DNA of 64,000 nt from a virus (IMGVR_UViG_3300043773_002546:124001-188000); one strand, 5' to 3'. Positions 1-64,000 are shown, counted from the first letter of the stretch. Notes: generated from the letters alone by a model not told the origin. Made by a program: numbers and translations.

Positions 1-8
1 TGCCGTCG

Positions 9-725
9 ATGCAGCAGAAGGGCGCCAGCGCGCTGTACGATATGACGATTAAGGGCGCGCGCTGCTGGAAGGGTTACGAGCCAGTGCCGGGCAAAGCGCC
101 CTACAGCGAAGACTCCTGCCGCCCCGCGGGCAGCAAGAAGAAGAAACCCGCCGCCAAGAAGCAGGCCGCCAGCACGGTGTTTAAGCTCACCGAGAAGAAA
201 CCCGAAGAAGTTGTGAATGGCGACAAGCCTTCCACCGAGGCAAGCAAGGAAGTTTCGGTAACACGTAGTGAGCCCGCAAAGAAAGAAGACCTGCGGCCGG
301 AAGGCGCGCTTGGCGAACTGGGCAAGGAAGCTGCGCGTGGCGACATGACGAAAAAATTGTTGTCGTATCTTGGGAACAATACGCCGTTCCAAATGCACAA
401 TTTTCCAGTGCCGGGCAGAATGCGGCCGCCAACTGATTCTTTGATGGCAAAATATCTGCCCAAAGAAAAACAACCTATGCAACAACTTGGGCAAGACTTG
501 TTGGTTAAAGCAAAATCGTTTTTGCCTACGTCGGGCGGTATGCCAGAAAGAGGCGGCGGCTACTTCGACAATAATCAAAAAGATCTGGCCGACACGTTAA
601 AAGCATTGCGCACAACGTACGGTAAATTTCACGGTGACATGCGCAGCGCATTGCCAAAAATGGACCCGCCGCCGTCGGCAACCGCAAACGCTACGTGGTT
701 GGGCGCAAAAAAGCTGGCGCCCTGA
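9..725 (+). CDS. Phage protein of unknown function, possibly 5' truncated
   Basis: The frame is open to the left edge of the window, so the ATG at 9 may not be the true start. The product has about 238 residues. The N-terminal third is Lys/Ala/Pro-rich, with a KKKKPAAKK tract near residue 43. Residues 18-38 carry a short Cys-containing motif (RCWKGYEPVPGK, then a second Cys). From memory, similar short motifs occur in proteins of large tailed phages, without known function. The C-terminal half is ordinary soluble sequence with no recognisable domain. It ends 43 bases before the overlapping promoter/terminator at 742-815. I do not recognise the gene. Confidence 0.6.
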   Translation: MQQKGASALYDMTIKGARCWKGYEPVPGKAPYSEDSCRPAGSKKKKPAAKKQAASTVFKLTEKKPEEVVNGDKPSTEASKEVSVTRSEPAKKEDLRPEGALGELGKEAARGDMTKKLLSYLGNNTPFQMHNFPVPGRMRPPTDSLMAKYLPKEKQPMQQLGQDLLVKAKSFLPTSGGMPERGGGYFDNNQKDLADTLKALRTTYGKFHGDMRSALPKMDPPPSATANATWLGAKKLAP

Positions 726-741
726 TGGCTAACGAAAAGTC

Positions 742-769
742 TTGACCCGATAACAATACGCGCTACAGT
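742..769 (+). promoter_or_regulatory. Candidate sigma-70-type promoter
   Basis: TTGACC (742-747) and TACAGT (764-769) are separated by 16 bases, matching 5/6 and 4/6 of the -35 and -10 consensus. Initiation would be expected near 776. This lies inside the left arm of the terminator hairpin at 769-815, so a transcript made here would lack most of that arm. The next gene starts at 816. Confidence 0.4.
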
Positions 770-815
770 ACTCCTCACGGTTGGGAATCACTCCCTCCGT
801 GAGGAGTATTTTTTT
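769..815 (+). terminator. Rho-independent terminator with 12-bp stem and T7 tail
   Basis: A perfect 12-bp inverted repeat, TACTCCTCACGG (769-780) and CCGTGAGGAGTA (797-808), has a 16-base loop and is followed at once by seven T residues (809-815). The right arm contains GAGGAG (801-806), which is also the Shine-Dalgarno sequence for the GTG at 816. The element can therefore both stop upstream transcripts and hide the ribosome site in any that read through. Confidence 0.8.
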
Positions 816-1463
816 GTGATTGCCACGGACGCGCGATACGAAACAGTCACAGTTACGTTCACAGACGAAGAGCGAGAGCTTATTGCTCATCACGCCGAGC
901 AGGCCACGCTGCCGGTCGGCCGGTCTAAGATCTTTTGCGGCGACCAGGAAAATCTCGACCGGCGCGAGTTTGAGCGCAACGAAAACCAGCACACCGGCAT
1001 GGCCTGTGAAGCGGCGTTCTACAAGTGGGCCGCGCCGCTGGGTTCGGGCGACTTCGCGGCTTTTTTGGCCAACCGTGAGCTGCGCAACTCCGACAAGTTC
1101 ACGGGCGACAAGGGCATAGACTGCGTTCTGCCCGAGAACCTGCGCGTGGACATTAAAGGCTCCGAGCCGCAGGCTGGCAAGAGCCTGGACGTGTACACGG
1201 CGCTGAACTTGCATTTGACGCACGAGCGCGACAAGTCCCTGGCAGAAATACAGGACATCGCCTACGTGTTTGCCGTGACGCAGCGAGAACTGTCTGCGCC
1301 GTGCCGGGCGCCGAAATTTGTAATTCTTTCAGGCTGGCTCTGGGGCCGCGAGCTGTATGGCCGTGAAGATAAGAAATCTTTAGCGGGCTGGTCGGCCAAA
1401 GGCTGGTCATTACACAGAATGCACGAGTTTCCGGGCGTTGCGCAACTTGCAAACTGCGCTTAA
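816..1463 (+). CDS. PD-(D/E)XK nuclease-like phage protein
   Basis: The product has 215 residues and starts at GTG, with GAGGAG ten bases upstream. The order of acidic and lysine residues suggests a restriction-endonuclease-like fold: Glu65 in a predicted helix (GMACEAAFYKW), Asp102 (GDKGIDCV), then Asp112-Ile-Lys114 (RVDIKGS) in a predicted strand, and a later YVFAV strand. Such proteins in phages range from recombination or repair nucleases to host-DNA degradation enzymes. The specific role here is not known. It may be transcribed from its own promoter at 742. The nuclease assignment rests only on motif spacing read by eye. Confidence 0.55.
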   Translation: MIATDARYETVTVTFTDEERELIAHHAEQATLPVGRSKIFCGDQENLDRREFERNENQHTGMACEAAFYKWAAPLGSGDFAAFLANRELRNSDKFTGDKGIDCVLPENLRVDIKGSEPQAGKSLDVYTALNLHLTHERDKSLAEIQDIAYVFAVTQRELSAPCRAPKFVILSGWLWGRELYGREDKKSLAGWSAKGWSLHRMHEFPGVAQLANCA

Positions 1464-1509
1464 AATCGCGGTCGCTGGCATTAATTATTCGCGCAGTCAC
1501 GGAGGACAC

Positions 1510-1791
1510 ATGCGGGAGAGACGCAGGGAGGCGGTTCGACACTGGCGCCGCTCGCTCCACGCGGATGCGCCGAGTCGTGAAAAGTACCTGCGGAAGCGCG
1601 CGGTCGCATCGCCCGCGCTTCGCACTCCATCGGACAGCCGGAGTGCCGGGATGCTGCGGTTTGATATCAAATCGCGCTTAACGCGGGTTGCTGGGTTTCC
1701 AACGCCGTCCGAGCGCCTCCTTCGCCCCAACGCAACACGAGCACAAGCAGAGCACGAGCGGCTCTGCTGCCCGCGCCCAGCCCGTTTTTGA
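1510..1791 (+). CDS. Small Arg-rich hypothetical protein
   Basis: The product would have 93 residues. The ATG at 1510 is preceded by a good ribosome site (GGAGG, 1500-1504), and the stop is 9 bases before the next ATG. The sequence is very rich in Arg, Ser and Pro, with no domain or signal peptide that I recognise, so it could be a spurious frame in GC-rich DNA. It contains one copy of the TTGATATCAA palindrome. If it is not a gene, 1464-1800 is a 337-base gap with no other feature than that palindrome. Confidence 0.4.
   Translation: MRERRREAVRHWRRSLHADAPSREKYLRKRAVASPALRTPSDSRSAGMLRFDIKSRLTRVAGFPTPSERLLRPNATRAQAEHERLCCPRPARF
1660..1671. promoter_or_regulatory. Palindromic site TTTGATATCAAA (decamer copy 1)
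   Basis: This is a perfect 12-bp palindrome with the TTGATATCAA core that recurs six times in the window. It lies inside the doubtful small gene 1510-1791. Function is unknown; a dimeric DNA-binding protein is the simplest reading. Confidence 0.5.
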
Positions 1792-1800
1792 GGAGATGAC

Positions 1801-2277
1801 ATGAAGCTCGACCAGTTTTTGGAATTCATGAACGAAGACTTGATGCGCGAATGGACGCATCTGAAGTTTTATCTATATCACGCTAGTGCCGTGACGGGCC
1901 TGCATGCCGAAGAGTTTCGCGAGTGGCTCACCGACTCAGCCAAGGGCGAAATGGAGCACGTGCAGCAGTTTCTGGACCGGTTGTTCGGGCTGGCGTACGC
2001 GCAGCCCGCGCAAAGCGCGCACAGCTTTCCGATGCTGTTCATGCCTGCCGATATTCTGGCCTACGCCGCCAAATTGGAAAACGAGGTAGTCACTAAATAC
2101 GCCGAGCGGCTGAAGCAGCTCGAGGAAATGGATCACCCCACAGCCGCCTACTTAAAAGTGTTCTACGAAGATCAGCTCCAGGACAGCTTCGAGGACTGCG
2201 AACGCATTCTGCGCATGCTCAGCGGAGAAGTCGGCCAGGCGCACATTCGACAGTACCGCTACATTCCCAAAGACTGA
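1801..2277 (+). CDS. Ferritin-like four-helix protein (Dps/bacterioferritin type)
   Basis: The product has 158 residues, with start ATG behind GGAG. The sequence is almost entirely helical. Spaced acidic/His positions are typical of ferritin-like diiron bundles: Glu in helix 1 (MREWTHLKFYLYH), an ExxH motif in helix 2 (KGEMEHVQQF), Glu in helix 3 (LENEVVTKYAE) and acidic residues in helix 4 (EDQLQDSFEDCERIL). Family members oxidise and store iron or protect DNA from oxidants. The length matches bacterioferritin or Dps (about 155-170). It is immediately followed by the tRNA gene. The ferritin-like fold is likely; metal binding is inferred. Confidence 0.65.
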   Translation: MKLDQFLEFMNEDLMREWTHLKFYLYHASAVTGLHAEEFREWLTDSAKGEMEHVQQFLDRLFGLAYAQPAQSAHSFPMLFMPADILAYAAKLENEVVTKYAERLKQLEEMDHPTAAYLKVFYEDQLQDSFEDCERILRMLSGEVGQAHIRQYRYIPKD

Positions 2278-2281
2278 CTTT

Positions 2282-2353
2282 TCCGCGGTAGCACAACGGT
2301 AGTGCGGCGCACTGTTAATGCGTAGGTTGCAAGTTCGAATCTTGCCCGCGGAG
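2282..2353 (+). tRNA. tRNA-Asn (anticodon GTT)
   Basis: A full cloverleaf can be drawn. The acceptor arm is TCCGCGG (2282-2288) with CCGCGGA (2346-2352). The D stem is GCAC/GTGC. The anticodon stem is GCGCA/TGCGT with loop CTGTTAA, giving anticodon GTT. The T stem is GCAAG/CTTGC with loop TTCGAAT. There is no encoded CCA. Phages often carry tRNAs to supplement the host pool. The 3' end supplies the GGAG that precedes the next start codon. Confidence 0.93.
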
Positions 2354-2361
2354 TTTATGGC

Positions 2362-2946
2362 GTGAAAGACAAAATTTTAGCGCTGCGCGCCGCAGGCCGG
2401 ACGTACAACGAAATCGCCGCAGAATTAGGAGTATCAAAGGGCTCGATCAGCTATCACTGCGGCGAAGGGCAAAAGGACAAAACGCGACGACGCAGGATCG
2501 CAGCACGAAAAATGGCACACCCGCTGACGCGCAAGATCGAAAATTTCTGCCTAGATTTTCGCCGGTCGCGTACGACGCACAAACTTTTGTACCGCAAGAT
2601 GGTTTCGTTTTGTCGTGAAAAAACAGGGAAGTTCACAAGCGACATGGCAACCTTTACAATTCCGCAGCTGCTTGAAAAAATTGGCGACGACCCAAAATGC
2701 GCTTTGACCGGGCGCCCCGTTGATTTGCTGGACGCGTCGTCGTACGCGCTTGATCATGTTGTTCCCCGCGCAAAAGGCGGCGCCAACTCCCTCGACAACT
2801 GCCAGCTTGTGTGCAGCGCCGCAAACCAAGCAAAACACGATATGCTGCAGGACGAATTCGTCAAATTGTGCGAAGAGGTCGTAGCGCACGCGCAGCGGCA
2901 GAAATACCTGCCCCTGGAAGCATATACAGGCAAGTGTGGCACATGA
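2362..2946 (+). CDS. HTH-HNH endonuclease
   Basis: The product has 194 residues and starts at GTG, 8 bases after a GGAG in the tRNA 3' end. Residues 1-30 look like a helix-turn-helix (RTYNEIAAELGVSKGSISYH) that may bind DNA. The C-terminal half is an HNH nuclease. Cys113 starts the domain, followed by Asp131-His132 (LDHVVPRAKGG), then NSLDNCQLVC with Cys151 and a downstream Lys/His helix. Free-standing HNH enzymes in phages are often homing endonucleases, and a position next to a tRNA is common for them. The stop overlaps the next start by 4 bases. Confidence 0.85.
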   Translation: MKDKILALRAAGRTYNEIAAELGVSKGSISYHCGEGQKDKTRRRRIAARKMAHPLTRKIENFCLDFRRSRTTHKLLYRKMVSFCREKTGKFTSDMATFTIPQLLEKIGDDPKCALTGRPVDLLDASSYALDHVVPRAKGGANSLDNCQLVCSAANQAKHDMLQDEFVKLCEEVVAHAQRQKYLPLEAYTGKCGT

Positions 2947-3425
2947 CGCATGATGCGGTTTATTTGCGCGAAGCGTGCCGCGTAGCTGCGCTGGAAAGCC
3001 AGGATCCGCGTACGCAAAACGGCGCCTTGCTGCGAGCGCGCAACGGTATTGTAATTACGGCGGCCAATCAACTGCCGTCGATTGTGCCCATTCGCGACCG
3101 GCTGCACACCGACGCCAAGTATGCCTACCTTGAGCACGCCGAGCGGCACGTGATTTACAAAGCCGCCCGCGCCGGAATCGCCACGCACGACGCCACGCTG
3201 TACTGCCCGTGGTTTGCCTGCGCTGACTGCGCCCGGGCGATCATTCTGGCGGGTATCTCTCGGGTGGTGGGCCACGCCAAGGCGCGGGCGCTTACGCCTG
3301 AGCGCTGGCAGGCCACAATCGCCACAGCCGACACCATGCTGCACGAGGTGGGCGTGGAGCTGCTGCTTTTGGACGAGTCGTTGGGCACAAGTTTTCTTTT
3401 CAACGGGCAGCTGCTGGAGCTGTGA
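2943..3425 (+). CDS. dCMP deaminase-like (cytidine/deoxycytidylate deaminase family)
   Basis: The product has 160 residues, and its ATG overlaps the HNH stop as ATGA. Zinc-site motifs are clear: His65-Ala-Glu67 (HAERHV), and Cys93-x2-Cys96 within CPWFACADC, followed by AIILAGI. In this family the zinc-activated water deaminates dCMP to dUMP for dTTP synthesis, with Glu67 as proton shuttle. The length fits phage dCMP deaminases (about 150-190). Substrate specificity between dCMP and other cytidines cannot be read directly. The neighbours are other small metabolic enzymes. Confidence 0.8.
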   Translation: MTHDAVYLREACRVAALESQDPRTQNGALLRARNGIVITAANQLPSIVPIRDRLHTDAKYAYLEHAERHVIYKAARAGIATHDATLYCPWFACADCARAIILAGISRVVGHAKARALTPERWQATIATADTMLHEVGVELLLLDESLGTSFLFNGQLLEL

Positions 3426-3447
3426 CCGGTAGGAAACAGGAAAGCAT

Positions 3448-3978
3448 ATGAAACGGCGAGATGATCTTGGTCCGTGGATGACGGATCGCGGCTACAAAAT
3501 CGCAGCGGAAATCGGCGTGTGGCGCGGAGAATTTTCTGCGCGTGTACTCAGCACGTGGGGCGGGCAGCTGCACATGGTCGACGCCTGGAGGCACCTGGAA
3601 AACTATCAGGACATGTGCAACTTACCGGACGCTGAACACGAAAAGTGTTTTCAGCGGGCGCTGTCTGTTGCCGAAGCGTTTACGCCCCGCGCCGTCGTAT
3701 TGCGCGAGCTTTCGCCGGTAGCGGCAAACAGTTTTTCGGACGGGTTCTTTGACCTGGTGTATCTGGACGCAAATCACAGCTACGAGGCTGTGATGGCGGA
3801 TCTGCGGGCCTGGACGGCAAAGGTCCGTGCTGGCGGCGTTGTGTGCGGACACGACTACCTGGACGGCGTGCGCAAAGAAGGCGTCTTTGGCGTCAAAACA
3901 GCTGTAAACGAGTTTTTTGGTCGTCCGCCCGAACTTGTGACTGAAGAGCAGTATCCGAGCTGGTTTTACACGCTGTGA
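3448..3978 (+). CDS. Class I SAM-dependent methyltransferase-like protein
   Basis: The product has 176 residues. The SAM-binding motif I is AEIGVWRGEFS (about residues 19-29), followed by an acidic motif II (MVDAW) and a motif IV-like FDLVYLDANHSYE near 98-110. The strand GGVVCGHDY follows. This order is typical of the Methyltransf_24 / TylF-like group, which often acts on sugars or small molecules. Substrate is unknown. The stop overlaps the next start by 4 bases. Confidence 0.75.
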   Translation: MKRRDDLGPWMTDRGYKIAAEIGVWRGEFSARVLSTWGGQLHMVDAWRHLENYQDMCNLPDAEHEKCFQRALSVAEAFTPRAVVLRELSPVAANSFSDGFFDLVYLDANHSYEAVMADLRAWTAKVRAGGVVCGHDYLDGVRKEGVFGVKTAVNEFFGRPPELVTEEQYPSWFYTL

Positions 3979-4490
3979 CGCCGTACCGTAAAACCACCAT
4001 CGCCATCGACTTTGACCGGACGTTTACCAGCGACGTCGACTTTTGGCGGCTGTTTATTCAGCAGGCGGTTAAACGGGGCCACAAAGTGCTCTGCGTCACC
4101 GGCCGGACCGACACGCCGTACAGTCGCGCGCAACTCTCCGGAATTTTCGGAGAGTTCACGTTTTCTCTCTTAACTTGTTGCATTTTTTGCAACCACTCGC
4201 CCAAGCGGCAGACAGCGCTGGCCGCGGGTCACGACATCGATATCTGGATTGACGACCTGCCAGAGGGCGTAGGCGCGGCAGACGCTGAGACATTTCGTAA
4301 ACTAGAGAAAACGCGGCCGGTGTGTGAGACATTAGATATCTTTGACAACGACGCCGTGCATCCGTTTACAATCTGGACGCCAGACTATGACGCTTACCTC
4401 GTTGGCCGTGGCCGCTGCTGCGTTTGTGGTGGGATACCTACTGGGAAGAATGGACACGCTTCTAGCGGCCCTGCGGGGCCAAGCGAGTAA
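3975..4490 (+). CDS. HAD-superfamily hydrolase
   Basis: The product has 171 residues; the GTG start overlaps the methyltransferase stop. HAD motif I is IDFDRTFTSD, with nucleophile Asp12 and acid/base Asp14. A motif II-like VTGR lies near 42-45 and a WIDDLPEG acidic motif near 92. This is a small phosphatase of the HAD type, compatible with a nucleotide or polynucleotide phosphatase role, but the substrate is unknown. The last 35 residues are low-complexity and overlap the start of the next gene by about 100 bases, which is unusual here. Confidence 0.7.
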   Translation: MTPYRKTTIAIDFDRTFTSDVDFWRLFIQQAVKRGHKVLCVTGRTDTPYSRAQLSGIFGEFTFSLLTCCIFCNHSPKRQTALAAGHDIDIWIDDLPEGVGAADAETFRKLEKTRPVCETLDIFDNDAVHPFTIWTPDYDAYLVGRGRCCVCGGIPTGKNGHASSGPAGPSE

Positions 4491-4698
4491 CGCGCCGCAG
4501 GGGTTTTTTGCTAAAACAAAGGGCCAGGAGCGCGCCCAGTTCGCCTCAGACATTGAAATTGATTCTCGCAAGATAGTGTCACAAATTGACACAAACGCGC
4601 TAAAAAACGTTACGCAAATCCAGCTTGGGAAGCAGGTCGTCGCTCAAGACGACATTCACGCGTCGGTTAACAAACTGGCGCAACTGAAAGGTAAGTAA
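4387..4698 (+). CDS. Small membrane-anchored protein
   Basis: The product has 103 residues from ATG 4387; an ATG at 4342 in the same frame would add 15 residues. An N-terminal hydrophobic helix (LAVAAAAFVVGYLLG, residues 5-20) is followed by a polar, probably helical tail. No family is recognised. It overlaps the HAD gene in another frame by 104 bases, so either the HAD tail or this start may be misjudged. The next gene begins two bases after the stop. Confidence 0.55.
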   Translation: MTLTSLAVAAAAFVVGYLLGRMDTLLAALRGQASNAPQGFFAKTKGQERAQFASDIEIDSRKIVSQIDTNALKNVTQIQLGKQVVAQDDIHASVNKLAQLKGK

Positions 4699-4699
4699 T

Positions 4700-4987
4700 A
4701 TGAACGCGTACGAGTTTGGCAGGCGCGTGGGCAACACGCTGTGCAAACAGGCGGCAAAGAGCGTGTTTAATTCGTCTGGAACTTATTCGGGCGGTGTGCA
4801 GACGCACGACGCGCAGGGAAACGCTTTGCAGTTGAATCCGGCCGCGCAGCAACGCGTTAACTCTATTAACAAGATTCGCGCAATGAACCGCGGCGAGGCG
4901 CCGGTGGGACCAGTTACAGCAACGCAGGCGCCGCCGTCCGCTGCGGGGCCGCAGGTAACTCGGACAAAATCGCGGTCAGCCTTTTAA
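4700..4987 (+). CDS. Small hypothetical phage protein
   Basis: The product has 95 residues. The N-terminus (NAYEFGRRVGNTLCKQAA) resembles the short basic leader seen on several proteins of this phage. The C-terminal half is Pro/Ala/Thr-rich and likely unstructured. There is no signal peptide or membrane segment. It lies between a membrane-anchored protein and the actin-like gene. Function unknown. Confidence 0.6.
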   Translation: MNAYEFGRRVGNTLCKQAAKSVFNSSGTYSGGVQTHDAQGNALQLNPAAQQRVNSINKIRAMNRGEAPVGPVTATQAPPSAAGPQVTRTKSRSAF

Positions 4988-5002
4988 TTTTTAGGAGCGC
5001 AC

Positions 5003-6007
5003 ATGGCAAAGGGACTCGACGTTGGTACTTCTTTTGTGGTTTTGGCCCGCGACGCCGAAGACGGTGCCGTGGCCTATAAGGACTTCCGGGACGCGTTTTA
5101 CACGATTAAACCCAGCAGCCCCGTGGCGCAGAAGATGATCGAAAAAGGCCTGACGGGCAAAACGTTCGTCAAGGACGCCGACGGAACGTTTATTCTCTTG
5201 GGCCAGGACGCCATCGAGAAAGCTGTGGAGCGCAATGACTCGGCCAAGCGCCCGATGCACCGCGGCGTGGTCAGTGCCAAGGAGAAGGACGCCAAGCGGA
5301 TTCTGGCCTACATTCTCAAGGAAGTCGCTGGGCAGGCCAGCGAGCCGGGCGAGAAGCTTGTATTTTGTATTCCTGCGCAGCCGGTAGACCAGGAAGACGA
5401 GGATTTCGACGTGGGTTATCACGAAGACGTCGTCAAGAGCATTTTGGCGGAGTGCGGCTACGAGGCCAGAGCCATTAACGAGGCCGAGGCGCTCTGTTAC
5501 TCAGAGCTCGAGCGCGACGACTACACCGGCGTGGCGCTGTCCTGTGGCGCCGGAATGGTCAACTGCTGCGTGATGCTTAACGGCGAGCCCACGGTCATGT
5601 TCAGCACCACCAAGTCGGGCGACTGGGTGGACCGCATGGCCGCTGTGGCAACTACCGAGCCGGACTCGGTAGTTCAAGTTGAGAAGGAGCACGGGGATTT
5701 CACCATTGGCCAGCCCACGGACAACGTGATTCTGGCAGCGGTCTCTAGCTACTACGAGCGCCTGATCGATTACACGACTAAGCAGCTTGCCGCAGCCATG
5801 ACCGGCCACAAGCTTCTGCCGAAGTTCAAGAGCCCGCTGCCGGTGGTCATTGCCGGTGGCACGAGCCAGGCCCGTGGTTTTGTGGAGCTGTTCCGCGCCA
5901 AGCTCGACGAGAACAGTTTTCCGCTGCCGGTTTCAGAAGTCCGGCATGCCAAAGACGCGCTGCACGCCGTGGCGCGTGGTTGTCTGGTCGCGGCCAAAGT
6001 TCTATGA
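5003..6007 (+). CDS. Actin-fold (ParM/MreB-like) ATPase
   Basis: The product has 334 residues, with start ATG behind AGGAG. All three nucleotide-site signatures of the actin/Hsp70 fold are visible: phosphate-1 LDVGTSFVVLARD (residues 5-17), phosphate-2 GVALSCGAGMVNCCVML (about 177-193) and the adenosine motif VVIAGGTSQARGF (281-293). The connecting motif NEAEALCYSELE precedes phosphate-2, as in ParM and MreB. The length suits a bacterial actin-like protein. Such proteins polymerise to segregate DNA or position cargo, or act as monomeric chaperone-like ATPases. Which applies here is unknown, and no ParR-like partner was recognised. Confidence 0.75.
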   Translation: MAKGLDVGTSFVVLARDAEDGAVAYKDFRDAFYTIKPSSPVAQKMIEKGLTGKTFVKDADGTFILLGQDAIEKAVERNDSAKRPMHRGVVSAKEKDAKRILAYILKEVAGQASEPGEKLVFCIPAQPVDQEDEDFDVGYHEDVVKSILAECGYEARAINEAEALCYSELERDDYTGVALSCGAGMVNCCVMLNGEPTVMFSTTKSGDWVDRMAAVATTEPDSVVQVEKEHGDFTIGQPTDNVILAAVSSYYERLIDYTTKQLAAAMTGHKLLPKFKSPLPVVIAGGTSQARGFVELFRAKLDENSFPLPVSEVRHAKDALHAVARGCLVAAKVL

Positions 6008-6016
6008 GGTGCCGAC

Positions 6017-7312
6017 ATGCGCACCTGGGACTTTTTTGACACGCTCTTGGGGCGCGCCTGCGGGGAACCCTGGCGCGTGTTCGAGCTGATGGGCGGCGAG
6101 GAGTTTAAACTCGTTCGTCAGGAAGCGGAGCAGAAGAGCGACAAGACGTTTGCAGGGATTTACAAATCGCTGCAGAAGCTGACGCGCTGGTCGGACGAGA
6201 AGATCGCCGCCCTGGCCGCCGAGGAGCTGGAATGGGAGCGCAAGCTGGCTTTTCCCATCAGCGCAAACCTCTCTCAGGTCCGGCCTGACGACACGGTGAT
6301 CACTGACACCTACTTCGACGCCGCACAGATTCGCGCGCTAGGCGACGCAATCAACCTGCCACCGGTAAAGATTCACGCCAGTTACGGCGACAAGCACCAC
6401 GGGCGGATTTGGAAGCAGTTCAAGGACGCCAAGACGCCCGTGCACCTGCACACCGGCGACAACCAACACGCCGATTACACCATGGCCCGCCGTTACGGCA
6501 TTCCGGCTGTCTGGTACTCCGACGGCGATTACACGCCTTTCGAGAAAACTCTGCAGCGCGCCGGGTATTGGGACGTGGCTGGGCTGGCCCGCTGTGTGCG
6601 TCTGCAAAATCCCTATGACCCGCGCGACCTTCGCGCCGCTGCTTACCACAAGCAGGCTGCTTACAACATTCCGTTTCTGTTGTTGATCTCGGTCCGCTTG
6701 AAGCAGTACATGGATGCCAACGGCCGGGAGCACATTTACTTTGTAACCCGCGACATGGGCCTAGTTCATCGCGTGTTTCGGCATCTGTATCCCGAGGTAT
6801 CGGCTGAGACGTTTTACGCCAGTCGCCAGACGTACCTGCACGCTAGCGCCCGTTACCTGGACTACGCCCGTGCTTGCGCCGTCAAACCTAAAGCGTTGTT
6901 TGTAGATCTGCAGGGCACCGGCAAGAGCGCGCTGGCGTTTCAGGACAAGCACGGAATCGCCATGGAGTACCTGTTCTGCGCCGCGCCCGTTAAGCTCCAG
7001 CCCATACTGCCGGTGCTCTATCGCATCAAAAGCTACGGCACCGAATTGGAGGTGTTTAACTATGCCACTCAGGGGCGCGTGCTGGACGTGAACGCCGGGC
7101 AGCCGGTGCGCGATAAGCTTGAATATGACGTGACGCTCGTCGAGGCCGCGCACCGGGCCGTGGACTGCCTGCTCAAACACGTCTTTCGCGTGCCAAAGGC
7201 GCCTACGGAAGAAATTATGCAGCAGGTGTTTCAGCAGAACCGTAACGCCCTGCGCGCTCTGGTGCAGCAGCACGTCGTCGACCACAAAAAGACTACGCCC
7301 GATGCCGCCTGA
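6017..7312 (+). CDS. HAD-type hydrolase of the O-antigen/polysaccharide group (COG5610-like)
   Basis: The product has 431 residues. The N-terminus has TWDFFDTLLGR (Asp5, Asp8), typical of large HAD proteins found in polysaccharide gene clusters. VITDTYFDAAQIRAL (about 94) and the motif HTGDNQHADYTMARRYGIP (about 152-170) complete the HAD core. The second half (about 230-430) contains HIYFVTRDMG and resembles the extra domain of the same group. It overlaps the following GT25-like gene by 11 bases. A role in making or attaching a sugar to virion or host surface is inferred from this pairing. Confidence 0.7.
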   Translation: MRTWDFFDTLLGRACGEPWRVFELMGGEEFKLVRQEAEQKSDKTFAGIYKSLQKLTRWSDEKIAALAAEELEWERKLAFPISANLSQVRPDDTVITDTYFDAAQIRALGDAINLPPVKIHASYGDKHHGRIWKQFKDAKTPVHLHTGDNQHADYTMARRYGIPAVWYSDGDYTPFEKTLQRAGYWDVAGLARCVRLQNPYDPRDLRAAAYHKQAAYNIPFLLLISVRLKQYMDANGREHIYFVTRDMGLVHRVFRHLYPEVSAETFYASRQTYLHASARYLDYARACAVKPKALFVDLQGTGKSALAFQDKHGIAMEYLFCAAPVKLQPILPVLYRIKSYGTELEVFNYATQGRVLDVNAGQPVRDKLEYDVTLVEAAHRAVDCLLKHVFRVPKAPTEEIMQQVFQQNRNALRALVQQHVVDHKKTTPDAA

Positions 7313-7931
7313 CAACTGGCGCGAGATTCCGGCGTTTGTGATCAATCTTGACCGGCGGCAAGACCGCTGGGCGCAGGCGCAGCAGGAGTTTGCGCGCTTT
7401 GGCTGGCCAGTCATGCGTTATTCCGCTGTGGAGGCGCAGCCGGGCTGGAAAGGCTGTCTCGCCAGTCACCGCGAGGTTTGGCAATACGCCGTGATTATGC
7501 ACTTGCCGGTTGTAGCGGTGTTTGAGGACGATGTGGTATTTCCAAATGATTTCATTGATATCTTTGACGCGGCGTTAAAAGAGCTGCCTGCTGACTGGGC
7601 GTTCTGGCAGCTGCACAGTTCGCGCGCAAAGTACCGACCGCAGGGGCGTTACATCGCGCAGCTGCTTTCTCGCGGCTGGGGTACGCACGGGTATCTTGTG
7701 ACCAACGAGGGCTGCCAGCAGCTTTTGGCGCTTGCTGAAAATAAAGCTGACAGCCTGGTCACTGCGGATTTTATTCGCGCAGGAGGCAAACCTTACGGTG
7801 TTTTGCCGTCCCACACGCTCTGTTTTCAGCGCGGCGAAGACTCCGATATCGCTGAAACCGCCCAAACAACGTTTTGGCGCCAACAACGCGCTGCGCATGC
7901 CGCCAGGTTTTCCGGTAGCGCAAAAACTTAA
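7302..7931 (+). CDS. Glycosyltransferase family 25-like
   Basis: The product has 209 residues. The GT25 N-terminal signature is FVINLDRRQDRW (residues 12-23), followed by CLASHREVWQYA and the acidic FEDDV (about 73-77) expected to bind the metal and nucleotide sugar. GT25 enzymes transfer galactose or related sugars to lipopolysaccharide or protein. The gene overlaps the HAD gene and is probably co-translated with it. Acceptor is unknown: host LPS (to block superinfection) or a virion protein are both possible. It is the last gene before a 350-base gene-free stretch. Confidence 0.75.
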   Translation: MPPDNWREIPAFVINLDRRQDRWAQAQQEFARFGWPVMRYSAVEAQPGWKGCLASHREVWQYAVIMHLPVVAVFEDDVVFPNDFIDIFDAALKELPADWAFWQLHSSRAKYRPQGRYIAQLLSRGWGTHGYLVTNEGCQQLLALAENKADSLVTADFIRAGGKPYGVLPSHTLCFQRGEDSDIAETAQTTFWRQQRAAHAARFSGSAKT

Positions 7932-8279
7932 AACGCGTTATCTATTATGGCAGTTCTTTGACAACTCGTTTTGTGCCAGCGTTGGAAAACGCGATAATTG
8001 AGTCTTGCGCAGGTTACTGCGCTTGAAGCCGCAGGTTAGTCGTGGTGGTCGACTGGTTAGGTGTTAGCGCCCCAAACAGGGATGTGACGGGCGTTAACGT
8101 GTTCCGTGGTCAGATTAAGTCGTGAGCACGGTTGGCGGGCGGTGAATACCACACGGGGCAAATTACGCCTTTGAAAGTCATCGCGGAGCTTTAGTTCGCT
8201 AAAGCCGGACCTGTGGACAGGGGATCCCAGGAGCTTGCGGAATGCAGATAGGTTTACAGACGCGGCAGGAGCTGGCGAA
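7932..8279 (+). ncRNA. Gene-free, hairpin-rich region: candidate structured RNA
   Basis: No convincing frame occurs on either strand. Several exact stems follow each other: GCGCAG/CTGCGC (8007-8022, GTTA loop), AGTCG/CGACT (8038-8054), GTTAGCGCCC/GGGCGTTAAC (8063-8072 with 8089-8098, one G-U), CCGTG/CACGG (8104-8131), GCTTTAG/CTAAAGC (8188-8205, TTCG loop) and CCTG/CAGG (8210-8221, TGGA loop). TTGACA at 7958 could be a -35, but GATAAT at 7993 is too far (29 bases) for a standard promoter. The strand is assumed from the neighbouring genes. A replication origin or packaging site would also explain dense inverted repeats. Confidence 0.45.
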
Positions 8280-8618
8280 ATGCTTGCAGACGCTAATCAT
8301 CCATTTTGGGTGTTTCTCAGCGCTTTTGGCGTGTCTTCGTTTGCCGGTTTGGCCACGTATCTTCGTTTTTCTCGTAAAATGACGCGGCTTGGCCTTTTTA
8401 GCGCCCTGTTAAATGCCGGGTGCATGGGGCTGGCAATTTCGTTGATTTGGTATCAGCATTATCGGAAAACCGAGAACGTGTATGGTCTAATTGGGATCTG
8501 CGTCCTGGCAGGAATGGGCGGCTCGACCATCACCGACATTCTTTGGTCGGTTTTGTCGGGCGCCGGTATCAAGGTCACGATCACTCACGAGGAAGACAGG
8601 AGTAAACGAGATGGTTGA
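8280..8618 (+). CDS. Three-helix membrane protein, holin-like
   Basis: The product has 112 residues from ATG 8280, which follows AGGAG; a TTG at 8235 is less likely. Three hydrophobic segments are visible near residues 9-26, 37-54 and 67-90, with a short charged C-terminus (HEEDRSKRDG). This layout and size match class I holins, which permeabilise the inner membrane. Two further small membrane proteins follow with overlapping starts, as in lysis cassettes, but the zinc and cysteine peptidases are several kilobases away. Holin is a plausible, not proven, call. Confidence 0.5.
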   Translation: MLADANHPFWVFLSAFGVSSFAGLATYLRFSRKMTRLGLFSALLNAGCMGLAISLIWYQHYRKTENVYGLIGICVLAGMGGSTITDILWSVLSGAGIKVTITHEEDRSKRDG

Positions 8619-8766
8619 CCGTCAACTTCGTCACACCTTGAGCGCCGCCGCCTGGGTCGGCGTGTTTTTTTGCGCGTTGGGCCTGCTTGCCTCGGCTACG
8701 GCCGTCGCCAGTCTTACCCACGCTCAATCGGCTCACGCCGCCCCGGTTGAGGTCTCTCGGCCATGA
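8611..8766 (+). CDS. Small membrane or exported protein
   Basis: The product has 51 residues; the ATG overlaps the previous stop by 8 bases and has AGGAG upstream. One hydrophobic helix (about residues 11-33) has a basic N-terminus and ends in an Ala-rich stretch (SAHAAPVEV), so it could be a signal peptide or an anchored spanin-like subunit. No lipobox Cys is placed correctly. The following gene starts 4 bases before its stop. Confidence 0.55.
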   Translation: MVDRQLRHTLSAAAWVGVFFCALGLLASATAVASLTHAQSAHAAPVEVSRP

Positions 8767-8975
8767 GTGTTCGTGCTTTTTTAGATCAGCAAAATAGCGC
8801 GCGCAGGTGGGCAACGCTGTGGGCAGTTTTGGCCACAATGTGTTGCGCCATTGCTCTGTGGCATTACGCAATTGCGCTTGCGACGCGCATTGAAGAACAG
8901 CGCACGCTTTTCAATTACACCTCCGACCGCACTGATTCGAATACGCTGCCTGCTGTTGTCAATACAAAATACTGA
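8763..8975 (+). CDS. Small single-span membrane protein
   Basis: The product has 70 residues and overlaps the previous gene as ATGA. A membrane helix lies at about residues 17-40 (WATLWAVLATMCCAIALWHY), with a short soluble tail. The translationally coupled trio 8280-8975 has the look of a lysis cassette (holin plus accessory membrane proteins). There is no sequence family I can name. Confidence 0.55.
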   Translation: MSVRAFLDQQNSARRWATLWAVLATMCCAIALWHYAIALATRIEEQRTLFNYTSDRTDSNTLPAVVNTKY

Positions 8976-8986
8976 ACGAGGCGGCT

Positions 8987-10105
8987 ATGGACAGTTTTTC
9001 TATTCTTGACCCGTTGGCGTGGCAGCCTGAATACCTGCAGCTGCATCCGGCGTACGCTGCCGGAAACGCCGCGGCGTGGCTCTCGAAAGCCGGATCCGCG
9101 GGCGGAACGAATCACTATCTTTCCGGCCGCCTATACGTTTCCAAAAGCGGCTGGCTGCTTCTTTCGGTGCCCAACGCTCTGGTGCGCGGCGTATTTGACG
9201 CTATGACCGCCCCTGGCGCTGAACTGCCGCTGGCAGGCACCATGAACGTTCCCGACGTTAAACCTGATTTGCTTAACGCGCACATCTCGGTGATGACGGC
9301 CGAAGAGGTTTCAGCCATTGGCGCCGACAAGATCAACGAGCGCGGGCATCACTTTCGCTACGCGCTGGGCCCGGTCAAAGAGATCACGCCCAAAAGCATC
9401 GCCGGTATCAGCCGCGTGTGGGCTATTCAGGTTGCCAGCCCCGAGCTGGCCGCGCTGCGCAAGAGCTACGGCCTGACGCCACTGCTGCACGGCGACCACC
9501 AGTTTCACATCACGGTCGCTGTCCGCCGCGCCAAGGTGCTGGGCAATAATGCCGTCAGCAAATTTGATACAGCGCCAAGCCGCGGCGAGTTAAAAGCGGC
9601 TGAAGTCAAAGACGTTCCTCACGGCGGCCAGGCCGACCACGCGCCCGACAAAAAGTTCAACGCGGAGACCCTTGCAGAGGGAGTCAAACATGAGCACGAG
9701 CACACCGACGATGGTCAAGTCGCCAAAGAAATTGCCAAGGATCATCTGCAAGAAGACCCGGCCTACTACAAAAAAGTCGAGCAAATAGAGAAGCAGTCGG
9801 CCAACCCGTATATGCAGCAGCTCAAGCGGATGTACATGTCCCACGAGCCGATTCCCTATGACAGCAACAAACCGGTCTTTGAGAACATCAGAAATCAGCT
9901 TGCCGAAGTAAAGCGTCGCGGGGACTTTATGCTTCGCGCCGAGCGGAACCAAATGCTCTACCGGTCGCAACTCGACCCGCACTACCGCAATCAGTTGGCG
10001 CTGATGGCTTACCAGGGCCGCTACCCGCAGCCCGATCGTCTGACGCGGTCTATCGAGCGGCACGGCGACGAAATCCTAAACATGTTTTCTAAAGCGAGAA
10101 AATAA
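8987..10105 (+). CDS. 2H-phosphoesterase-like domain fused to DUF5661-like domain
   Basis: The product has 372 residues. The first half carries the two His-x-Ser/Thr motifs of 2H phosphoesterases: His99-Ile-Ser101 (NAHISVM) and His174-Ile-Thr176 (FHITVAV), 75 residues apart. That superfamily cleaves or ligates 2'-5' or cyclic phosphodiesters and includes phage anti-CBASS proteins. Residues about 218-265 match the DUF5661-type pattern as I remember it: ADHAPDKKF, HEHTDDGQVAKEIAKDHL, EDPAYY. The C-terminal 100 residues are basic and helical. A VEQIEKQSANPY segment recurs in other proteins of this phage. Role in defence evasion or virion is unknown. Confidence 0.6.
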   Translation: MDSFSILDPLAWQPEYLQLHPAYAAGNAAAWLSKAGSAGGTNHYLSGRLYVSKSGWLLLSVPNALVRGVFDAMTAPGAELPLAGTMNVPDVKPDLLNAHISVMTAEEVSAIGADKINERGHHFRYALGPVKEITPKSIAGISRVWAIQVASPELAALRKSYGLTPLLHGDHQFHITVAVRRAKVLGNNAVSKFDTAPSRGELKAAEVKDVPHGGQADHAPDKKFNAETLAEGVKHEHEHTDDGQVAKEIAKDHLQEDPAYYKKVEQIEKQSANPYMQQLKRMYMSHEPIPYDSNKPVFENIRNQLAEVKRRGDFMLRAERNQMLYRSQLDPHYRNQLALMAYQGRYPQPDRLTRSIERHGDEILNMFSKARK

Positions 10106-10107
10106 CC

Positions 10108-10413
10108 ATGAGCGACGAAATCGGCCCCGCCGAGGGCTGGCGCAGCGGCATCTGGCCGCGGCCAAAACCCAAGCCAACACCGGCGCCTGAGCCGGGTCCA
10201 GCGCCTGCGCCAGCACCGGACGGCGGCGACGGTAAAGCTCCCGCGGCGATTGCGCGCGCCTGGTGGATTTTGCGAAACACCGATCTGCGGTCGCTGCGGG
10301 CTGTATTTACATTTGTGCCGCTGACGGTGTTTTTTGCTGTCAGCGGTCTTGTGGTCTGGACGCTTTTGACTTTGCGCGCATTAATCTGGCTTGTAAAAGC
10401 AATTGTTAACTAA
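10108..10413 (+). CDS. Pro-rich membrane protein
   Basis: The product has 101 residues. Residues 16-42 form a Pro/Ala-rich linker (repeated PKPKPTPAPEPGP-type sequence), and two adjacent hydrophobic stretches follow at about 64-82 and 84-100. The C-terminus is hydrophobic to the end. It starts 2 bases after the previous stop. It could be a spanin-like or holin accessory protein; no family is recognised. Confidence 0.55.
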   Translation: MSDEIGPAEGWRSGIWPRPKPKPTPAPEPGPAPAPAPDGGDGKAPAAIARAWWILRNTDLRSLRAVFTFVPLTVFFAVSGLVVWTLLTLRALIWLVKAIVN

Positions 10414-10415
10414 TG

Positions 10416-10427
10416 ATTGATATCAAT
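10416..10427. promoter_or_regulatory. Palindromic site ATTGATATCAAT (decamer copy 2), intergenic
   Basis: This 12-bp perfect palindrome lies three bases after a stop codon and 36 bases before the next start. Its left half reads TTGATA, one base from a -35 hexamer; 17 bases on is TTTACC, a poor -10. Being intergenic, this copy is a good candidate operator. Confidence 0.5.
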
Positions 10428-10462
10428 GTGCGGCGTAACTTTACCGAGCGGGAAAGTTCGTG

Positions 10463-11482
10463 ATGTTTGACCTCCTAAAATGGCAAAATGTTCCCGAGCG
10501 GGTAAGCACGCTGTTGGCGACAGCCGAGCAGGTGCGGTCTGCCCATTTCAAAGCTGCCAGCGCCGCGGGAATTCTGCCGCTGAGCCTGGTGACCTGGGAG
10601 CCGGAAAACGGCGGCATCTCGGTTTACACGCCGCACAAACTGGCAGAGAAGACAGCCGACGCCTATGTGGCGGCCTTCCACTACCCGACTGAATCAATCA
10701 TTCTTCGCGAGTTTGCCAATCAGCAGCCGGACTGGACGAAAGAAATCGGCGTCAAACGCGGGGCCGCTATTCCGGGCGTGAAGCATCTCTTTGAGGGCGG
10801 CAACGCGCTGCTACTTGGTCCGACACCTTTGTCCAACGGCATTGTTTCAGCGTTGATGCTTGGCGGCCTGGGCTACGGTGTTGGGACCGCGGCCGAGCAC
10901 TTGTTCCCCGCGCGTTACATGCAGCGCGGTAAACTCCGCCGCACCTTGGGCATTGCTGGCGCGCTGGGCGGAGCTGGCCTGGGCGCCGCAAACGCTTACG
11001 CCAACAGCCGCGCCATGGACTCGAGCTTTCTCGAGGGCCTGATCACTAATAACAAGACGCTTCCTCCGTATCTTAAAGAGTACGAGAAGCAGAGCGCCTT
11101 TGGCTCTTTTACACACCCCGACGGCACGGGACTGTGGGCGCCAAGCGTGCCGGTTCCGCAGTTTAATTCAATGGTCTGGAACGACGTTAACAAGGGGCGG
11201 TACAGCCCCTATGGCGGCCACACGTCGCCGTCAATCGGCGCGGCGACCACGGGTTTCATGAGCGGACTAGCGACGCAAAACCGCAGCCCAATCATTTCTC
11301 CTGCGACAGTTATTAACGGCATTGCTTCGGCTGGGGTGGGGCTGGCAACGGCCAACATCGCGGGCCGAGCGCTTTCAGCGCTGGCGGGTCTAACCCCCGA
11401 AGCCCAAAACAAACTCCAGGACATGGGGCTTTACGGCGGCATGCTCCACGCGATTGTGCCGTCGATGTTCGGCGGGCGGTAG
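10463..11482 (+). CDS. Glycine-rich virion-type membrane protein, unknown
   Basis: The product has 339 residues from ATG 10463; a GTG directly before it is an alternative. Two Gly/Ala-rich hydrophobic stretches (about 122-142 and 162-182) resemble glycine-zipper membrane segments, and a third Ala/Gly-rich segment lies near 290-315. The motif YEKQSAFGSF (about 209) is shared in part with two other proteins of this phage. It could be an internal virion or membrane-penetration protein. No family is recognised. Confidence 0.6.
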   Translation: MFDLLKWQNVPERVSTLLATAEQVRSAHFKAASAAGILPLSLVTWEPENGGISVYTPHKLAEKTADAYVAAFHYPTESIILREFANQQPDWTKEIGVKRGAAIPGVKHLFEGGNALLLGPTPLSNGIVSALMLGGLGYGVGTAAEHLFPARYMQRGKLRRTLGIAGALGGAGLGAANAYANSRAMDSSFLEGLITNNKTLPPYLKEYEKQSAFGSFTHPDGTGLWAPSVPVPQFNSMVWNDVNKGRYSPYGGHTSPSIGAATTGFMSGLATQNRSPIISPATVINGIASAGVGLATANIAGRALSALAGLTPEAQNKLQDMGLYGGMLHAIVPSMFGGR

Positions 11483-11543
11483 ATTGCGCAAAATGCGGGG
11501 ACATGACACAATTGACTGAGCCAAACCGGCAGGAGGTGCTTTT

Positions 11544-11912
11544 ATGGCGATGAAGAAAAGTGCGCAGACTGTGCGCGAAGAATTGCGTGTTCTTAACGCT
11601 GCCGCGGATGACGTGGCCAGCAGCAATATGAACGAGTGGCTGACGCCTGAATTTTGGGCCACGGCCGCAACGGTCGTCACCAACATGGTGGCGGTTGGTG
11701 TGCTTCTTGGCTGGGTTCGGGCGTCCGAGGCGGAAACGCTTACCACGGTCCTCACGGGCCTGGTCAGCGCTACCAGCGCCATCGTGACCAACGGCCTGGT
11801 GATCTGGAAGTTTATCGCGTCCCGGACCGCGGTGAAGGAATCGATGATCGACGCCCGCTTCCGCTACATGGAAGCGATCGCGGTTGAAAAAATTCGCGCC
11901 GAGAAAGAATGA
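11544..11912 (+). CDS. Two-helix membrane protein, holin-like
   Basis: The product has 122 residues, behind a strong ribosome site (GGAGG). A polar N-terminus with NEWLTPEFW is followed by hydrophobic helices at about 36-54 and 65-84 and a charged C-terminal helix. Two helices with a charged tail fit class II holins; the W-x-x-P-x-F-W lead-in is common in phage holins as I remember them. It is the second holin-like protein in the window (see 8280-8618). The next gene overlaps by 4 bases. Confidence 0.5.
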   Translation: MAMKKSAQTVREELRVLNAAADDVASSNMNEWLTPEFWATAATVVTNMVAVGVLLGWVRASEAETLTTVLTGLVSATSAIVTNGLVIWKFIASRTAVKESMIDARFRYMEAIAVEKIRAEKE

Positions 11913-12322
11913 GCGTGAACACGGACGATCTTCAGCATCGGATCGAATCGTCTGCGGCCTTGAAGCGCGCGGCCGGGCAACTTCGCGATGAGGTGGCTTT
12001 CCGCGCCGACAAGTCCGTGGAATTCGATCCGATGCTGATTATTATGATTGTTTCAATCATCGTGCAGCTCATTATTCACTGCCGTGAAACCAATACCAGC
12101 GACGAGGTGCGGCAGAACATCCGCGACCTCCGCGCGCTGCCGGTTAGGCGTTTGCTCCGCCTGCGGCGTAAACTAAATACGTTGTGGCGCGAGAAGTGTC
12201 GGGGCTCGGAGGTCCAGCCGGACAACCCGCTTCTGGCCGCCGTCTACGAACTCTCGGAAACCGCCGACGACGCGGCGATTGATGAAATCATGCGGCTCGC
12301 GGAGAACTCCGGCGCCGCCTAA
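11909..12322 (+). CDS. Small membrane-associated protein, unknown
   Basis: The product has 137 residues, coupled to the preceding holin-like gene as ATGA. One very hydrophobic stretch (MLIIMIVSIIVQLIIH, about 42-57) is flanked by a polar N-terminus and an Arg-rich segment (RDLRALPVRRLLRLRRK). The C-terminus is acidic. It may be a partner or antagonist of the holin-like protein; this is inferred from coupling only. Confidence 0.55.
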   Translation: MSVNTDDLQHRIESSAALKRAAGQLRDEVAFRADKSVEFDPMLIIMIVSIIVQLIIHCRETNTSDEVRQNIRDLRALPVRRLLRLRRKLNTLWREKCRGSEVQPDNPLLAAVYELSETADDAAIDEIMRLAENSGAA

Positions 12323-12350
12323 CAATATTACTCGCAAGGATGCGAACTAT

Positions 12351-13163
12351 ATGGCACGGACGCCACCCGCACAGCATGTCTTGCCGACGTCGGAAATTCT
12401 GCGAAAGCTACACGGCTTTGGCTACTTCGGCGACAAGACCTGGGCTCAGGTTCGCAACATCAAAGGCACCGAGCTGACGAAAGCTATTCGTGAGTACCAG
12501 CGCTTTCACGGCTTAGATCCCAACGGCCAAGTGAATCCGCAGACGGCGCACGTCTTAGAGCGCCGCCGCTGCGGTTTGCCGGATTTCAACTTTTCGGCGG
12601 GCGACCGGGTCTGCAAGTGGCCCCATCGCGACATCAAGTACTACGCCGACATCAAGCTGCCCGGAATCAGCGACGAGCAGGCCAAGCAAGCCTACGACAT
12701 CGCTTTTGCCCAATGGGCGGCCGTGTGCAACATTGAGCCCGTGCCGGTGGACTCGCACACCAAGGCGAACATCTACGCGCGCAGCGGCGTGGGTAAGAAA
12801 AACGGCTTAGACAATCGCGGCGGCACGCTTGCTTGGAGCGAGTTGCCCTGCGACGTGCACGAAAACATTCAGCTCGATCAGATGTACGACGAGGCGGAAG
12901 CGTGGAGCTTTAATATGGCCGTCGCCGTAATCTGCCACGAGGTCGGGCACGCGCTGGGGCTGCCGCATTTGGCCAACGGCAATCTTATGGCGCCCTACTA
13001 CGACCCGAACGTTACCGCGCCCCAGGAAGGCGACATCCGGGAAATTGTGGATCTTTACGGCAAGCGCAAAAAGCCGTATTCGTCGATGAAAGACTCGTCG
13101 GTGCATCTGGGCGGCACGCTTATTATCAACGGCAAACCGTACGTGCTCGTTCCGAAAACCTGA
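12351..13163 (+). CDS. Matrixin-type zinc metalloprotease with peptidoglycan-binding domain
   Basis: The product has 270 residues from ATG 12351. Residues about 14-68 form a PG_binding_1-like domain (ILRKLHGFGYFG, IREYQRFHGLDPNGQV). The catalytic zinc motif is exact: His196-Glu197-x2-His200-x2-Gly-x2-His206, followed by Met-turn Met213 (NLM). This is the metzincin/matrixin pattern. Just after the binding domain, RRCGLPDF (Cys74) resembles the cysteine switch that keeps matrix metalloproteinases inactive. There is no signal peptide, so release may need lysis, a holin, or virion incorporation. Its target could be host envelope or phage proteins. Confidence 0.85.
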   Translation: MARTPPAQHVLPTSEILRKLHGFGYFGDKTWAQVRNIKGTELTKAIREYQRFHGLDPNGQVNPQTAHVLERRRCGLPDFNFSAGDRVCKWPHRDIKYYADIKLPGISDEQAKQAYDIAFAQWAAVCNIEPVPVDSHTKANIYARSGVGKKNGLDNRGGTLAWSELPCDVHENIQLDQMYDEAEAWSFNMAVAVICHEVGHALGLPHLANGNLMAPYYDPNVTAPQEGDIREIVDLYGKRKKPYSSMKDSSVHLGGTLIINGKPYVLVPKT

Positions 13164-13164
13164 C

Positions 13165-13177
13165 GTTTGCTATAATC
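13165..13177 (+). promoter_or_regulatory. Candidate extended -10 promoter
   Basis: TATAAT (13171-13176) is preceded by TG one base upstream, the extended -10 arrangement. The -35 region is weak (TTCCGA near 13150). It lies 36 bases before the ATG at 13212 and in one of the few non-overlapping gene junctions here. Confidence 0.45.
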
Positions 13178-13211
13178 GCCGAAAACGGCCCTTTCGAGGC
13201 ATGGAGGCGAT

Positions 13212-13499
13212 ATGACTACGTTTCAGTTAACGGCGTTGTTGCTGTTTGGCGCGACCTTGGCGGCCACGAAGCGCCTAGAGTTGACCAGCTTTGTCAACGG
13301 GCTGCTGGCAAAGCTTCGCCCCGGTGTAAAGCCTGTTCCGGCGCCTGATGCGACGGACCACGCACAGGAACTGGTGAGCGATTTGGTGCAGGTCGCCGCG
13401 CTGCGAGACCGGTTGGAGGCCGACGGGTGCAAGGACGGCGCCGAGGCCTGCACAGTGCTGTTGCGCATCCTGGTGGAATACCGTCCGAACAAGGGCTGA
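13212..13499 (+). CDS. Small membrane-anchored protein
   Basis: The product has 95 residues, behind a GGAGG site. The N-terminal 20 residues are hydrophobic (TTFQLTALLLFGATLAATK) and the rest is a soluble helical domain with two Cys. A possible promoter lies just upstream at 13171. No family is recognised. Confidence 0.55.
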   Translation: MTTFQLTALLLFGATLAATKRLELTSFVNGLLAKLRPGVKPVPAPDATDHAQELVSDLVQVAALRDRLEADGCKDGAEACTVLLRILVEYRPNKG

Positions 13500-13503
13500 A
13501 ACC

Positions 13504-13989
13504 ATGAAGAATATCTATGTGCTCGCCGCAGGCGCGCTGTTGCTTTTTGCGCTGTTGTTTCCCAACGGCGTCAAGCTCCCGACTCCGCCCGTCACGCCCG
13601 TCACGCCCGTCACGCCCGTCACGCCCGTCGTGCCGGACGATAAACCCACGGTGCCGCCGGACGCGACGATTGTTGCCCTGTTGGTCGCGGCATCTCCGGC
13701 TGATAAGGCGCACGTCGCAGGGATCTACACGGGCCTGGGCGACGTCGTTACCCGCGACGCCGGAAAGCTTATTAAGACGACAGAGCAGTGGTCGCTCTTG
13801 CAGGCAAACGCTTTGACATTGGCGGTGGACGGCACGAAGCTCAAGGGCAAGTACCCGGGGTTGGACGCCGCCATCGAGTCTGTTTTCGAGGGCAAGCTTG
13901 GCAAAGACAAAGAAGTCGTCCTGGCCGACGAGGCGACCCGCGCCAAGATCCTCGAAGCGTGTGGCGTGATTGTGAGCAGCGTCCGGTAA
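13504..13989 (+). CDS. Membrane-anchored or secreted protein with PVT repeats
   Basis: The product has 161 residues. A signal-anchor sequence (MKNIYVLAAGALLLFALLF) is followed by a Pro/Val/Thr linker encoded by 9-base tandem repeats, then a soluble helical domain of about 110 residues. The layout suggests a domain tethered in the periplasm by a rigid stalk. No domain is recognised. It starts 4 bases after the previous stop. Confidence 0.6.
   Translation: MKNIYVLAAGALLLFALLFPNGVKLPTPPVTPVTPVTPVTPVVPDDKPTVPPDATIVALLVAASPADKAHVAGIYTGLGDVVTRDAGKLIKTTEQWSLLQANALTLAVDGTKLKGKYPGLDAAIESVFEGKLGKDKEVVLADEATRAKILEACGVIVSSVR
13588..13629 (+). repeat. 9-bp tandem repeat CCCGTCACG, four copies plus partial
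   Basis: Four exact copies at 13588-13623 are followed by a degenerate part copy. They encode Pro-Val-Thr repeats in the stalk of the protein at 13504-13989. Slippage could change stalk length between isolates. Confidence 0.9.
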
Positions 13990-14014
13990 TTTAATTAACA
14001 ACCGGGGTGTTAAA

Positions 14015-14461
14015 ATGGACCCTACCTTGGTTGTGATTTTTTTGTTGTATCTGCTGGCCATTGTGGCCGCGATCGCCTTTACTCAACCTGTTGTTGTTGT
14101 TGTTCCTAAACCTCTGCGCTTCGGCGCCCTGCAAATCAGGAGAAATGTTATGGCAGACGTTTTGACTTACAAGATAACCGCCGCTCCCGCGGTCGACGGC
14201 GACGTTGTAACCCGCGAATTGCGGCTGGTTATCAACGACGCTGAGCCGGTGCTTCGCGAATTCGGCCCAGCCGAGACTGATCTCGGCACGGTCGATGTGC
14301 CCCAGGATTCCAACGTGGTGCTGAAGCTGGTGGACGTAGACGACGCTGGCAACCGCTCCGAGCCCGCTGTAGTTGAGTTCTTGGCGACTGACACCCTCCC
14401 GCCGCAACAGCCGGGCCTGGGCGTCGAACTGGTCGCCGAAAAGCCGGAGGCTGATGCTTGA
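14015..14461 (+). CDS. Ig-like domain protein with possible dual start
   Basis: From ATG 14015 the product has 148 residues, beginning with a hydrophobic anchor (LVVIFLLYLLAIVAAIAF). A second in-frame ATG at 14150 has a better ribosome site (AGGAG, 14138-14142, 7-base spacing) and would give a 103-residue protein lacking the anchor. The C-terminal domain is beta-rich with DVDDAGNRSEP and ATDTLPPQQPG, as in Ig-like domains of phage surface proteins. Whether one or both forms are made cannot be settled from sequence. Confidence 0.6.
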   Translation: MDPTLVVIFLLYLLAIVAAIAFTQPVVVVVPKPLRFGALQIRRNVMADVLTYKITAAPAVDGDVVTRELRLVINDAEPVLREFGPAETDLGTVDVPQDSNVVLKLVDVDDAGNRSEPAVVEFLATDTLPPQQPGLGVELVAEKPEADA

Positions 14462-14538
14462 GTTACTCCTGTTGGTAAAGGCGTGCGCGGCGGGCAGAAA
14501 TAAGCCGCCGCGCCCGCCGCCAACCTTACGAGGACGCC

Positions 14539-15564
14539 ATGGCAGACGAAAAGTTTTTTGAATCGCCGTTCGACATCGTCAAGGCTTACGAGACTGGCTT
14601 TGTCGGCGCCTACAAAGACGCCGTTGCCGAAGCCCGGCTGAAAGACGAGATCCGCGCGCAGGGCGGCATTCCCGAAGGCGCTATGGCTTGTTCGCAGTTT
14701 GGCCTGGAAGAAACCGGCAAGGACAAGCTGTCGTTGCCGGTCATGGAAGTTCTTAACCTCTATCCTGATTGTCTTCCTGGTGGCGCCCAGGGCCGTGGCG
14801 ATTGCGTAAGCTGGAATGCGCGCAACGGCGGCCTGATCACCATGTGCTGCGATATCGCGAGCAACGCGCCCGACGAGGTTAGCGGCAAGCTTGAAGGCGC
14901 TCCCGAGATCAGCGACGAGGCGCGGCTTAACGGCGTGCTTTCAACCGAGGCGATCTATAACTGGCGCCGCCACGGCGGCGACGGCTGGAACTCCGCCGAA
15001 GCCGTTGAAGTCATGATGCGGGACTCCGGCCTTTGGCTGCGAAAAAAGTACGACGAAATTCAGGTCGACTTCACGCGATACTCGGCGCGCAATGCCGGAA
15101 TCTATGGCAGCCGTACGCCGCCCAACACGTGGCGGGCAATTGGCGCTGAGCACCTGGTACGCACAGCCACGGAGCTCTCGAGCTTCGAAGAAGTTCGCGA
15201 CATGTTGGCTAACGGTTATGGCATTCTCACCGATGGCAGCGAGAGCTGGAGTGACCAGCGCGATGCCAACGGCGTGTCAAAACGCACTGCAAAGGGCTGG
15301 GCGCACGCTATGGGCCTGGGTGGCGCTGACGATCGGCCCGAGATTAAGAAACTTTACGGCGAGCCGCTGGTGTTGGTCCTGCAAAGCTGGGGCGAGTGGA
15401 ATGACGGACCGCGGACTATTTACGGCACGAACATTCTGATTCCCGTGGGCGCTTTCTGGTCGCGCTGGTCCGACTTCAAACGGCGTTACATGGTCGCGGT
15501 CTCCGGCGTAAACGGCTGGCCGCGAAAGAAGCTCGCCAGTTACGGCGCTCTGGGCAACATCTGA
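14539..15564 (+). CDS. Papain-like cysteine peptidase
   Basis: The product has 341 residues. The catalytic pattern is papain-like: Gln84 and Cys89 in AQGRGDCVSW, His256 in GWAHAMGL, and LQSWGEWNDGP (282-292), which resembles the NSWG motif of C1 peptidases. The usual Asn before SWG is Gln282 here, so activity may be altered. The spacing between Cys and His (167 residues) is close to that of papain. There is no signal peptide. The substrate could be host peptidoglycan-linked peptides or host protein; a lytic role is possible. Confidence 0.6.
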   Translation: MADEKFFESPFDIVKAYETGFVGAYKDAVAEARLKDEIRAQGGIPEGAMACSQFGLEETGKDKLSLPVMEVLNLYPDCLPGGAQGRGDCVSWNARNGGLITMCCDIASNAPDEVSGKLEGAPEISDEARLNGVLSTEAIYNWRRHGGDGWNSAEAVEVMMRDSGLWLRKKYDEIQVDFTRYSARNAGIYGSRTPPNTWRAIGAEHLVRTATELSSFEEVRDMLANGYGILTDGSESWSDQRDANGVSKRTAKGWAHAMGLGGADDRPEIKKLYGEPLVLVLQSWGEWNDGPRTIYGTNILIPVGAFWSRWSDFKRRYMVAVSGVNGWPRKKLASYGALGNI

Positions 15565-15573
15565 AGGTGAATC

Positions 15574-15999
15574 ATGTTTGACATTCTGCGCGCGTGGGTT
15601 CTGTGGATCTTGTTATTGATTTCTCCGCAGCCGCAAAAGCACCTGGAGGTGCAAGATGCGCGACCAAACCAAACGTACTATGTCGGCCTGGTCGCAGCTG
15701 AGGCTGCTTATGCTACTTTGCTCCCTGGCACGCCCGACCAGCCAAAACCTGCTCCAGCGCCCGGTCCCGTCGACCCTGCCAACTGCCCCACCTGCAAAGG
15801 ACTAGGTAAGGTTCCCACGGGCGATTCCAATCATCCGTGGACGAAATGCCCAACCTGTAAAGGCGGCACCGGCGCGACAGCCGCTATTGCCGTACCGACT
15901 GCCGACCCCCAGTGCGCAACTGGCAACTGCCCGGTACAATCGCCTCCCGTTGCGGCGCCACAGTCTGTGCCGCCCGCTCACGTCATTCGGAGGCGTTAA
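15574..15999 (+). CDS. Exported protein with two CxxCxGxG-type motifs
   Basis: The product has 141 residues. The N-terminus is hydrophobic (FDILRAWVLWILLLI), probably a signal or anchor. Two DnaJ-type zinc motifs are seen: Cys71/Cys74 (CPTCKGLGK) and Cys92/Cys95 (CPTCKGGTG), enough to bind one zinc ion. Flanking regions are Pro/Ala-rich. A final Cys pair (CATGNC) might form a disulfide. Function unknown. Confidence 0.6.
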   Translation: MFDILRAWVLWILLLISPQPQKHLEVQDARPNQTYYVGLVAAEAAYATLLPGTPDQPKPAPAPGPVDPANCPTCKGLGKVPTGDSNHPWTKCPTCKGGTGATAAIAVPTADPQCATGNCPVQSPPVAAPQSVPPAHVIRRR

Positions 16000-16000
16000 C

Positions 16001-16492
16001 ATGCCGGTCGAGAATAACACGGGTAAGTGCTACAGCTATCGGGATTTGAAGTTCTACGCCAAGAACGGATTTGTCTGTCTTCACGACGAGGAGGACGGCG
16101 CGTTCTTTGTGCTCACCCGCAAGGAGTTTCTTGAGCGGGCAAAAGCACTTTCTGACGAGGCCCAGCGGTTGCGTAAGATCGCCGCGGAGAACCCGGGGCG
16201 CCCCTGGGTAGCGGCCGACCGTCTCGATCTGCAGAACGCGATTGATGACATGGTCGCGTGCACCCGTGAGGCCAAAGAGCAGGGCGACCGCAACGACCCG
16301 AAGGTCGCCGAGTGGTTTGCTCGTCACCGGCCGCATGCCCGCAGCCGCGTCTCCATGGCATCGGCGGCGAACTTTACTACGGCCAAGCCAAGTGCTTTGC
16401 CGCTGGGACAGAATACCGGCAAGCAGGTCACGCCGGACTTCAGTGTTGGCCTGAACAACCCCAAGAAACTTATTCTGCCGGGAGACTTCTGA
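16001..16492 (+). CDS. Hypothetical phage protein
   Basis: The product has 163 residues from ATG 16001, behind CGGAGG; the frame is open further upstream but without a better start. It is soluble, with a helical central region (EFLERAKALSDEAQRLRK) and a low-complexity C-terminus. No domain is recognised. It ends one base before the next start. Confidence 0.65.
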   Translation: MPVENNTGKCYSYRDLKFYAKNGFVCLHDEEDGAFFVLTRKEFLERAKALSDEAQRLRKIAAENPGRPWVAADRLDLQNAIDDMVACTREAKEQGDRNDPKVAEWFARHRPHARSRVSMASAANFTTAKPSALPLGQNTGKQVTPDFSVGLNNPKKLILPGDF

Positions 16493-16493
16493 A

Positions 16494-16847
16494 ATGGCCG
16501 ACACCGAGAAAGACGCATTTAAATTAGGTTTCCTGGCGCGCTGCGCCGAGGAGGGGCTTACGGGTGACGCGCTGGACGCGCGCATCAAGAGCGCCGAAGT
16601 TCTCGTAAAAACTGGTTGGGATCTGATCCCGTCGGAGGGCCGTTACGCTGCGGGCCTGGCTGCCGGTCTGCCGATCGCTGCTGGTGTTCTCGGCGGCGGG
16701 GCTCTGGGTTACGGTTTGGCCAAGATGCAGGAGCCACCGCTGGACGAGGACGAGATCAAAGCTAACGAGATCGCCACGACCTATCGTGTGCTAGCCCAGC
16801 GGGCCAAGGCACGAAAGAAGTTGCGGCAGTACCGTCCCGGCTCGTAA
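16494..16847 (+). CDS. Small membrane protein, probably virion-associated
   Basis: The product has 117 residues. The N-terminus (DAFKLGFLARCAEEGLTGD) is a leader type I have seen in proteins of large phages. A Gly/Ala-rich hydrophobic segment lies at about residues 49-75, and the C-terminus is basic. Function unknown. Confidence 0.6.
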   Translation: MADTEKDAFKLGFLARCAEEGLTGDALDARIKSAEVLVKTGWDLIPSEGRYAAGLAAGLPIAAGVLGGGALGYGLAKMQEPPLDEDEIKANEIATTYRVLAQRAKARKKLRQYRPGS

Positions 16848-16871
16848 TCCCATAGTTGGCAAGGAGGCCAC

Positions 16872-17228
16872 GTGAGTCTGCGCAAATTTCACAGCGAAAT
16901 GGGCGGCGCCCAGCACGGCGGTGCCCGGCTGAGCTGGCCCGGCACGCCCGAGGGTTTTCCGGTCATTAACCGATCGGAGCACGCGGACCTCAAGCAGGAA
17001 GAGACCGAAAACCTCGACCTGCGGATGGATTACAAGTCCAAAATGTTCGAGCTGTGGGACGCGGCGCAGAAGGCAGAATTCGACGACATAAATGATAAGA
17101 TAGTCAACGGTTGGTACCTGTTGCAGAAGCGCAGCGACAACTGGGACGCAGAAAACAAACATTATCGCGTATGGCTGGAGTGGTGCCAGATTTACGGCAT
17201 GATTCCGCCTTCGAGGGCGCAACGATGA
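16872..17228 (+). CDS. Hypothetical phage protein
   Basis: The product has 118 residues; GTG start behind AAGGAGG. It is a soluble, Trp-rich C-terminal half (WYLLQKRSDNWDAENKHYRVW) with no recognised domain. The next ATG overlaps its stop by 4 bases. Confidence 0.6.
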   Translation: MSLRKFHSEMGGAQHGGARLSWPGTPEGFPVINRSEHADLKQEETENLDLRMDYKSKMFELWDAAQKAEFDDINDKIVNGWYLLQKRSDNWDAENKHYRVWLEWCQIYGMIPPSRAQR

Positions 17229-18151
17229 GCACAAAACAAGCGGGCATCGGTGATTTTCTGTTTCCCGGAGTTTTCGGCCCGGATAACCATCCGGCCATGC
17301 AAGCCGCCGCCGAAGCACGAGAAAAGCTTAAGCAGCAGACAGAAAGCGCCCTGACAAGCCACTACGGCCAGAACATGCGTCAAATGCTCGGCTACGGCCT
17401 GGCGGGCGGCGCTGGCGCCACGGCGCTGTACCATGCCTTGCGCGCCCTGAGAAAGCCCAAGAAGAGCGAGACGAAGTACGACGAGATGAACTCTGGCGCT
17501 CCAGTGATGGCTAAGGAAGCCCTCAGCCTGGACGAAATGCTGGGAAAGCTCGTGCCTACGACCATGACCGGTCTGCCTAGTGGCGATGGTGCCGGTAACG
17601 GCGGCGCCCCGGCGGCGCCAGGACTTCCGGCGGACCCGCACATGTACCGTCCGACGTGGGCTGCACTGGCCGCGCTGGGCGCTGGCGGCTTAGGGCTCTA
17701 TGGCGGCAATAAGGCTGTCGGCGCGCTGGTCAACCGTAATAAGAAAAAAGATAGTCAGGCGGAAATCGACGAGGCCCGCAAAGCCTATTACGACGCCTTG
17801 CTGGGCGGCGATAAGAAAGCTGCTGCGCTAGACGACGTGTACGCTGCTTGGCAAGAGAAGCATGCCAACCCGCTGACGACTGTCCGCGACGCCTTTAACT
17901 CGACCGCCGATTTCTTTGGTAGGACAGTTCCTCAAAGCGCGCACGCCCTGGCGCTGCTTGGCGCTTTGGGCGGCGGGGCGTACAGCGCCAAAAAGATGTA
18001 CGACTGGACCAAGTCCCGCAGCGAGGGCGAGAATCTCCGCAAAGCCCAGGCATCTAAGGCGCGGATGAAGGGCTTGCCAACGACGTGGGTGGATCCTGAA
18101 GAGCTGACGCGGATTAAAGAACTCGCGGCGCAAGCTGACAATGAGCAGTAA
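17225..18151 (+). CDS. Gly/Ala-rich membrane protein, probably virion-associated
   Basis: The product has 308 residues from ATG 17225. Three Gly/Ala-rich hydrophobic stretches (about 59-74, 144-162, 242-258) alternate with Lys-rich helical regions (NRNKKKDSQAEIDEARKAYY). This pattern resembles internal or membrane-interacting virion proteins. It ends two bases before the RNA polymerase gene and is likely in the same transcript. Confidence 0.6.
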   Translation: MSTKQAGIGDFLFPGVFGPDNHPAMQAAAEAREKLKQQTESALTSHYGQNMRQMLGYGLAGGAGATALYHALRALRKPKKSETKYDEMNSGAPVMAKEALSLDEMLGKLVPTTMTGLPSGDGAGNGGAPAAPGLPADPHMYRPTWAALAALGAGGLGLYGGNKAVGALVNRNKKKDSQAEIDEARKAYYDALLGGDKKAAALDDVYAAWQEKHANPLTTVRDAFNSTADFFGRTVPQSAHALALLGALGGGAYSAKKMYDWTKSRSEGENLRKAQASKARMKGLPTTWVDPEELTRIKELAAQADNEQ

Positions 18152-18153
18152 CA

Positions 18154-21100
18154 ATGCCAGATCCGATCAATCTAGCGCCCGCTCAGCCTCCGCAGCGCGC
18201 ATTCGGCGACGTTAACGCACTGCGCAATAATATCTTTGAGCGGTCGTTACAACACGCCTCGACGCTCGAGCCTATCAAGAATGACCTGTACACGCTCCAG
18301 CTGAGCGACGTGCAGTACAAGGGCCCGGAGCGCTACACGAAGGCCGACCAGAAGAAAGCCGTGCTCACTCGCGGCTCGTTGGCCCGCAAGCTTGTGGGCA
18401 CCTGGAACCTCGTTGACAACAAGACCGGCCAGCAGGTTGCCCAGCGTCAGCAGACGATCGCTAGCGTGCCATACCTGACCGACAGCGGCACGTTTGTGAA
18501 CAAGGGCGTGGAGTACACCCTGGCGCACCAGATGCGGCTGCGGCCCGGCGTGTTCACCCGCGAGAAAGACAACGGCGAGCTAGAGGCGCATGTTAACGTG
18601 CTGCCCGGCAAGGGCCGCATGCACCGGTACTTCCTCGACCCGAAGACGGGCGTGATGAAGATCAACATTGGCCAAGCGCAGATTCCGCTTATGCCGCTCT
18701 TAAAAACGCTGGGCGTTAGCGAGGGCGATATTCGCAAGTCGTGGGGTAACGAGCTGACGGCCGTGAACATGCAGCAGGGCGACGCGGGCACGCTCGACAA
18801 GCTTTATCAGCGCCTGGTGTACAAGCAAGAGCCTGGCAGCGACGCCTTGGCCAAGCAGAAGGCCATCGCCGCTGAGTTCGCCAAGATTGAGCTGGACCCC
18901 GAGGTTACCAAGCGGACTCTCGGCCAGCCCTACACCCGCATGACGCCCGAGGTCATTCTGGCGACGACAAAAAAGCTCATTGCGCTAAACCGCAAGGAAA
19001 CCGACCCGGACGATCGCGATTCGCTGGCTTACCAGTCGGTCGTTGGCCCCGAGGACCTGCTCTCGGAGCGCTTTACCAAGGACAAGGCCACGCTGCGTCA
19101 GCTGCTCTGGAAAGCCACGGCCAAGAAAAGCCTCGACCATATTCCTACGGGCGTGTTCAACAAAGCGCTCAACGCCGCGCTGATCGGCTCCGGGTTGGGC
19201 AGCTCACTCGAGGAGATTAACCCCGCAGAGATCTTCGACCATCAGACCCGCGTGACGCGACTTGGCGAGGGCGGCATCGGCTCGCTCGACGCCGTGCCCC
19301 AGGAATCCCGCAGCGTGCAGCCAAGCCACTTGGGTTTTGTGGATTTTCTGCGGACTCCCGAGTCTGGCAAAGTCGGCGTCGACATGCGTTTTAGCCGCGG
19401 CGCCATGAAGGGCAGAGACGGCAAGATTTACACGCCAGTAGTGAACATGCAAACCGGCGCTACGGAGTACAAGACGCCCCAAGAACTGGCGGATACGCCG
19501 TTGGCTTTTCCTGGCGAAGAGAAGAGCAAGCTCCCGATGGTTGCGGCGCTGGTGGGCGGCAAGATGAAGTACGTCCCCCGTGAAGAAGCGCAGTTCTCGC
19601 TGCCGCACATGGACAACTCTTTTTCGGCGCTCTCGAATATGGTCCCCATGAAGAGCATGATGAAGGGACACCGAGTGATCATGGGCAGCCGCATGTTCAC
19701 GCAGGCACTGCCGCTGGTGGACGCCGAGGCGCCGCTGGTGCAGTCCGCCCGGGCCGACAACCCCGGTGAAAGCCACGAGGACGAGATGGGCGGCAAACTC
19801 GGCGCCGTCCGTGCCGACGTTCACGGCCAGGTGGTCTCTGTCTCGTCTGATGAGATCGTCGTTCGCGACCGTGACGGCAATAAGAAAAGCATCGAACTCT
19901 ACAACGACATGCCGTTTAACCGGAAGACTTTCTGGACGCAGAAGCCCACGGTTCAACCCGGCGATACGATCAAGCCCGGCCAGCTGCTCGCGCATTCCAA
20001 CTTCACTGATAAGCAAGGAACAGCGGCGCTGGGCAAGAATCTCCGTGTGGCGTATGTGCCCTTCCGCGGCAAGAACTACGAAGACGCCGTGGTCATCAGT
20101 GAGTCAGCAGCCAAGCGCCTCACGAGCGAGCACATGTACCAGCACGAGGCCGAATGGGACGACCAGACCCACGTCGGCAAGAAGGCGTTTCTGTCTTTGT
20201 TTCCGGGCGAGTACGACAAGAAGGCGCTCGCCAACTTCGACGACAAGGGCGCCATCCAGAAGGGCACGGTCGTGAACTATGGCGACCCGCTTGTGCTCCA
20301 GGCCAAGGCGAAAGAGACAACTTACGGCAAGGTTCATCGCGGCCGCGCCGGAAACTTCACCAACGAGACACTCACCTGGGAGCACCACACGCCGGGCGTC
20401 GTGACCGACGTCGAACACACCGACAAGGGCGTCAGCGTTGTAGTCAAAAGCCAGGCGCAGATGGAGGTCGGCGACAAGCTCACCGGTCGCTTCGGCGACA
20501 AGGGCGTTGTGGCCGACGTGATTCCGGACCACCAGATGCCCCAGGACAAAGACGGCAATCCGTACGAGGTCCTCGTCTCGCCGCTGGGCCTAATCTCCCG
20601 CGTGAACCCCTCGCAGGTCATCGAAGCCGCGCTGGGCAAAGTCGCTGCGAAGACCGGCCAGCCCTTCAAGCTCAAGGACTTCGATGACGAGAACGACCTG
20701 ATTGAGATGGCGCAGCGGGAGCTGGCTAAGCACGGGTTGAGCGATACCGAGGACCTCACCGACCCGGAGACCGGGCGAAAGATCAAAGGCGTGCTCACCG
20801 GCAGCCGCTTCTTTATGAAGCTCCATCACACGGCCGAGGGCAAAGGGCAGGGCCGCGCGATGGGCAGCTATACCGCCGAGGGCACTCCGGCCAAGGGCGG
20901 CAGTGAAGGCGCCAAGCGCGTCGGCATGCTCGACCTGGGCGCGCTTTTGTCCCACGGCGCCGGAAAGGTCATCCGCGACGCCAAAATGGTCCGCGGCCAG
21001 GCTAACCCCGAGTACTGGTCGCAGTTCATGGCCGGGTATACCCCGCCGCTGCCAAAAGTCCCGCACGTCTACGAGAAGTTTGTCGGGCAGCTCAAAGCTT

Positions 21101-22527
21101 CTGGCATTAACGCTGTCCGCAGCGGGACGCGCACGAACATCATGGCGTTAACCGACAAGGACGTCGAGCAACTGGCCGGAGACCGCGAGATCACCAGCTC
21201 CGACACGGTCGACTGGAAGGGCAAGCTCAAGCCGATTAAGGGCGGACTGTTTGACGAGACGCTCACCGGCGGCCACATGGGCAACCGCTGGAGCAAGATT
21301 ACGCTTCACGAACCGATGCCCAACCCGGTCATGGAAGAGCCCATCCGCCGCACCCTGGGCCTGACCGAGAAAAAGTTTCGCGCCGTGCTGTCCGGGACTG
21401 ACACGCTGCGCGACAAGACCGGCCCGCAGGCAATCGCCGAGGCCCTTGGTGCGATTAGCTTGCCCAAGGCAATCGAGCAGTGCCGCGAGGACATCAAGTC
21501 GGGCCGCAAGACCCTTCGCGACGCCGCAGTGCGCCGCTTGGGGTACTTAAAGTCCGCCGAGGCCGCGGGCGTGCATCCCAAAGACTGGATGCTCACTAAG
21601 ATGCCGGTTTTGCCGCCGATGTTTCGCCCCGTCTCGACGATGGGCGCCAAAAAGCTGCCCTTGGTAGCCGACGCAAATTACCTTTACAAAGAGCTCCTCG
21701 ACAGCAACAACGCGCTCAAAGACGCTTCCGGCGCGTTGGCCGAGTACAGCGACGAGCGGCTAGGACTTTACGATGCCATGAAAGGCGTGACCGGGCTGGG
21801 CAGTCCCACGCAGCCGAAGAATCAGGAACGGCAGGTAAAGGGCTTCCTGCAGCACGTTTTTGGCTCAAGCCCGAAGTACGGCACCGTACAGCGCAAGCTG
21901 CTTTCTACGACCGTGGACCTGGTCGGCCGCGCGGTAATTACTCCTAACCCGGACTTGGACATGGATGAGGTCGCTTTGCCCGAGGACAAAGCCTGGGAGG
22001 TGTACAAGCCCTTCGTTGTCCGCGGGCTAGTCAGGCGCGGAATGCCGCGCATGCAGGCCCTGGACGCCGTCGAGCAGCGCAACAAGGCCGCCGCTGCTGA
22101 ACTTCAGGGCCAGATGAGTTCTCGGCCAATCGTTATTAACCGTGCGCCCGTGCTGCATCGATACGGTATGATGGCGTTTTATCCAAAGCTCACCAAAAAC
22201 AAGGTTATGGAGGTCAATCCGGTCATTACCAAGGGCTTTAACGCCGACTTCGACGGAGACGCGATGCAGTATCACGTTCCCAGCACAGAGGACGCCGCCA
22301 AGGAAGCCGTGGAAAAAATGCTGCCCAGCAAAAACTTGTTCGCGGCCGCCAGCTTCAAAGCGCACTACGTGCCGCAGGCGGATTTCCAGACAGGCGTTTA
22401 CTTGGCATCTAGCCGGATTGACAAGAAAGCCAAGCCGCGTATTTTTCGTACCAAGCAGGAAGCCCTACACGCCTATCGCCGCGGCGAGATCGACGTCGAC
22501 ACCCCGGTAAATATTGTCGAGAGTTAA
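18154..22527 (+). CDS. RNA polymerase beta subunit fused to N-terminal half of beta-prime
   Basis: The product has 1457 residues. Residues 1-1005 align by eye with bacterial RpoB. Landmarks are FVNKGVEYTLAHQMRLRPGV (protrusion), VQPSHLGFVDFLRTPESGK (fork), KNYEDAVVISES (about 640), DKLTGRFGDKGVV (about 774) and KLHHTAEGKG (about 889). From about 1015 it continues as RpoC: GGLFDETLTGG, MPVLPPMFRPV, RKLLSTTVDLVGRAVI, INRAPVLHRYG, and the catalytic NADFDGD at 1363-1369 with its three Mg-binding Asp. It stops about 90 residues later, before the bridge helix. The beta-prime N-terminal zinc ribbon is absent. The remaining beta-prime is encoded at 23504-25408. Catalytic residues look intact, so an active polymerase is likely. 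Confidence 0.93.
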   Translation: MPDPINLAPAQPPQRAFGDVNALRNNIFERSLQHASTLEPIKNDLYTLQLSDVQYKGPERYTKADQKKAVLTRGSLARKLVGTWNLVDNKTGQQVAQRQQTIASVPYLTDSGTFVNKGVEYTLAHQMRLRPGVFTREKDNGELEAHVNVLPGKGRMHRYFLDPKTGVMKINIGQAQIPLMPLLKTLGVSEGDIRKSWGNELTAVNMQQGDAGTLDKLYQRLVYKQEPGSDALAKQKAIAAEFAKIELDPEVTKRTLGQPYTRMTPEVILATTKKLIALNRKETDPDDRDSLAYQSVVGPEDLLSERFTKDKATLRQLLWKATAKKSLDHIPTGVFNKALNAALIGSGLGSSLEEINPAEIFDHQTRVTRLGEGGIGSLDAVPQESRSVQPSHLGFVDFLRTPESGKVGVDMRFSRGAMKGRDGKIYTPVVNMQTGATEYKTPQELADTPLAFPGEEKSKLPMVAALVGGKMKYVPREEAQFSLPHMDNSFSALSNMVPMKSMMKGHRVIMGSRMFTQALPLVDAEAPLVQSARADNPGESHEDEMGGKLGAVRADVHGQVVSVSSDEIVVRDRDGNKKSIELYNDMPFNRKTFWTQKPTVQPGDTIKPGQLLAHSNFTDKQGTAALGKNLRVAYVPFRGKNYEDAVVISESAAKRLTSEHMYQHEAEWDDQTHVGKKAFLSLFPGEYDKKALANFDDKGAIQKGTVVNYGDPLVLQAKAKETTYGKVHRGRAGNFTNETLTWEHHTPGVVTDVEHTDKGVSVVVKSQAQMEVGDKLTGRFGDKGVVADVIPDHQMPQDKDGNPYEVLVSPLGLISRVNPSQVIEAALGKVAAKTGQPFKLKDFDDENDLIEMAQRELAKHGLSDTEDLTDPETGRKIKGVLTGSRFFMKLHHTAEGKGQGRAMGSYTAEGTPAKGGSEGAKRVGMLDLGALLSHGAGKVIRDAKMVRGQANPEYWSQFMAGYTPPLPKVPHVYEKFVGQLKASGINAVRSGTRTNIMALTDKDVEQLAGDREITSSDTVDWKGKLKPIKGGLFDETLTGGHMGNRWSKITLHEPMPNPVMEEPIRRTLGLTEKKFRAVLSGTDTLRDKTGPQAIAEALGAISLPKAIEQCREDIKSGRKTLRDAAVRRLGYLKSAEAAGVHPKDWMLTKMPVLPPMFRPVSTMGAKKLPLVADANYLYKELLDSNNALKDASGALAEYSDERLGLYDAMKGVTGLGSPTQPKNQERQVKGFLQHVFGSSPKYGTVQRKLLSTTVDLVGRAVITPNPDLDMDEVALPEDKAWEVYKPFVVRGLVRRGMPRMQALDAVEQRNKAAAAELQGQMSSRPIVINRAPVLHRYGMMAFYPKLTKNKVMEVNPVITKGFNADFDGDAMQYHVPSTEDAAKEAVEKMLPSKNLFAAASFKAHYVPQADFQTGVYLASSRIDKKAKPRIFRTKQEALHAYRRGEIDVDTPVNIVES

Positions 22528-22541
22528 ACACGGAGGTTTAC

Positions 22542-23273
22542 ATGTTCACGGTTAATCCCGAACTGATTTCGCTCGCCCGCATGCGGTTCGAAAAGTCGGC
22601 CGTTGTGCCCCCGGGCGGCGGCGACCCGGCCATGATGGGCGGCGGCGCACCTCCGATGGACCCGGCGGCTATGGGCATGCAACAGCCTGCCGCCCCGGTT
22701 GACCCGGCTCAGGCGGCTATGGGCGCCGCTCCTCCTGCTGACCCCTCTCAGGATCCAACCGGCGCGATGGCCGCCGCAGCCCCGCCAGCACCGGCCCCGA
22801 TGCCTCCGGCGACGCCCACCGCCGCCGCTCCTGGCCAGCAGAAGCTCAAACCCGAGCAGATGATGCAGATGCTCGACTACCGGCTTTACAACATGCAGCA
22901 GCAACTCACGGCGATCATGAACGCCATGGGCGTGCAGGTCCCGCCGGAATCGCTCGTGCTACCCCCGGGCACGACCGGCGCGCCCCCGGCTGAGACGGCG
23001 CTGCCCGGCGGCCCGATGGCGCCGCCCCCGCCGCAGCAGGACCCGAACGCCCCGAGCGGCCCGCAACCTCCGGGCGGCCCGCTCCCTCCCGGCGGCCCGA
23101 TGGATCCCAGCCAGATGCCCATGGACCCTAACGCGCCGAAGCAGGCCAACTGGTGGGATGTGGGGCGCCCCGTGGACAAGGCCGTGCACAGCAACCCCGA
23201 CGCCCCGACGGACCTGCAGACCAAAGCGGCTGCAATCGCCGCGCTGTGTCGGAGCATGACGCGTGCGCGTTAA
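22542..23273 (+). CDS. Pro/Gly/Met-rich low-complexity protein between RNAP genes
   Basis: The product has 243 residues, behind a strong GGAGG site. Residues 22-105 and 140-205 are dominated by Pro, Ala, Gly and Met. A short amphipathic helix (LDYRLYNMQQQLTAIMNAMG, about 112-131) lies between and could form a coiled coil. The C-terminal 35 residues look folded. It sits between the two polymerase genes, so a structural role for polymerase packaging or assembly is possible but unproven. Confidence 0.65.
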   Translation: MFTVNPELISLARMRFEKSAVVPPGGGDPAMMGGGAPPMDPAAMGMQQPAAPVDPAQAAMGAAPPADPSQDPTGAMAAAAPPAPAPMPPATPTAAAPGQQKLKPEQMMQMLDYRLYNMQQQLTAIMNAMGVQVPPESLVLPPGTTGAPPAETALPGGPMAPPPPQQDPNAPSGPQPPGGPLPPGGPMDPSQMPMDPNAPKQANWWDVGRPVDKAVHSNPDAPTDLQTKAAAIAALCRSMTRAR

Positions 23274-23511
23274 ATTAACTCACAACCTGCAGCCTCACGA
23301 ACAGTCGGCTCAGTCGATCATTCTGTATGACGATCTGGGAAATCCGATTTTCGTGGCCATGCAGCTTGATGAGTCGATTATCTACGCCGACGCCGGAGAG
23401 CCTGATTTTCACGCTATGCTTCGCGCCTTGGGCGTGAACAAAACAGTCATCGTCAACGAGATCACGCCAAAGCCCGTCAAGAACATGCTGTGGACGCCGG
23501 GAAATGCTTAA
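23263..23511 (+). CDS. Small protein between the RNAP genes
   Basis: The product has 82 residues; the GTG start overlaps the preceding stop by 11 bases, and its own stop overlaps the beta-prime C-terminal gene by 8, so the three are probably translationally coupled. It is beta-strand-rich (QSIILYDDLGNPIFVAMQ) with no zinc or HTH motif. No similarity to omega or alpha subunits is apparent. Function unknown. Confidence 0.65.
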   Translation: MRVKLTHNLQPHEQSAQSIILYDDLGNPIFVAMQLDESIIYADAGEPDFHAMLRALGVNKTVIVNEITPKPVKNMLWTPGNA

Positions 23512-25408
23512 AACCACGCTTGGTCAAGTACTTTTAAACGAAACGCTTCCGGAAGATCTCCGGGACTACAATCGCGTTTTGACTAAAAAAGACATGGCCA
23601 AGCTGGCTACGGACCTAGCCGAGAAGCACCCGGACAAGTACCGCCAGGTCATGAAGCGGCTGCACGACATCGGCCATGAAGCGGCTTACACCACCAATGG
23701 CCTTTCCTTCGGTCTCAAAGATATCAAACCGACGTTAGCAGCCCGCACCGCCCAGTTGCGCGTACACAAAGCGCTGCAGGGAATTCTCGCCGATAAAGGC
23801 ATCGACGAAAAAGCCCGCACTTTGAAGATCCTTAAGCTGGCCTCCGAGGCGCAAAAGTCTCTCGTCGAGGACGTCTACAAAGAGGCCGAGAGCGCCGACA
23901 ACCCGCTGGCGCATCAGGTTCGCGGCGTTTCGCGCGGCAACAAGTACAGTTTGAATTCTCTGATCGGCGCCGACATGCAGTACGTCGACCATAAGAACGA
24001 CCCGATTCCGATTCCTGTAATGCGTGGCTACGGCCAAGGCCTGCGCCCTGTGGAGTACTTCGCCGGGGCCTTCGGCACCCGCAAGGGCGTCATGGACCTG
24101 AAGACAGCAACTGCCGATGCCGGTTTCTTCGGCAAGCAGCTGGCGCAGATGACGCACAGACTTTTAGTGACCGACGACGACGACAAGGACGAAGAGCGCA
24201 ACGCCACCGCCCACGACCGCGGCTTTCCAAGCGACGTGGACGACCCAGATAACGAGGGCGCGTTCTTGGCGCGGCCCGTCGGCCCATACAAGCGCAACAC
24301 TCTTTTGACGCCGAAGATTCTCCGCGAGCTCAAGGAACAGGGCGTCAAAGACATCCTGGTACGCAGCCCAACCGTGGGCGGCCCAGAGGACGGCGGCGTG
24401 TACGCTAGGGACGTTGGCTACAGGGAAAAGGGCAAGCTCCCGCCCGTAGGCGACTACGTGGGCATCGCCGCGGCTCAGGCACTTTCGGAACCGGTGACGC
24501 AGGCGCAGATTAGCTCCAAACATTCCGGCGGCGTGGGCGGCGCAGGTTCAATCTCTGGCTTCAAGGCTATTAACGCTTTGGCGCAGGTCCCCAAAAAATA
24601 CCCCGGCGGCGCTGCGCACGCCCAGATTGACGGCACGGTTCAAGAGGTGCGCCCCGCGCCCCAGGGCGGCTTTTACGTGCAGATCGACGGGCAGGAGCAC
24701 TATGTCCCCACAGACCGCGAGGTCTCGGTCAAAAAGGGCCAGACCCTCGAGGCAGGAGACACGATTTCCAGCGGCATGCCCAACCCCGGCGAAATCGTCC
24801 GCCACAAGGGCATCGGCGAAGGGCGCAGGTATTTCGTTCAGGCCATGCGTCAAGTGCTGCAAAACTCTGGCGTGTCGCCACATCGCCGTAACATCGAACT
24901 TCTCTCGCGCGGATTGGTAAATCATGTTCGCATGACCGACGAGCACGGCGACTATGCGCCGGACGACATCGTGCCCTACTCGATGATCGAACGGAGTTGG
25001 ACGCCGCGGTCGGGCAGCGTGACCGGCGCGCCGAAAAGCCTTTCTGGGCATTATCTAGAGCGCCCCGTACTGCACTACTCAGTTGGTACAAAAATCGGTA
25101 AGGGCGTGCTTGCGAACCTGGAAAAATACGGCATCAACAATGTCGAGGCCCACAAAGAGCCGCCGCCGTTTCAGCCGGAAATGGTTCGCGGCATGGCAAA
25201 TATCTCTAACGACCCCGACTGGATGACCCGCATGCTCGGCTCGTACCAGCAGAAGGGCCTGTTAAACAGCGTACACCGCGGCCTATCCAGCGATACATCC
25301 GGATCGAGTTTCGTTCCCGCGCTGGCCCGCGGCGAAACATTCGGTGTTTCCGGCGCCACGAGCGGATGGCAGCCGCAGAACGATTTAGGTAGGATGAAAG
25401 GGCCCTAA
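23504..25408 (+). CDS. RNA polymerase beta-prime C-terminal half
   Basis: The product has 634 residues. It begins with TTLGQVLLNETLP, matching the point in RpoC just after the DFDGD domain. Further landmarks are MKRLHDIGHEAAYTTNGLSF, a bridge-helix region PVEYFAGAFGTRKGVMD (about 186-202), FFGKQLAQMTHRLLVTDDD, and the trigger-loop start YVGIAAAQALSEPVTQAQIS (about 317-336) ending in KHSGG. The four-Cys zinc site that precedes the trigger loop in cellular enzymes is replaced by RSPTVGGPEDGGVYARDVGY and has no Cys. The C-terminus is shorter than in RpoC. It completes the subunit begun in 18154-22527. Confidence 0.92.
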   Translation: MLKTTLGQVLLNETLPEDLRDYNRVLTKKDMAKLATDLAEKHPDKYRQVMKRLHDIGHEAAYTTNGLSFGLKDIKPTLAARTAQLRVHKALQGILADKGIDEKARTLKILKLASEAQKSLVEDVYKEAESADNPLAHQVRGVSRGNKYSLNSLIGADMQYVDHKNDPIPIPVMRGYGQGLRPVEYFAGAFGTRKGVMDLKTATADAGFFGKQLAQMTHRLLVTDDDDKDEERNATAHDRGFPSDVDDPDNEGAFLARPVGPYKRNTLLTPKILRELKEQGVKDILVRSPTVGGPEDGGVYARDVGYREKGKLPPVGDYVGIAAAQALSEPVTQAQISSKHSGGVGGAGSISGFKAINALAQVPKKYPGGAAHAQIDGTVQEVRPAPQGGFYVQIDGQEHYVPTDREVSVKKGQTLEAGDTISSGMPNPGEIVRHKGIGEGRRYFVQAMRQVLQNSGVSPHRRNIELLSRGLVNHVRMTDEHGDYAPDDIVPYSMIERSWTPRSGSVTGAPKSLSGHYLERPVLHYSVGTKIGKGVLANLEKYGINNVEAHKEPPPFQPEMVRGMANISNDPDWMTRMLGSYQQKGLLNSVHRGLSSDTSGSSFVPALARGETFGVSGATSGWQPQNDLGRMKGP

Positions 25409-25462
25409 GACGCTAAATTAGTGTCCAGATCTGGTTAATTTGCTCGCCGCACGGAGGTGGCT

Positions 25463-27844
25463 GTGTACAACCGCAAGAATTCTCAGCCTGAGTGGAAGCA
25501 CTGGCTCAAGGTTGCTCGTTCCCACGACCGCAGCCGTACCAAGCAAGCCGATATTGGCGGCAGCGGTGACAGCGCCTCGTTTGAGCAGGCGTTTTCAAAC
25601 CTGGCGCACGCTTACCTCCGCGACAGCGCCCCCAAGCTGCTGGACCATGAAATCGGTTTCCAGCTTTTGGACCGCAATAACGAGAACACTAAGGCAGTGG
25701 GCGTTTTTGCGTTTAAGGTCGGTTCCCAGTGGCTGTATGCCCCGGTGTTCTTCCTTAACGGTGAGCTCAAGGGCCACGAACTCCTGTACATCAAGAACCA
25801 GGACATGTTCGTGCCGTTGAAGGAAAACTGGGTTAACTACCTGATTAACCGCAAACCCAACATCCTGGGCAGCGGCGTTGATCGAAATCTGGGCGCGCGC
25901 GGTCAGCGACAGCCTGACTTTACGCAGCTTTCGCGCAGCCCGGCCAAGTTTGGTTCGGCGCAGCCGACTCTCAAGGAAATGATGACGGCCGCGATGGGCG
26001 CGTTTGCCAAGACGGCCACAATGAACACCGCCGCCGCGTTTGCTGACATGGGCAAGTCGCTTGACCTGGGTAAGTTCCTTAAGGAAGCCCGGCTTGAGAC
26101 AATTAACATGCTGGTGAACACGTTCAAGCACGCTCCGGCCCTGGCCAAGGCGTTTGACGAGTTCCACGGACTGGACACGGTTAAGGAAGCTATCGCGCTG
26201 GCTAAGGCCCGCGCGGCGCAGCCGAAGATCGCTAGCGTGCTGGAAAGCGCGCCAAACAAGTCCGAGGCGACCAAGAGCCTGAAGGTGATCACGCTGGACG
26301 TGACCCTGCAGACCAAGCTGCCGCCCGAGACCACCGAAGAAGATCAGGAAAAGCTGCTGCGCGACGGCGTGCTGATCCTCGACCAGCGCGACCGCGACAA
26401 CGTGTCTATTCCCTACAACATCCAGGTCGAGAAGAAGCTTTTCAACCCGACCTGCTCCGGCCTGTACGACATTATTGTCAAGCCCAACAGCGTGGAGCGC
26501 GTCTACATCGCCGTGTTTCCGGTGGGCCCGGCCAAGCGCAGCGATTTCGTCACGGTGGTGCGCACCGAAGGCAAGCCGACGTGGGTCAACACCCGCGCCG
26601 ACCGCGTCTTCTGCCTGGCGCACGTCGACGGAAAGGATTACGACGCGTGGTTTAACGGCCTGCCCGACGCCGACAGCGCCAGCAAGTCTGGCCGCTACAT
26701 GGCGGTCGGCAAGAACGGCGACGCCACGGTTCCCTTCCGCGTCATCCGCGAATTGGGCAGTACGGAGTTCAGCGGCACGAGCTATGAAGTCCACATGGAG
26801 GACCATTCGAAGTTTCCTCCCAAGGGCCACATCTCGCCCTGCTGCTACAGCGACCCGCTGAATTACGACAAATACCGCGACGGCGAGCGAATTCATCTCA
26901 AGGGTAAGAAGGGCAGCCAGCTCCGTGCGAGCATGGGCGACATCTTCGTTCCCGAGAGTTTCAAGCTGCTTAAATGCGCCCCGGGCGAAGACGACGTACC
27001 GGCCAGCGAGCTGGGCAACGGCCCGGCCTGCGGCTGTGGCGAGAGCGAAGACCCGCCGCTGCTCCCCGGCACTCTGGCCGACGCGCAGCTTGAGATCATG
27101 GGCAAGACGGCAGCGTTGGAGGTATACCACAACGGCACCGAGGTGGTAATCAACAAGGCAGCGGCTATGACGCCAATCAAGGCGCTGGTCACGCTTGTCG
27201 AGCATCACGGCCTGCGTGAAGACGCCGCCCGCGAGATCCTCAAAACAGCGGCTGCCAAGCGGAAGTACAGCGGTCGGATTAAGTACGCCAATCCGTACGG
27301 CTCGCCGATGATGATTAATGACGCGCCCGGCGCCCCGACTGATCCGGGCCCGGTAATGGGCGGCGAGACGATTATGGGCTCCAGCGTCCCGACGCAGCTG
27401 GGCATCGACATGGCTATGCCGGTTTCCGGCATGAGCGCGTCTCAAACGGACCGGCAGATCTACAACCCCAACACGCAGCTGGACAACAAGGCTATCCAGC
27501 AGGTGATGGAGGCCTCGCAAACGGGCCAGAAGGAAGTCTTCGACACGGCGATGATTGGCAGCATGCTGCGCGCTGTTCGCGACGACTCGATGGTCGACCG
27601 TTATATGGGCGAGCTCACCAAGGGCCTCGACAAGCTCGGCCGAATTTTGTTTATGTTCTACTGGCACGGCGATCGCTTCGCCGACCGTTACGGCAAAGCC
27701 GACATGCCGGAGCTAGAGGATTCGCTGCGCAACGCCTTCGAGATGTTGGGCGACGTCATCCTCTTCCTTAAGCAGAAGACCATCGAGCCGTATCCGGAAG
27801 AAGCCGGTGCCGACATTGATCTCAGCAACGTCGCAAACGCATAG
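25463..27844 (+). CDS. Large conserved virion protein, unknown role
   Basis: The product has about 793 residues. GTG 25463 lies 5 bases after GGAGG; GTG 25457 is in frame but overlaps that site. Residues 40-130 form a folded domain (VGSQWLYAPVFFLNGELKGH). A central part (about 280-500) is beta-rich and includes DFVTVVRTEGKPTWVNTRAD. A CGCGESED cluster lies near 530. The C-terminal 150 residues are helical and acidic. Its place before the capsid genes would suit a portal or an internal protein, but I see no portal motif. I do not recognise the family. Confidence 0.7.
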   Translation: MYNRKNSQPEWKHWLKVARSHDRSRTKQADIGGSGDSASFEQAFSNLAHAYLRDSAPKLLDHEIGFQLLDRNNENTKAVGVFAFKVGSQWLYAPVFFLNGELKGHELLYIKNQDMFVPLKENWVNYLINRKPNILGSGVDRNLGARGQRQPDFTQLSRSPAKFGSAQPTLKEMMTAAMGAFAKTATMNTAAAFADMGKSLDLGKFLKEARLETINMLVNTFKHAPALAKAFDEFHGLDTVKEAIALAKARAAQPKIASVLESAPNKSEATKSLKVITLDVTLQTKLPPETTEEDQEKLLRDGVLILDQRDRDNVSIPYNIQVEKKLFNPTCSGLYDIIVKPNSVERVYIAVFPVGPAKRSDFVTVVRTEGKPTWVNTRADRVFCLAHVDGKDYDAWFNGLPDADSASKSGRYMAVGKNGDATVPFRVIRELGSTEFSGTSYEVHMEDHSKFPPKGHISPCCYSDPLNYDKYRDGERIHLKGKKGSQLRASMGDIFVPESFKLLKCAPGEDDVPASELGNGPACGCGESEDPPLLPGTLADAQLEIMGKTAALEVYHNGTEVVINKAAAMTPIKALVTLVEHHGLREDAAREILKTAAAKRKYSGRIKYANPYGSPMMINDAPGAPTDPGPVMGGETIMGSSVPTQLGIDMAMPVSGMSASQTDRQIYNPNTQLDNKAIQQVMEASQTGQKEVFDTAMIGSMLRAVRDDSMVDRYMGELTKGLDKLGRILFMFYWHGDRFADRYGKADMPELEDSLRNAFEMLGDVILFLKQKTIEPYPEEAGADIDLSNVANA

Positions 27845-27851
27845 GTGAAAC

Positions 27852-28271
27852 ATGGCTAGTACGATTTGGTCCGGTACGAAAACGTTTTCGGCGACCGGCG
27901 GCGAAGAGAGCGTCGTCTCTGTGCCGATGCCGCATCGCGGCATTCTGCGCGGTTATTCGCTTGTCCAGCTGACTGGCGGAGACGACGGCTTTACGGCCGA
28001 TCTGTACACGAGCAATCAGGAGACGGCGCCAAACTCCACGCTGCCTACGGAAGCGTTTCACTTGCTCAGTCTGTCGGACGTCGCCGACACGATTGTCGAC
28101 CCGGACGTCGTGGCAATCGCTGAAAATAACAACGTGAACGTGGCTTACCTTAACCGCGACGGCACGCCCAGCAATCCTCAGCGTTTTCTTTACCTTTGGA
28201 TTACTGCCGACGGCACCGGCGCAAAGAACTTCGCGCTCACTGTAACCGTTGAAACCCCGATGCTTCGGTAA
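27852..28271 (+). CDS. Small beta-rich virion protein
   Basis: The product has 139 residues. The sequence is almost wholly short beta strands and turns (GEESVVSVPMPHRGILRGYS), as in decoration or fibre-associated proteins. No domain is recognised. It lies between the 793-residue virion protein and fibre-like genes. Confidence 0.6.
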   Translation: MASTIWSGTKTFSATGGEESVVSVPMPHRGILRGYSLVQLTGGDDGFTADLYTSNQETAPNSTLPTEAFHLLSLSDVADTIVDPDVVAIAENNNVNVAYLNRDGTPSNPQRFLYLWITADGTGAKNFALTVTVETPMLR

Positions 28272-28295
28272 GTCGCCACATACTGGGGAAACAGC

Positions 28296-29219
28296 ATGAG
28301 TGTTTCTAGCAATCTGCAGACACAGCCGTCGTGGCTCGATACGTTTCCCGATGAGGACGTAGCGTTTGGCTTTGACTCTACCGGCATGTGGTTTTCCGGC
28401 AACGCCAGCAGCGCGCCGTACCCCATTCGCACGAACTACGACATTGATGGCGAGACGACTGTCGTAGTCGTTTACACGTTTGTGTACACAGACGTAGATG
28501 AAGACTGCCCTGACCACGGCATTTGTTTTTTCAAAGCCGACGTTGAGCCGTACTGGAGTTGGGGCGACGACACTTCACGTATTGCCGTTCAGTACGACTG
28601 CGGCGACCCAGAAATTGAAGGACAAAACGAAAACAACGTTGGTTCAGAATATAATCTGACGGTTGGCGATACGTACACAGCGCGAGTGACCTATAACCCC
28701 GTCGCGGAAACCATTACGCACGAATTGTTCGATGGTAATACCGTAGACGCCACTCTTGTCGACACGATTACGCTTACAAACGAGGTTCTTCCGGCTGGCG
28801 CCTACCGCATTGGCTTTCACGCCGACCTCGATACCGAGACGAGCGAGAAGGCTTATTTCACGTACCTCGAAATCAGCGAAGGTCCGGCTGAGGCTATTAC
28901 CCGGGTATTCCGGGTTATGCACTTCCCGCGCCGCCGCCGCCCGGCGGAAAATGACACCGACGGCGCGCCGACAATTGTACCGCCAGGCGAGCTGTTGTAC
29001 GGCAGTAACGAGAACAAACTTTACTTTGGTAACGACGATGGCTCGGTCACCGCGATCACGAGCGGCGACGAGGGCGGCGGCGCAAACAACTACGTAGAGA
29101 GTGATGTAACCGGCATCACTGGCGCGGTTGCCATCACAAATATCGTCAGCATGACGCAGGCCGCTTACGACGCGTTGGCGACCAAAGACGCCTCGACGCT
29201 GTACATCATTAACGGGTAA
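28296..29219 (+). CDS. Fibre or decoration protein with lectin-like fold
   Basis: The product has 307 residues. Residues about 30-200 are beta-rich with TVVVVYTFVYTDVDEDCPDHG and GDTYTARVTYNPVAETITHE, consistent with a concanavalin-like sandwich. The C-terminal end (MTQAAYDALATKDASTLYII) is a motif that I know from phage head-fibre and tail-fibre proteins, where it precedes the stop. Exact location on the virion is unknown. Confidence 0.6.
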   Translation: MSVSSNLQTQPSWLDTFPDEDVAFGFDSTGMWFSGNASSAPYPIRTNYDIDGETTVVVVYTFVYTDVDEDCPDHGICFFKADVEPYWSWGDDTSRIAVQYDCGDPEIEGQNENNVGSEYNLTVGDTYTARVTYNPVAETITHELFDGNTVDATLVDTITLTNEVLPAGAYRIGFHADLDTETSEKAYFTYLEISEGPAEAITRVFRVMHFPRRRRPAENDTDGAPTIVPPGELLYGSNENKLYFGNDDGSVTAITSGDEGGGANNYVESDVTGITGAVAITNIVSMTQAAYDALATKDASTLYIING

Positions 29220-29224
29220 GTGTT

Positions 29225-29893
29225 ATGCCCGTCACAGTAAACAGCGACATATTTTTGAGCGCAGCCAACATAACGGCGCTCAAAGTCGGCTACGGCAACG
29301 TCTCCAAAGCGTTTCTGGGCGAGACGTTGGTATTTGAAACAGACTTCGGTAGTTCTGGTTTTCAGTGGATGACAATGACTTCTATTACGGAAGCCACGGC
29401 GGCCGGAATCGGGCAAAACAATATCACAGTCGCGATTACCCAGAGCGGCGGCGGCATGTTTTTGCATAACGGCGCGGTTGCAGCCACACTGTTCCCGCCA
29501 GAATACGGCGTGCCGACCAGCGGTAATCAAATCGCAAATACACAGGCTGGAGTATTTACTGCTGTATTTAGCAGTCCTGTTACAGATGCCTTGGTTGCCT
29601 TTGCGAGTGTTGGTCAGGCTGGTGGCGCCGTTCCAGTGCTAGTGCTTGACGAAAATGGCAATCCGAAACCGTTCACGGTAATTTGGGATTCAACATCCAC
29701 TGTGCCTAACACGCAAACAACATATCAAAATCCGGTCGGCGCTGGACCGGAATTCCAGTACACGCAGTTCACTGGCGAAGAAGGCTTTAACATCATTCGC
29801 ATCGACGGCACAATGAGTAGCGTGACGTTTAACTACGGCGCTGACGAATATTACTGCACAGTTTGTTTCGGGTTTGTGGATCAAAATGCTTAA
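29225..29893 (+). CDS. Fibre-type structural protein
   Basis: The product has 222 residues. The N-terminal NITALKVGYGNVSKAFLGETLVF matches a short repeat common in phage minor structural proteins (variants of 'I K V G ... V ... Y L G'). The remainder is beta-rich and Thr/Ser/Gly-rich. Two nearby Cys (YYCTVCFGF) lie at the C-terminus. The stop overlaps the next start by 8 bases. Confidence 0.55.
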   Translation: MPVTVNSDIFLSAANITALKVGYGNVSKAFLGETLVFETDFGSSGFQWMTMTSITEATAAGIGQNNITVAITQSGGGMFLHNGAVAATLFPPEYGVPTSGNQIANTQAGVFTAVFSSPVTDALVAFASVGQAGGAVPVLVLDENGNPKPFTVIWDSTSTVPNTQTTYQNPVGAGPEFQYTQFTGEEGFNIIRIDGTMSSVTFNYGADEYYCTVCFGFVDQNA

Positions 29894-30815
29894 CGCTATT
29901 CGGGACAACCCCCGCCGGGCTCCGCACTGGCGGTGGCTCCGTGCCGTGCAAATTGACAGCGGCGGGCCAAGGCCGAGCCGCGCAATCGACGGTGAAGCGG
30001 GTTTTGAGTGGATCCGACGGTCCTCGCGGCTCAAGCGGCGCTACGATCAGGCCGCCAATAATCCCGACGCTTTGTACCGGCTCATCCAATACGACCGGGA
30101 GCTGTTCTGGGCCCATAACATGTGGCTAGACGACAAGGCGCCTATGCGCTACGCCGTTGAAGCCCGCATCCTAGCAGGCGAGAGCGACGAACAAATAGCC
30201 GGGCGTATCGGCACCGACGCGGGGGTCATCCGGGCCTACGCCGAAGTATTTTTTGAAGTTCGCGCACTGATGGACAACTGGGACTACATCGTCAACGTGA
30301 TTATGGCCGACGCGGTCAGCCGCGGCGTAGCCGAGCGGCAGTACGATCTGCTGTGGAAGATGTTCGCTTTCTATGGCGGCAGCCACGTTCTGGACGCCGT
30401 GATTAGCCGTTTCACGATTCTTCCCAAGCCGGAACGCGCCGACGGCGTGGCTGGATTTTTTCAAGATTTCGCCGTTAATACGATGAAACACAAGGCGGCC
30501 GTCGCGGCGTTGACGGTGCCGGTGAACACCCACACCCAGCTGCCGATCATCGAATCGTTCGTCAAATACACAGAAATCGAAAAAACTAGCGAAAATGCCG
30601 TACAGGCACACGCTACAATTATTGACAATATCGGCGCGATGATGTCGGCGTTGCCCTTCAAAATCGGGACAAAACTGGATTCAGCAGCCGATAAAATGTT
30701 ACCCTTTGATAACGGCGCGGCAGAATTGCGCAACGATGAGATGATGATTGTGGCCGCAGGCGGTAAGCTTGCGCAGCACACCGTTATCGAAGACCTGCGG
30801 TTCCCGGAGAAGTAG
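29886..30815 (+). CDS. Hypothetical protein with HTH-like segment
   Basis: The product has 309 residues from ATG 29886. Basic N-terminal 60 residues (RRAPHWRWLRAVQ) are followed by ARILAGESDEQIAGRIGTDAG (about 98-118), which has the spacing of a helix-turn-helix. The rest is helical with an acidic C-terminus. A DNA-binding packaging protein (small-terminase-like) or a transcription factor are possible. Neither is supported by a specific motif. Confidence 0.55.
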   Translation: MLNAIRDNPRRAPHWRWLRAVQIDSGGPRPSRAIDGEAGFEWIRRSSRLKRRYDQAANNPDALYRLIQYDRELFWAHNMWLDDKAPMRYAVEARILAGESDEQIAGRIGTDAGVIRAYAEVFFEVRALMDNWDYIVNVIMADAVSRGVAERQYDLLWKMFAFYGGSHVLDAVISRFTILPKPERADGVAGFFQDFAVNTMKHKAAVAALTVPVNTHTQLPIIESFVKYTEIEKTSENAVQAHATIIDNIGAMMSALPFKIGTKLDSAADKMLPFDNGAAELRNDEMMIVAAGGKLAQHTVIEDLRFPEK

Positions 30816-30817
30816 CC

Positions 30818-32185
30818 ATGCAGCCACTGAGCAAAGAAGCCGAACAAAAGCTGATCGGCGCCATCGAGCGCGCCGCGGGATACGTAAACGACGGCATGGC
30901 GCCCAACGACGCAATCGTTAAAAGCGCCAGCGAGTCGCATATCCCCGCCGGACACCTAAACCTTATGGTGCACGCCTACAACACAGGCCGGACTACGAAA
31001 CAGCGCGAGCAGGGCGAGGGGACGTTGGAAAAAGCCGCTGACTTTCAGCTGGCCGACGCTAACACAGTCCACGCCCGGTTGTTTCCCAAGGACGTGAAGA
31101 CCGCTGCCCAGATCGAGCGGGCTCATGTCGTTTCCACCGACTATGCCGTCTCTCCGACGGGCATGCTGCAGCGTCGCAAGGCCGCTATGGCCAAGGAAGC
31201 TGCTGCGGCTGTTGCATTGCCGGAGAAGACGTGGGCCCCTCCGCCGCGCGACGAGCAGGCTGCAGCCCGGAAGGCTGCCAGTGCCAAACGCGCGGCAGAG
31301 TTGGCCGCCGAAGAGGTCCGCCGCCAGTCGACCGTGGCGCACGCCAAGGCCGCCGCCGCGATGGAGGAGCTGCACGAGTACTTCCGCCACCCCGGCAACG
31401 TGAGCTTTCAGGACGCCGTGCGCGAGACCGAGCTGCGACTTGGCGCTGATGGCGTTAACGTGCTGAAGAAGCTCGCCGCGGTGTACCCCCTTCTGGAAAA
31501 GCAATCTGCGACGAAAGCGCTTTTCATGGGCGACTGCGCTCCGGTTACGCTGGTGACCAGAGTATTGGCCGCGATTGAAACTTACAACGACGCCCGGCAA
31601 AAAGTGGCTAGCGCGGCTGTTAAACAGTCCGCATTTGGAAAGAAAGAAGCGCCAGAAATTCTTACCGGCTCGATTCTTTACAACCCGGCCGACGAACCCC
31701 TCACCCTGAAAGGCGCCGCGGACGATAACAAGTCGGGCGGTGGGGCGGGTAGCGGTTTTTTCGGCGGACTGACAGCGACTCCCAAACTCATTGGCCAGAC
31801 GCTGTCAGGTGTGATGCCCTTCGCAAAACCGAAAGAACCGGGTGACTTTAAGGCCGACGCGTTCAAGAAGCTGACGGATCCGGCGCACGAAAACGAGTTG
31901 CGAAACATTCGTTCCCAGGGCGCGCTGCACGACCTGATTGTTAACGACCCGATTATCTCCGGTCACGATCCGCAGGAAGTTGCGATGGCTTTTAACGAGC
32001 TGGCCGACTTGTCGCCAAACTTTGTCGATTCGCCTGCCATGATGCAGGCCCTGCTGCGCAAGCGTCTCGAGGCTGGGCAGTTGGCGGACTTCGACATCAA
32101 GCAGCTCGCAGACATCGAGAAGGCCAGGGCAGACGCTGACAAAGCGCGCACTGAAACGCTTGTGGCGCAAAAAGAACTCATCTGA
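30818..32185 (+). CDS. Ala/Lys-rich internal virion-type protein
   Basis: The product has 455 residues. A long Ala/Lys/Arg/Glu helical region (about 120-190, AAARKAASAKRAAELAAEE) suggests coiled coil. SAVKQSAFGKK and LLEKQSATKAL contain a short motif shared with other proteins here. A Gly-rich patch (GGGAGSGFFGG) lies near 312. It may be an internal or scaffold-like protein cleaved at maturation. No family is recognised. Confidence 0.6.
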   Translation: MQPLSKEAEQKLIGAIERAAGYVNDGMAPNDAIVKSASESHIPAGHLNLMVHAYNTGRTTKQREQGEGTLEKAADFQLADANTVHARLFPKDVKTAAQIERAHVVSTDYAVSPTGMLQRRKAAMAKEAAAAVALPEKTWAPPPRDEQAAARKAASAKRAAELAAEEVRRQSTVAHAKAAAAMEELHEYFRHPGNVSFQDAVRETELRLGADGVNVLKKLAAVYPLLEKQSATKALFMGDCAPVTLVTRVLAAIETYNDARQKVASAAVKQSAFGKKEAPEILTGSILYNPADEPLTLKGAADDNKSGGGAGSGFFGGLTATPKLIGQTLSGVMPFAKPKEPGDFKADAFKKLTDPAHENELRNIRSQGALHDLIVNDPIISGHDPQEVAMAFNELADLSPNFVDSPAMMQALLRKRLEAGQLADFDIKQLADIEKARADADKARTETLVAQKELI

Positions 32186-32202
32186 CATCGAAGGACGAAG
32201 GC

Positions 32203-33153
32203 ATGGACGCCGAACGTTACGCCGATATCTTTGCGCGCGCTGCCACAACCGGCAACCGCGCCGAGCTGGTCAAGGTCGCCAGCGCGTTCACCAAAACCGC
32301 CTTGGGGATGGAAGATCTCAAAGGCGCATTGGGTAACCCAGCAGTTCAGAACGCCCTGATTGGCGCAGGCGTCGGCGGCTTGTTCGGCGCCGCGACCGGC
32401 AAGAAGAAGCTGCGTAGTGCTTTGGGCTACGGTCTCTTGGGCGGCCTGGGCGGTTTGGGCGTCAGCGCCCTGACCGGCAAAGGGAAACCCGAAGTTCCAG
32501 CAGGGCTGTCGTCCGCGGAACGCGGCGCGATCGCTACCGGCACAGGCAACCCCGTCGCCGCTACCGCTACCGGCGCTGGCATCGGCGGCGCGGCTGGATA
32601 TGCCGCGGGTGGCGCCGTAGGCGATCAGATGGCCAAGCGTGAGAACCAGCTCAGCCGCTTTATGGACGCCGGAGGCAAAGACAAGCACCGCTTTGCCAAA
32701 CCGCTGCAGCGCCTCGAAAAGTTTGGCCCAGGCGGCGAGTCGGCGGTCGCCGATTTTAAGCTCGACTCGCGTACGGCACCGTTTCAAAACAATCGTTTCC
32801 GTCTAGCGGGCCTAGACACCGGCAACGTCGGAGATGAAGCAGGCCGCGCAATCGACACAGTCTCGGACGTAATGAAAAAAGACCGGCTGTCTTACCTCCC
32901 TTGGCGCCGCACCAAACAGCTCGACGCCCTGACCAAGGTCATTCAGGCTGAGGGAAACGCCGCCACGCGCATCAATCCAAAAGCGCTGGCCAGCGCCTTG
33001 GACGAGCTGCCCGCAAAGGCCACGAGTCGGATGCCGCGATACGGCCGCGGAGCCGGTGCGCTGCTGGGCATTCTGCTTGGCGGCATAGGCGGCGCCCGGG
33101 CTAATCGATCGGCTGTACTTAATGCGCAGCAGCAGGCTGCAGGAGCCCAATAA
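32203..33153 (+). CDS. Glycine-zipper membrane protein, probably virion-internal
   Basis: The product has 316 residues. Several Gly/Ala-rich hydrophobic segments (about 47-65, 70-88, 123-147 and 284-300) are separated by charged regions. Glycine-zipper segments are typical of phage proteins that insert into host membrane during DNA entry, but this is inferred. The stop overlaps the next ATG (TAATG). Confidence 0.55.
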   Translation: MDAERYADIFARAATTGNRAELVKVASAFTKTALGMEDLKGALGNPAVQNALIGAGVGGLFGAATGKKKLRSALGYGLLGGLGGLGVSALTGKGKPEVPAGLSSAERGAIATGTGNPVAATATGAGIGGAAGYAAGGAVGDQMAKRENQLSRFMDAGGKDKHRFAKPLQRLEKFGPGGESAVADFKLDSRTAPFQNNRFRLAGLDTGNVGDEAGRAIDTVSDVMKKDRLSYLPWRRTKQLDALTKVIQAEGNAATRINPKALASALDELPAKATSRMPRYGRGAGALLGILLGGIGGARANRSAVLNAQQQAAGAQ

Positions 33154-34625
33154 TGAGCATGATCAAAGTGATCTCTCCCGGTGCGCAGGACTTTAGCGAG
33201 CCGGTCGCGTCGCTCATCAAGATTTCCAGCCGGGGGCTTTTGGGCCAGGACAAGGCGGACCTTGTGAAGCGCGCTGGCGCCGAGTTCGCTGAGAAGCTCA
33301 TGCGGATCAAGTTTGCCAAAGACGAGATCCCTGTGCACATGATTGCCATCGGCGCCACAGAGGACTACGGCCCGAACCGCAACGCGGACGGTTTTACGCG
33401 CGATTGCTGCAAGAGCCACCACCACACGTTCGAGAAATACGCACGTTTCTACCGTGACCACGCCAACAAGAACCCGGCCAAGAGTTACGGTATCGTGAAG
33501 GCCAGCGCCTATCACGAGCCCATGAAGCGCATCGAGCTGATTGTGGCTCTGAACGGCTCGAAAGAGGCCGCCGATCGCAACGGCGGTTTAATTGCCGACA
33601 AGGAGATGGAGAAGCTGGCCCAGGGCGACGATATCGGCGTCTCGATGGCCTGCAAGATCCCCTTCGACGTCTGCTCCGGCTGCGGCAACAAAGCCCGCAC
33701 CCGCGCTGAGTACTGCGACTCGCCGGACAACGGTGGCATGTGCAAGGCAGGCGGGCTCAAGCGCAACCTTGGCCGCGTGCTAGCTGACGGGCATATCCTT
33801 CACGCCGACAACCCGAACCCGACCTTCTTCGATATCTCTCACGTGTTCCGCCCGGCGGACCGTATCGCCTACATCTTTGGCAAGGTGGCAGAATTGCAAA
33901 AGGCCGCCTCGGCGGGTTGCATTTCCGGGGCCGAACTCGCCGAGCAGATGGGCGTCACGGCGCCGCTAGGGTTTGATATCAATGGGGGATTAACAACTAA
34001 AATCGCTGCCCAGCTTGTGGCGCTGGAGAAATTAGCAGCCGCCGAGGCTACCTGCGCTGCTGCCAACCCAGTCGGTTGGACCCAGGCGAGCCTGGCGGCC
34101 AACCCGGCCGTGCAGCCGCCTGCGGATTTCACTCCGGTTGAAAACGTCAAGCTCGCTGAGGTCGTCCGCGGCCTTGTCGAGGCAGGCGTGGTTCTGCCGC
34201 TGCGGGATTTCCTGGCACTGACTGTAAAGAGCGCTTCCCAAGAACTGGTCGACTCGGTGCGCGCTGCGTTACCAGGAGTTTTTGGCAAGCTGGCCGCCGC
34301 GCCTGACCTTGTTACGGTTTTGGAAAACAATCCCTACGACGCTGCGGGCAGCGCGTCTGTTAAGATTAAGCTGTGGGCGGAGAAGCTGGCGGCAACGCAC
34401 AGCCTGCTCCCCCACGATGTTGAAAAACGAGCTTATTTAGCTGCGCTTCGCAACGCTGTTCCGGCAGCGCCAACTTGTGAAAAACGGGCAAGCACCGGCG
34501 CGGCCGAGGCTCTTGCGCGTCATTACGCTTTGTATAAGATCGCTTCCTTCTCGTCCCTGGGCGAGAAAAATCAAAATTGCTGGTTGACAGCAAACCAATG
34601 TGTTTTGCAGAATTATGTCACATGA
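33153..34625 (+). CDS. Prohead-protease-like protein with Cys4 site
   Basis: The product has 490 residues. Residues about 50-260 resemble head-maturation protease-like proteins of large myophages: GATEDYGPNRNADGFTRDCC, YRDHANKNPAKSYGIVKASA, MKRIELIVALN and DIGVSMACKI, followed by Cys174, Cys177, Cys188 and Cys197 (CSGCGN, AEYC, GGMC), likely a zinc site. The C-terminal 230 residues are Ala-rich helical, as in scaffold fusions. Position before the scaffold and capsid genes supports the call. Catalytic residues cannot be assigned with certainty. A TTGATATCAA site lies inside the gene. Confidence 0.55.
   Translation: MSMIKVISPGAQDFSEPVASLIKISSRGLLGQDKADLVKRAGAEFAEKLMRIKFAKDEIPVHMIAIGATEDYGPNRNADGFTRDCCKSHHHTFEKYARFYRDHANKNPAKSYGIVKASAYHEPMKRIELIVALNGSKEAADRNGGLIADKEMEKLAQGDDIGVSMACKIPFDVCSGCGNKARTRAEYCDSPDNGGMCKAGGLKRNLGRVLADGHILHADNPNPTFFDISHVFRPADRIAYIFGKVAELQKAASAGCISGAELAEQMGVTAPLGFDINGGLTTKIAAQLVALEKLAAAEATCAAANPVGWTQASLAANPAVQPPADFTPVENVKLAEVVRGLVEAGVVLPLRDFLALTVKSASQELVDSVRAALPGVFGKLAAAPDLVTVLENNPYDAAGSASVKIKLWAEKLAATHSLLPHDVEKRAYLAALRNAVPAAPTCEKRASTGAAEALARHYALYKIASFSSLGEKNQNCWLTANQCVLQNYVT
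33972..33983. promoter_or_regulatory. Palindromic site TTTGATATCAAT (decamer copy 3)
   Basis: The 10-base core TTGATATCAA is perfect. It encodes Phe-Asp-Ile-Asn within the protease-like gene. Confidence 0.45.
34584..34613 (+). promoter_or_regulatory. Candidate promoter upstream of the capsid genes
   Basis: A consensus TTGACA (34584-34589) is followed 18 bases later by CAGAAT (34608-34613; 4/6). It lies in the last 40 bases of the protease-like gene and 52 bases before the scaffold start. The -10 is weak. Confidence 0.35.
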
Positions 34626-34664
34626 ACAGACCGCGCTGACGCGTGGGGTCTAAAGGAGTAAATC

Positions 34665-36020
34665 ATGGCACGGACGCAACGATCTCTGTTTGCACAGCTC
34701 AACGCGCTGGCTGAGGAAATTTCACAGGGGTCTGTGAAGGCCGCCGCGCACAAGAAAGCCGAAGGCCCCACCCCCTCTGATCCGGGCGGATACGATGGCG
34801 CTTCTTCGCACCCCACCGCTAACGTTGACAACAACGTGCAGAAGGCGGAGACCGGTGCCCGCGCCAGCGAGTACGAGACGGATATCAAGAAGCAGCAGGG
34901 CGCGCTGGCCGTCGACAACACCCCCGAGATGAGCCAGGAAGGCCGTCAGGACGAGGTGCAGTTGAACATTGGCACCAGCGCCAAGGCCACGGGCGAAGAT
35001 CCTTCGACCGAGCACGACTACAAGGGCGACAAGGACGACCCGGGCACTGCGCATCCCGCCAAGACCAACGACGGCGAGAAGTACAGCTCGGTGACGTTCA
35101 AGGAAGCCCGCGACAACGCCGCGTCGCTCGGTAACGAGATTCTTGCGAACCTTATCAACTTCGGTACCGGCAAGCTCGAGGCCGAAAAGGCCGCTGAGAT
35201 GCCCGCCGCTCTTGCTAAGGCGCTTCACGAAAAAAAAGAATCTCCCGCTGAAGAAAAAAGCGAGCACGACAGCGGCAAGCTGAAGGGCGACCAGCACAAG
35301 CTGGACACCGATAACGACGGCAAGATCGAGGGCTCTGACCTTGCGGCGCTCCGCGCCGGTAAGGAAGCCGCGTTCAAGGCCGGTTATGAGCTCGCTGCGG
35401 CGCTCGGCATGGACAAGGCAGCCGCTGAGGCTTCTGTCCGCGACGTCTGCGCTAACACGATTCGCGAAGCCGACGAAATGGCCGACCTGTTCCTGGGTTT
35501 CGTCACTGCAAAGCAGGCCGAAGACGACACGGCCGAAGCGGCCGCCGAGGGCGAAGATCACTCCGCCCCGGGTGACGCTGACAGCGGCGCGTCTGACGCC
35601 GGTGCTTCGGCTCCCGCTGGCCTTGAGGCCATGATGGCGGGTGGCGACGGCCCGGACGCTGGTCCCATGGGCGCCGAAGGCGCTCCGATGGGCGGCGCGG
35701 GCGGCGCTCCGTCAGAAGACGAGGCTGTTCAAGAACTGGCGATGGCGCTGGAAGAGCTCGGCATCCCGCCGGAAGCTCTTCTGGAAGCTGCGCAAGGCGG
35801 CGGTGCTGGCCCCGAGGCTGGTGCTGCCCCCGAGGCCGCCATGGCCGGTGCCGAACCCGCCCCGAAGATGGCCGCTGCGAATGACCTCTACGCCATTGGC
35901 GCCGAGGTGATCCGTTTCAAGCGCGCCGGAAAGTTTCAGGTGAAGGAGGCCCGCACCAAGCGGTCCCGCCAGCTTCGTGACATCATGAAGCAGCACGTCC
36001 TCGAACTGGTCAGTCGCTGA
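34665..36020 (+). CDS. Acidic scaffold-like protein with EF-hand-type loop
   Basis: The product has 451 residues, behind AAAGGAG. It is highly acidic and Ala/Gly-rich with long low-complexity stretches, like phage scaffolds. Residues 214-225 read DTDNDGKIEGSD, an EF-hand/dockerin-like calcium loop followed by LAAL. A Gly/Pro/Met-rich region spans about 310-360, and the last 45 residues are basic and helical (FKRAGKFQVKEARTKRSRQL), fitting a capsid-binding end. It lies between the protease and the capsid candidate. Scaffold role is inferred from order and composition. Confidence 0.55.
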   Translation: MARTQRSLFAQLNALAEEISQGSVKAAAHKKAEGPTPSDPGGYDGASSHPTANVDNNVQKAETGARASEYETDIKKQQGALAVDNTPEMSQEGRQDEVQLNIGTSAKATGEDPSTEHDYKGDKDDPGTAHPAKTNDGEKYSSVTFKEARDNAASLGNEILANLINFGTGKLEAEKAAEMPAALAKALHEKKESPAEEKSEHDSGKLKGDQHKLDTDNDGKIEGSDLAALRAGKEAAFKAGYELAAALGMDKAAAEASVRDVCANTIREADEMADLFLGFVTAKQAEDDTAEAAAEGEDHSAPGDADSGASDAGASAPAGLEAMMAGGDGPDAGPMGAEGAPMGGAGGAPSEDEAVQELAMALEELGIPPEALLEAAQGGGAGPEAGAAPEAAMAGAEPAPKMAAANDLYAIGAEVIRFKRAGKFQVKEARTKRSRQLRDIMKQHVLELVSR

Positions 36021-36039
36021 TCTTAAGGAGTTTTTAACC

Positions 36040-36459
36040 ATGGATAAGAACGCATTCGTGCAGAAGATTGTCGACTACATCGGTTACTCCGATGCAGCGA
36101 TGACCAAGGCCGCTGCGGTGATCAAGGAGCGGGAAGAGCAGGCTGAGAAGCTGGCCCACCTGATTCCGGAAGCCGTCAAGGCTTGTGTCGAAAACGAGCG
36201 GATCGAGCCGCACCAGAAAGAGGCGCTCGCAAAAGCCCTCGAGAACCCGGTGCGCGCCGTCGAGCTCGTCGTTAAGCTGGCGTCGCATCGCAACGCTGCT
36301 GAAATGTCCCGTTTGGGCACGCCGGTGACCGAAAAGGCCGCCAGCTATGACCCGTCGAACAGCCTGACGAGCGGGTATGTGGGCGCTCGTGACGGCAAGC
36401 TCAAGGCCTCGGACATTAAGTTGTTCCAGGGTCTTGGTCTGAACCCGCCCACTGCCTGA
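36040..36459 (+). CDS. Small capsid-locus protein
   Basis: The product has 139 residues, behind AAGGAG. The first 95 residues are helical and charged (IKEREEQAEKLAHLIPEAVK), and the rest is Ser/Gly-rich. Unrecognised; possibly a head-assembly or minor capsid protein by position. Confidence 0.6.
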   Translation: MDKNAFVQKIVDYIGYSDAAMTKAAAVIKEREEQAEKLAHLIPEAVKACVENERIEPHQKEALAKALENPVRAVELVVKLASHRNAAEMSRLGTPVTEKAASYDPSNSLTSGYVGARDGKLKASDIKLFQGLGLNPPTA

Positions 36460-36508
36460 ACTTCACACGGATCTGTGAATTAACCAAAGTAGACACGGAG
36501 GTCTAACA

Positions 36509-37051
36509 ATGCCTGCTCCTGATCTTCTCACTGAACACGGCCTGGACGTCAAAAAGGGCTGGTTCGACATGGCTTCGCTCGATTACTCGGCGAAGCTTTC
36601 TTCGGCGGTGACGTTTGCCGTTAAGCGCGGCCGCGTGGTGCACGTCGACTCGAACGGCGAGTTCCGTCCGGGTGCGCACGACACCAACATCGCCATCTTC
36701 CTGCTCAACGGCAGCGAGGACGCCGACGTTAGCAATCCCGGTACGACCGCGGGCGGGCGCTTTATGCACCAGGCCGTGGCTCCGACCGGCAAGATGTCCG
36801 GCCTCGTGGCGACGGGTGGTTACGAGATCGCGTCGACCGAATTCGACGCCGATCAGACCTACGCCCCGGGCGATCTGCTCACCGCGACGGCTTCGAATTC
36901 GAACGCCGCTACCGGTGGCGTGCTCACCAACGACTCGGTCACGCAGTATGTCACGCCGGTGGTCGGCGTCGTGTCGAGCGGCAAGGCACAGAACCACAAC
37001 GGCATTCAGGCGCTGTCCTTCTGGACCGTCTGGCTGCCCGGCGCGGCCTGA
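36509..37051 (+). CDS. Head decoration/cement-like protein
   Basis: The product has 180 residues, behind CGGAGG. The sequence is beta-rich with Gly, Ala and Thr (VKRGRVVHVDSNGEFRPG, QTYAPGDLLTATAS) and lacks long helices. Size, composition and position just before the major capsid gene fit a decoration protein of the lambda gpD type or similar. The call is by analogy. Confidence 0.5.
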   Translation: MPAPDLLTEHGLDVKKGWFDMASLDYSAKLSSAVTFAVKRGRVVHVDSNGEFRPGAHDTNIAIFLLNGSEDADVSNPGTTAGGRFMHQAVAPTGKMSGLVATGGYEIASTEFDADQTYAPGDLLTATASNSNAATGGVLTNDSVTQYVTPVVGVVSSGKAQNHNGIQALSFWTVWLPGAA

Positions 37052-37090
37052 ACCAACCCTTAATCACCACGGAACATGGAGGTTCCTTCA

Positions 37091-38017
37091 ATGCCCACTC
37101 AGCAAGAAATCCAGCTGCTCAATGAAACGCTCTTCGAGCAGCTCGACACCCCCGGCATGCAGAAGCAGGCCGTGGACGCAGTTAACGACTTCACGCGCAC
37201 CAAGATGCGTGAAGACGGGTTCTATCGGCGGATCATGCCGCCGCTCACCATCACCAATGACGAGCTCGACCGCCAGGTCGACACGGACAAGCCGGTGAAG
37301 GTGGTCGACAAGGAACCCGATTCCCCGGCGGCTGTGTCGCTCCCGTTCGCGACGCTCCCGATTAACTTCTACATCCGTGGCCCGCGCTACCGCGTCATGT
37401 TTGACCGGATCGTGTCGCCCCGCGCTGTGAAGGACGTCGACGAGCTGCGTACGTACGTGATCGACATCCGTCAGGTTCTGTCGGACAACATGATCAAGGA
37501 CATGCTTGCCGAGGAAGACTCCAAGTTCATCCAGGCCTTCAACGCCGTCCTCCCGACTCCGGGCGTGGCGAACGTTGCTTCGGGCGTGGTGCAGTACGAG
37601 GAGATCCACGGCGGCATCACCCGTGAGACGCTGGTCGACGCGCTGAAGGTTATGCCGCGTACGCCGTCGCACTTTGAGGTCGAGACTTGCCTCGTGAATA
37701 ACATCACGATCAAGGAACTCCTCAAGTTCGGCCGCGACGAAATGGGCGGCGACTTCTCGCAGGACATCGTCAAGAACGGCTGGGCCGAGACGAACTTCCT
37801 GAACTGCCGCTGGATCGTCACGATCAAGCGCGATCTGGTTCCGGACGACTCGCTGTTCATGTTCGCGTCGCCGAAGTTCATCGGCAAGAACTACGAGCTC
37901 GAGCCCACCACGATGTACATCCGTCGTGAGGCTTACATGCTCGAGTACTTTGCCTACAACACGCAGGGCGGCTCGTTCGGTCACACGAACGGTCTGGCCC
38001 GCGTGGACTTCAAGTGA
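37091..38017 (+). CDS. Major capsid protein (HK97-fold candidate)
   Basis: The product has 308 residues from ATG 37091, 10 bases after GGAGG. It has an N-terminal helical arm, then an HK97-like alternation of helices and strands. The C-terminus (TTMYIRREAYMLEYFAYNTQ, then GLARVDFK) resembles the P-domain end of HK97-type capsid proteins. It is followed by a 13-bp hairpin and preceded by protease, scaffold and decoration candidates, which is the usual order. Codon use looks highly biased toward GC-ending codons, consistent with strong expression. Confidence 0.75.
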   Translation: MPTQQEIQLLNETLFEQLDTPGMQKQAVDAVNDFTRTKMREDGFYRRIMPPLTITNDELDRQVDTDKPVKVVDKEPDSPAAVSLPFATLPINFYIRGPRYRVMFDRIVSPRAVKDVDELRTYVIDIRQVLSDNMIKDMLAEEDSKFIQAFNAVLPTPGVANVASGVVQYEEIHGGITRETLVDALKVMPRTPSHFEVETCLVNNITIKELLKFGRDEMGGDFSQDIVKNGWAETNFLNCRWIVTIKRDLVPDDSLFMFASPKFIGKNYELEPTTMYIRREAYMLEYFAYNTQGGSFGHTNGLARVDFK

Positions 38018-38036
38018 TGCCGTGAAAACTAGGAAC

Positions 38037-38071
38037 GGGAGGGCGAGCGCCTTGTAAACGCTCGCCCTCCC
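38037..38071 (+). terminator. 13-bp GC-rich hairpin after the capsid gene
   Basis: GGGAGGGCGAGCG (38037-38049) pairs exactly with 38059-38071 around a 9-base loop. There is no T tract, so it may protect the capsid mRNA 3' end or attenuate rather than fully terminate. Confidence 0.65.
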
Positions 38072-38096
38072 CGACCAAACCCAAGGAGCACATGTC

Positions 38097-38483
38097 ATGG
38101 ATAATGTGAAGGTTGCGGCCGAGCAGGCGTATGGCACGATCGTGGCAAACCTGGCCGCGCCGTATTTTTTCGAGAAGCTTGCCGCGCACGGCGTTGAGCC
38201 GCGCTCGGAGCAGGAGGCCGCAGACATGTGGTCGGCTGCTCAGAAGCTTCACGTGCTCTACACGGCTGAGCAGGAGAAGGCAGCGGCGGTGAGCGCCTCG
38301 AACATGTCGGCTGTCAACAGCCGCCTGGACGAGATGCTCAAGGCGGCGGGCCTGAGCGAAGTCGAGGAGAAGACGTCCGCGTTCCACGGTGTTGCAGAGA
38401 TTGCCGCTGAGCAGCCTGATATCGCGCAGGCTGTGCTGACGCTGCAGGCTGCTGCGGCCGCTGCGCTCAACGGCGCTGAGTGA
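38097..38483 (+). CDS. Small helical head protein, unknown
   Basis: The product has 128 residues, behind AAGGAG. It is Ala/Glu-rich and helical throughout (TAEQEKAAAVSASNMSAVNS). It lies between capsid and connector genes. Unrecognised. Confidence 0.6.
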   Translation: MDNVKVAAEQAYGTIVANLAAPYFFEKLAAHGVEPRSEQEAADMWSAAQKLHVLYTAEQEKAAAVSASNMSAVNSRLDEMLKAAGLSEVEEKTSAFHGVAEIAAEQPDIAQAVLTLQAAAAAALNGAE

Positions 38484-38505
38484 TCAAGAAAGACTGGAGT
38501 TAACC

Positions 38506-38871
38506 ATGCCCTATACCCCTGTTACGACCGGCCTGTACACGACCGTCGAGAACACCTCCGGCTCGGCCAAGGTGTTTGGTTTCCTGGGTACGCACGGCAA
38601 GCGCCTCGCGGCGAACGAGACCTACACGGTCCCGGGCGACCTCGTGGCCAAGCTGGGCGGACAGAGGAGCCAGCGGAAGTTCAAGGCCCTGGAAGCCGCG
38701 CTGACGACTGGCGATCTTAAAATCGTCTCGTCGCCAGCCGTTTACCTCTACTCTGAGCAGAGCGAAGTCACACGTGAGCTGGCCCTGGACGGCCTTGTGC
38801 TCGGTACTGTCGACCCCCAGTGGGATCCGGCCGGTACTGGCACGAGCGACTGGGTCGATAACGACGACTGA
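38506..38871 (+). CDS. Small head-associated protein
   Basis: The product has 121 residues. The N-terminal half is beta-rich (LYTTVENTSGSAKVFGFLG) and the C-terminus is Asp-rich and flexible. It is followed by a T-tailed terminator. Possible decoration or connector part; no family recognised. Confidence 0.6.
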   Translation: MPYTPVTTGLYTTVENTSGSAKVFGFLGTHGKRLAANETYTVPGDLVAKLGGQRSQRKFKALEAALTTGDLKIVSSPAVYLYSEQSEVTRELALDGLVLGTVDPQWDPAGTGTSDWVDNDD

Positions 38872-38905
38872 AGCCAACTGCTCGGAAATTCCGACGAGTT
38901 CAACG

Positions 38906-38940
38906 AGAAGGCTGGCTGCGTAAGCGGCCAGCCTTCTTTT
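38906..38940 (+). terminator. Rho-independent terminator
   Basis: AGAAGGCTGGC (38906-38916) pairs with GCCAGCCTTCT (38927-38937); a 10-base loop and TTTTC tail complete it. It closes the capsid transcription unit. Confidence 0.75.
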
Positions 38941-38963
38941 CTATATCAGCAGCGAGGTGAAAC

Positions 38964-39980
38964 ATGGTCGTGATCGCTACGCCGGATAACCACCCCATCG
39001 TGACGCCCTGCTGCGACCCCCAGCAGCTGCCAGGCAACCTCAACGCTGTGCCGTGCGCCGGGCAGAACGTCCTCAGCGCCACGGTCTCCGCGGACCGAGG
39101 GCTGCCCATTCTTACGCGCATGCGCGCCGTGACGCTTACGCAGGGGCAGTGCGGCGTGGTCGCCTGGCAGATGCACGATAAGGACGGCCACCCAGTCGAC
39201 CTTACGCCCTGCGGCCTGACAGAGAGCGAAGCGCCCGCGCAGCAGCTAAAAGTCGTCCTGCGTATGAAAGAGCAGCTCTCCTTGGGCAACGCCCGTCCGC
39301 CGCTGCAGGTCGACGCCAGCGTTGTGGACGCCTCCGAGGGCCGCGTCGAGGCCGATATTGAGTCCGGCATGACCGACTATCCGGGAATCTACTACGGCGA
39401 GATGTGCTTGGTGAGCACAGAGCTGGAGGCCAACGGCAAACCCTGCGTGGTTTTCTCGAACACTTTCTATGTGGTTGTGGCCCGCAGTACTTTTGGCGAC
39501 GGCACCGGGGGCATGAATGGCCCGCCCAGCATCGCCGAGATTCGGCTGCATCTGCGCGACAGTGCTCCGGGTGAGAGCTACCTCCTGGACCACCTCATGT
39601 TTGACGACGCGGAGATTGCCTTGGCCATTGCACGCCCGGTCATGTACTGGAACGAGACGCCCCCGCCGCTGAATCAGAACTATACGACCCAGAACTTCCC
39701 TTTCCGCTATCACTGGCTCGAGGGTATTTGCGCCAACTTGTTCTTCATGGTCGCTGAGCAGTACCGCCGCAACGATTTCCAGTATTCAGCCGCCGGGATG
39801 TCGATCAACGACCAGAACAAGTCTCAAGCCTATGAGCAGGCTGGGCAGACCCGTTGGCAGGCTTTCCGTGAATGGGTGCGCGCCACGAAGGCTAGCATCA
39901 ACCTGGAGAGCTGCTACGGCGAGGTCACGAGCACCTATAAGTACAGCGCCTATTCCAGCGGCCTGCGAATCCGCTATTAA
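38964..39980 (+). CDS. Head-tail connector-type protein with N-terminal beta domain
   Basis: The product has 338 residues. The N-terminal 170 residues are beta-rich and resemble the Ig-like N-domain seen on baseplate/neck proteins (TLTQGQCGVVAWQMHDKDGH). The C-terminal 150 residues are helical: SIAEIRLHLRDSAPGESYL, FDDAEIALAIARPVMYWNE and MSINDQNKSQAYEQAGQTRW, a pattern of gp15/gp6-type head-completion adaptors. The fusion of the two is noteworthy. Position after capsid and before sheath supports a neck role. Confidence 0.6.
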   Translation: MVVIATPDNHPIVTPCCDPQQLPGNLNAVPCAGQNVLSATVSADRGLPILTRMRAVTLTQGQCGVVAWQMHDKDGHPVDLTPCGLTESEAPAQQLKVVLRMKEQLSLGNARPPLQVDASVVDASEGRVEADIESGMTDYPGIYYGEMCLVSTELEANGKPCVVFSNTFYVVVARSTFGDGTGGMNGPPSIAEIRLHLRDSAPGESYLLDHLMFDDAEIALAIARPVMYWNETPPPLNQNYTTQNFPFRYHWLEGICANLFFMVAEQYRRNDFQYSAAGMSINDQNKSQAYEQAGQTRWQAFREWVRATKASINLESCYGEVTSTYKYSAYSSGLRIRY

Positions 39981-39983
39981 CGC

Positions 39984-40001
39984 CCCATTGATATCAATGG
40001 G
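39984..40001. promoter_or_regulatory. 18-bp palindrome containing TTGATATCAA (decamer copy 4), intergenic
   Basis: This is the longest copy: a perfect palindrome with CCC and GGG flanking ATTGATATCAAT. It starts four bases after a stop codon and heads a structured intergenic region of 135 bases. Confidence 0.6.
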
Positions 40002-40005
40002 CTAA

Positions 40006-40054
40006 ATAACAGCCAAAACCCGGGCATATTCAGTAAGCCCCCGGGTGCTGTTAT
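40006..40054 (+). terminator. Two-part hairpin between neck gene and islet
   Basis: ATAACAGC (40006-40013) pairs with GCTGTTAT (40047-40054), and inside it ACCCGGG (40018-40024) with CCCGGGT (40040-40046). There is no T tract. A second hairpin, CGAATG/CATTCG with inner GCA/TGC, follows at 40055-40078. Termination or regulatory function is uncertain. Confidence 0.55.
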
Positions 40055-40115
40055 CGAATGCGCATGTGTGCACATTCGGCGCCTGGTGGCGGGTCCTTGA
40101 ACGGAGGTTTCGTTC

Positions 40116-40631
40116 ATGTTCGCGCGCGTTAAGTCCACGGTGAGTCAGCTCACCAACAAGATTGGTTTCGGCGCTGGCTGGGTCGCCGGTTACACGGTGG
40201 CCACCGGCAAGAAGGTTACGGAGAAGACGAGCGAGGCGGTGCAGGTCACCACGGCCCTCGCCGTCCGCACGGTTAACCAGGCGGCCAGCGCTACGGCGAA
40301 GGCCACCAAGACCGCGTCCGAGAAGGTCACCTCGACCGCCAAGAGCGCCTGGCAGGCTGTCGGCAAGACGGCCCGCTCGGCGCACAAGACGGTTGTTTGG
40401 GCGTGGCACAATGTCGGTAGCTTCTGCCTGCGTCACCTGGATAAGGCGACGTGGGCGATGGTGATCGGCGTGGTCCTGTTGCTCGCTGTCTCGCAGCCCG
40501 CGTCCGCCCTGTTGGTCGGCGCGGTGCTGTACAACGCGGGCTTGCTGTGCGCCCTGGTCGGCATGATCTACCTGGCCTATCTCGTGACGCACGCGTCATG
40601 GGAGTACGACCCGGCCCCGTCCGTCGCCTAA
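40116..40631 (+). CDS. Lys/Ala/Thr-rich membrane protein
   Basis: The product has 171 residues, behind CGGAGG. Residues 30-90 are rich in Lys, Ala, Thr and Ser (SEKVTSTAKSAWQAVGKTAR), a histone-H1-like composition. Two adjacent membrane helices lie at about 109-126 and 128-152. It sits between a structured intergenic region and a strong terminator, so it may be an independently expressed islet gene. Function unknown. Confidence 0.6.
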   Translation: MFARVKSTVSQLTNKIGFGAGWVAGYTVATGKKVTEKTSEAVQVTTALAVRTVNQAASATAKATKTASEKVTSTAKSAWQAVGKTARSAHKTVVWAWHNVGSFCLRHLDKATWAMVIGVVLLLAVSQPASALLVGAVLYNAGLLCALVGMIYLAYLVTHASWEYDPAPSVA

Positions 40632-40674
40632 CCAGCGACCCTGCTGTCGCCGCCTGACCCGCGGCTTTTCGCGC

Positions 40675-40716
40675 GCGACCCCGGGGGAGCCCAGCCCCCG
40701 GGGCGTGTCGCTTTTT
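40675..40716 (+). terminator. Strong rho-independent terminator
   Basis: CCCCGGGGG (40679-40687) pairs with CCCCCGGGG (40695-40703); an outer GCGA/TCGC extends the stem, and TTTTT follows at 40712-40716. Confidence 0.85.
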
Positions 40717-40745
40717 CTTACCTTTCACACCCCAAGGAGCTTGTT

Positions 40746-41312
40746 ATGAAACGTGTCTTCTGGACGATATGGTTCGTGTTTGGTGTCTTGCTGCTGGCCG
40801 AGTGGGCCCGAGCCGAAGACGCCACAACTCGCCAGCTCCGCGAGGTGCTGGAAGAGAACATGACGGCTTGCACCGAAGAGGACCTTCCCCGACTCATGAA
40901 AACCATGAGCGCGGAGATGCCAAACCGGGAGCTGTTCACGGAGCAGTGCGAGAAAGAGTGGGCGGATCACAACATCTACTACCGCCTGGTTGACGTAAAA
41001 ATCGTCAAGCAGGCGCGGTGGAAGCCGCCCTACGTCGTGGCTACTGTGACCGAGGAGCAGCGCGAATACAGCCCCGAAGAAGACCAGGAAAAGCAGCCCG
41101 TTGAGGATCTCTCCCACGCCATGTCGATCCGGACTAAAACCCCGGTGACGCAGAGCGAGTACCTCTTCAAGCGTGAAGGAGGCAAATGGAAGATCGTCGC
41201 CGGTATCTCCGAGGAGCGAGTCGTTGAGCCCGCTGCGGTGATCCAGGTCGGCAACGGCAACTGCCGCAACGGCCGCTGCGACAAGTCCAAGGTCCAGAGC
41301 GTTTTCAAGTAA
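40746..41312 (+). CDS. Secreted NTF2/SnoaL-like protein
   Basis: The product has 188 residues, behind AAGGAG. A clear Sec signal peptide (basic MKR, hydrophobic core, cleavage after ARA at residue 23) is followed by a domain with MTACTEEDLPRLMKTMS, YRLVDVKIVKQ, YVVATVTEEQ and YLFKREGGKWKIV, the helix-then-sheet order of NTF2-like proteins. The C-terminus has CRNGRC. It is bounded by terminators on both sides, which fits a cargo (moron) gene acting in the host periplasm. Function unknown. Confidence 0.6.
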   Translation: MKRVFWTIWFVFGVLLLAEWARAEDATTRQLREVLEENMTACTEEDLPRLMKTMSAEMPNRELFTEQCEKEWADHNIYYRLVDVKIVKQARWKPPYVVATVTEEQREYSPEEDQEKQPVEDLSHAMSIRTKTPVTQSEYLFKREGGKWKIVAGISEERVVEPAAVIQVGNGNCRNGRCDKSKVQSVFK

Positions 41313-41360
41313 GAGCGTTAACGCCCGGGGGTTCGCGCCCCCGGGCCCCGCGCTCTTTCT
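41311..41360 (+). terminator. Bipartite rho-independent terminator
   Basis: Outer AAGAGCG/CGCTCTT (41311-41317 with 41351-41357) encloses GCCCGGGGG/CCCCCGGGC (41323-41331 with 41338-41346), and T-rich CTTTCTT follows. It overlaps the stop codon of the secreted-protein gene. Confidence 0.8.
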
Positions 41361-41381
41361 TAGCTATCAGCGCCTAAGCGC

Positions 41382-41387
41382 TATAAT
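41382..41387 (+). promoter_or_regulatory. TATAAT box close to a start codon
   Basis: A consensus -10 hexamer lies 6 bases before the ATG at 41394, and transcription would begin at about that ATG. No clear -35 is present and no Shine-Dalgarno precedes the ATG, so a leaderless message is possible. Confidence 0.35.
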
Positions 41388-41393
41388 CAGGCC

Positions 41394-42629
41394 ATGTCTC
41401 AGCAACGCCTATTTCCGTTTCGCCGCGTCTCTGTCGACAACATGATCCGCGGCGTAACGCGGGTCTGGTGGCAGCTGGAACCGTTGTTTAACGATCCCGG
41501 CCCGTACGTTTTTCAGCTGCAGTACGGCAACACCGGCATTCCCAACTCGCCCGACTGGCACAACGTCGGCAGCCCGGTCCTCGACGGCTACATGGCCTAC
41601 GACGAGGAATGGCGGCACTCCGGCAGCGCTCTTTTAACCCATTACAGGGTCACGCTTACCACGCCCAAGGACACCTACGTCTCGCAGCCCGTCAACTGCT
41701 TTGGCGAGATTGACGAGCGCGACTGGGTGTTAGCCCGCGAGGTGATTCGGCGCGAGCAGCTCCGGCACAAGTATGTCTCAGTTTCCGGTTTTCTTATTAA
41801 GCCCTATCGGTTCGGGCGACCTTGCAAACGCTGTCGGGATGCTCTGACCCAAGAAGTACTTGATTCAAATTGCCCGGTCTGCGGCGGCACGGGTTTTGAG
41901 GTCGGTTACCACCCGGCGCTGCCCATGCAGTGCTGGGACCTGAGCCCGCAAACGATCTCTGAGCAGCAAGACAACAATATGAAGGGCACGACTCGCGATA
42001 ACGCCGAGGTCCAAGCCCGCGTGATCGGTTGGCCCGCGATCAACCGCAACGACATCTGGGTAAACGGCAAAAGCGACGAACGCTGGCTTGTGCACCAGAT
42101 TCAGGTAGCCGCCGCCATGCGGGGCGTGCCGCTGATCTACAACATCCAGATGGGCCTAATTCCGTTTTCCAGCCCGATTTACGAACTTGAAGTCGGCGGC
42201 GAGGAAGCTGCCCGCCCCGGGCCGGTTCTGCCGGTCATCGGTTGCGGGTCGGTGCTCATTAATCACGACTACGGCGGAGCTGACGCGCTAGCGTATCGTG
42301 ACGCCACGGACTGCCCGGTAGTCGGCGCCGGGGTGTACGTGTTCACTCAAACAGTCTTTGACGCCGCCTATCCGGATTTCCCGGCACTCGACGACGCCGT
42401 GGCGGTGACCACGACCCGCGCTAATGGGCGCTGGACTGACGCTTTGCGCGTGAACCCCGGCCAGTACGTAATTCTTTTCGAGAAGCCGGGAGAATACGGG
42501 CCTGACACGGCGGCAGTAACCGTGACGCCTGGCAGCAGCGTGCCGAACACGCTGCCTATGACAGCGGCCCCAAATACGCCACCGGTTTCACAGGCAACGC
42601 AAACAAAGAACGATTTCTGGGACGTTTAA
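41394..42629 (+). CDS. Neck or tail-completion protein with Cys4 zinc site
   Basis: The product has 411 residues. The first 110 residues form a fibronectin-like beta domain (VWWQLEPLFNDPGPYVFQLQ). A zinc-ribbon-like site follows with Cys144/147 (CKRC) and Cys160/163 (CPVCGGTG). Residues 180-270 read like a neck-protein core (NDIWVNGKSDERWLVHQIQV, PLIYNIQMGL). The C-terminal domain (about 300-400) looks Ig/Fn-like. The zinc site is not typical of known connectors. Confidence 0.6.
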   Translation: MSQQRLFPFRRVSVDNMIRGVTRVWWQLEPLFNDPGPYVFQLQYGNTGIPNSPDWHNVGSPVLDGYMAYDEEWRHSGSALLTHYRVTLTTPKDTYVSQPVNCFGEIDERDWVLAREVIRREQLRHKYVSVSGFLIKPYRFGRPCKRCRDALTQEVLDSNCPVCGGTGFEVGYHPALPMQCWDLSPQTISEQQDNNMKGTTRDNAEVQARVIGWPAINRNDIWVNGKSDERWLVHQIQVAAAMRGVPLIYNIQMGLIPFSSPIYELEVGGEEAARPGPVLPVIGCGSVLINHDYGGADALAYRDATDCPVVGAGVYVFTQTVFDAAYPDFPALDDAVAVTTTRANGRWTDALRVNPGQYVILFEKPGEYGPDTAAVTVTPGSSVPNTLPMTAAPNTPPVSQATQTKNDFWDV

Positions 42630-42659
42630 TAGCGTGTTTTCGTTAAACTGTGTAATCTT

Positions 42660-42848
42660 ATGGAAGCCGACAAAGACGAAGCCGACGATAACCAGAAAAA
42701 AGACCGGCGGTTAAAGTTGACCGCGCCAAAGATAGCGCTGTTTCCCAAAAAGTACCGCCTGACGCAGCAAACAAAACTGTACGACCCCAAAGCCAAGGAC
42801 GGCTTGCGTGAGTACCTGCGACGACTCCCCAAACCCGCCGGAAGTTGA
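42660..42848 (+). CDS. Small charged protein
   Basis: The product has 62 residues, starting with an acidic N-terminus and continuing as Lys/Arg-rich. The end overlaps the next gene by 41 bases. The short spacing to TGTAAT at 42651 resembles the case at 41382. Uncertain as a gene. Confidence 0.4.
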   Translation: MEADKDEADDNQKKDRRLKLTAPKIALFPKKYRLTQQTKLYDPKAKDGLREYLRRLPKPAGS

Positions 42849-43521
42849 AGCGCAATTCCCCGAGGGCAGCGCTCCGGATCGGCGTGTTAACAAAGTCAGC
42901 GCTCTGTGCTCATACGGCATGCGCCCGCACGTGATGACGGGCTTGCTGCGGCAGTTGCTCTTGCAGCTGTTTGCCGACCCGCAAAACATCGAGGAGCCGA
43001 GGCTCCGCCGTCAGTTAGAGAACCTGGGCGCCTGGAAACCGTCTGATAACGGTTTGAACCAAGGCGGTATTTTGATAGAAAGTATTACGCGCTGGCAGCC
43101 CGCAACAGCGGACAAGCGCCCTGCGATTTTAATTAAACGCAACGCGTGGCGCTGGCAGCGACAAGGCCTGGGCGATCAGGCAGGCGGCAACATTTTTGAA
43201 GGGTCCTCGAATTACGTTGGGCTTTGGGAAGGCAGCCACACGCTGTTTTGCCTCTGTCCCAGCGGCGCCGAGGCAGAGTTTCTGTCCACGGAGGTGGTCA
43301 GGTTTTTACATGAGTTCGCCCCCTGGATACGCGACCAGATGCACCTGCACAGGTTTCTGGTCGCGGAAATCGGCGGGGTTGGCGAAGTCCAAGAGGTGTT
43401 ACAGGGTTACGCCGTCCCTGTAACCGTTGCGTACATGGCCGAGGAGGCCTGGACCCTCCAGCCGTACGCGCCGCGTTTGAAGCGGATTGTCTTTCGGGCG
43501 TCCGATTTATTGTCGTACTAA
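42808..43521 (+). CDS. Tail terminator/neck-type protein
   Basis: The product has 237 residues; GTG start. Sequence includes GLLRQLLLQLFADPQNIEEP, a central beta region (RPAILIKRNAWRWQRQG, HTLFCLCPSGAEAEFLSTEV) and LKRIVFRASDLLSY at the end. Size, fold pattern and position directly before the sheath gene fit tail-terminator proteins (gp15 type). The call rests mainly on position. Confidence 0.5.
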   Translation: MSTCDDSPNPPEVEAQFPEGSAPDRRVNKVSALCSYGMRPHVMTGLLRQLLLQLFADPQNIEEPRLRRQLENLGAWKPSDNGLNQGGILIESITRWQPATADKRPAILIKRNAWRWQRQGLGDQAGGNIFEGSSNYVGLWEGSHTLFCLCPSGAEAEFLSTEVVRFLHEFAPWIRDQMHLHRFLVAEIGGVGEVQEVLQGYAVPVTVAYMAEEAWTLQPYAPRLKRIVFRASDLLSY

Positions 43522-43613
43522 AATTTCACTGAGGTCTATTTTTTGCGCAGGCGGGTTTACTACAATACCCACTAGCGCGCAATCCACGCATTTACGGCAC
43601 GGAGGCCACGAGC

Positions 43614-46433
43614 ATGTCGAGCTACGTCAAACCACAGGTTCTTGTTTTCCAGGAATTCCGCATCGTCCCCACGGAGATCACTGAGCCGCTGCGCGCTCAC
43701 GTCTCCGGCCCGCACGCGATTCTCCATCGCTACAGCGACTCGGACGAGAAGAAGCTGTGCAAGCTCGGTCTGTATGACCGACTGAACGACACCTTCTACT
43801 CGTGGCCCGACCGCATGGCCGGTTCGCGCGTCGACGACAGCTACGTCAAGGTGTTCATCGACGACGCCGAACTGCTTTATTACGAGCACACCATTGGTCA
43901 GATCGAGACGACCATCACGGCCGTCTCCGGCAAGACCAACTGGATCGAGTCCAGCGACCTGTCTTTCAAGAGCAACGGCGCCGCCTACCCGCGTAGCGCC
44001 GTGTTTAACGACCGCGACGTGCAGCTTGGTGACCGGGTCCACCTTCGCGCGGTGGACGTCGAAGACGACTGCACCGAGTACACACTGGACACCTACGTCA
44101 CCGGTTTCGCCAGCGAGCTGGTGCCCGCGGAGGTCGAAGCGGCCCGCACTGAAGACAACAACCAGGCTACGGTTACCAACACCGGTTCTTACGTTAAGGT
44201 TGGCGGCCCGGACAATTGCGTGGACATCAGCGCTGCCGACTATAGCGATTACGACGGCCTCGTCGACGGCGACGTTGAAGAGGAGTACACGATCGAGGTT
44301 GTTAAGAGCTCGATCGCCGGTTGCACCGCCGCCCGTCTGCGCGTGACTAGCGCCAGCGGCAACGACGACGTGGCCGAAGTGACCCCCGAGGATTGGGGCG
44401 TTCCGACCGAGATCGGCACCCGCGGCCTGACGGTGACGTTCGACTACGACCCGGGCGCGGGTTGCTCAACCAGCGCTGAAGAAGACGGCGTCGATCCGGA
44501 TATTTTCGTGACTGGCCAGAAGTGGCGCGTCACTGTGTCGCAGGCTTACACGGCTGTAAACGCCACCAGCGGCGGCGACTACGACGGCGAGAAGAACGAC
44601 ATCTACGTTGTCGAGTGCACCAAGGGCGGCGTGTGGGCTGATCTCCCCGAGGTCATGGTCCGCACGGTGAAGGGCCTGGACTTCTCCGGCCCGACCGAAG
44701 TGACTGACGACAACGTGTTCGTGTCGATCGGCACGCACGGCGTGGAGATTAAGTTCCACGGCGCCAGCGTTGGCAATTCCGTTCCGGGTCTGCGTAAGGG
44801 CGACAAGTGGTACATCACGGTGGTCTCGAGCAAGGCGGGCCCGGTCCGCAAGCTCATCCTTCGCGACGATATTCCACAGCAGATCGCCAGCGCTGAGGAC
44901 ATGGACCTGCGCCTTTACATTGTTGACAACATCCAGGTTTCCAAGAACCGGGTGGGTTACGCGCCGACTACGAACTGGGAGACCGAGGCCACGCAGATCA
45001 ACGTCAAGGAAGGCATCATTGCCTATCATCCTGAGTGGACGGACAGCGGCGTTGAGCAGCCTCTTGAGGTCCGCGGCGGCATGGTGTACGTCGAGTACCG
45101 CGAATGGCTCAGCGAACTGGCCGACGAGGTCAACGCGATCAGCGACGTGGCCGACATTGGCGTGATCAAGGGCCAGCTGCACCCGGACAACCCGCTGAAG
45201 TGGGGCGTTTACAAGGCGTTGGCCAACTCCAACGGCACCGCGGTGAAGTACACCGCCGTGGCCGAACACACCGACCTGGATAGCTGGGTTGAGGTGTTGG
45301 AGCGCATCAAGGGCCGCGACGACCTTTACAACCTCGTCCCGATGACCTTCGACGTGCGCGTGCATAACCTTTATGCCGCTCACATCGATGCCGAGTCGAA
45401 CGAGTACGCCAACAATTGGAAGAGCGGTTTCTTCGCGCTGGCCGCGGAGCCCGTCAAGAAGATCGTGGGCGAGGGCGCGACGATCGGCGGCGTGTCAGGC
45501 AATGTGGTGGAAGACCCGGTTCTGGCAACCCTTGCCGACGATCCGGACGCTACCAACACCCAGTACACCCGTTTGACGGTCACGTCGGGCAACGGCTACT
45601 TCATCGCCAATGAGGTCCAGGCGGGCGACATCGTTCGTTACAACTACACCGTCGACGGCTTCGGCGAGGAGCAGTACGAGGAGTACGTGGTTGACCAGGT
45701 GGTGTCGGAAAACACGCTGCTGCTTTACACCGGCGCAGACAATGCAGTCACAGAGCCGCAGCGCGTCGAGGTTTACCATAACCTCAACCGCAACGAGGTT
45801 GCTGAGGACATTGCCACGCGTGCCGGTGCGTTCAGCGACCGTCGCGTGTGCGCCGTGTGGCCCGATCAGGTCGGCGAAGCGGGCACCCTGCAGCCGGGTT
45901 ATTACCTGGCGGCCGCGCTGGCCGGTTTGGCTTCGGGCGTTGTGCCCCACCAGCCGCTGACCAACGTGGAGGTGGCGGGCTTCGATGACTTCACCCGTAG
46001 CTACAAGTACTTCAACGAGACCCAGCTCAACCGCATGGCGGAGGCAGGAGTGTGGATTGTGACGGAGGACAAGGACGGCACGCCGCACACGCGGCACGCG
46101 CTGACGACGGACAACCTCGACCTGAATCGTCGGGAAGAGATGATCCGCCGCAACGTGGACTCGATGTCTTACCTGTTCCTGCGTCGTCTGCGTCCGTACA
46201 TCGGCCGCACCAACGCCACGCCGCGGATGGTGACCCTCCTGGGCACCGAGGTGACGAAGTTGATTGACTTCTTCAAGAACAATGGCAACACCGCCGAGCT
46301 CGGCGGCCAGCTCATCGACGGAACCGTGCGGACCCTGCGGATTCACCCGCTGCTCCGCGATCGTATCGAGATTGTTCTTGACCTGACGGTTCCGGCTCCG
46401 CTCAATAACATTGAGCTCCACTTGGTCGTCTGA
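43614..46433 (+). CDS. Tail sheath protein
   Basis: The product has 939 residues, behind CGGAGG. The N-terminus (YVKPQVLVFQEFRIVPTEIT) has the opening form of contractile-tail sheaths. The C-terminal 120 residues (YLFLRRLRPYIGRTNATPRM to VPAPLNNIELHLVV) match the conserved sheath domain that polymerises. It is much longer than T4 gp18 (about 660), the extra sequence being beta-rich insertions around residues 150-420. The tube gene follows directly. The tail is therefore contractile. Confidence 0.8.
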   Translation: MSSYVKPQVLVFQEFRIVPTEITEPLRAHVSGPHAILHRYSDSDEKKLCKLGLYDRLNDTFYSWPDRMAGSRVDDSYVKVFIDDAELLYYEHTIGQIETTITAVSGKTNWIESSDLSFKSNGAAYPRSAVFNDRDVQLGDRVHLRAVDVEDDCTEYTLDTYVTGFASELVPAEVEAARTEDNNQATVTNTGSYVKVGGPDNCVDISAADYSDYDGLVDGDVEEEYTIEVVKSSIAGCTAARLRVTSASGNDDVAEVTPEDWGVPTEIGTRGLTVTFDYDPGAGCSTSAEEDGVDPDIFVTGQKWRVTVSQAYTAVNATSGGDYDGEKNDIYVVECTKGGVWADLPEVMVRTVKGLDFSGPTEVTDDNVFVSIGTHGVEIKFHGASVGNSVPGLRKGDKWYITVVSSKAGPVRKLILRDDIPQQIASAEDMDLRLYIVDNIQVSKNRVGYAPTTNWETEATQINVKEGIIAYHPEWTDSGVEQPLEVRGGMVYVEYREWLSELADEVNAISDVADIGVIKGQLHPDNPLKWGVYKALANSNGTAVKYTAVAEHTDLDSWVEVLERIKGRDDLYNLVPMTFDVRVHNLYAAHIDAESNEYANNWKSGFFALAAEPVKKIVGEGATIGGVSGNVVEDPVLATLADDPDATNTQYTRLTVTSGNGYFIANEVQAGDIVRYNYTVDGFGEEQYEEYVVDQVVSENTLLLYTGADNAVTEPQRVEVYHNLNRNEVAEDIATRAGAFSDRRVCAVWPDQVGEAGTLQPGYYLAAALAGLASGVVPHQPLTNVEVAGFDDFTRSYKYFNETQLNRMAEAGVWIVTEDKDGTPHTRHALTTDNLDLNRREEMIRRNVDSMSYLFLRRLRPYIGRTNATPRMVTLLGTEVTKLIDFFKNNGNTAELGGQLIDGTVRTLRIHPLLRDRIEIVLDLTVPAPLNNIELHLVV

Positions 46434-46451
46434 ACTAGGAGAACTTAACAC

Positions 46452-46922
46452 ATGGCAAAGAGCGTATTTAGCCCGACAGGCGGTAGAGACCAGTACCACG
46501 GCGGGTCGTTCCGTGCTGACGACGTCACCCTGAATTGGACGGGTGGCGGCGCCAAGGACGGGGCCCTTGTTCAGCGTGCCGAGTGGAGGTGCCAGCGCAT
46601 CATCCAGACGATCTACGAGATCGGCTCGGTGGCTGTGTACTACGTCGGTAACCGCCGCCAGGGCACGGCGACCTTCAGCCGTATCGTGACGGGCAATAAC
46701 CAGTTCAAGGAGTTCGCTAAGAAGTTTGGCGACATCTGCAAGCCGGAAAACTTGGAGATCGACGCCAAGCAGGCCGGTTGCGGCGAGAACGTGACGGCGG
46801 GCGGCGTGAAGTACACGCTGGTTGATTCCCTGCTTACGGAACTCGGCGCGTCGGTGACGGCGCAGGAAGTCGTGATCACGGAAAACATGGGCTTTCAGTT
46901 TATCGACCTGTACTACGAGTGA
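46452..46922 (+). CDS. Tail tube protein
   Basis: The product has 156 residues. It follows the sheath directly, as in most myophages, and has the beta-rich pattern of tube subunits (GALVQRAEWRCQRIIQTIYE, SVAVYYVGNRRQGTATFSRI), ending in a typical GFQFIDLYYE strand. Length fits tube proteins (about 150-170). A strong hairpin follows. Confidence 0.7.
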   Translation: MAKSVFSPTGGRDQYHGGSFRADDVTLNWTGGGAKDGALVQRAEWRCQRIIQTIYEIGSVAVYYVGNRRQGTATFSRIVTGNNQFKEFAKKFGDICKPENLEIDAKQAGCGENVTAGGVKYTLVDSLLTELGASVTAQEVVITENMGFQFIDLYYE

Positions 46923-46953
46923 TCGTGGCGCAGCCGGTTGTTTGAGACCAACG

Positions 46954-46985
46954 AACGGCGGTTGCGCCTAGCGCAACCGCCGTTT
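46954..46985 (+). terminator. 14-bp hairpin after the tail tube gene
   Basis: AACGGCGGTTGCGC (46954-46967) pairs exactly with 46971-46984 around a 3-base loop; only three T residues end it. It may trim or stabilise the tube message, which must be abundant. Confidence 0.65.
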
Positions 46986-47046
46986 ATGGTATTAGGCGCA
47001 AGCCTGGGGCTTCGGCCCGTAACCTCACCATTTTTGGTGGTAATTC

Positions 47047-49911
47047 ATGTCCCAACCGATTAAACCGGTTGGCACGTCCCCGGTGAAAGCCCAGGGCAGC
47101 CAACAGGACCCGACCGCCGCCACACGGCGGCTGCAGCAGAATACCCAATACGCCAGCCGTACTGGAACGGCGGCGTATGGCGCACAGCTACAGCCGGTCG
47201 CCGACCCAAATAGCAAGCTGGTCGGCTTCAAAACCGGTTTTCAGGATACCGGCCGCATTTGCGTCGGCTGGATCATGGACGGAACAGCGATCGCTAACTG
47301 TTATCGCGTCCACGTTGAAAAAAGCCGGGCGCCGATCGTTGCTACGGCGTTAACCGGCACTGCCCAGGCCTGTTTTGGCGCTTCAGAAATTAATACCTAC
47401 GCGCCGGGCACCCAAGTCATCGTGATGGTTCACGATAAGGTGGCCACGGGCTACATCATCGGCGCCGTGCCGGGTGTGCTGGACATTGGCACCAGGGCCT
47501 ATCACGACTACATCACACAAGCGTCGCGGAAGCGTGTCGACGACTGCCATAAGCGGTACCTCAAGCAGCCGATGAGCGGAATGATGGTCGACTGGTCAAA
47601 CTGGCGGCCGTGGGACGCCACGCTCGGCGGCGAGTGGGGCGCAATTACGACCACCGGCATGGGCATCAGCGTCGACGACTTCATGGTCAAGCTGAGCGTC
47701 AACGAGTTCACGGGCGTGTTTGGCTTCTATCACGACTCCCTGCTCCGCATCGGCGGCTACAACTTTCAGACATGGACCGGCGGCCACGAGCGCGACGCTT
47801 ACGTCGACGAGGGCGAGTACAACGACTTCAACGGCTGGTCGCCCTATCCCTGGGAGGCCATGGGCGTTCTCAAGCCGGGCACAGAGATTGTTCAGGAGTA
47901 CGAACCGAACGTTTATCAGTGCGCCCTGGGCAAGCCATACTACGCCCACTGGGAAAACAAGCACGAATACCAGCAGCCCTACCACCGGGTGCAGCATTTT
48001 TACGGTTACCTAGGTCAGGGCGGGCGCATGACGCTGCAGGCCCCGCCCAAGGGCATCGACCGCTGGACCTACAAGAAAGGCAATACCCAGGCGCCTGAAA
48101 AGCCCTACGACTCGAACATTCAAAGCAAGGACGGCGGCGCGCAGGACTGCAGTGGCGGAGCGGACAAACTCACCGACCACCAAGACAAAGCCCCCATGGG
48201 CCTCCACGAAGACAACGTCGCTATGGACGGGCGGAGGTTCATCTCCAGCGCCAAGGGGATTATCCTCGCTAAACGTATGCTGATCCCGATGCCTGCGCGG
48301 CTGAAACGCCCCGAAGCTGGCGACGGCGACCGCACCGACGACAATTACAAGGCAGCCAGCATCGTCGGCAGCGGCCCAGACCACCCGATCACCGGCGACG
48401 TCAAAGCTGAGGACACCCACAAGAACATGCAGCGGGCCAGCGGCGTGCTTGACCTGCACGCCTACCTGTTTAATTACGCCGGAATCCACCCATTCTATTG
48501 GCATTTCAAAGACTGGAAGGTTTACGAGCAGACCGAGATGCAGTACGCCGAGTACCAGCATCGGGTGCCCGACTTTACTCAACTCCAAGGCTCGATGTAC
48601 CTGCGCGAACCGACGCCGATCCAGATGGAGATCGACCACCGTTACGGGCCGCAGAACTTCTACGAGACTACGGCTGGCATCTCAATTCTTGAGGACGGCA
48701 GCATCGTTATCAGCGACGGCTACGGCGCCGAAATCAAGATGTCCGGCGGCGCACTGATCCTGTCGGCTCCGGGCGACGTGTGGATGAAGTCCGGTCGTCA
48801 CGCGCAGATTTGGGCGGGCGGCGACGGGATTGTCCGCGCCAACGGCAACGTCGATGTCTCGACGACCAAGAAAAGCGTGCGCATTAAGAGCGAGAAGAAC
48901 GTGCTGATCTTGGCGGGCAACAACGCCAACTCCAGCGAGAAAGACGGCGGCGTGCTGATCGAGAGCCGCGCCGACGCGATCTACTACGACTTCGAGAACC
49001 CCGGCGACCAGGTTCGTTTTGGCGGCGTTGCTTTGCGCGCCCCCAACTCTAACGTAGTCGGCCTCGCGCACCAGATTTACTTGCGCAGCGGCGGCGGTAA
49101 CAACGAGTTTAAACCCGGCAATATCACCATCGACGCGGGCAAGGGCGAGAAGGACATCGTCACCAAGAGCAACCGGATCTTTAACTACGTCGGCGAGGAC
49201 GGGCAGGTCTGCAACTTCTTCTCGCTGGCTGACGCCGGTGATCCGCAGGTGGCGCAGTACTTCTCCAAAGATTACGTGTTGCTTTGCGGTGATTTTGCTG
49301 TTGAAAAAAACATTATCGCTGGCGGCGGTACGTTATGCCGTGATTTTCTTATTTGCGATGGGCCCATTGTGGGCGACACGGTGGCTTTCCCCTGTACCGG
49401 CGAGTGCTCAAAAGACATCCAAGAGGCCATCGACAAAATTGTCGATTTCCTCAAAAACAAATTGCCTGAAATGGCAAACAAGTTCCACGACGACTATATC
49501 GCCAAGATCTGGTACGACCCGAAAATGGCCGGTAACGACCGCGTCATGGACATCATGGAGTTTTCTTGGCGCACTGACGAGCAGTACAAAATTCCCGACT
49601 TCATGCTCTACGAAGACCGCTGGCAGCAGATGGCCCGCCTGGCAAACAAGATCCCTAACCGCTGGACGGAAACCGCCGTCAAGAGCAAGGTCGCGGGCGA
49701 GACCTATCCTTTTCCGGGCAAGAAGTGGCTGGAAGAGCCCGGCGCGTATCGCACTCAGGACTTCAACCTTGTCGAGAGCAACGGCGGCAACCTGCGCGAC
49801 AAGACACGCGGCGCCGACGGCAACCTCGCCGGGGAGTACCGGGAACCGAAGTTTGCCCAGTCCCAGCCAGACAAGATTAACGGCCAGTATCCGATTGTCG
49901 GTAATCCCTAA
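47047..49911 (+). CDS. Tail spike/baseplate hub protein with OB and beta-helix regions
   Basis: The product has 954 residues. Residues about 55-145 have an OB-like pattern (GRICVGWIMDGTAIANCYRV, GTQVIVMVHDKVATGYIIGA), as in gp5/VgrG-type spikes. From about 545 to 700 the sequence turns into short alternating strands (SILEDGSIVISDGYGAEIKM, KKSVRIKSEKNVLILAGNN) like the triple beta-helix of membrane-piercing spikes. The region between is large and Trp/Tyr-rich. The last 160 residues are helical and polar. Confidence 0.65.
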   Translation: MSQPIKPVGTSPVKAQGSQQDPTAATRRLQQNTQYASRTGTAAYGAQLQPVADPNSKLVGFKTGFQDTGRICVGWIMDGTAIANCYRVHVEKSRAPIVATALTGTAQACFGASEINTYAPGTQVIVMVHDKVATGYIIGAVPGVLDIGTRAYHDYITQASRKRVDDCHKRYLKQPMSGMMVDWSNWRPWDATLGGEWGAITTTGMGISVDDFMVKLSVNEFTGVFGFYHDSLLRIGGYNFQTWTGGHERDAYVDEGEYNDFNGWSPYPWEAMGVLKPGTEIVQEYEPNVYQCALGKPYYAHWENKHEYQQPYHRVQHFYGYLGQGGRMTLQAPPKGIDRWTYKKGNTQAPEKPYDSNIQSKDGGAQDCSGGADKLTDHQDKAPMGLHEDNVAMDGRRFISSAKGIILAKRMLIPMPARLKRPEAGDGDRTDDNYKAASIVGSGPDHPITGDVKAEDTHKNMQRASGVLDLHAYLFNYAGIHPFYWHFKDWKVYEQTEMQYAEYQHRVPDFTQLQGSMYLREPTPIQMEIDHRYGPQNFYETTAGISILEDGSIVISDGYGAEIKMSGGALILSAPGDVWMKSGRHAQIWAGGDGIVRANGNVDVSTTKKSVRIKSEKNVLILAGNNANSSEKDGGVLIESRADAIYYDFENPGDQVRFGGVALRAPNSNVVGLAHQIYLRSGGGNNEFKPGNITIDAGKGEKDIVTKSNRIFNYVGEDGQVCNFFSLADAGDPQVAQYFSKDYVLLCGDFAVEKNIIAGGGTLCRDFLICDGPIVGDTVAFPCTGECSKDIQEAIDKIVDFLKNKLPEMANKFHDDYIAKIWYDPKMAGNDRVMDIMEFSWRTDEQYKIPDFMLYEDRWQQMARLANKIPNRWTETAVKSKVAGETYPFPGKKWLEEPGAYRTQDFNLVESNGGNLRDKTRGADGNLAGEYREPKFAQSQPDKINGQYPIVGNP

Positions 49912-49924
49912 GAAGGAGTAAGAG

Positions 49925-50905
49925 ATGGAACTCGCGGATAACAAGCACGTTTCCGATTTCACCAAAAAGACGCTGACGCAGTTTGGCTGGAAAGACGGCG
50001 ACCCGATCCCAGTAGACCTGGGCCCGCTCCTGATCAAGCTCAAGGACACCGCGCCAAAGTCGCCGCGGACCGACGTGCTCATTGATATCAATGTCATTAA
50101 CGCTGAGGACGCCGCGCAGGTCGCCGCGCTGTTAACGGAAGCCAAGCAGTACTTCGCCGATAAAGAGAAGAAGGCCAAAGCCGACGAAGAAACTAAGAAC
50201 ATGAATCCGGCCCTGGCCGCTGTCTACAAACAGCTCCAACAGCAGGAGTCCGCCAACGCGGAGGCAGAGATTATCGATGACCGCGAAGAGGTCACCGAAG
50301 AGAAAGAAGAAGAAGAGAAAGAAACGACGCCTCCGGCCGAGAACACCGCGGGCGGCGCCGGGCCGATGCTGATCATGCCCTTCTGCCAGCGCTGCGGCTA
50401 TGACAACCGGCAAAAGTATGACGTCCAGGTAACAGACCTGGACAAGCAGGATTTCCTGGCCAGCGTCCTGGGCAACGTTCCCTTTCAGCGGAATTACGAG
50501 CTCATGGGCGGCAATCTAAAGATCACCTTCCGCACCCCACTGGCTGACCAAAACAAGATGCTGCACAGGCAGCTGGTGCTCGACCAGAACGCCGGGAAGA
50601 TCGTCACCGAAGCGGAATGGTTCGTGCAGATGATGGAGTACCGCATGGCGCTAAGCCTGGCGGCGATCACCAACAAGGAAGGTAAGCCGATCGCCATCGT
50701 GCCCAAGTTGGACGATTTTTTTAACAAACCCGAGCAGTCGTCGCTCGTCGAGCTGAGCGAACACGTAAACCAAACCATCCTGGCCCACGAGGTCACCAGA
50801 CGGCTTGTCGGCCAGCACCTCCGACAGTTCCAACGCCTGGTGGAAGCCCTCGAGGCCATGGCCCTTGAACCAAGTTTTTGGGACGGGATCGACTCGCAGC
50901 GCTAA
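49925..50905 (+). CDS. Tail assembly chaperone or baseplate assembly protein, candidate
   Basis: The product has 326 residues, behind AAGGAG. A helical first third is followed by an acidic Glu/Lys linker (about 118-140), then Cys154/Cys157 (CQRCGYD) and a domain with QDFLASVLGNVPFQRNYELM. It is placed between the spike and the tape-measure gene and overlaps the following small gene in the -1 frame, the usual position of tail-assembly chaperones. A TTTTT run near its end may permit frameshifting (see findings). A TTGATATCAA site is inside it. Confidence 0.5.
   Translation: MELADNKHVSDFTKKTLTQFGWKDGDPIPVDLGPLLIKLKDTAPKSPRTDVLIDINVINAEDAAQVAALLTEAKQYFADKEKKAKADEETKNMNPALAAVYKQLQQQESANAEAEIIDDREEVTEEKEEEEKETTPPAENTAGGAGPMLIMPFCQRCGYDNRQKYDVQVTDLDKQDFLASVLGNVPFQRNYELMGGNLKITFRTPLADQNKMLHRQLVLDQNAGKIVTEAEWFVQMMEYRMALSLAAITNKEGKPIAIVPKLDDFFNKPEQSSLVELSEHVNQTILAHEVTRRLVGQHLRQFQRLVEALEAMALEPSFWDGIDSQR
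50081..50092. promoter_or_regulatory. Palindromic site ATTGATATCAAT (decamer copy 5)
   Basis: A perfect 12-mer palindrome inside the chaperone-like gene, encoding Ile-Asp-Ile-Asn. Confidence 0.45.
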
Positions 50906-51276
50906 TGGTGCGCGCTGCGGCCAAGGGAGTTATCAATTACTCCCAGGCCGATCCCACGGACATTAACTGGCGAATCCGGCACCGGCTGCTCCTAAAGGAA
51001 ATTCAGCGACAAGACGATTACACGGTTTTTGACGCCGTGCACCGGCATTGGTTGGCCTACGTTGCACACGGCGCTTTGACAGAGGAAAGTTTCAAGGCGG
51101 TCAAAGAACACGCCGACGAGGCGCTCACCCACGTGCAGGAAGTTATATTTCCGTGGTTGGCGGATCCTGTCGAGGAAAAACCCCAGGAACAAAAAGATAC
51201 AATAAAGCCAGAACACGCCGAGTTAATTGAGCGTTACAAACAGCGTTTCGGGAACCCTGCCGTACAAAAAGAGTAG
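50905..51276 (+). CDS. Small protein following the chaperone-like gene, -1 frame
   Basis: The product has 123 residues from ATG 50905, overlapping the preceding stop as TAATG; the same frame is open upstream past the T5 run. It begins MVRAAAKGVINYSQADPTDI and has a helical acidic middle (EESFKAVKEHADEALTHV). It lies directly before the tape measure. It could be a separate subunit or the extension of the upstream protein made by frameshift. Confidence 0.6.
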   Translation: MVRAAAKGVINYSQADPTDINWRIRHRLLLKEIQRQDDYTVFDAVHRHWLAYVAHGALTEESFKAVKEHADEALTHVQEVIFPWLADPVEEKPQEQKDTIKPEHAELIERYKQRFGNPAVQKE

Positions 51277-51279
51277 CCG

Positions 51280-54200
51280 ATGGAAGGTTTTCGACCGCCA
51301 CAATACGCGCCGGGCCAGAGCAAAGAGCTCATGAACGACCCCATGTCGCTCATGGGAATGATGTTTGGCGTCCCCTTGGCCCAGGGGTTGGCCGGGCCGG
51401 GGCACTTCATTCCGCACCTCCAGCCCGCGCAAAACCTGGCCGACCAGTACATGTCTGCCCGGTACCAGCGCGACCAAATGAGCTCTGTAAGCGACGCCAG
51501 CGCGCGGGGCAACGCCGCCGTTGCCAGCCGCCTGCTGGGCCTGCGGTCGCTGGTGACCGACGCTCCGGCCACGCCGATGAACCGCGAGCAGGCGAACGTT
51601 ATCGCCGGAATCGCTAATAACCCCATCGCTAAAGCCATGGCCGGGCAAGTCATGGGCCCGGAAAATCTCGAGGCGGTGATGTTCGGCCAGCGGGGCGACC
51701 CGTCGGCGCTAGCCAGCTCGACAAACCGCATGGGCTTCTTCCGCCGCGACACAACGGGCGGCCGTCGGATGAGCGGCGAAGGCATGCAGGAGTTTTCGCA
51801 GAACGTCTACGAAAACCTCTACGGCAAGGACGCTGACGTCGCCCAGATGCACGGCTTCATGGCCAGTCAGAGCGGCCAGATCATGGAGGGGCTTTTTGAG
51901 CGCGGCGCGCTGCCACAGGCTATGGGCGATATGTCCGCTGCCGACCGCGTGCGGATGCTTAGCAAGTCTCAGCGCGACGACAAGACCGTCACCCGGCTTG
52001 CCGAGCAGTTTGGCCACCGGGACATGATGGCCCGCGACGAGAAGTACCAGCAGGCGACAGAAGAAGAGCGCAAGCTCATGCTCGCCGACAAAACGGACTC
52101 TTACAAAAGCAAGATTCAAACAACCTTTGAGGAGGCCGACCGCTTCACTCAGGGCGACCCGCGGGCCAAGAGCGCCCAGGAGATCGAGCAGACCGAGGGC
52201 TACGGCACGGCGGCCCGTAACGTCGACAGCACCCGCGTCGCCAAGGTCGCCAAGGATTACGCCGGGGCCCTAGACGCAGTTCGCGAGATCTTCGGCGACA
52301 GCGGACATGGCGACGCCCCAATCGCTGCTTTGATGCAAGCCCTCGACCAGTTCTCCGGCGGTTCCGTGCAGCAGGTAGGCACGGAAAAGGTCGAGAAGAC
52401 TATGCGCGAGATGCGCGTCGCAGCCCAGGCCGCCGGAGTCGGCGCAGAGCACCTGGGCGAGTTAACGGCCCAAATGAACGCGCAGGGGCAGGCAATGGGG
52501 CTCTCGGCGCCGGTGACTATGCAGGCAACGCTGCAAACCGTGCAGGCAGAACGCGCCATGCGCGAGTCGGGCTCATTTTCTAACCCCAAACTTTTTGGCT
52601 CAGTTAACGAAGCTCGCGGGCAAGAGATCATGCGCGCCCGGATGCTCCGCGGCGAAGCCTCCGGCGCAGCCAAGGCCATGGGCGCGCTAACACGGGCCTA
52701 CGAAGAGAACTCCGAGCTTTACAAAGGCACGGAACTAGAGGCCGCGGTCAAGGCCGCGCAGGACCCCAACAGCGGCTACAAGTACACCTACGACGGCAAG
52801 GAGGTCAACCTGGCCGAGATGGTCGGCCGGGGCGGACCCCAGGCCCTCTCGCAGCTGGCGTCCAAGTCCGGCATGGATCAGGAGACTTTTAGTTCTTACT
52901 TCCTTGATCCCGGCTCGCAGGAATACGCCCAGAAAAATACGGGATTAGCTTTCGCCGGGCAGAAGTACCAGCTGGCCCGCGATATCACCCGCGGCTTCAG
53001 CGGTAACGTCGCTAGCCGTTTCCGCCGTGACGCCGTGCAAGCACTAAAACCAAACGACATGACCGCCGCTCAGTTTGAGCGGTACAACAACGATATATCG
53101 CGCGAGTTTAGCGGCGCCATGGGCCGCGTAATTGTCGAAGAGACCGGCGGCATGTCTCAGTCCGACCGCGCTGCGCATATGGAAAAGCGCCATACGGACA
53201 TTCTCGCCGAGAGCTTTCAAAAACGTGGCGACGACGAAAAGACGGCGCGGCGCAAAGCAGAAACTTATTCTGCGGCGGCTTTCGGTGATTCGGAGGCCAA
53301 GCGGCGTCAAACGTTCGGGGCCATGTCCGCTAGGGCGAACACAGTCTCCAAAAACCTAACCGGCGAAGAGATCGTTGTTAACAGCCAAGTGAACAACGAG
53401 AAGGTCGCCGAGAAGATGCAGGAAGTTCGCGTTGAGGACGCCAATCGCGCCGAGCGTTCCAAGCAGGCCGAGATGGGCATGGAGTCTAACGTCGCCCAAC
53501 GAGTTGGCGACACGCTCGACGCCCTGGGCAAGGACCCAAGCATGTCAGGCGCCGAGGCCGCTCGGCGGATCGCGGCGCCGGTGAACGTGCAGGAGATGCG
53601 CAACAAATACGGCCCCGAGCTGGCTTCCGGCCTGGCGGCCGCTGAAGGAATGCTCAGTTCCGGCAACGCGGAGACCAAGGCCAACGCTGAGAAGATCATG
53701 GCGGGGATCTACGACGGCACGAACGCCAACGCCGTCACCGGCGGCGCAGCTGCCCTAGCCGACCAGGTTTTCGGTGCTGCTGACGCGCCTGCCTCCAAAG
53801 AAATGCGAAACCTGATGAGCCGCGCGGCCTCCGGCAATAAGGAGGCTATGCAGCAGGCGCAAGAGCGGATCGCCGCGCAAAACGGCACGAGCGAAGAAGG
53901 CCAGGCCAAAACAAAGCAAGCCATGGACATGCTTGGCGCCTTGGGCAAGGCCAAGGATGTCGATCTTTACGGCGCTGGCTACCGGCCGCCGACCGCCGCG
54001 CAGGTCAACGCCGAGCAGGCGGCCGAGCAAGACAAACTTCGTACCGTTGGGGCCGATACCGTGCCCGCGTCCCAGGTCGACGAAGAAACAATTAATAATC
54101 GCGCTGACGGCCTCGTGCCGTCCTCGCAGACAATCTCGCCGTCGGATATCGCCGCCGTGCAGGCCGTGGGCGGCGACAACGGCCCGATGGCCGACGCGAT

Positions 54201-55146
54201 TGGCGTCGGGCAGCGCCTGGCCACAGCCACCGCCGTGGCCGCGACTATGGGCGCGCCGCGTCTGGCACGAGCCGCCGCAGCCGCGGAAGCAGCTGCAGCA
54301 GGCGGCGGGGTCGCGCAGAGCGCGGTTGATGCCGCAGGGCTCATTAACGGCGCTGCCGGTGCGGCGGACACAGCGGTAAGCGCCACGAATTTTGTTGCCG
54401 GGACCCAAGCAGCCCAAAAGCTCGCCCCTACCGCCGCCGCCAAAGCGGGCGCGTTGATGAGCAAAGCTGCTCCATTTGCGGCGGCGGCTGGCAAGGTCGC
54501 GACGGTCGCAGCGCCGGTACTAGGCGGGCTCACTGGCGCGCTGCAGGCGGACGATGTCAATCGCGGCACGCTCGAGGCCACAGCGTTGGGCGCTTTGACC
54601 GGCGACGCCAAGACAGGCAGCGCAATCAGCGGTTTTGTCGGCATCGAGGAGGGCTCGACGACCGACAAGGCTCTGGGTGTTGCGGGCGCCGCCGCGAACA
54701 TGGCGATGCTCGGCGCCGCAGTCGGAAGCTTTGTTCCGGGCGTGGGCACGGCAATCGGCGCTGGCATCGGCGGCCTGATTGGCGCCGGTACAGAAATGTA
54801 CAAGTGGGCGACAGAAGACGAGTCTGTGCACGCCAAAACAACTAAGCCGGAAGAAACCGTCGACGCTGTTGCGGCAAGCAACCCGCTGCCTGAGCACGAC
54901 GCGCAAAAATCCGTGCAGCAAGTCGCTAACGCGCAGAGCGCCATCAAACGGACCGTCGAGTCCACGCCGACCGTCCAGGCCAGCGGCGGTCGAGGCAGCA
55001 GCGGCGGGGGCGAGATGAACATCAACGGCACACTGGCGCTCCGCGGCCTTCAAGAGGCACTGATCTCCGCCAGCGCCCAGGTGCCGATGGATTCGCCGGA
55101 CGGCGGCGCCCCGGTGTTTAACGGCAACGTAGCGGGAGCGTTCTAA
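51280..55146 (+). CDS. Tape measure protein
   Basis: The product has 1288 residues, the longest in the tail block and in the usual position. It is mostly helical, Ala/Gly/Gln/Met-rich, with long coiled-coil-prone stretches. Near the C-terminus an Ala/Gly-rich hydrophobic region (about 1110-1172, ending GVGTAIGAGIGGLIGAG) could cross or insert in the host membrane. The C-terminal 90 residues are low-complexity. A length of 1288 residues would predict a tail of roughly 190 nm by the usual 0.15 nm per residue rule. Confidence 0.65.
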   Translation: MEGFRPPQYAPGQSKELMNDPMSLMGMMFGVPLAQGLAGPGHFIPHLQPAQNLADQYMSARYQRDQMSSVSDASARGNAAVASRLLGLRSLVTDAPATPMNREQANVIAGIANNPIAKAMAGQVMGPENLEAVMFGQRGDPSALASSTNRMGFFRRDTTGGRRMSGEGMQEFSQNVYENLYGKDADVAQMHGFMASQSGQIMEGLFERGALPQAMGDMSAADRVRMLSKSQRDDKTVTRLAEQFGHRDMMARDEKYQQATEEERKLMLADKTDSYKSKIQTTFEEADRFTQGDPRAKSAQEIEQTEGYGTAARNVDSTRVAKVAKDYAGALDAVREIFGDSGHGDAPIAALMQALDQFSGGSVQQVGTEKVEKTMREMRVAAQAAGVGAEHLGELTAQMNAQGQAMGLSAPVTMQATLQTVQAERAMRESGSFSNPKLFGSVNEARGQEIMRARMLRGEASGAAKAMGALTRAYEENSELYKGTELEAAVKAAQDPNSGYKYTYDGKEVNLAEMVGRGGPQALSQLASKSGMDQETFSSYFLDPGSQEYAQKNTGLAFAGQKYQLARDITRGFSGNVASRFRRDAVQALKPNDMTAAQFERYNNDISREFSGAMGRVIVEETGGMSQSDRAAHMEKRHTDILAESFQKRGDDEKTARRKAETYSAAAFGDSEAKRRQTFGAMSARANTVSKNLTGEEIVVNSQVNNEKVAEKMQEVRVEDANRAERSKQAEMGMESNVAQRVGDTLDALGKDPSMSGAEAARRIAAPVNVQEMRNKYGPELASGLAAAEGMLSSGNAETKANAEKIMAGIYDGTNANAVTGGAAALADQVFGAADAPASKEMRNLMSRAASGNKEAMQQAQERIAAQNGTSEEGQAKTKQAMDMLGALGKAKDVDLYGAGYRPPTAAQVNAEQAAEQDKLRTVGADTVPASQVDEETINNRADGLVPSSQTISPSDIAAVQAVGGDNGPMADAIGVGQRLATATAVAATMGAPRLARAAAAAEAAAAGGGVAQSAVDAAGLINGAAGAADTAVSATNFVAGTQAAQKLAPTAAAKAGALMSKAAPFAAAAGKVATVAAPVLGGLTGALQADDVNRGTLEATALGALTGDAKTGSAISGFVGIEEGSTTDKALGVAGAAANMAMLGAAVGSFVPGVGTAIGAGIGGLIGAGTEMYKWATEDESVHAKTTKPEETVDAVAASNPLPEHDAQKSVQQVANAQSAIKRTVESTPTVQASGGRGSSGGGEMNINGTLALRGLQEALISASAQVPMDSPDGGAPVFNGNVAGAF

Positions 55147-55607
55147 TGTCTAAAAGCATTTTTGCCCAGTGCGACGGCGTAGTCTCCAAAGTGCCGTTTA
55201 ACTGCGAAAACGGCGCGGTATTCAAGTTCACCATCGGCGGCGCAGCGTTGACCATGCCGGTGACGGGATTCCTACTGGAGCTCAGCGGCAACTATCAGTT
55301 TCTGCACACTGTCAGCGACTTTATCTACTTCTACGCTTTTGGCGACCGTGTCGGCGAGCTGACCATTTCCGGCATGGGTTTTATTGGCAACGGTTGTCCC
55401 GGGCAAGAAGAAGGCGGGCTGTGCAAGGCCTACGGCTATTACATGGACAATCGCATTGCCGCCAAGGGCGACGCGCTGCCGATCAGCATGGACAGCTGCG
55501 GCTCGTTCTTCGCCTTTCTCACCGGCATGCGCTTAGAGATTCCTAAAGCGGATTTGCCCATCGGTCAGTATTCGTTGCGGTTTCATGTCGTACCGAACAA
55601 GAATTAA
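55146..55607 (+). CDS. Baseplate or tube-initiator-type protein
   Basis: The product has 153 residues; ATG overlaps the tape-measure stop (TAATG). It is beta-rich and tube-like in pattern (GAVFKFTIGGAALTMPVTGF, RVGELTISGMGFIGNGC, MRLEIPKADLPIGQYSLRF) and contains six Cys. Position after the tape measure fits a tube-initiator or hub component. The specific call is inferred. Confidence 0.5.
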   Translation: MSKSIFAQCDGVVSKVPFNCENGAVFKFTIGGAALTMPVTGFLLELSGNYQFLHTVSDFIYFYAFGDRVGELTISGMGFIGNGCPGQEEGGLCKAYGYYMDNRIAAKGDALPISMDSCGSFFAFLTGMRLEIPKADLPIGQYSLRFHVVPNKN

Positions 55608-55610
55608 ATC

Positions 55611-56408
55611 ATGATTAACCACGCGCGCACACTACTGCTGAACGTCTCCGGCGCGACCAACTCCCGCGAGGAGCCTGGGGAAGAGTACACCCCCGAAACC
55701 TTTGCGGCCTTTGAGCTGCCGTCGTTTTTGCAGGCAGTGCGTCGCGTGCTATTGGGCGCGGCTCCAGACCGGTACTTCTTGAACTGCCGAGCACGCGAGC
55801 TTATGCAACTGCTGCACACTACGGAACTAGCGGAGTATGTTTATCAACTCGACCCGCGCGTGACTTACTGGCCCGAGCAGCCGGGCGTTATAAGCCCGCG
55901 GACAGCGATCATCAGTACGCAAAACCAGGGCCCAGCGAGCACCAAGCTGTTGCTCTTTGGTACGCCGCGTAGCAACACGCTTTTGGGCCGCTCGCGCTAC
56001 GGTTACCGCATCAGCGTCGAGACCGGTCTGGAGCAGCCTTTCCGGGTGAACATCCGCACGGACGACCTGGTTGATCATTACACCGAATTCAACAACCTTG
56101 CTCTGAGCCCCGTCGTTAATTTTCCCGACGCGCCGCTAAAACTCCGCGTGCAGAACCCGCAAACCGGCGCGGCCTGGTCAGTAACTACAACCGCGCAACC
56201 AGATCCAGTTATTACCACGCTGTTGCCGGTGCTCGAGATTCTTGGCGAGCCGGTGTTGCTGGAGCTGTTCGGCGTCAGCACTAAAGACGAGCCCTATGCT
56301 ACATTTCGCAATCTGTGGTTCGATCATCCGCTGCCGGTGTACCGACTGGCCGGGCTGGTGCTAGCCACGATCTATCGCACGGACGAAGTGTACCGCCGCA
56401 CGAGGTAA
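55611..56408 (+). CDS. Baseplate-region protein, unknown
   Basis: The product has 265 residues. Mixed helical and beta pattern (FLQAVRRVLLGAAPDRYFLN, TKLLLFGTPRSNTLLGRSRY). No domain is recognised. It lies between the tube-initiator candidate and the hub gene, separated by a few bases from each. Confidence 0.55.
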   Translation: MINHARTLLLNVSGATNSREEPGEEYTPETFAAFELPSFLQAVRRVLLGAAPDRYFLNCRARELMQLLHTTELAEYVYQLDPRVTYWPEQPGVISPRTAIISTQNQGPASTKLLLFGTPRSNTLLGRSRYGYRISVETGLEQPFRVNIRTDDLVDHYTEFNNLALSPVVNFPDAPLKLRVQNPQTGAAWSVTTTAQPDPVITTLLPVLEILGEPVLLELFGVSTKDEPYATFRNLWFDHPLPVYRLAGLVLATIYRTDEVYRRTR

Positions 56409-56410
56409 TT

Positions 56411-58096
56411 ATGGCTCACGAAACGCCTTACGTTTACTCGAAGTTCAAGCTCCGCGCCGTAATTGGCGGATTTGAGTTTCCCGACATCGTTTCCATCAGC
56501 GCGACGTTCGGCCTGAACTCGATTCCCGAGGCAACGCTTATCGTGGCTAGCGGCAAAGATACCCGCACCGGCCAGCCTGCCACAATTCACAGGGTCAAAG
56601 GAGAGCTTGAGGCCCGCGCTGAGGCGGTCGTGTATCTGGAAGTGATTACCACCGGCGGCCAAACGGACAAGATGCCCTCCGGTGAGTTCACGATCTTCCG
56701 CGGGTACTACTCCGGGCTGGGTTACACGCGAAGCTTTAACGAGGCGCATTTCCAGATCCACCTAATCCATTGGCTGGACGACCTGAACAACTCCTCGATG
56801 CTTAACGGCAACTGGTTCCCAGGCGCGCCCTACGATCTGGCTCAAAGCGCCGTGGTCGAGGCGCTGAATTTAACCGAGGGTGACGCCGGAGGGCAGGGAG
56901 GCGGCGGAGGCGGCGACGCCGATTACATCATGCCTGTGCCAACCATCGACGCGGCGGGAGACGTCGTCACGGCCGCTAATATCGGCGAGGACCTGTGGGG
57001 TAAAGTGCTCAAGCGCGTTTTTGAGAAAGTGGCCAACTGGCCCGCGCCGCACTGGCAGAACCCCGATGAAAAGGGCAACGAGGCCGCGCTAAAGGCTTTA
57101 GAACGCATGCCGGGAACTGCACCCGCGCCTGTGCCGTTGGCGTTGGACGTCAAAGGCATGGACTCGATGAACATCGAAAACTCTATTCGTCAAGGCCTGA
57201 CCAAAGACGCTTGTGAGTCGTTCGCTTACACGACGTTTTGGAGCAAACTTGTCGGCGATTACGCGCCGCAGTTTCTCTTCGCGGTTTCCCCGGCCGTGGA
57301 CTGGGCCTTGCCAATTCCGCTCTACGGCGGTTTGCGCGAGCCCTACAAGAAGATCTTTGAAGACGAGTACGGCTATGCGAACTTCCAGGCCAGCATGCAG
57401 CAAATCATCGAGTCGGTCGACGTGTACTACTCTGCGGTTTCCGACTGCGGCAACAACAACGGCGAAGTGGCGGGCACGGTCCCTAGCCTGGCCGAACCGT
57501 TGGGCTACTTCCCCACGACACCAGGGCAGAATAAGAAGGGCATGAAGCTCGTCAAAGAACCGCCTACCTGGATGACGAACATCGTCCCCTGGTCGGCGTA
57601 CCCAGGGCGGACCACGGGAGTGACCGCCAAGCAGCCCGGCGACTGCTGCGCGCCACAGACCGGCGAGAGCGAGCCGCCGGGCGAATGGAAGCCGCCGGGC
57701 GAGGCTGTCAAAGAGCAACAGGATAGCCAGGCCCTCAATCGCTTTGCTGAGCACTGGTACAAGACCGAAGTGCTCTCCATGAGGTACGGCGAGCTCTCCG
57801 GTAAACTTAGGTTTGATATTGCGCCGGGCAGCATCGTGGAGATTGAGACGCCGACCCGCGACAAGGACGTTGAGCCGACGCTAGCAGACTCCTTGTTTGC
57901 GATCGTCATGAAAGTGTCGTTTCACATTAACGGAGAAAAAGCCACAGCCGGTACTAGCTTTATGCTCAGCCAGCTGCGCTCGCTTCGGGAAAACCAAGAC
58001 GATCAATTCTCCGGCTGCGAGACCTGCGGCGGCGAAGACCGGCCGCCGATGTACACCCAGCCCTGGCGCGGCGGAGAACTAGCCAAGAAGAATTAA
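56411..58096 (+). CDS. Baseplate hub protein (gp27/gpD-like)
   Basis: The product has 561 residues from ATG 56411. The N-terminal domain (FPDIVSISATFGLNSIPEAT, FTIFRGYYSGLGYTRSFNEA) has the tube-like fold pattern of hub proteins such as phage gpD/gp44 and T4 gp27. Gly-rich and Pro-rich loops occur at about 158-170 and 410-430 with an Arg/Gly/Cys loop CCAPQTGESEPPGE. The C-terminal domain ends with a Cys pair (GCETCGG). Together with the spike it would form the hub. Confidence 0.6.
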   Translation: MAHETPYVYSKFKLRAVIGGFEFPDIVSISATFGLNSIPEATLIVASGKDTRTGQPATIHRVKGELEARAEAVVYLEVITTGGQTDKMPSGEFTIFRGYYSGLGYTRSFNEAHFQIHLIHWLDDLNNSSMLNGNWFPGAPYDLAQSAVVEALNLTEGDAGGQGGGGGGDADYIMPVPTIDAAGDVVTAANIGEDLWGKVLKRVFEKVANWPAPHWQNPDEKGNEAALKALERMPGTAPAPVPLALDVKGMDSMNIENSIRQGLTKDACESFAYTTFWSKLVGDYAPQFLFAVSPAVDWALPIPLYGGLREPYKKIFEDEYGYANFQASMQQIIESVDVYYSAVSDCGNNNGEVAGTVPSLAEPLGYFPTTPGQNKKGMKLVKEPPTWMTNIVPWSAYPGRTTGVTAKQPGDCCAPQTGESEPPGEWKPPGEAVKEQQDSQALNRFAEHWYKTEVLSMRYGELSGKLRFDIAPGSIVEIETPTRDKDVEPTLADSLFAIVMKVSFHINGEKATAGTSFMLSQLRSLRENQDDQFSGCETCGGEDRPPMYTQPWRGGELAKKN

Positions 58097-58098
58097 CT

Positions 58099-58914
58099 AT
58101 GCCCAGCAACACCAGCAAACCATCGCCGTCAATCCTTGATGACGTGCCCATGCCTTTTTCGCAGCCGCCGAAGATTCACGGCGTTGGCGATGATTTTCTA
58201 CCCGCGTACCAGACCTGGCAGACGCAACGCACGCCGCAGAACAACACAGCGCTGTTAAAAACCTTGCAGCCGGTCTTGGATACGGCCGTCACCAGTTACG
58301 CGGGCGGCAACCAGAGCCCGACAATCAAGTCGCGGGCCAAACTCATGGCGCTAAAAGCCATGGAGAGCTTTGACCCTAACCGCGGCAACGTCCGCACCCA
58401 TCTGCTCAGCCAGCTCCAGAGCCTGCGGAGGCTTTCGGCGCAAGAGCAGAACATCATCCACCTCCCTGAGCAGGTCGGCCTGGACTTCCAAAACCTCAAC
58501 GAGAGCGAGAACGAGCTGCGGGACAGCATGGGGCGCGACCCGACTGACGAGGAGCTGTCTAATCACACGAACCTTTCCGTACGTCGAATCCGCAAGATCC
58601 GCAAGTTCCACCAGCCGATCTCCGAAGGCACAGTCGTCGGCCAAGAGAGCGACGAGAACGACCCGACGGACATCGCTAGCCAAGTGCCCGGCGGGGGCCA
58701 TCGCGCAGCGGACGCCTGGATGAACTTTGTCTACGACGATCTGGGCGCTACTGACAAGTTGATCATGGATATGACCTTGGGCCGCAACGGCAAACGCCGC
58801 ACGCCGACTCAGGAGATCGCCCGCAAACTGGGGATTACTCCCGGCGCCGTGAGCCAGCGTGCGGCCAAGATTCAAACGATGCTCGACAAGCGGTACACCC
58901 AAGGCGGATTCTAG
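58099..58914 (+). CDS. Sigma-70-family RNA polymerase sigma factor
   Basis: The product has 271 residues. Region 2 is recognisable: SRAKLMALKAMESFDPNRGN (about 78-97), with the FDP-x-RG that precedes the core-binding/-10 region. Region 3 pattern: GRDPTDEELSNHTNLSVRRI (about 145-164). Region 4 contains the -35-recognition HTH, TPTQEIARKLGITPGAVSQR (235-254). Region 1.1 is absent and the size fits group 3 (FliA-like) factors. It is the third gene of the hub/wedge run, so it may be expressed late and could be packaged with the phage polymerase. Promoters it reads are unknown. Confidence 0.8.
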   Translation: MPSNTSKPSPSILDDVPMPFSQPPKIHGVGDDFLPAYQTWQTQRTPQNNTALLKTLQPVLDTAVTSYAGGNQSPTIKSRAKLMALKAMESFDPNRGNVRTHLLSQLQSLRRLSAQEQNIIHLPEQVGLDFQNLNESENELRDSMGRDPTDEELSNHTNLSVRRIRKIRKFHQPISEGTVVGQESDENDPTDIASQVPGGGHRAADAWMNFVYDDLGATDKLIMDMTLGRNGKRRTPTQEIARKLGITPGAVSQRAAKIQTMLDKRYTQGGF

Positions 58915-58923
58915 GAGCACAAC

Positions 58924-59391
58924 ATGGGACAAAGCAGCCCCAAAGGCAAAGTCGACGGCAAGTTTGAGGCCCGCACGCAGGACCTGGAAAGTTCTGCGCA
59001 GCAGATCTCTCAAGCCTTTAAGGACGTCTCCCAGCCGCGGCCTTGGCACACCCCCAAAGAGCTCAAAGAACGCGAACTGCTCGATGTGCCAGGATTGCAC
59101 GAGCCGGTGTGGAACCGCAACGACATCAACAAGATCTACTCCGAAGAAGTTCTCGGCGGGTCCAAAGACAAAAGCGGAACCGTAGGTGACCTAATCGCCA
59201 TGAAGTGGCAGGCGGACTTCATGGCCGCCGAGGAGCGCGCTTTCCGCATGCGGCACGCCAGCTTTGTGCGCTGCGCTTGTCTAATGCACGGGCGGCTAGA
59301 CGGCCACGGCAAGCCGGAGAAAGGCATATTCTCCTACCTTAAAAAAGCCGTGCAGAGCTACATCGACACTGGTCGCGCTAACGGAGGCTGA
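58924..59391 (+). CDS. Hypothetical protein next to the sigma-like gene
   Basis: The product has 155 residues, mainly polar and helical, with a Pro/Trp patch (SQPRPWHTPKELKERELLDV) and two Cys (RCACLMHGR). It is tightly placed between the sigma-like gene and the gp25-like gene. It could be an anti-sigma or a baseplate part; nothing in sequence decides. Confidence 0.55.
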   Translation: MGQSSPKGKVDGKFEARTQDLESSAQQISQAFKDVSQPRPWHTPKELKERELLDVPGLHEPVWNRNDINKIYSEEVLGGSKDKSGTVGDLIAMKWQADFMAAEERAFRMRHASFVRCACLMHGRLDGHGKPEKGIFSYLKKAVQSYIDTGRANGG

Positions 59392-59393
59392 GC

Positions 59394-59861
59394 ATGGCAC
59401 TGCAAGATTACGCAAACCGTAAGTACGACTACCTGGCCTTCCGCGGCGTGGCCGCCGAAGGCGACGCGAAGCTGGGTCTGGCGCTGTATAGCGAGGACAC
59501 CAGCGGGCAGATTTGCACGGGCATCCAGAAACTGTCCCAGCGCTGGGCCCTGGAGTTTCTCACTGAAAAAGGTTCCATGCCCGGCAATCCGGAACGCGGC
59601 TGCGATTTCATGACGTTTGTGCGCCAAGGGCGGCTTCGCACGCAGGTGGACGTAATATCGACTTTTAACACCGCCAATTTGTTTATTACCCGCAACCTGC
59701 GCAACGAAGAGTACGCCGATATGCCCGCTGATGAGCGGTTTGCGTCGTCAGAAATCCTCTCGGTCGCGATCCTGCCCGGGTATGTTAACTTGAGTGTCAT
59801 GATTACCAGCCGCGCCGGTGACGAGCGCGCCGTTATCCTCCCAATTTCCACGTTGCCGTAG
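59394..59861 (+). CDS. Baseplate wedge protein, gp25-like
   Basis: The product has 155 residues. The gp25-type core is seen as GIQKLSQRWALEFLTEKGSM (about 43-62), then GNPERGCDFMTFVRQG and NTANLFITRNL. T4 gp25 and its relatives initiate sheath assembly. The next gene is a gpJ-like wedge protein, the normal pairing. Confidence 0.7.
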   Translation: MALQDYANRKYDYLAFRGVAAEGDAKLGLALYSEDTSGQICTGIQKLSQRWALEFLTEKGSMPGNPERGCDFMTFVRQGRLRTQVDVISTFNTANLFITRNLRNEEYADMPADERFASSEILSVAILPGYVNLSVMITSRAGDERAVILPISTLP

Positions 59862-59869
59862 GTGCGTTT

Positions 59870-61513
59870 ATGGCGCTTGAAGTTACCAATCTTGATGAGC
59901 TGAACACGGACACGGTCAACGCCCTGTTCGCCACGTTCACCCAGTACATGCAAGAGCGGCACCCCGAGGTCGAGCTGACTCGCGGCGTGTTTCACGACCT
60001 TGTGCTGTACTTTAACTCGGTGCTCAACGCCACCGTGCGGGAGAACATCGCCCGGGTCCGGCAGAGCAACAGCTTGCTGCAGATCAATGCCAACCCCGCG
60101 CTGGCCGACAACACGCTGGTGGACCAGGTGCTCTCGAACTACAACCTGGTGAGAGACACCGGCAGCGCCGCGGTGGGCGACGCCACGATCGTCCTAAACC
60201 TGCCGGTGAGCACGCGAATCTCTGCGGGAATCACCTTTACCGCCGACGACGTGAAGTTCCGCCCCACGGGCGAGTTCATTGCCCTTCCGCCGGGCTCCGT
60301 TCCAACGCAGGCTAACGAGCGGGTGATGATCGCCGTGGGCGACGGCACCTACGCCGTGAACATCCTCGTGGCCGCGACAACCGCGGGACTGGCGGGCAAC
60401 ATTCGTCGCGGCACGTCGCTAATTCCAGACAGCGTGCCAAACAACATGCTCTCGGCTTTTGCCGCTGTGGACTTCGTCAGCGGCCGCGCGCCACTAGCGA
60501 ACGCTGACTACGTCGCCCGGCTGGCTGACGCCCTGGCGAGCAAGACTGTGGGCGGGCGGCAGAGCTACGCCGCATCGATCCGCGGCCAGGCTGCTTTTAA
60601 GAACATTCCCCACCTGTCAATTCTGGGCTGCGGCGACCCCGAGCAGATGCGCGACCAGCACAGCTTGTTTCCCGTCTCCGGCGGCGGCAAGGTGGACATT
60701 TACGTCCAAAGCCACAGCAACGCCCAGCAGCGAGAGCACTTGTTGTCGGCCAGTTACGTCGGCCCCGGGGCCACGGGCACGATCTGGCAGATTGTGCTGG
60801 GCCGCGAGATTGCGGGCGGGATCTACGAGATCGCTCGCGTAGCGCAGCCTTTGAACCTTACCAGCACCGGTTACGCCCTGACCCAAGACATCCGGGGCGT
60901 GGACTTGACCGATTTGGACTTTGCCCCGGACATTGTTTCCTACGAGGAGGGCGCTTACAGCCGCTACCAGACGGCCGTAATTCGTTTCGAGGACACCGAC
61001 ACTGCGCCGACCGGCCTGACTCCCAACGTCAGCCGGGCGCAGTATGCGGTGACAACCGTAGGGTTGCCGCTAATTAACGACGTGCAGGATTACCTCAGCA
61101 GCCGCGACGTGCGCAGCCGATCGGCGGACGTGCTCGTGAAGGCCGCCGTGCCTTGCTTCACGAAGATTTCATTCTCGATCCGCAAAGAGGCAAACACCAC
61201 CGAAATGGATCTTGCGCCAATCAAGCAAGCCATCGTCGACGCAGTGGCCAAGGTCGGCTTTTCCGGACAGCTCCACGCCTCGATCATCAGCGGCGCGATT
61301 CACCAGCGCCTCACCGGCCGCCAGGCCGTGGGCCCGATCGACATGTTCGGCCGCATCCGCCGCCCGGACGGTCATACGGTCTATCTGCGCAATAACACGC
61401 TCTTGGAGATTCCCCACGACCCCGCGCGAATGATCACCGGACGGACCACGGCGTTTCTGGTGGGCCTGGACGACGTCTCCATTTCCACCGTAACCGCGGG
61501 CTTTGCCGACTAG
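59870..61513 (+). CDS. Baseplate J-like wedge protein
   Basis: The product has 547 residues. Baseplate_J pattern: an N-terminal helical part (DTVNALFATFTQYMQERHPE), the beta region VSTRISAGITFTADDVKFRP and AAATTAGLAGNIRRGTSLIP (about 165-187), then a long wedge-type domain. The C-terminus includes SFSIRKEANTTEMDLAPIKQ. These proteins (P2 gpJ, T4 gp6) form the wedge ring. Confidence 0.75.
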   Translation: MALEVTNLDELNTDTVNALFATFTQYMQERHPEVELTRGVFHDLVLYFNSVLNATVRENIARVRQSNSLLQINANPALADNTLVDQVLSNYNLVRDTGSAAVGDATIVLNLPVSTRISAGITFTADDVKFRPTGEFIALPPGSVPTQANERVMIAVGDGTYAVNILVAATTAGLAGNIRRGTSLIPDSVPNNMLSAFAAVDFVSGRAPLANADYVARLADALASKTVGGRQSYAASIRGQAAFKNIPHLSILGCGDPEQMRDQHSLFPVSGGGKVDIYVQSHSNAQQREHLLSASYVGPGATGTIWQIVLGREIAGGIYEIARVAQPLNLTSTGYALTQDIRGVDLTDLDFAPDIVSYEEGAYSRYQTAVIRFEDTDTAPTGLTPNVSRAQYAVTTVGLPLINDVQDYLSSRDVRSRSADVLVKAAVPCFTKISFSIRKEANTTEMDLAPIKQAIVDAVAKVGFSGQLHASIISGAIHQRLTGRQAVGPIDMFGRIRRPDGHTVYLRNNTLLEIPHDPARMITGRTTAFLVGLDDVSISTVTAGFAD

Positions 61514-61522
61514 GACTGAACC

Positions 61523-63106
61523 ATGGCGCCCCCCACCTACCCGAATTCCGACCTGGATCGCAGCAGCACGCTCATGTACGCGCTGGGCACATTCTGGTCG
61601 CGGACCTACGAAGCCGCCGACCAGGTACGGTCCTACGCCGAAGGAACCGCGTTACAGGTGGCCCAAGCCCAGCGGGACCTTTTGGAAACCGTGGCGACCC
61701 TGAGCCGCTACGACGTGCCGCTGTATCACACGGAACACTGGACTCCCATTGTGCTGCGCAAAAGCCAGCGCAACAGCGTGGCCACGAACATCATGCAGTT
61801 CAATAAGAACAGCGCCGCCTTTGACGACGGGCGGCACACGTTCGACTCGGCGACGACGATGGCCTACTACGCCTATCCGCTGCCGGAGAACATGGCGGGC
61901 GTAGCGCAGATTTTCAACAAACTCATCCAGCCGACCCTGGCCCTGGTTGAGGGCGTCGATTATCTCATTGATATCAATCGCGGGGCGTTAATTTTTATCA
62001 ACGACCCTTTTGATAGCCCAGAGACTATCAAAAAACCTGTTTCTGATAGGGCAAAGGCTATCGACGACGAGGAGATCGTCCTCTGGGGCTTTCAGGGCAA
62101 GTTCGACTACGCCGAGGTTTACAACCAGTTCGCCTACGCTATCAACTTGCGCCTGCGCACCAGTCAGGGCTACAAGGACCTGACCAATGCGGTGATCTCC
62201 GGGCTCATCAACGGCGGCGCCACAGCGGCAGACCTGGACCTGGCCCTCTCGGCGATCTGCGACGTGCCGGTGGCCCGCGAGCGCCAAGAAACCGTCGAGC
62301 TAGTCCGCCGCGATGCCCGCGGCCTGGTGATCGCCACGGACCGCCAGGTCTATCGTTTTGGTGAAGACGCCGAGCCCTTGGTAGCGGTCGGGGACGCCTT
62401 GCGGGCGGGGGACCGGCTAGTCCGCGCCTTCGATGTCGTAGAGCTTAACCAAGGCGGCGTGGTAGACGAGATCGCCGCGCTGGCGTTAGACGCCGGATAT
62501 CTCTCGGCGTGCTTCTACGGTGACTTGGTTTTTGAAAACAAATCCGTCCCGCTGGAAGTTAACACGGCGCACCCGTTGGGCTACACCTATGTGCAGTTTC
62601 GCCTGGGTGGGTTTCCCCTGGACGCACAGCGCTTCTTTGACGAGATTCACGAGCGCGGCGTGCAAGCGGCCGAGATTGTGCCAGACCCCTGCGACCGCAG
62701 GAACCGCAAACTGGGCACGCTGGCGCACCTCCTGGACAGGCGTAAGAACCCTGACGGCGAGCCCACGGCGGCGAATCTGCCCAAGACTATTAACCCGTTG
62801 AAATTTATTGTGGAAAACGTGCTGCGTAACAACGTGTTTCTGGTGCAAATCAGGGTCGGCGCATTGGGGCAAAATCGGCTGGGATTGTACAATATCAGGC
62901 ATCTGCGTCAGCTTTTGCCGCCGCAGTCGGCTATGATCGTGATCTTCTCCATGCAGGCCCGGCAAAGCGTCTTAAGCGCCGCGCAGAACCTGCAGGAGGC
63001 CGTGCGGACGTTTACCGGCGCCGAGCCCCTGGCCGACGTTGTTTACGACAGCATGGTGCGGGACGCGAACGTGACCGTCCGCCGGATTTCAGGGACCTGC
63101 CAGTAA
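61523..63106 (+). CDS. Large baseplate wedge protein, unknown subtype
   Basis: The product has 527 residues. Position after gpJ-like suggests the next wedge protein (gp7/gp53 region of T4-like or gpI-like of P2), but no motif is decisive. It includes a long helical N-terminus and a Cys/Arg-rich loop (VPDPCDRRNRKLGTLAHLLD). The TTGATATCAA site at 61967 lies within. Confidence 0.6.
   Translation: MAPPTYPNSDLDRSSTLMYALGTFWSRTYEAADQVRSYAEGTALQVAQAQRDLLETVATLSRYDVPLYHTEHWTPIVLRKSQRNSVATNIMQFNKNSAAFDDGRHTFDSATTMAYYAYPLPENMAGVAQIFNKLIQPTLALVEGVDYLIDINRGALIFINDPFDSPETIKKPVSDRAKAIDDEEIVLWGFQGKFDYAEVYNQFAYAINLRLRTSQGYKDLTNAVISGLINGGATAADLDLALSAICDVPVARERQETVELVRRDARGLVIATDRQVYRFGEDAEPLVAVGDALRAGDRLVRAFDVVELNQGGVVDEIAALALDAGYLSACFYGDLVFENKSVPLEVNTAHPLGYTYVQFRLGGFPLDAQRFFDEIHERGVQAAEIVPDPCDRRNRKLGTLAHLLDRRKNPDGEPTAANLPKTINPLKFIVENVLRNNVFLVQIRVGALGQNRLGLYNIRHLRQLLPPQSAMIVIFSMQARQSVLSAAQNLQEAVRTFTGAEPLADVVYDSMVRDANVTVRRISGTCQ
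61967..61978. promoter_or_regulatory. Palindromic site ATTGATATCAAT (decamer copy 6)
   Basis: A perfect 12-mer palindrome inside the wedge gene, encoding Ile-Asp-Ile-Asn. Confidence 0.45.
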
Positions 63107-63117
63107 GGGAGCCACGG

Positions 63118-63729
63118 ATGGCCAAAGACTCGATTTCAGGCGTGCGCGGTCGGGTGACGCTGTGGCGGGTGACCGATTCCGGACTGACGCTGCCGGTCCA
63201 CACTCAACCCAACCAGATTCAGTATTCCTGGGGCACAATCGCCGCCCGGCAGATCGGCTACCGGCGCCAAGCTGGTCGCCCGGACTACCACGTCTCGGCG
63301 ATGTACATCGAGTACGAGAACGTAGCGACCCCAGAGGACCCGGTCACCGAGGACGATAACTTTGACCGGACACTGGGCATTGAGCACTACAACGCCCTAA
63401 GCGGCAGCCGAGATTACCTTCGCGTGGCGCTGACTTTGGAGCCCACTTTGGGGATCTCCACAGATTACGCTGAGTACTTCACTCCCGGCGAAAACGGCAA
63501 CCAGTTGACGTTCTTCGCCCAGAGCTCCGGCACCGCAGGCGTCAACGCCCTGCCGTTCAGCCACGCGGTTAACAGCAAGGTCTACGCCGCGGCATTAGTT
63601 GCCACTCCGGACTTTAACGACCGCACCAAGGACGTAGTCTTCGCCCGCACGGTGTTCGATCTCGAGGACCAGATCACCAAAGAAGCCTCATCGCAAATCG
63701 GCATCACCTGGGATATCGCATTCGAATAA
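63118..63729 (+). CDS. Baseplate/tail-fibre-associated structural protein
   Basis: The product has 203 residues. It is beta-rich with little helix (GVRGRVTLWRVTDSGLTLPV, YLRVALTLEPTLGI), placed between wedge and fibre genes. No domain is recognised. Confidence 0.6.
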   Translation: MAKDSISGVRGRVTLWRVTDSGLTLPVHTQPNQIQYSWGTIAARQIGYRRQAGRPDYHVSAMYIEYENVATPEDPVTEDDNFDRTLGIEHYNALSGSRDYLRVALTLEPTLGISTDYAEYFTPGENGNQLTFFAQSSGTAGVNALPFSHAVNSKVYAAALVATPDFNDRTKDVVFARTVFDLEDQITKEASSQIGITWDIAFE

Positions 63730-63771
63730 CGCGCTTGCACAGCACTCTGTGACACGCCTGGGAGGACAAGG

Positions 63772-64000
63772 ATGTCCGCAAACTGGCTGAACAACATTAA
63801 ACACGTGGCTCCGGGCGAACCCGTCAAAGCGGGCGTCGTCGGGCGGCCGGACCAGGCGCTAGACGCACGGACTGAATATCTCCGCCAGCGGCTCGACGCC
63901 GCCGAGCTGGGCCGGGCCGTGTTTGATACCAATGCCACCGTGGCCCCTAGCGTGCTTGAAGGCCAGCCGGTTTTTTGGAACGCCACAGCGCAACGCTATG
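63772..64000 (+). CDS. Fibre or spike-type protein, 3' truncated by window
   Basis: ATG 63772 follows GGAGG. The 76 visible residues include WLNNIKHVAPGEPVKAGVVG and a helical YLRQRLDAAELGRAVF, then SVLEGQPVFWN, the opening type of tail-fibre or tailspike head-binding domains. The gene continues past the window, so function is open. Confidence 0.6.
   Translation, partial: MSANWLNNIKHVAPGEPVKAGVVGRPDQALDARTEYLRQRLDAAELGRAVFDTNATVAPSVLEGQPVFWNATAQRY

Follow-up and report, generated by a model that had tools for sequence, protein, structure and literature searches.

The stretch of DNA analysed here (the window, 64,000 nucleotides) represents bases 124001-188000 of a 197,309-bp IMG/VR virus record, and it harbours an RNA polymerase (RNAP) of the multisubunit kind whose beta and beta-prime sequences are distributed over two genes on the same strand. 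The features of this locus, numbered from the first base of the window, are as follows:

18154 to 22527, + strand: one chain of 1457 aa that unites RNAP beta with the N-terminal part of beta-prime (open reading frame with ATG start; Pfam and PDB matches)
20476 to 20502, + strand: beta active-site lysines K775 and K783, equivalent to E. coli beta K1065 and K1073 (alignment with E. coli RpoB/RpoC and other bacteria)
22240 to 22260, + strand: catalytic loop NADFDGD, residues 1363-1369, with D1365, D1367 and D1369 (translation and alignment)
22542 to 23273, + strand: proline- and glycine-rich protein of 243 aa between the polymerase genes (no Pfam or PHROG match)
23263 to 23511, + strand: protein of 82 aa, overlapping both neighbours by a few bases (open reading frame, searched against Pfam and PHROG)
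23504 to 25408, + strand: C-terminal part of RNAP beta-prime, 634 aa, with bridge helix, trigger loop and C-terminal region (open reading frame with ATG start; Pfam, PDB and model)
24047 to 24151, + strand: bridge helix, residues 182-216 of the 634-aa protein (predicted helix, aligned to E. coli beta-prime residues 770-804, approximately)
24458 to 24586, + strand: trigger-loop helices and tip, residues 319-361 of the 634-aa protein (alignment and model)

Alignment of the 1457-aa protein assigns approximately residues 1-990 to beta and approximately residues 997-1457 to beta-prime, the latter part starting near residue 1000 and comprising about 455 residues, which bears out an earlier sequence-only reading of this locus that had placed a whole beta and some 440 N-terminal residues of beta-prime in one gene. 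Pfam analysis identified Rpb2_6 (1e-52) and Rpb1_2 (3.7e-25, with its best stretch at residues 1323-1387), together with weaker matches to Rpb2_3, Rpb2_2 and Rpb1_1, while comparison with the sequences of solved structures retrieved bacterial beta chains with E-values down to 1e-67 (residues 72-987 on 8gzg_C, for example) and aligned residues 1062-1454 to beta-prime at 8e-50. These Pfam and PDB matches agree with that reading both in the closeness of the motifs to cellular RpoB and RpoC and in the presence of an unsplit beta, unlike the phiKZ-type enzymes. The join between the two halves is short, as the last beta motif, VYEKFVGQLKASGIN (ESFNVLLKEIRSLGIN in E. coli), lies no more than about 10 residues ahead of NIMALTDKDVEQ, the first beta-prime motif of the fused chain, which aligns with IKIALASPDMIR of E. 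coli. The catalytic aspartate triad is intact, as had been stated, and R1330 of the beta-prime part is also present in the alignment; the N-terminal zinc site of beta-prime is absent from the studied phage, from Salmonella phage Arash and from a single-chain relative (L109). An AlphaFold model of residues 306-1457 (pLDDT 83.6, pTM 0.72) matches bacterial beta chains. The fused chain ends 88 residues past NADFDGD, where about 90 had been proposed, at a point aligned to E. coli beta-prime 568/569, which places the cut just beyond the catalytic DPBB, again as first described.

The remainder of beta-prime is specified by the second gene, where the bridge helix and trigger loop had been predicted to lie. 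Its 634-aa product matches Pfam Rpb1_5 (1.9e-22) and aligns to beta-prime residues 664-1184 of 5tw1_D (1.7e-36), and its structure model (pLDDT 83.7) matches beta-prime chains with an E-value of 3e-28. According to the alignment H340 corresponds to the trigger-loop histidine H936 of E. coli, while two neighbouring trigger-loop positions do not follow the bacterial consensus (M932 to I and R933 to S, E. coli numbering). In addition, the cysteines of the second zinc site have been lost from the 634-aa protein of the studied phage, whereas they are retained in Arash and L109, and the combination of an altered trigger loop and a missing second zinc site suggests that the enzyme may behave unusually. 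With regard to the genes in between, the 243-aa protein is present in most close relatives, and no match to it was found beside the RNAP genes of Arash or of the Vibrio D phages.

When 50,697 phage records were searched at the protein level, Salmonella phage Arash (gp206 and gp216) and Vibrio phage D69 proved to have a fused first gene and a detached second gene of the same kind, while Vibrio phages D148 and D181 have the same layout with an intron-like insert, containing a homing endonuclease, in the first gene. Scans of IMG/VR gave 133 distinct RNAPs, a set from which near-identical sequences had been removed and in which each member covers more than 1300 of 1453 model positions. The layout of the studied phage was found in 81 of the 133, Arash and D69 included, whereas in 26 beta and the whole of beta-prime form a single chain of about 2,050 aa with at most 20 residues between the halves; a further break or insert occurs in the first part in 10, and for the remaining 16 the second part was off the contig or not located. 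As a control of the pipeline, 67 bacterial loci were read as having the ordinary arrangement of separate subunits, and no fusion was called among them. The two-gene arrangement is real and conserved, and it is shared by a large group of tailed phages most of which are uncultured. The stop of the fused gene is not a sequencing error, as all 81 distinct members with this layout terminate at one and the same point of the model (1451-1453), and the existence of 26 relatives with both halves in one chain indicates that the two chains belong together. Phage genes on all sides of the locus exclude a host-cell origin of the sequence, and the best 80 matches listed from 84,980 cellular genomes have at most 28% identity in a search with phage-biased patterns. 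Separate rpoB and rpoC genes were encountered in several records labelled as phage (Acinetobacter MD-2021a, Staphylococcus SA 1306 Kay and Enterococcus Efs 1-1-1); these look like host DNA, ribosomal protein genes adjoining rpoB in the MD-2021a record, and they served as bacterial outgroups.

To address the origin of the layout, 57 viral RNAPs were placed together with 18 from bacteria in a maximum-likelihood tree (LG+G4, 2000 columns), which was rooted on the bacteria. All viral RNAPs formed one clade apart from the bacteria (SH-aLRT 100), the deep branches of which are single-chain forms led by the long-branched L133. The cut forms constitute one clade (SH-aLRT 100) nested among these single-chain forms, and within the cut forms a further clade (100) is made up of three-piece forms, these being relatives of Arash such as L141, L143, L149 and L152 in which a second cut falls at about model position 1084, approximately 40-90 residues into beta-prime. 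A single change of state suffices to account for the single-chain and cut forms. As the single-chain forms are deepest on the bacteria-rooted tree, the layout most simply derives from one cut in a fused ancestor, and the simplest history, for a tree with a bacterial-only root, the LG+G4 model and long branches, would be that fusion came first, followed by a cut after the catalytic DPBB and a second cut in the relatives of Arash. The reverse order, in which a two-gene ancestor gave rise to the single-chain relatives through a subsequent fusion, might be expected from the separate beta and beta-prime of bacteria and from the frequency of gene fusion, and the deepest single-chain branch is indeed a long one; it is nevertheless unlikely, given that the two-gene forms are nested within the single-chain forms, that a topology forcing the latter into a clade was rejected (p-AU 9.5e-5) and that the beta-to-beta-prime join is already present in both forms.

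Further genes of the window bear on when the polymerase might act:

25457 to 27844, + strand: homologue of Arash virion structural protein gp218 (phmmer 1e-9)
37076 to 38017, + strand: homologue of the Arash major capsid protein gp226 (phmmer 5.6e-34; no Pfam match)
58099 to 58914, + strand: divergent factor of the sigma-70 type and homologue of gp10, a virion protein of Arash (Pfam, PHROG and Arash matches)
59870 to 61513, + strand: Baseplate_J-like protein, homologue of Arash gp13 (Pfam and Arash match)

The gene order is collinear with that of Arash, with homologues of gp218, gp222, the major capsid protein gp226, gp233, gp234 and gp236 followed by those of gp10, gp13 and gp14, and in both phages the RNAP genes lie within the virion module. 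By curated cut-offs the product of 58099-58914 matches Sigma70_r3 (2.1e-9) above and Sigma70_r4 (6.7e-5) just below the cut-off, and it also matches a PHROG sigma factor (4e-10) and Arash gp10 (1.3e-18); sigma region 2 was not recognised in it by profile search. Sigma homologues were likewise found in Arash and the Vibrio D phages, isolates that share this RNAP. No recognisable alpha or omega was detected in the phage record, which may be an incomplete genome, in searches whose controls were positive, and a single Rpb2_6 match in the genome indicates one multisubunit RNAP. A crude scan of intergenic regions revealed no early-promoter motif, the conspicuous words being G+C-rich ones and the palindrome TGATATCA, none of them promoter-like. 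In Arash itself, mass spectrometry of particles recorded 3516 spectra for gp206, the most of all proteins and more than for the major capsid protein, with 1210 for gp216 and 467 for the sigma homologue gp10, as given in the published account of its particle proteins (PMC10585845).

Taken together, the virion gene order, the composition of Arash particles, the sigma homologue, the lack of a recognisable alpha or omega and the presence of only one RNAP point to a two-chain virion polymerase, and we assign a probability of about 0.7 to the reading that the phage packages an alpha- and omega-less two-chain core which, together with a phage sigma, serves its early genes and which was cut from a fused ancestor. 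The chain carrying beta and the catalytic DPBB half of beta-prime and the chain carrying the bridge-helix and trigger-loop half would, in the absence of alpha and omega, fold jointly into the usual enzyme. The RNAP would be produced alongside the virion proteins, packaged and injected with the DNA, after which the phage's own sigma would direct it to early phage promoters, making the start of infection independent of the host RNA polymerase; the layout itself would derive from one cut, after the catalytic DPBB, in an ancestor in which beta and beta-prime were fused. The presence of the enzyme in virions is an observation on the relative Arash only; packaging in the studied phage is probable, and activity, assembly, use of the sigma factor and early transcription are likewise inferred. 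Points that weigh against this reading are the altered trigger loop, the lost second zinc site, the unrecognised sigma region 2, the lack of an early-promoter motif in the intergenic scan, the possible carry-over in Arash particles and the bacterial-only rooting of the tree.

An active RNAP that is a non-virion enzyme for middle or late genes, its detection in Arash virions being due to carry-over, would also fit a genome with only one multisubunit RNAP, which could serve any stage, and the Arash authors themselves noted that abundant proteins may simply stay in purified particles (PMC10585845). This explanation is rather improbable, however, since the spectra of gp206 exceed those of the major capsid protein, core, second chain and sigma were detected together in Arash according to the same account, and the virion module of either phage contains the RNAP genes. 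Less probable again is a hybrid polymerase relying on host alpha, omega or sigma subunits; its sequence is nearer to bacterial beta and beta-prime than the phiKZ enzymes are, and neither alpha nor omega turned up in the phage record, but the phage encodes its own sigma homologue and core enzymes of the phiKZ type function without either subunit (PMC7598289). That the split is an artefact of misassembly, of a frameshift or of an intron or intein has next to no chance. Relatives do have inteins, an insert resembling an intron and a split intein in these genes, but the end point is identical in 81 distinct sequences, a gap of 542 bp or more separates the two genes in all 81, no intein ends are present at the split point, and cultured phages have the split.

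The virion-packaged two-chain polymerase, if correct, would represent a phage early-transcription system unlike those of phiKZ, which has no sigma, and N4, which has a single-subunit RNAP; packaged with its own sigma it would constitute a self-contained, alpha-free polymerase of bacterial type that might be of use in mechanistic work. We regard it as an even bet that the full account holds, in which a lineage descending from a single-chain enzyme was cut after the DPBB, and again in one sublineage, to give a virion-packaged core that lacks alpha and omega and has its own sigma. As one alignable family spans the series from a single chain through one cut and two cuts to a split intein that would rejoin the cut chain, the long-standing question of whether split phage polymerases are pre-cellular multi-piece relics or were derived by cutting becomes testable within one recognisable family, and such viral relatives of cellular RNAP bear on the history of cutting and joining of its catalytic core.

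The studied enzyme possesses the beta lysines, the beta-prime DxDxD, the bridge helix and the trigger loop of multisubunit DPBB DNA-dependent RNAPs, and its closest known counterparts are gp206 and gp216 of Arash (OQ632216, PMC10585845) and the enzymes of Vibrio phages D69, D148 and D181, with the same two-gene architecture, 33% and 25% identity to the studied pair and a cut at a nearly identical position (E. coli beta-prime 551/552 in Arash as compared to 568/569). Arash and the Vibrio D phages differ from the studied phage in the genes between the two polymerase genes, and Arash retains the C-terminal zinc cysteines of beta-prime; the passages of the Arash article dealing with these proteins name them beta and beta-prime and leave the fusion unremarked (PMC10585845).

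Among described groups the closest is that of the multi-subunit RNAP-encoding Caudovirales (mReC; Weinheimer and Aylward 2020, PMC7481178), metagenomic tailed phages with bacterial-like beta and beta-prime in a clade apart from bacteria, although their main text treats these as subunits, with no fusion or split described there. Both subunits of the studied phage are recognisable by cellular profiles (Pfam and PDB sequences here, COG profiles in that paper) and its RNAP clade is separate from the 18 bacteria (SH-aLRT 100). The mReC capsid family PF07068/VOG11186 was not matched, the homologue at 37076-38017 being without a Pfam match, and a major capsid protein was called in only 8 of 97 mReC contigs (PMC7481178). 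The terminase TerL of the studied phage matches PF05876 only and its Arash homologue both PF05876 and PF03237, while that of mReC is PF03237/VOG01069. With two features shared, the capsid family unmatched and TerL mixed, the studied phage is, on these sequence comparisons, probably best not filed as a member. Exactly this split is found in deposited isolates, and the nearest published group is close to it without its main text describing the fusion or split.

Like the studied enzyme, the virion and non-virion RNAPs of phiKZ-like phages lack alpha and omega and have beta-prime severed beyond the catalytic DPBB, and their virion version is packaged (PMC7598289). These phages, however, split beta, keep beta and beta-prime apart and have two RNAPs and no sigma (PMC7598289; PMC13282480), whereas the studied phage has an unsplit beta, one RNAP and a sigma homologue. 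Similarly, in cyanobacterial RpoC1 (gamma) and RpoC2 the break in beta-prime falls after the catalytic DPBB and ahead of the bridge helix, but beta is separate and gamma extends about 70 residues beyond the last aligned position (554 of 625), so that the cut is at a different residue. The yeast killer-plasmid RNAP comprises a fusion of beta with part of beta-prime and a small beta-prime C-terminal subunit (K2ORF6p/K2ORF7p), the cut in this instance lying further downstream, at the boundary of beta-prime regions a15 and a16, a position shared with some archaea (PMC6211774); this very divergent enzyme belongs to eukaryotic cytoplasmic elements. In the RNAP of crAss-like phages and in YonO both catalytic barrels, and the whole enzyme, are in one chain, no match to these was found here, and they are considered too divergent for detection by cellular profiles (PMC7481178). 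In open-access papers we found no description of the combination of fusion and split, its conservation or its single-chain relatives, nor, in the same literature, of a phage with such an RNAP and its own sigma but no recognisable alpha or omega. The suggestion in the sequence-only reading of a new class of phage polymerase architecture does not hold, as the layout is known from deposited isolates and about 80 distinct viral contigs, and a cut at this position has precedents in phiKZ-like RNAPs and cyanobacterial RpoC1/RpoC2, which are split after the same DPBB (PMC7598289); it is the series from single-chain to cut enzymes, together with the sigma factor, that most deserves specialist attention.

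In-frame insertions with intein-like ends (C... at one side, N|S or N|T on the other) are numerous in both RNAP proteins of the viral loci related to the window, where they occupy some ten sites, among them the trigger-loop region (positions ~319-331 of the beta-prime C-terminal protein) and a position adjoining the catalytic loop NADFDGD (~1370). Such insertions were observed in L033-L035, L037, L061, L076, L102, L103, L105, L110, L120, L123-L125, L170 and others, and none was found in the RNAP proteins of the window. In a further locus, L112 (13600-15494), the gene is broken at NADFDGD; the second frame resembles an intein that contains an endonuclease and has the C-terminal end LSN|T, but the N-terminal half is absent from the expected place.

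An apparent natural split intein was observed in the beta part of two loci, at a site after KGG..G and before SKR, in the following genes:

L087, 9875-13021 and 14935-16692: genes with apparent split intein
L088, 9911-13027 and 13428-15173: genes with apparent split intein

The N-half (GCFLAGTHLHT...) forms the end of the first gene and the C-half (VYDITVADLHLYGVYGVLVSN|S) the start of the next, a 637-aa gene being located between the two in L087. The two products should thus splice to yield the fused RNAP chain.

Interruptions of other kinds were also encountered. The first RNAP gene of L077, L079 and L089 bears insertions of 318-432 aa in beta (model positions ~205-246), which lack intein-like ends and of which that in L079 contains the HAD-phosphatase-like motif DLDGTIA. 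The fused gene is furthermore interrupted as follows:

L003, 9440-10393; Vibrio phages D181 and D148: intron-like insert with homing endonuclease

In D181 and D148 homology resumes downstream of this insert. The fused frame of L132 (7944-11885) ends at model position 1332, shortly before the catalytic loop, and the remainder of the chain was not found within the following 8 kb. The beta-prime C-terminal protein, specified by the second RNAP gene, is extended at its C-terminus by 300-700 aa in L069, L078, L087, L088, L099, L101 and L176, possibly through fusion to the next gene.

Between the polymerase genes of the window lie two small genes, which are present at this position in most close relatives:

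22542-23273: small gene, Pro/Gly-rich product
23263-23511: small gene

The intergenic DNA of the window's own record is enriched in the palindrome TGATATCA (8 occurrences, both strands included, versus 0.4 in shuffles).

In certain tailed-phage contigs one chain of ~2,000-2,150 aa represents complete beta plus beta-prime (L108, L109, L111, L114, L117, L122, L128, L131, L133, L171, L175, L190, L207 and others). Two such single-chain loci, L127 and L131, originate from metagenome 3300017989, which is likewise the source of two example contigs of the multi-subunit RNAP-encoding Caudovirales, or mReC (Weinheimer & Aylward 2020).
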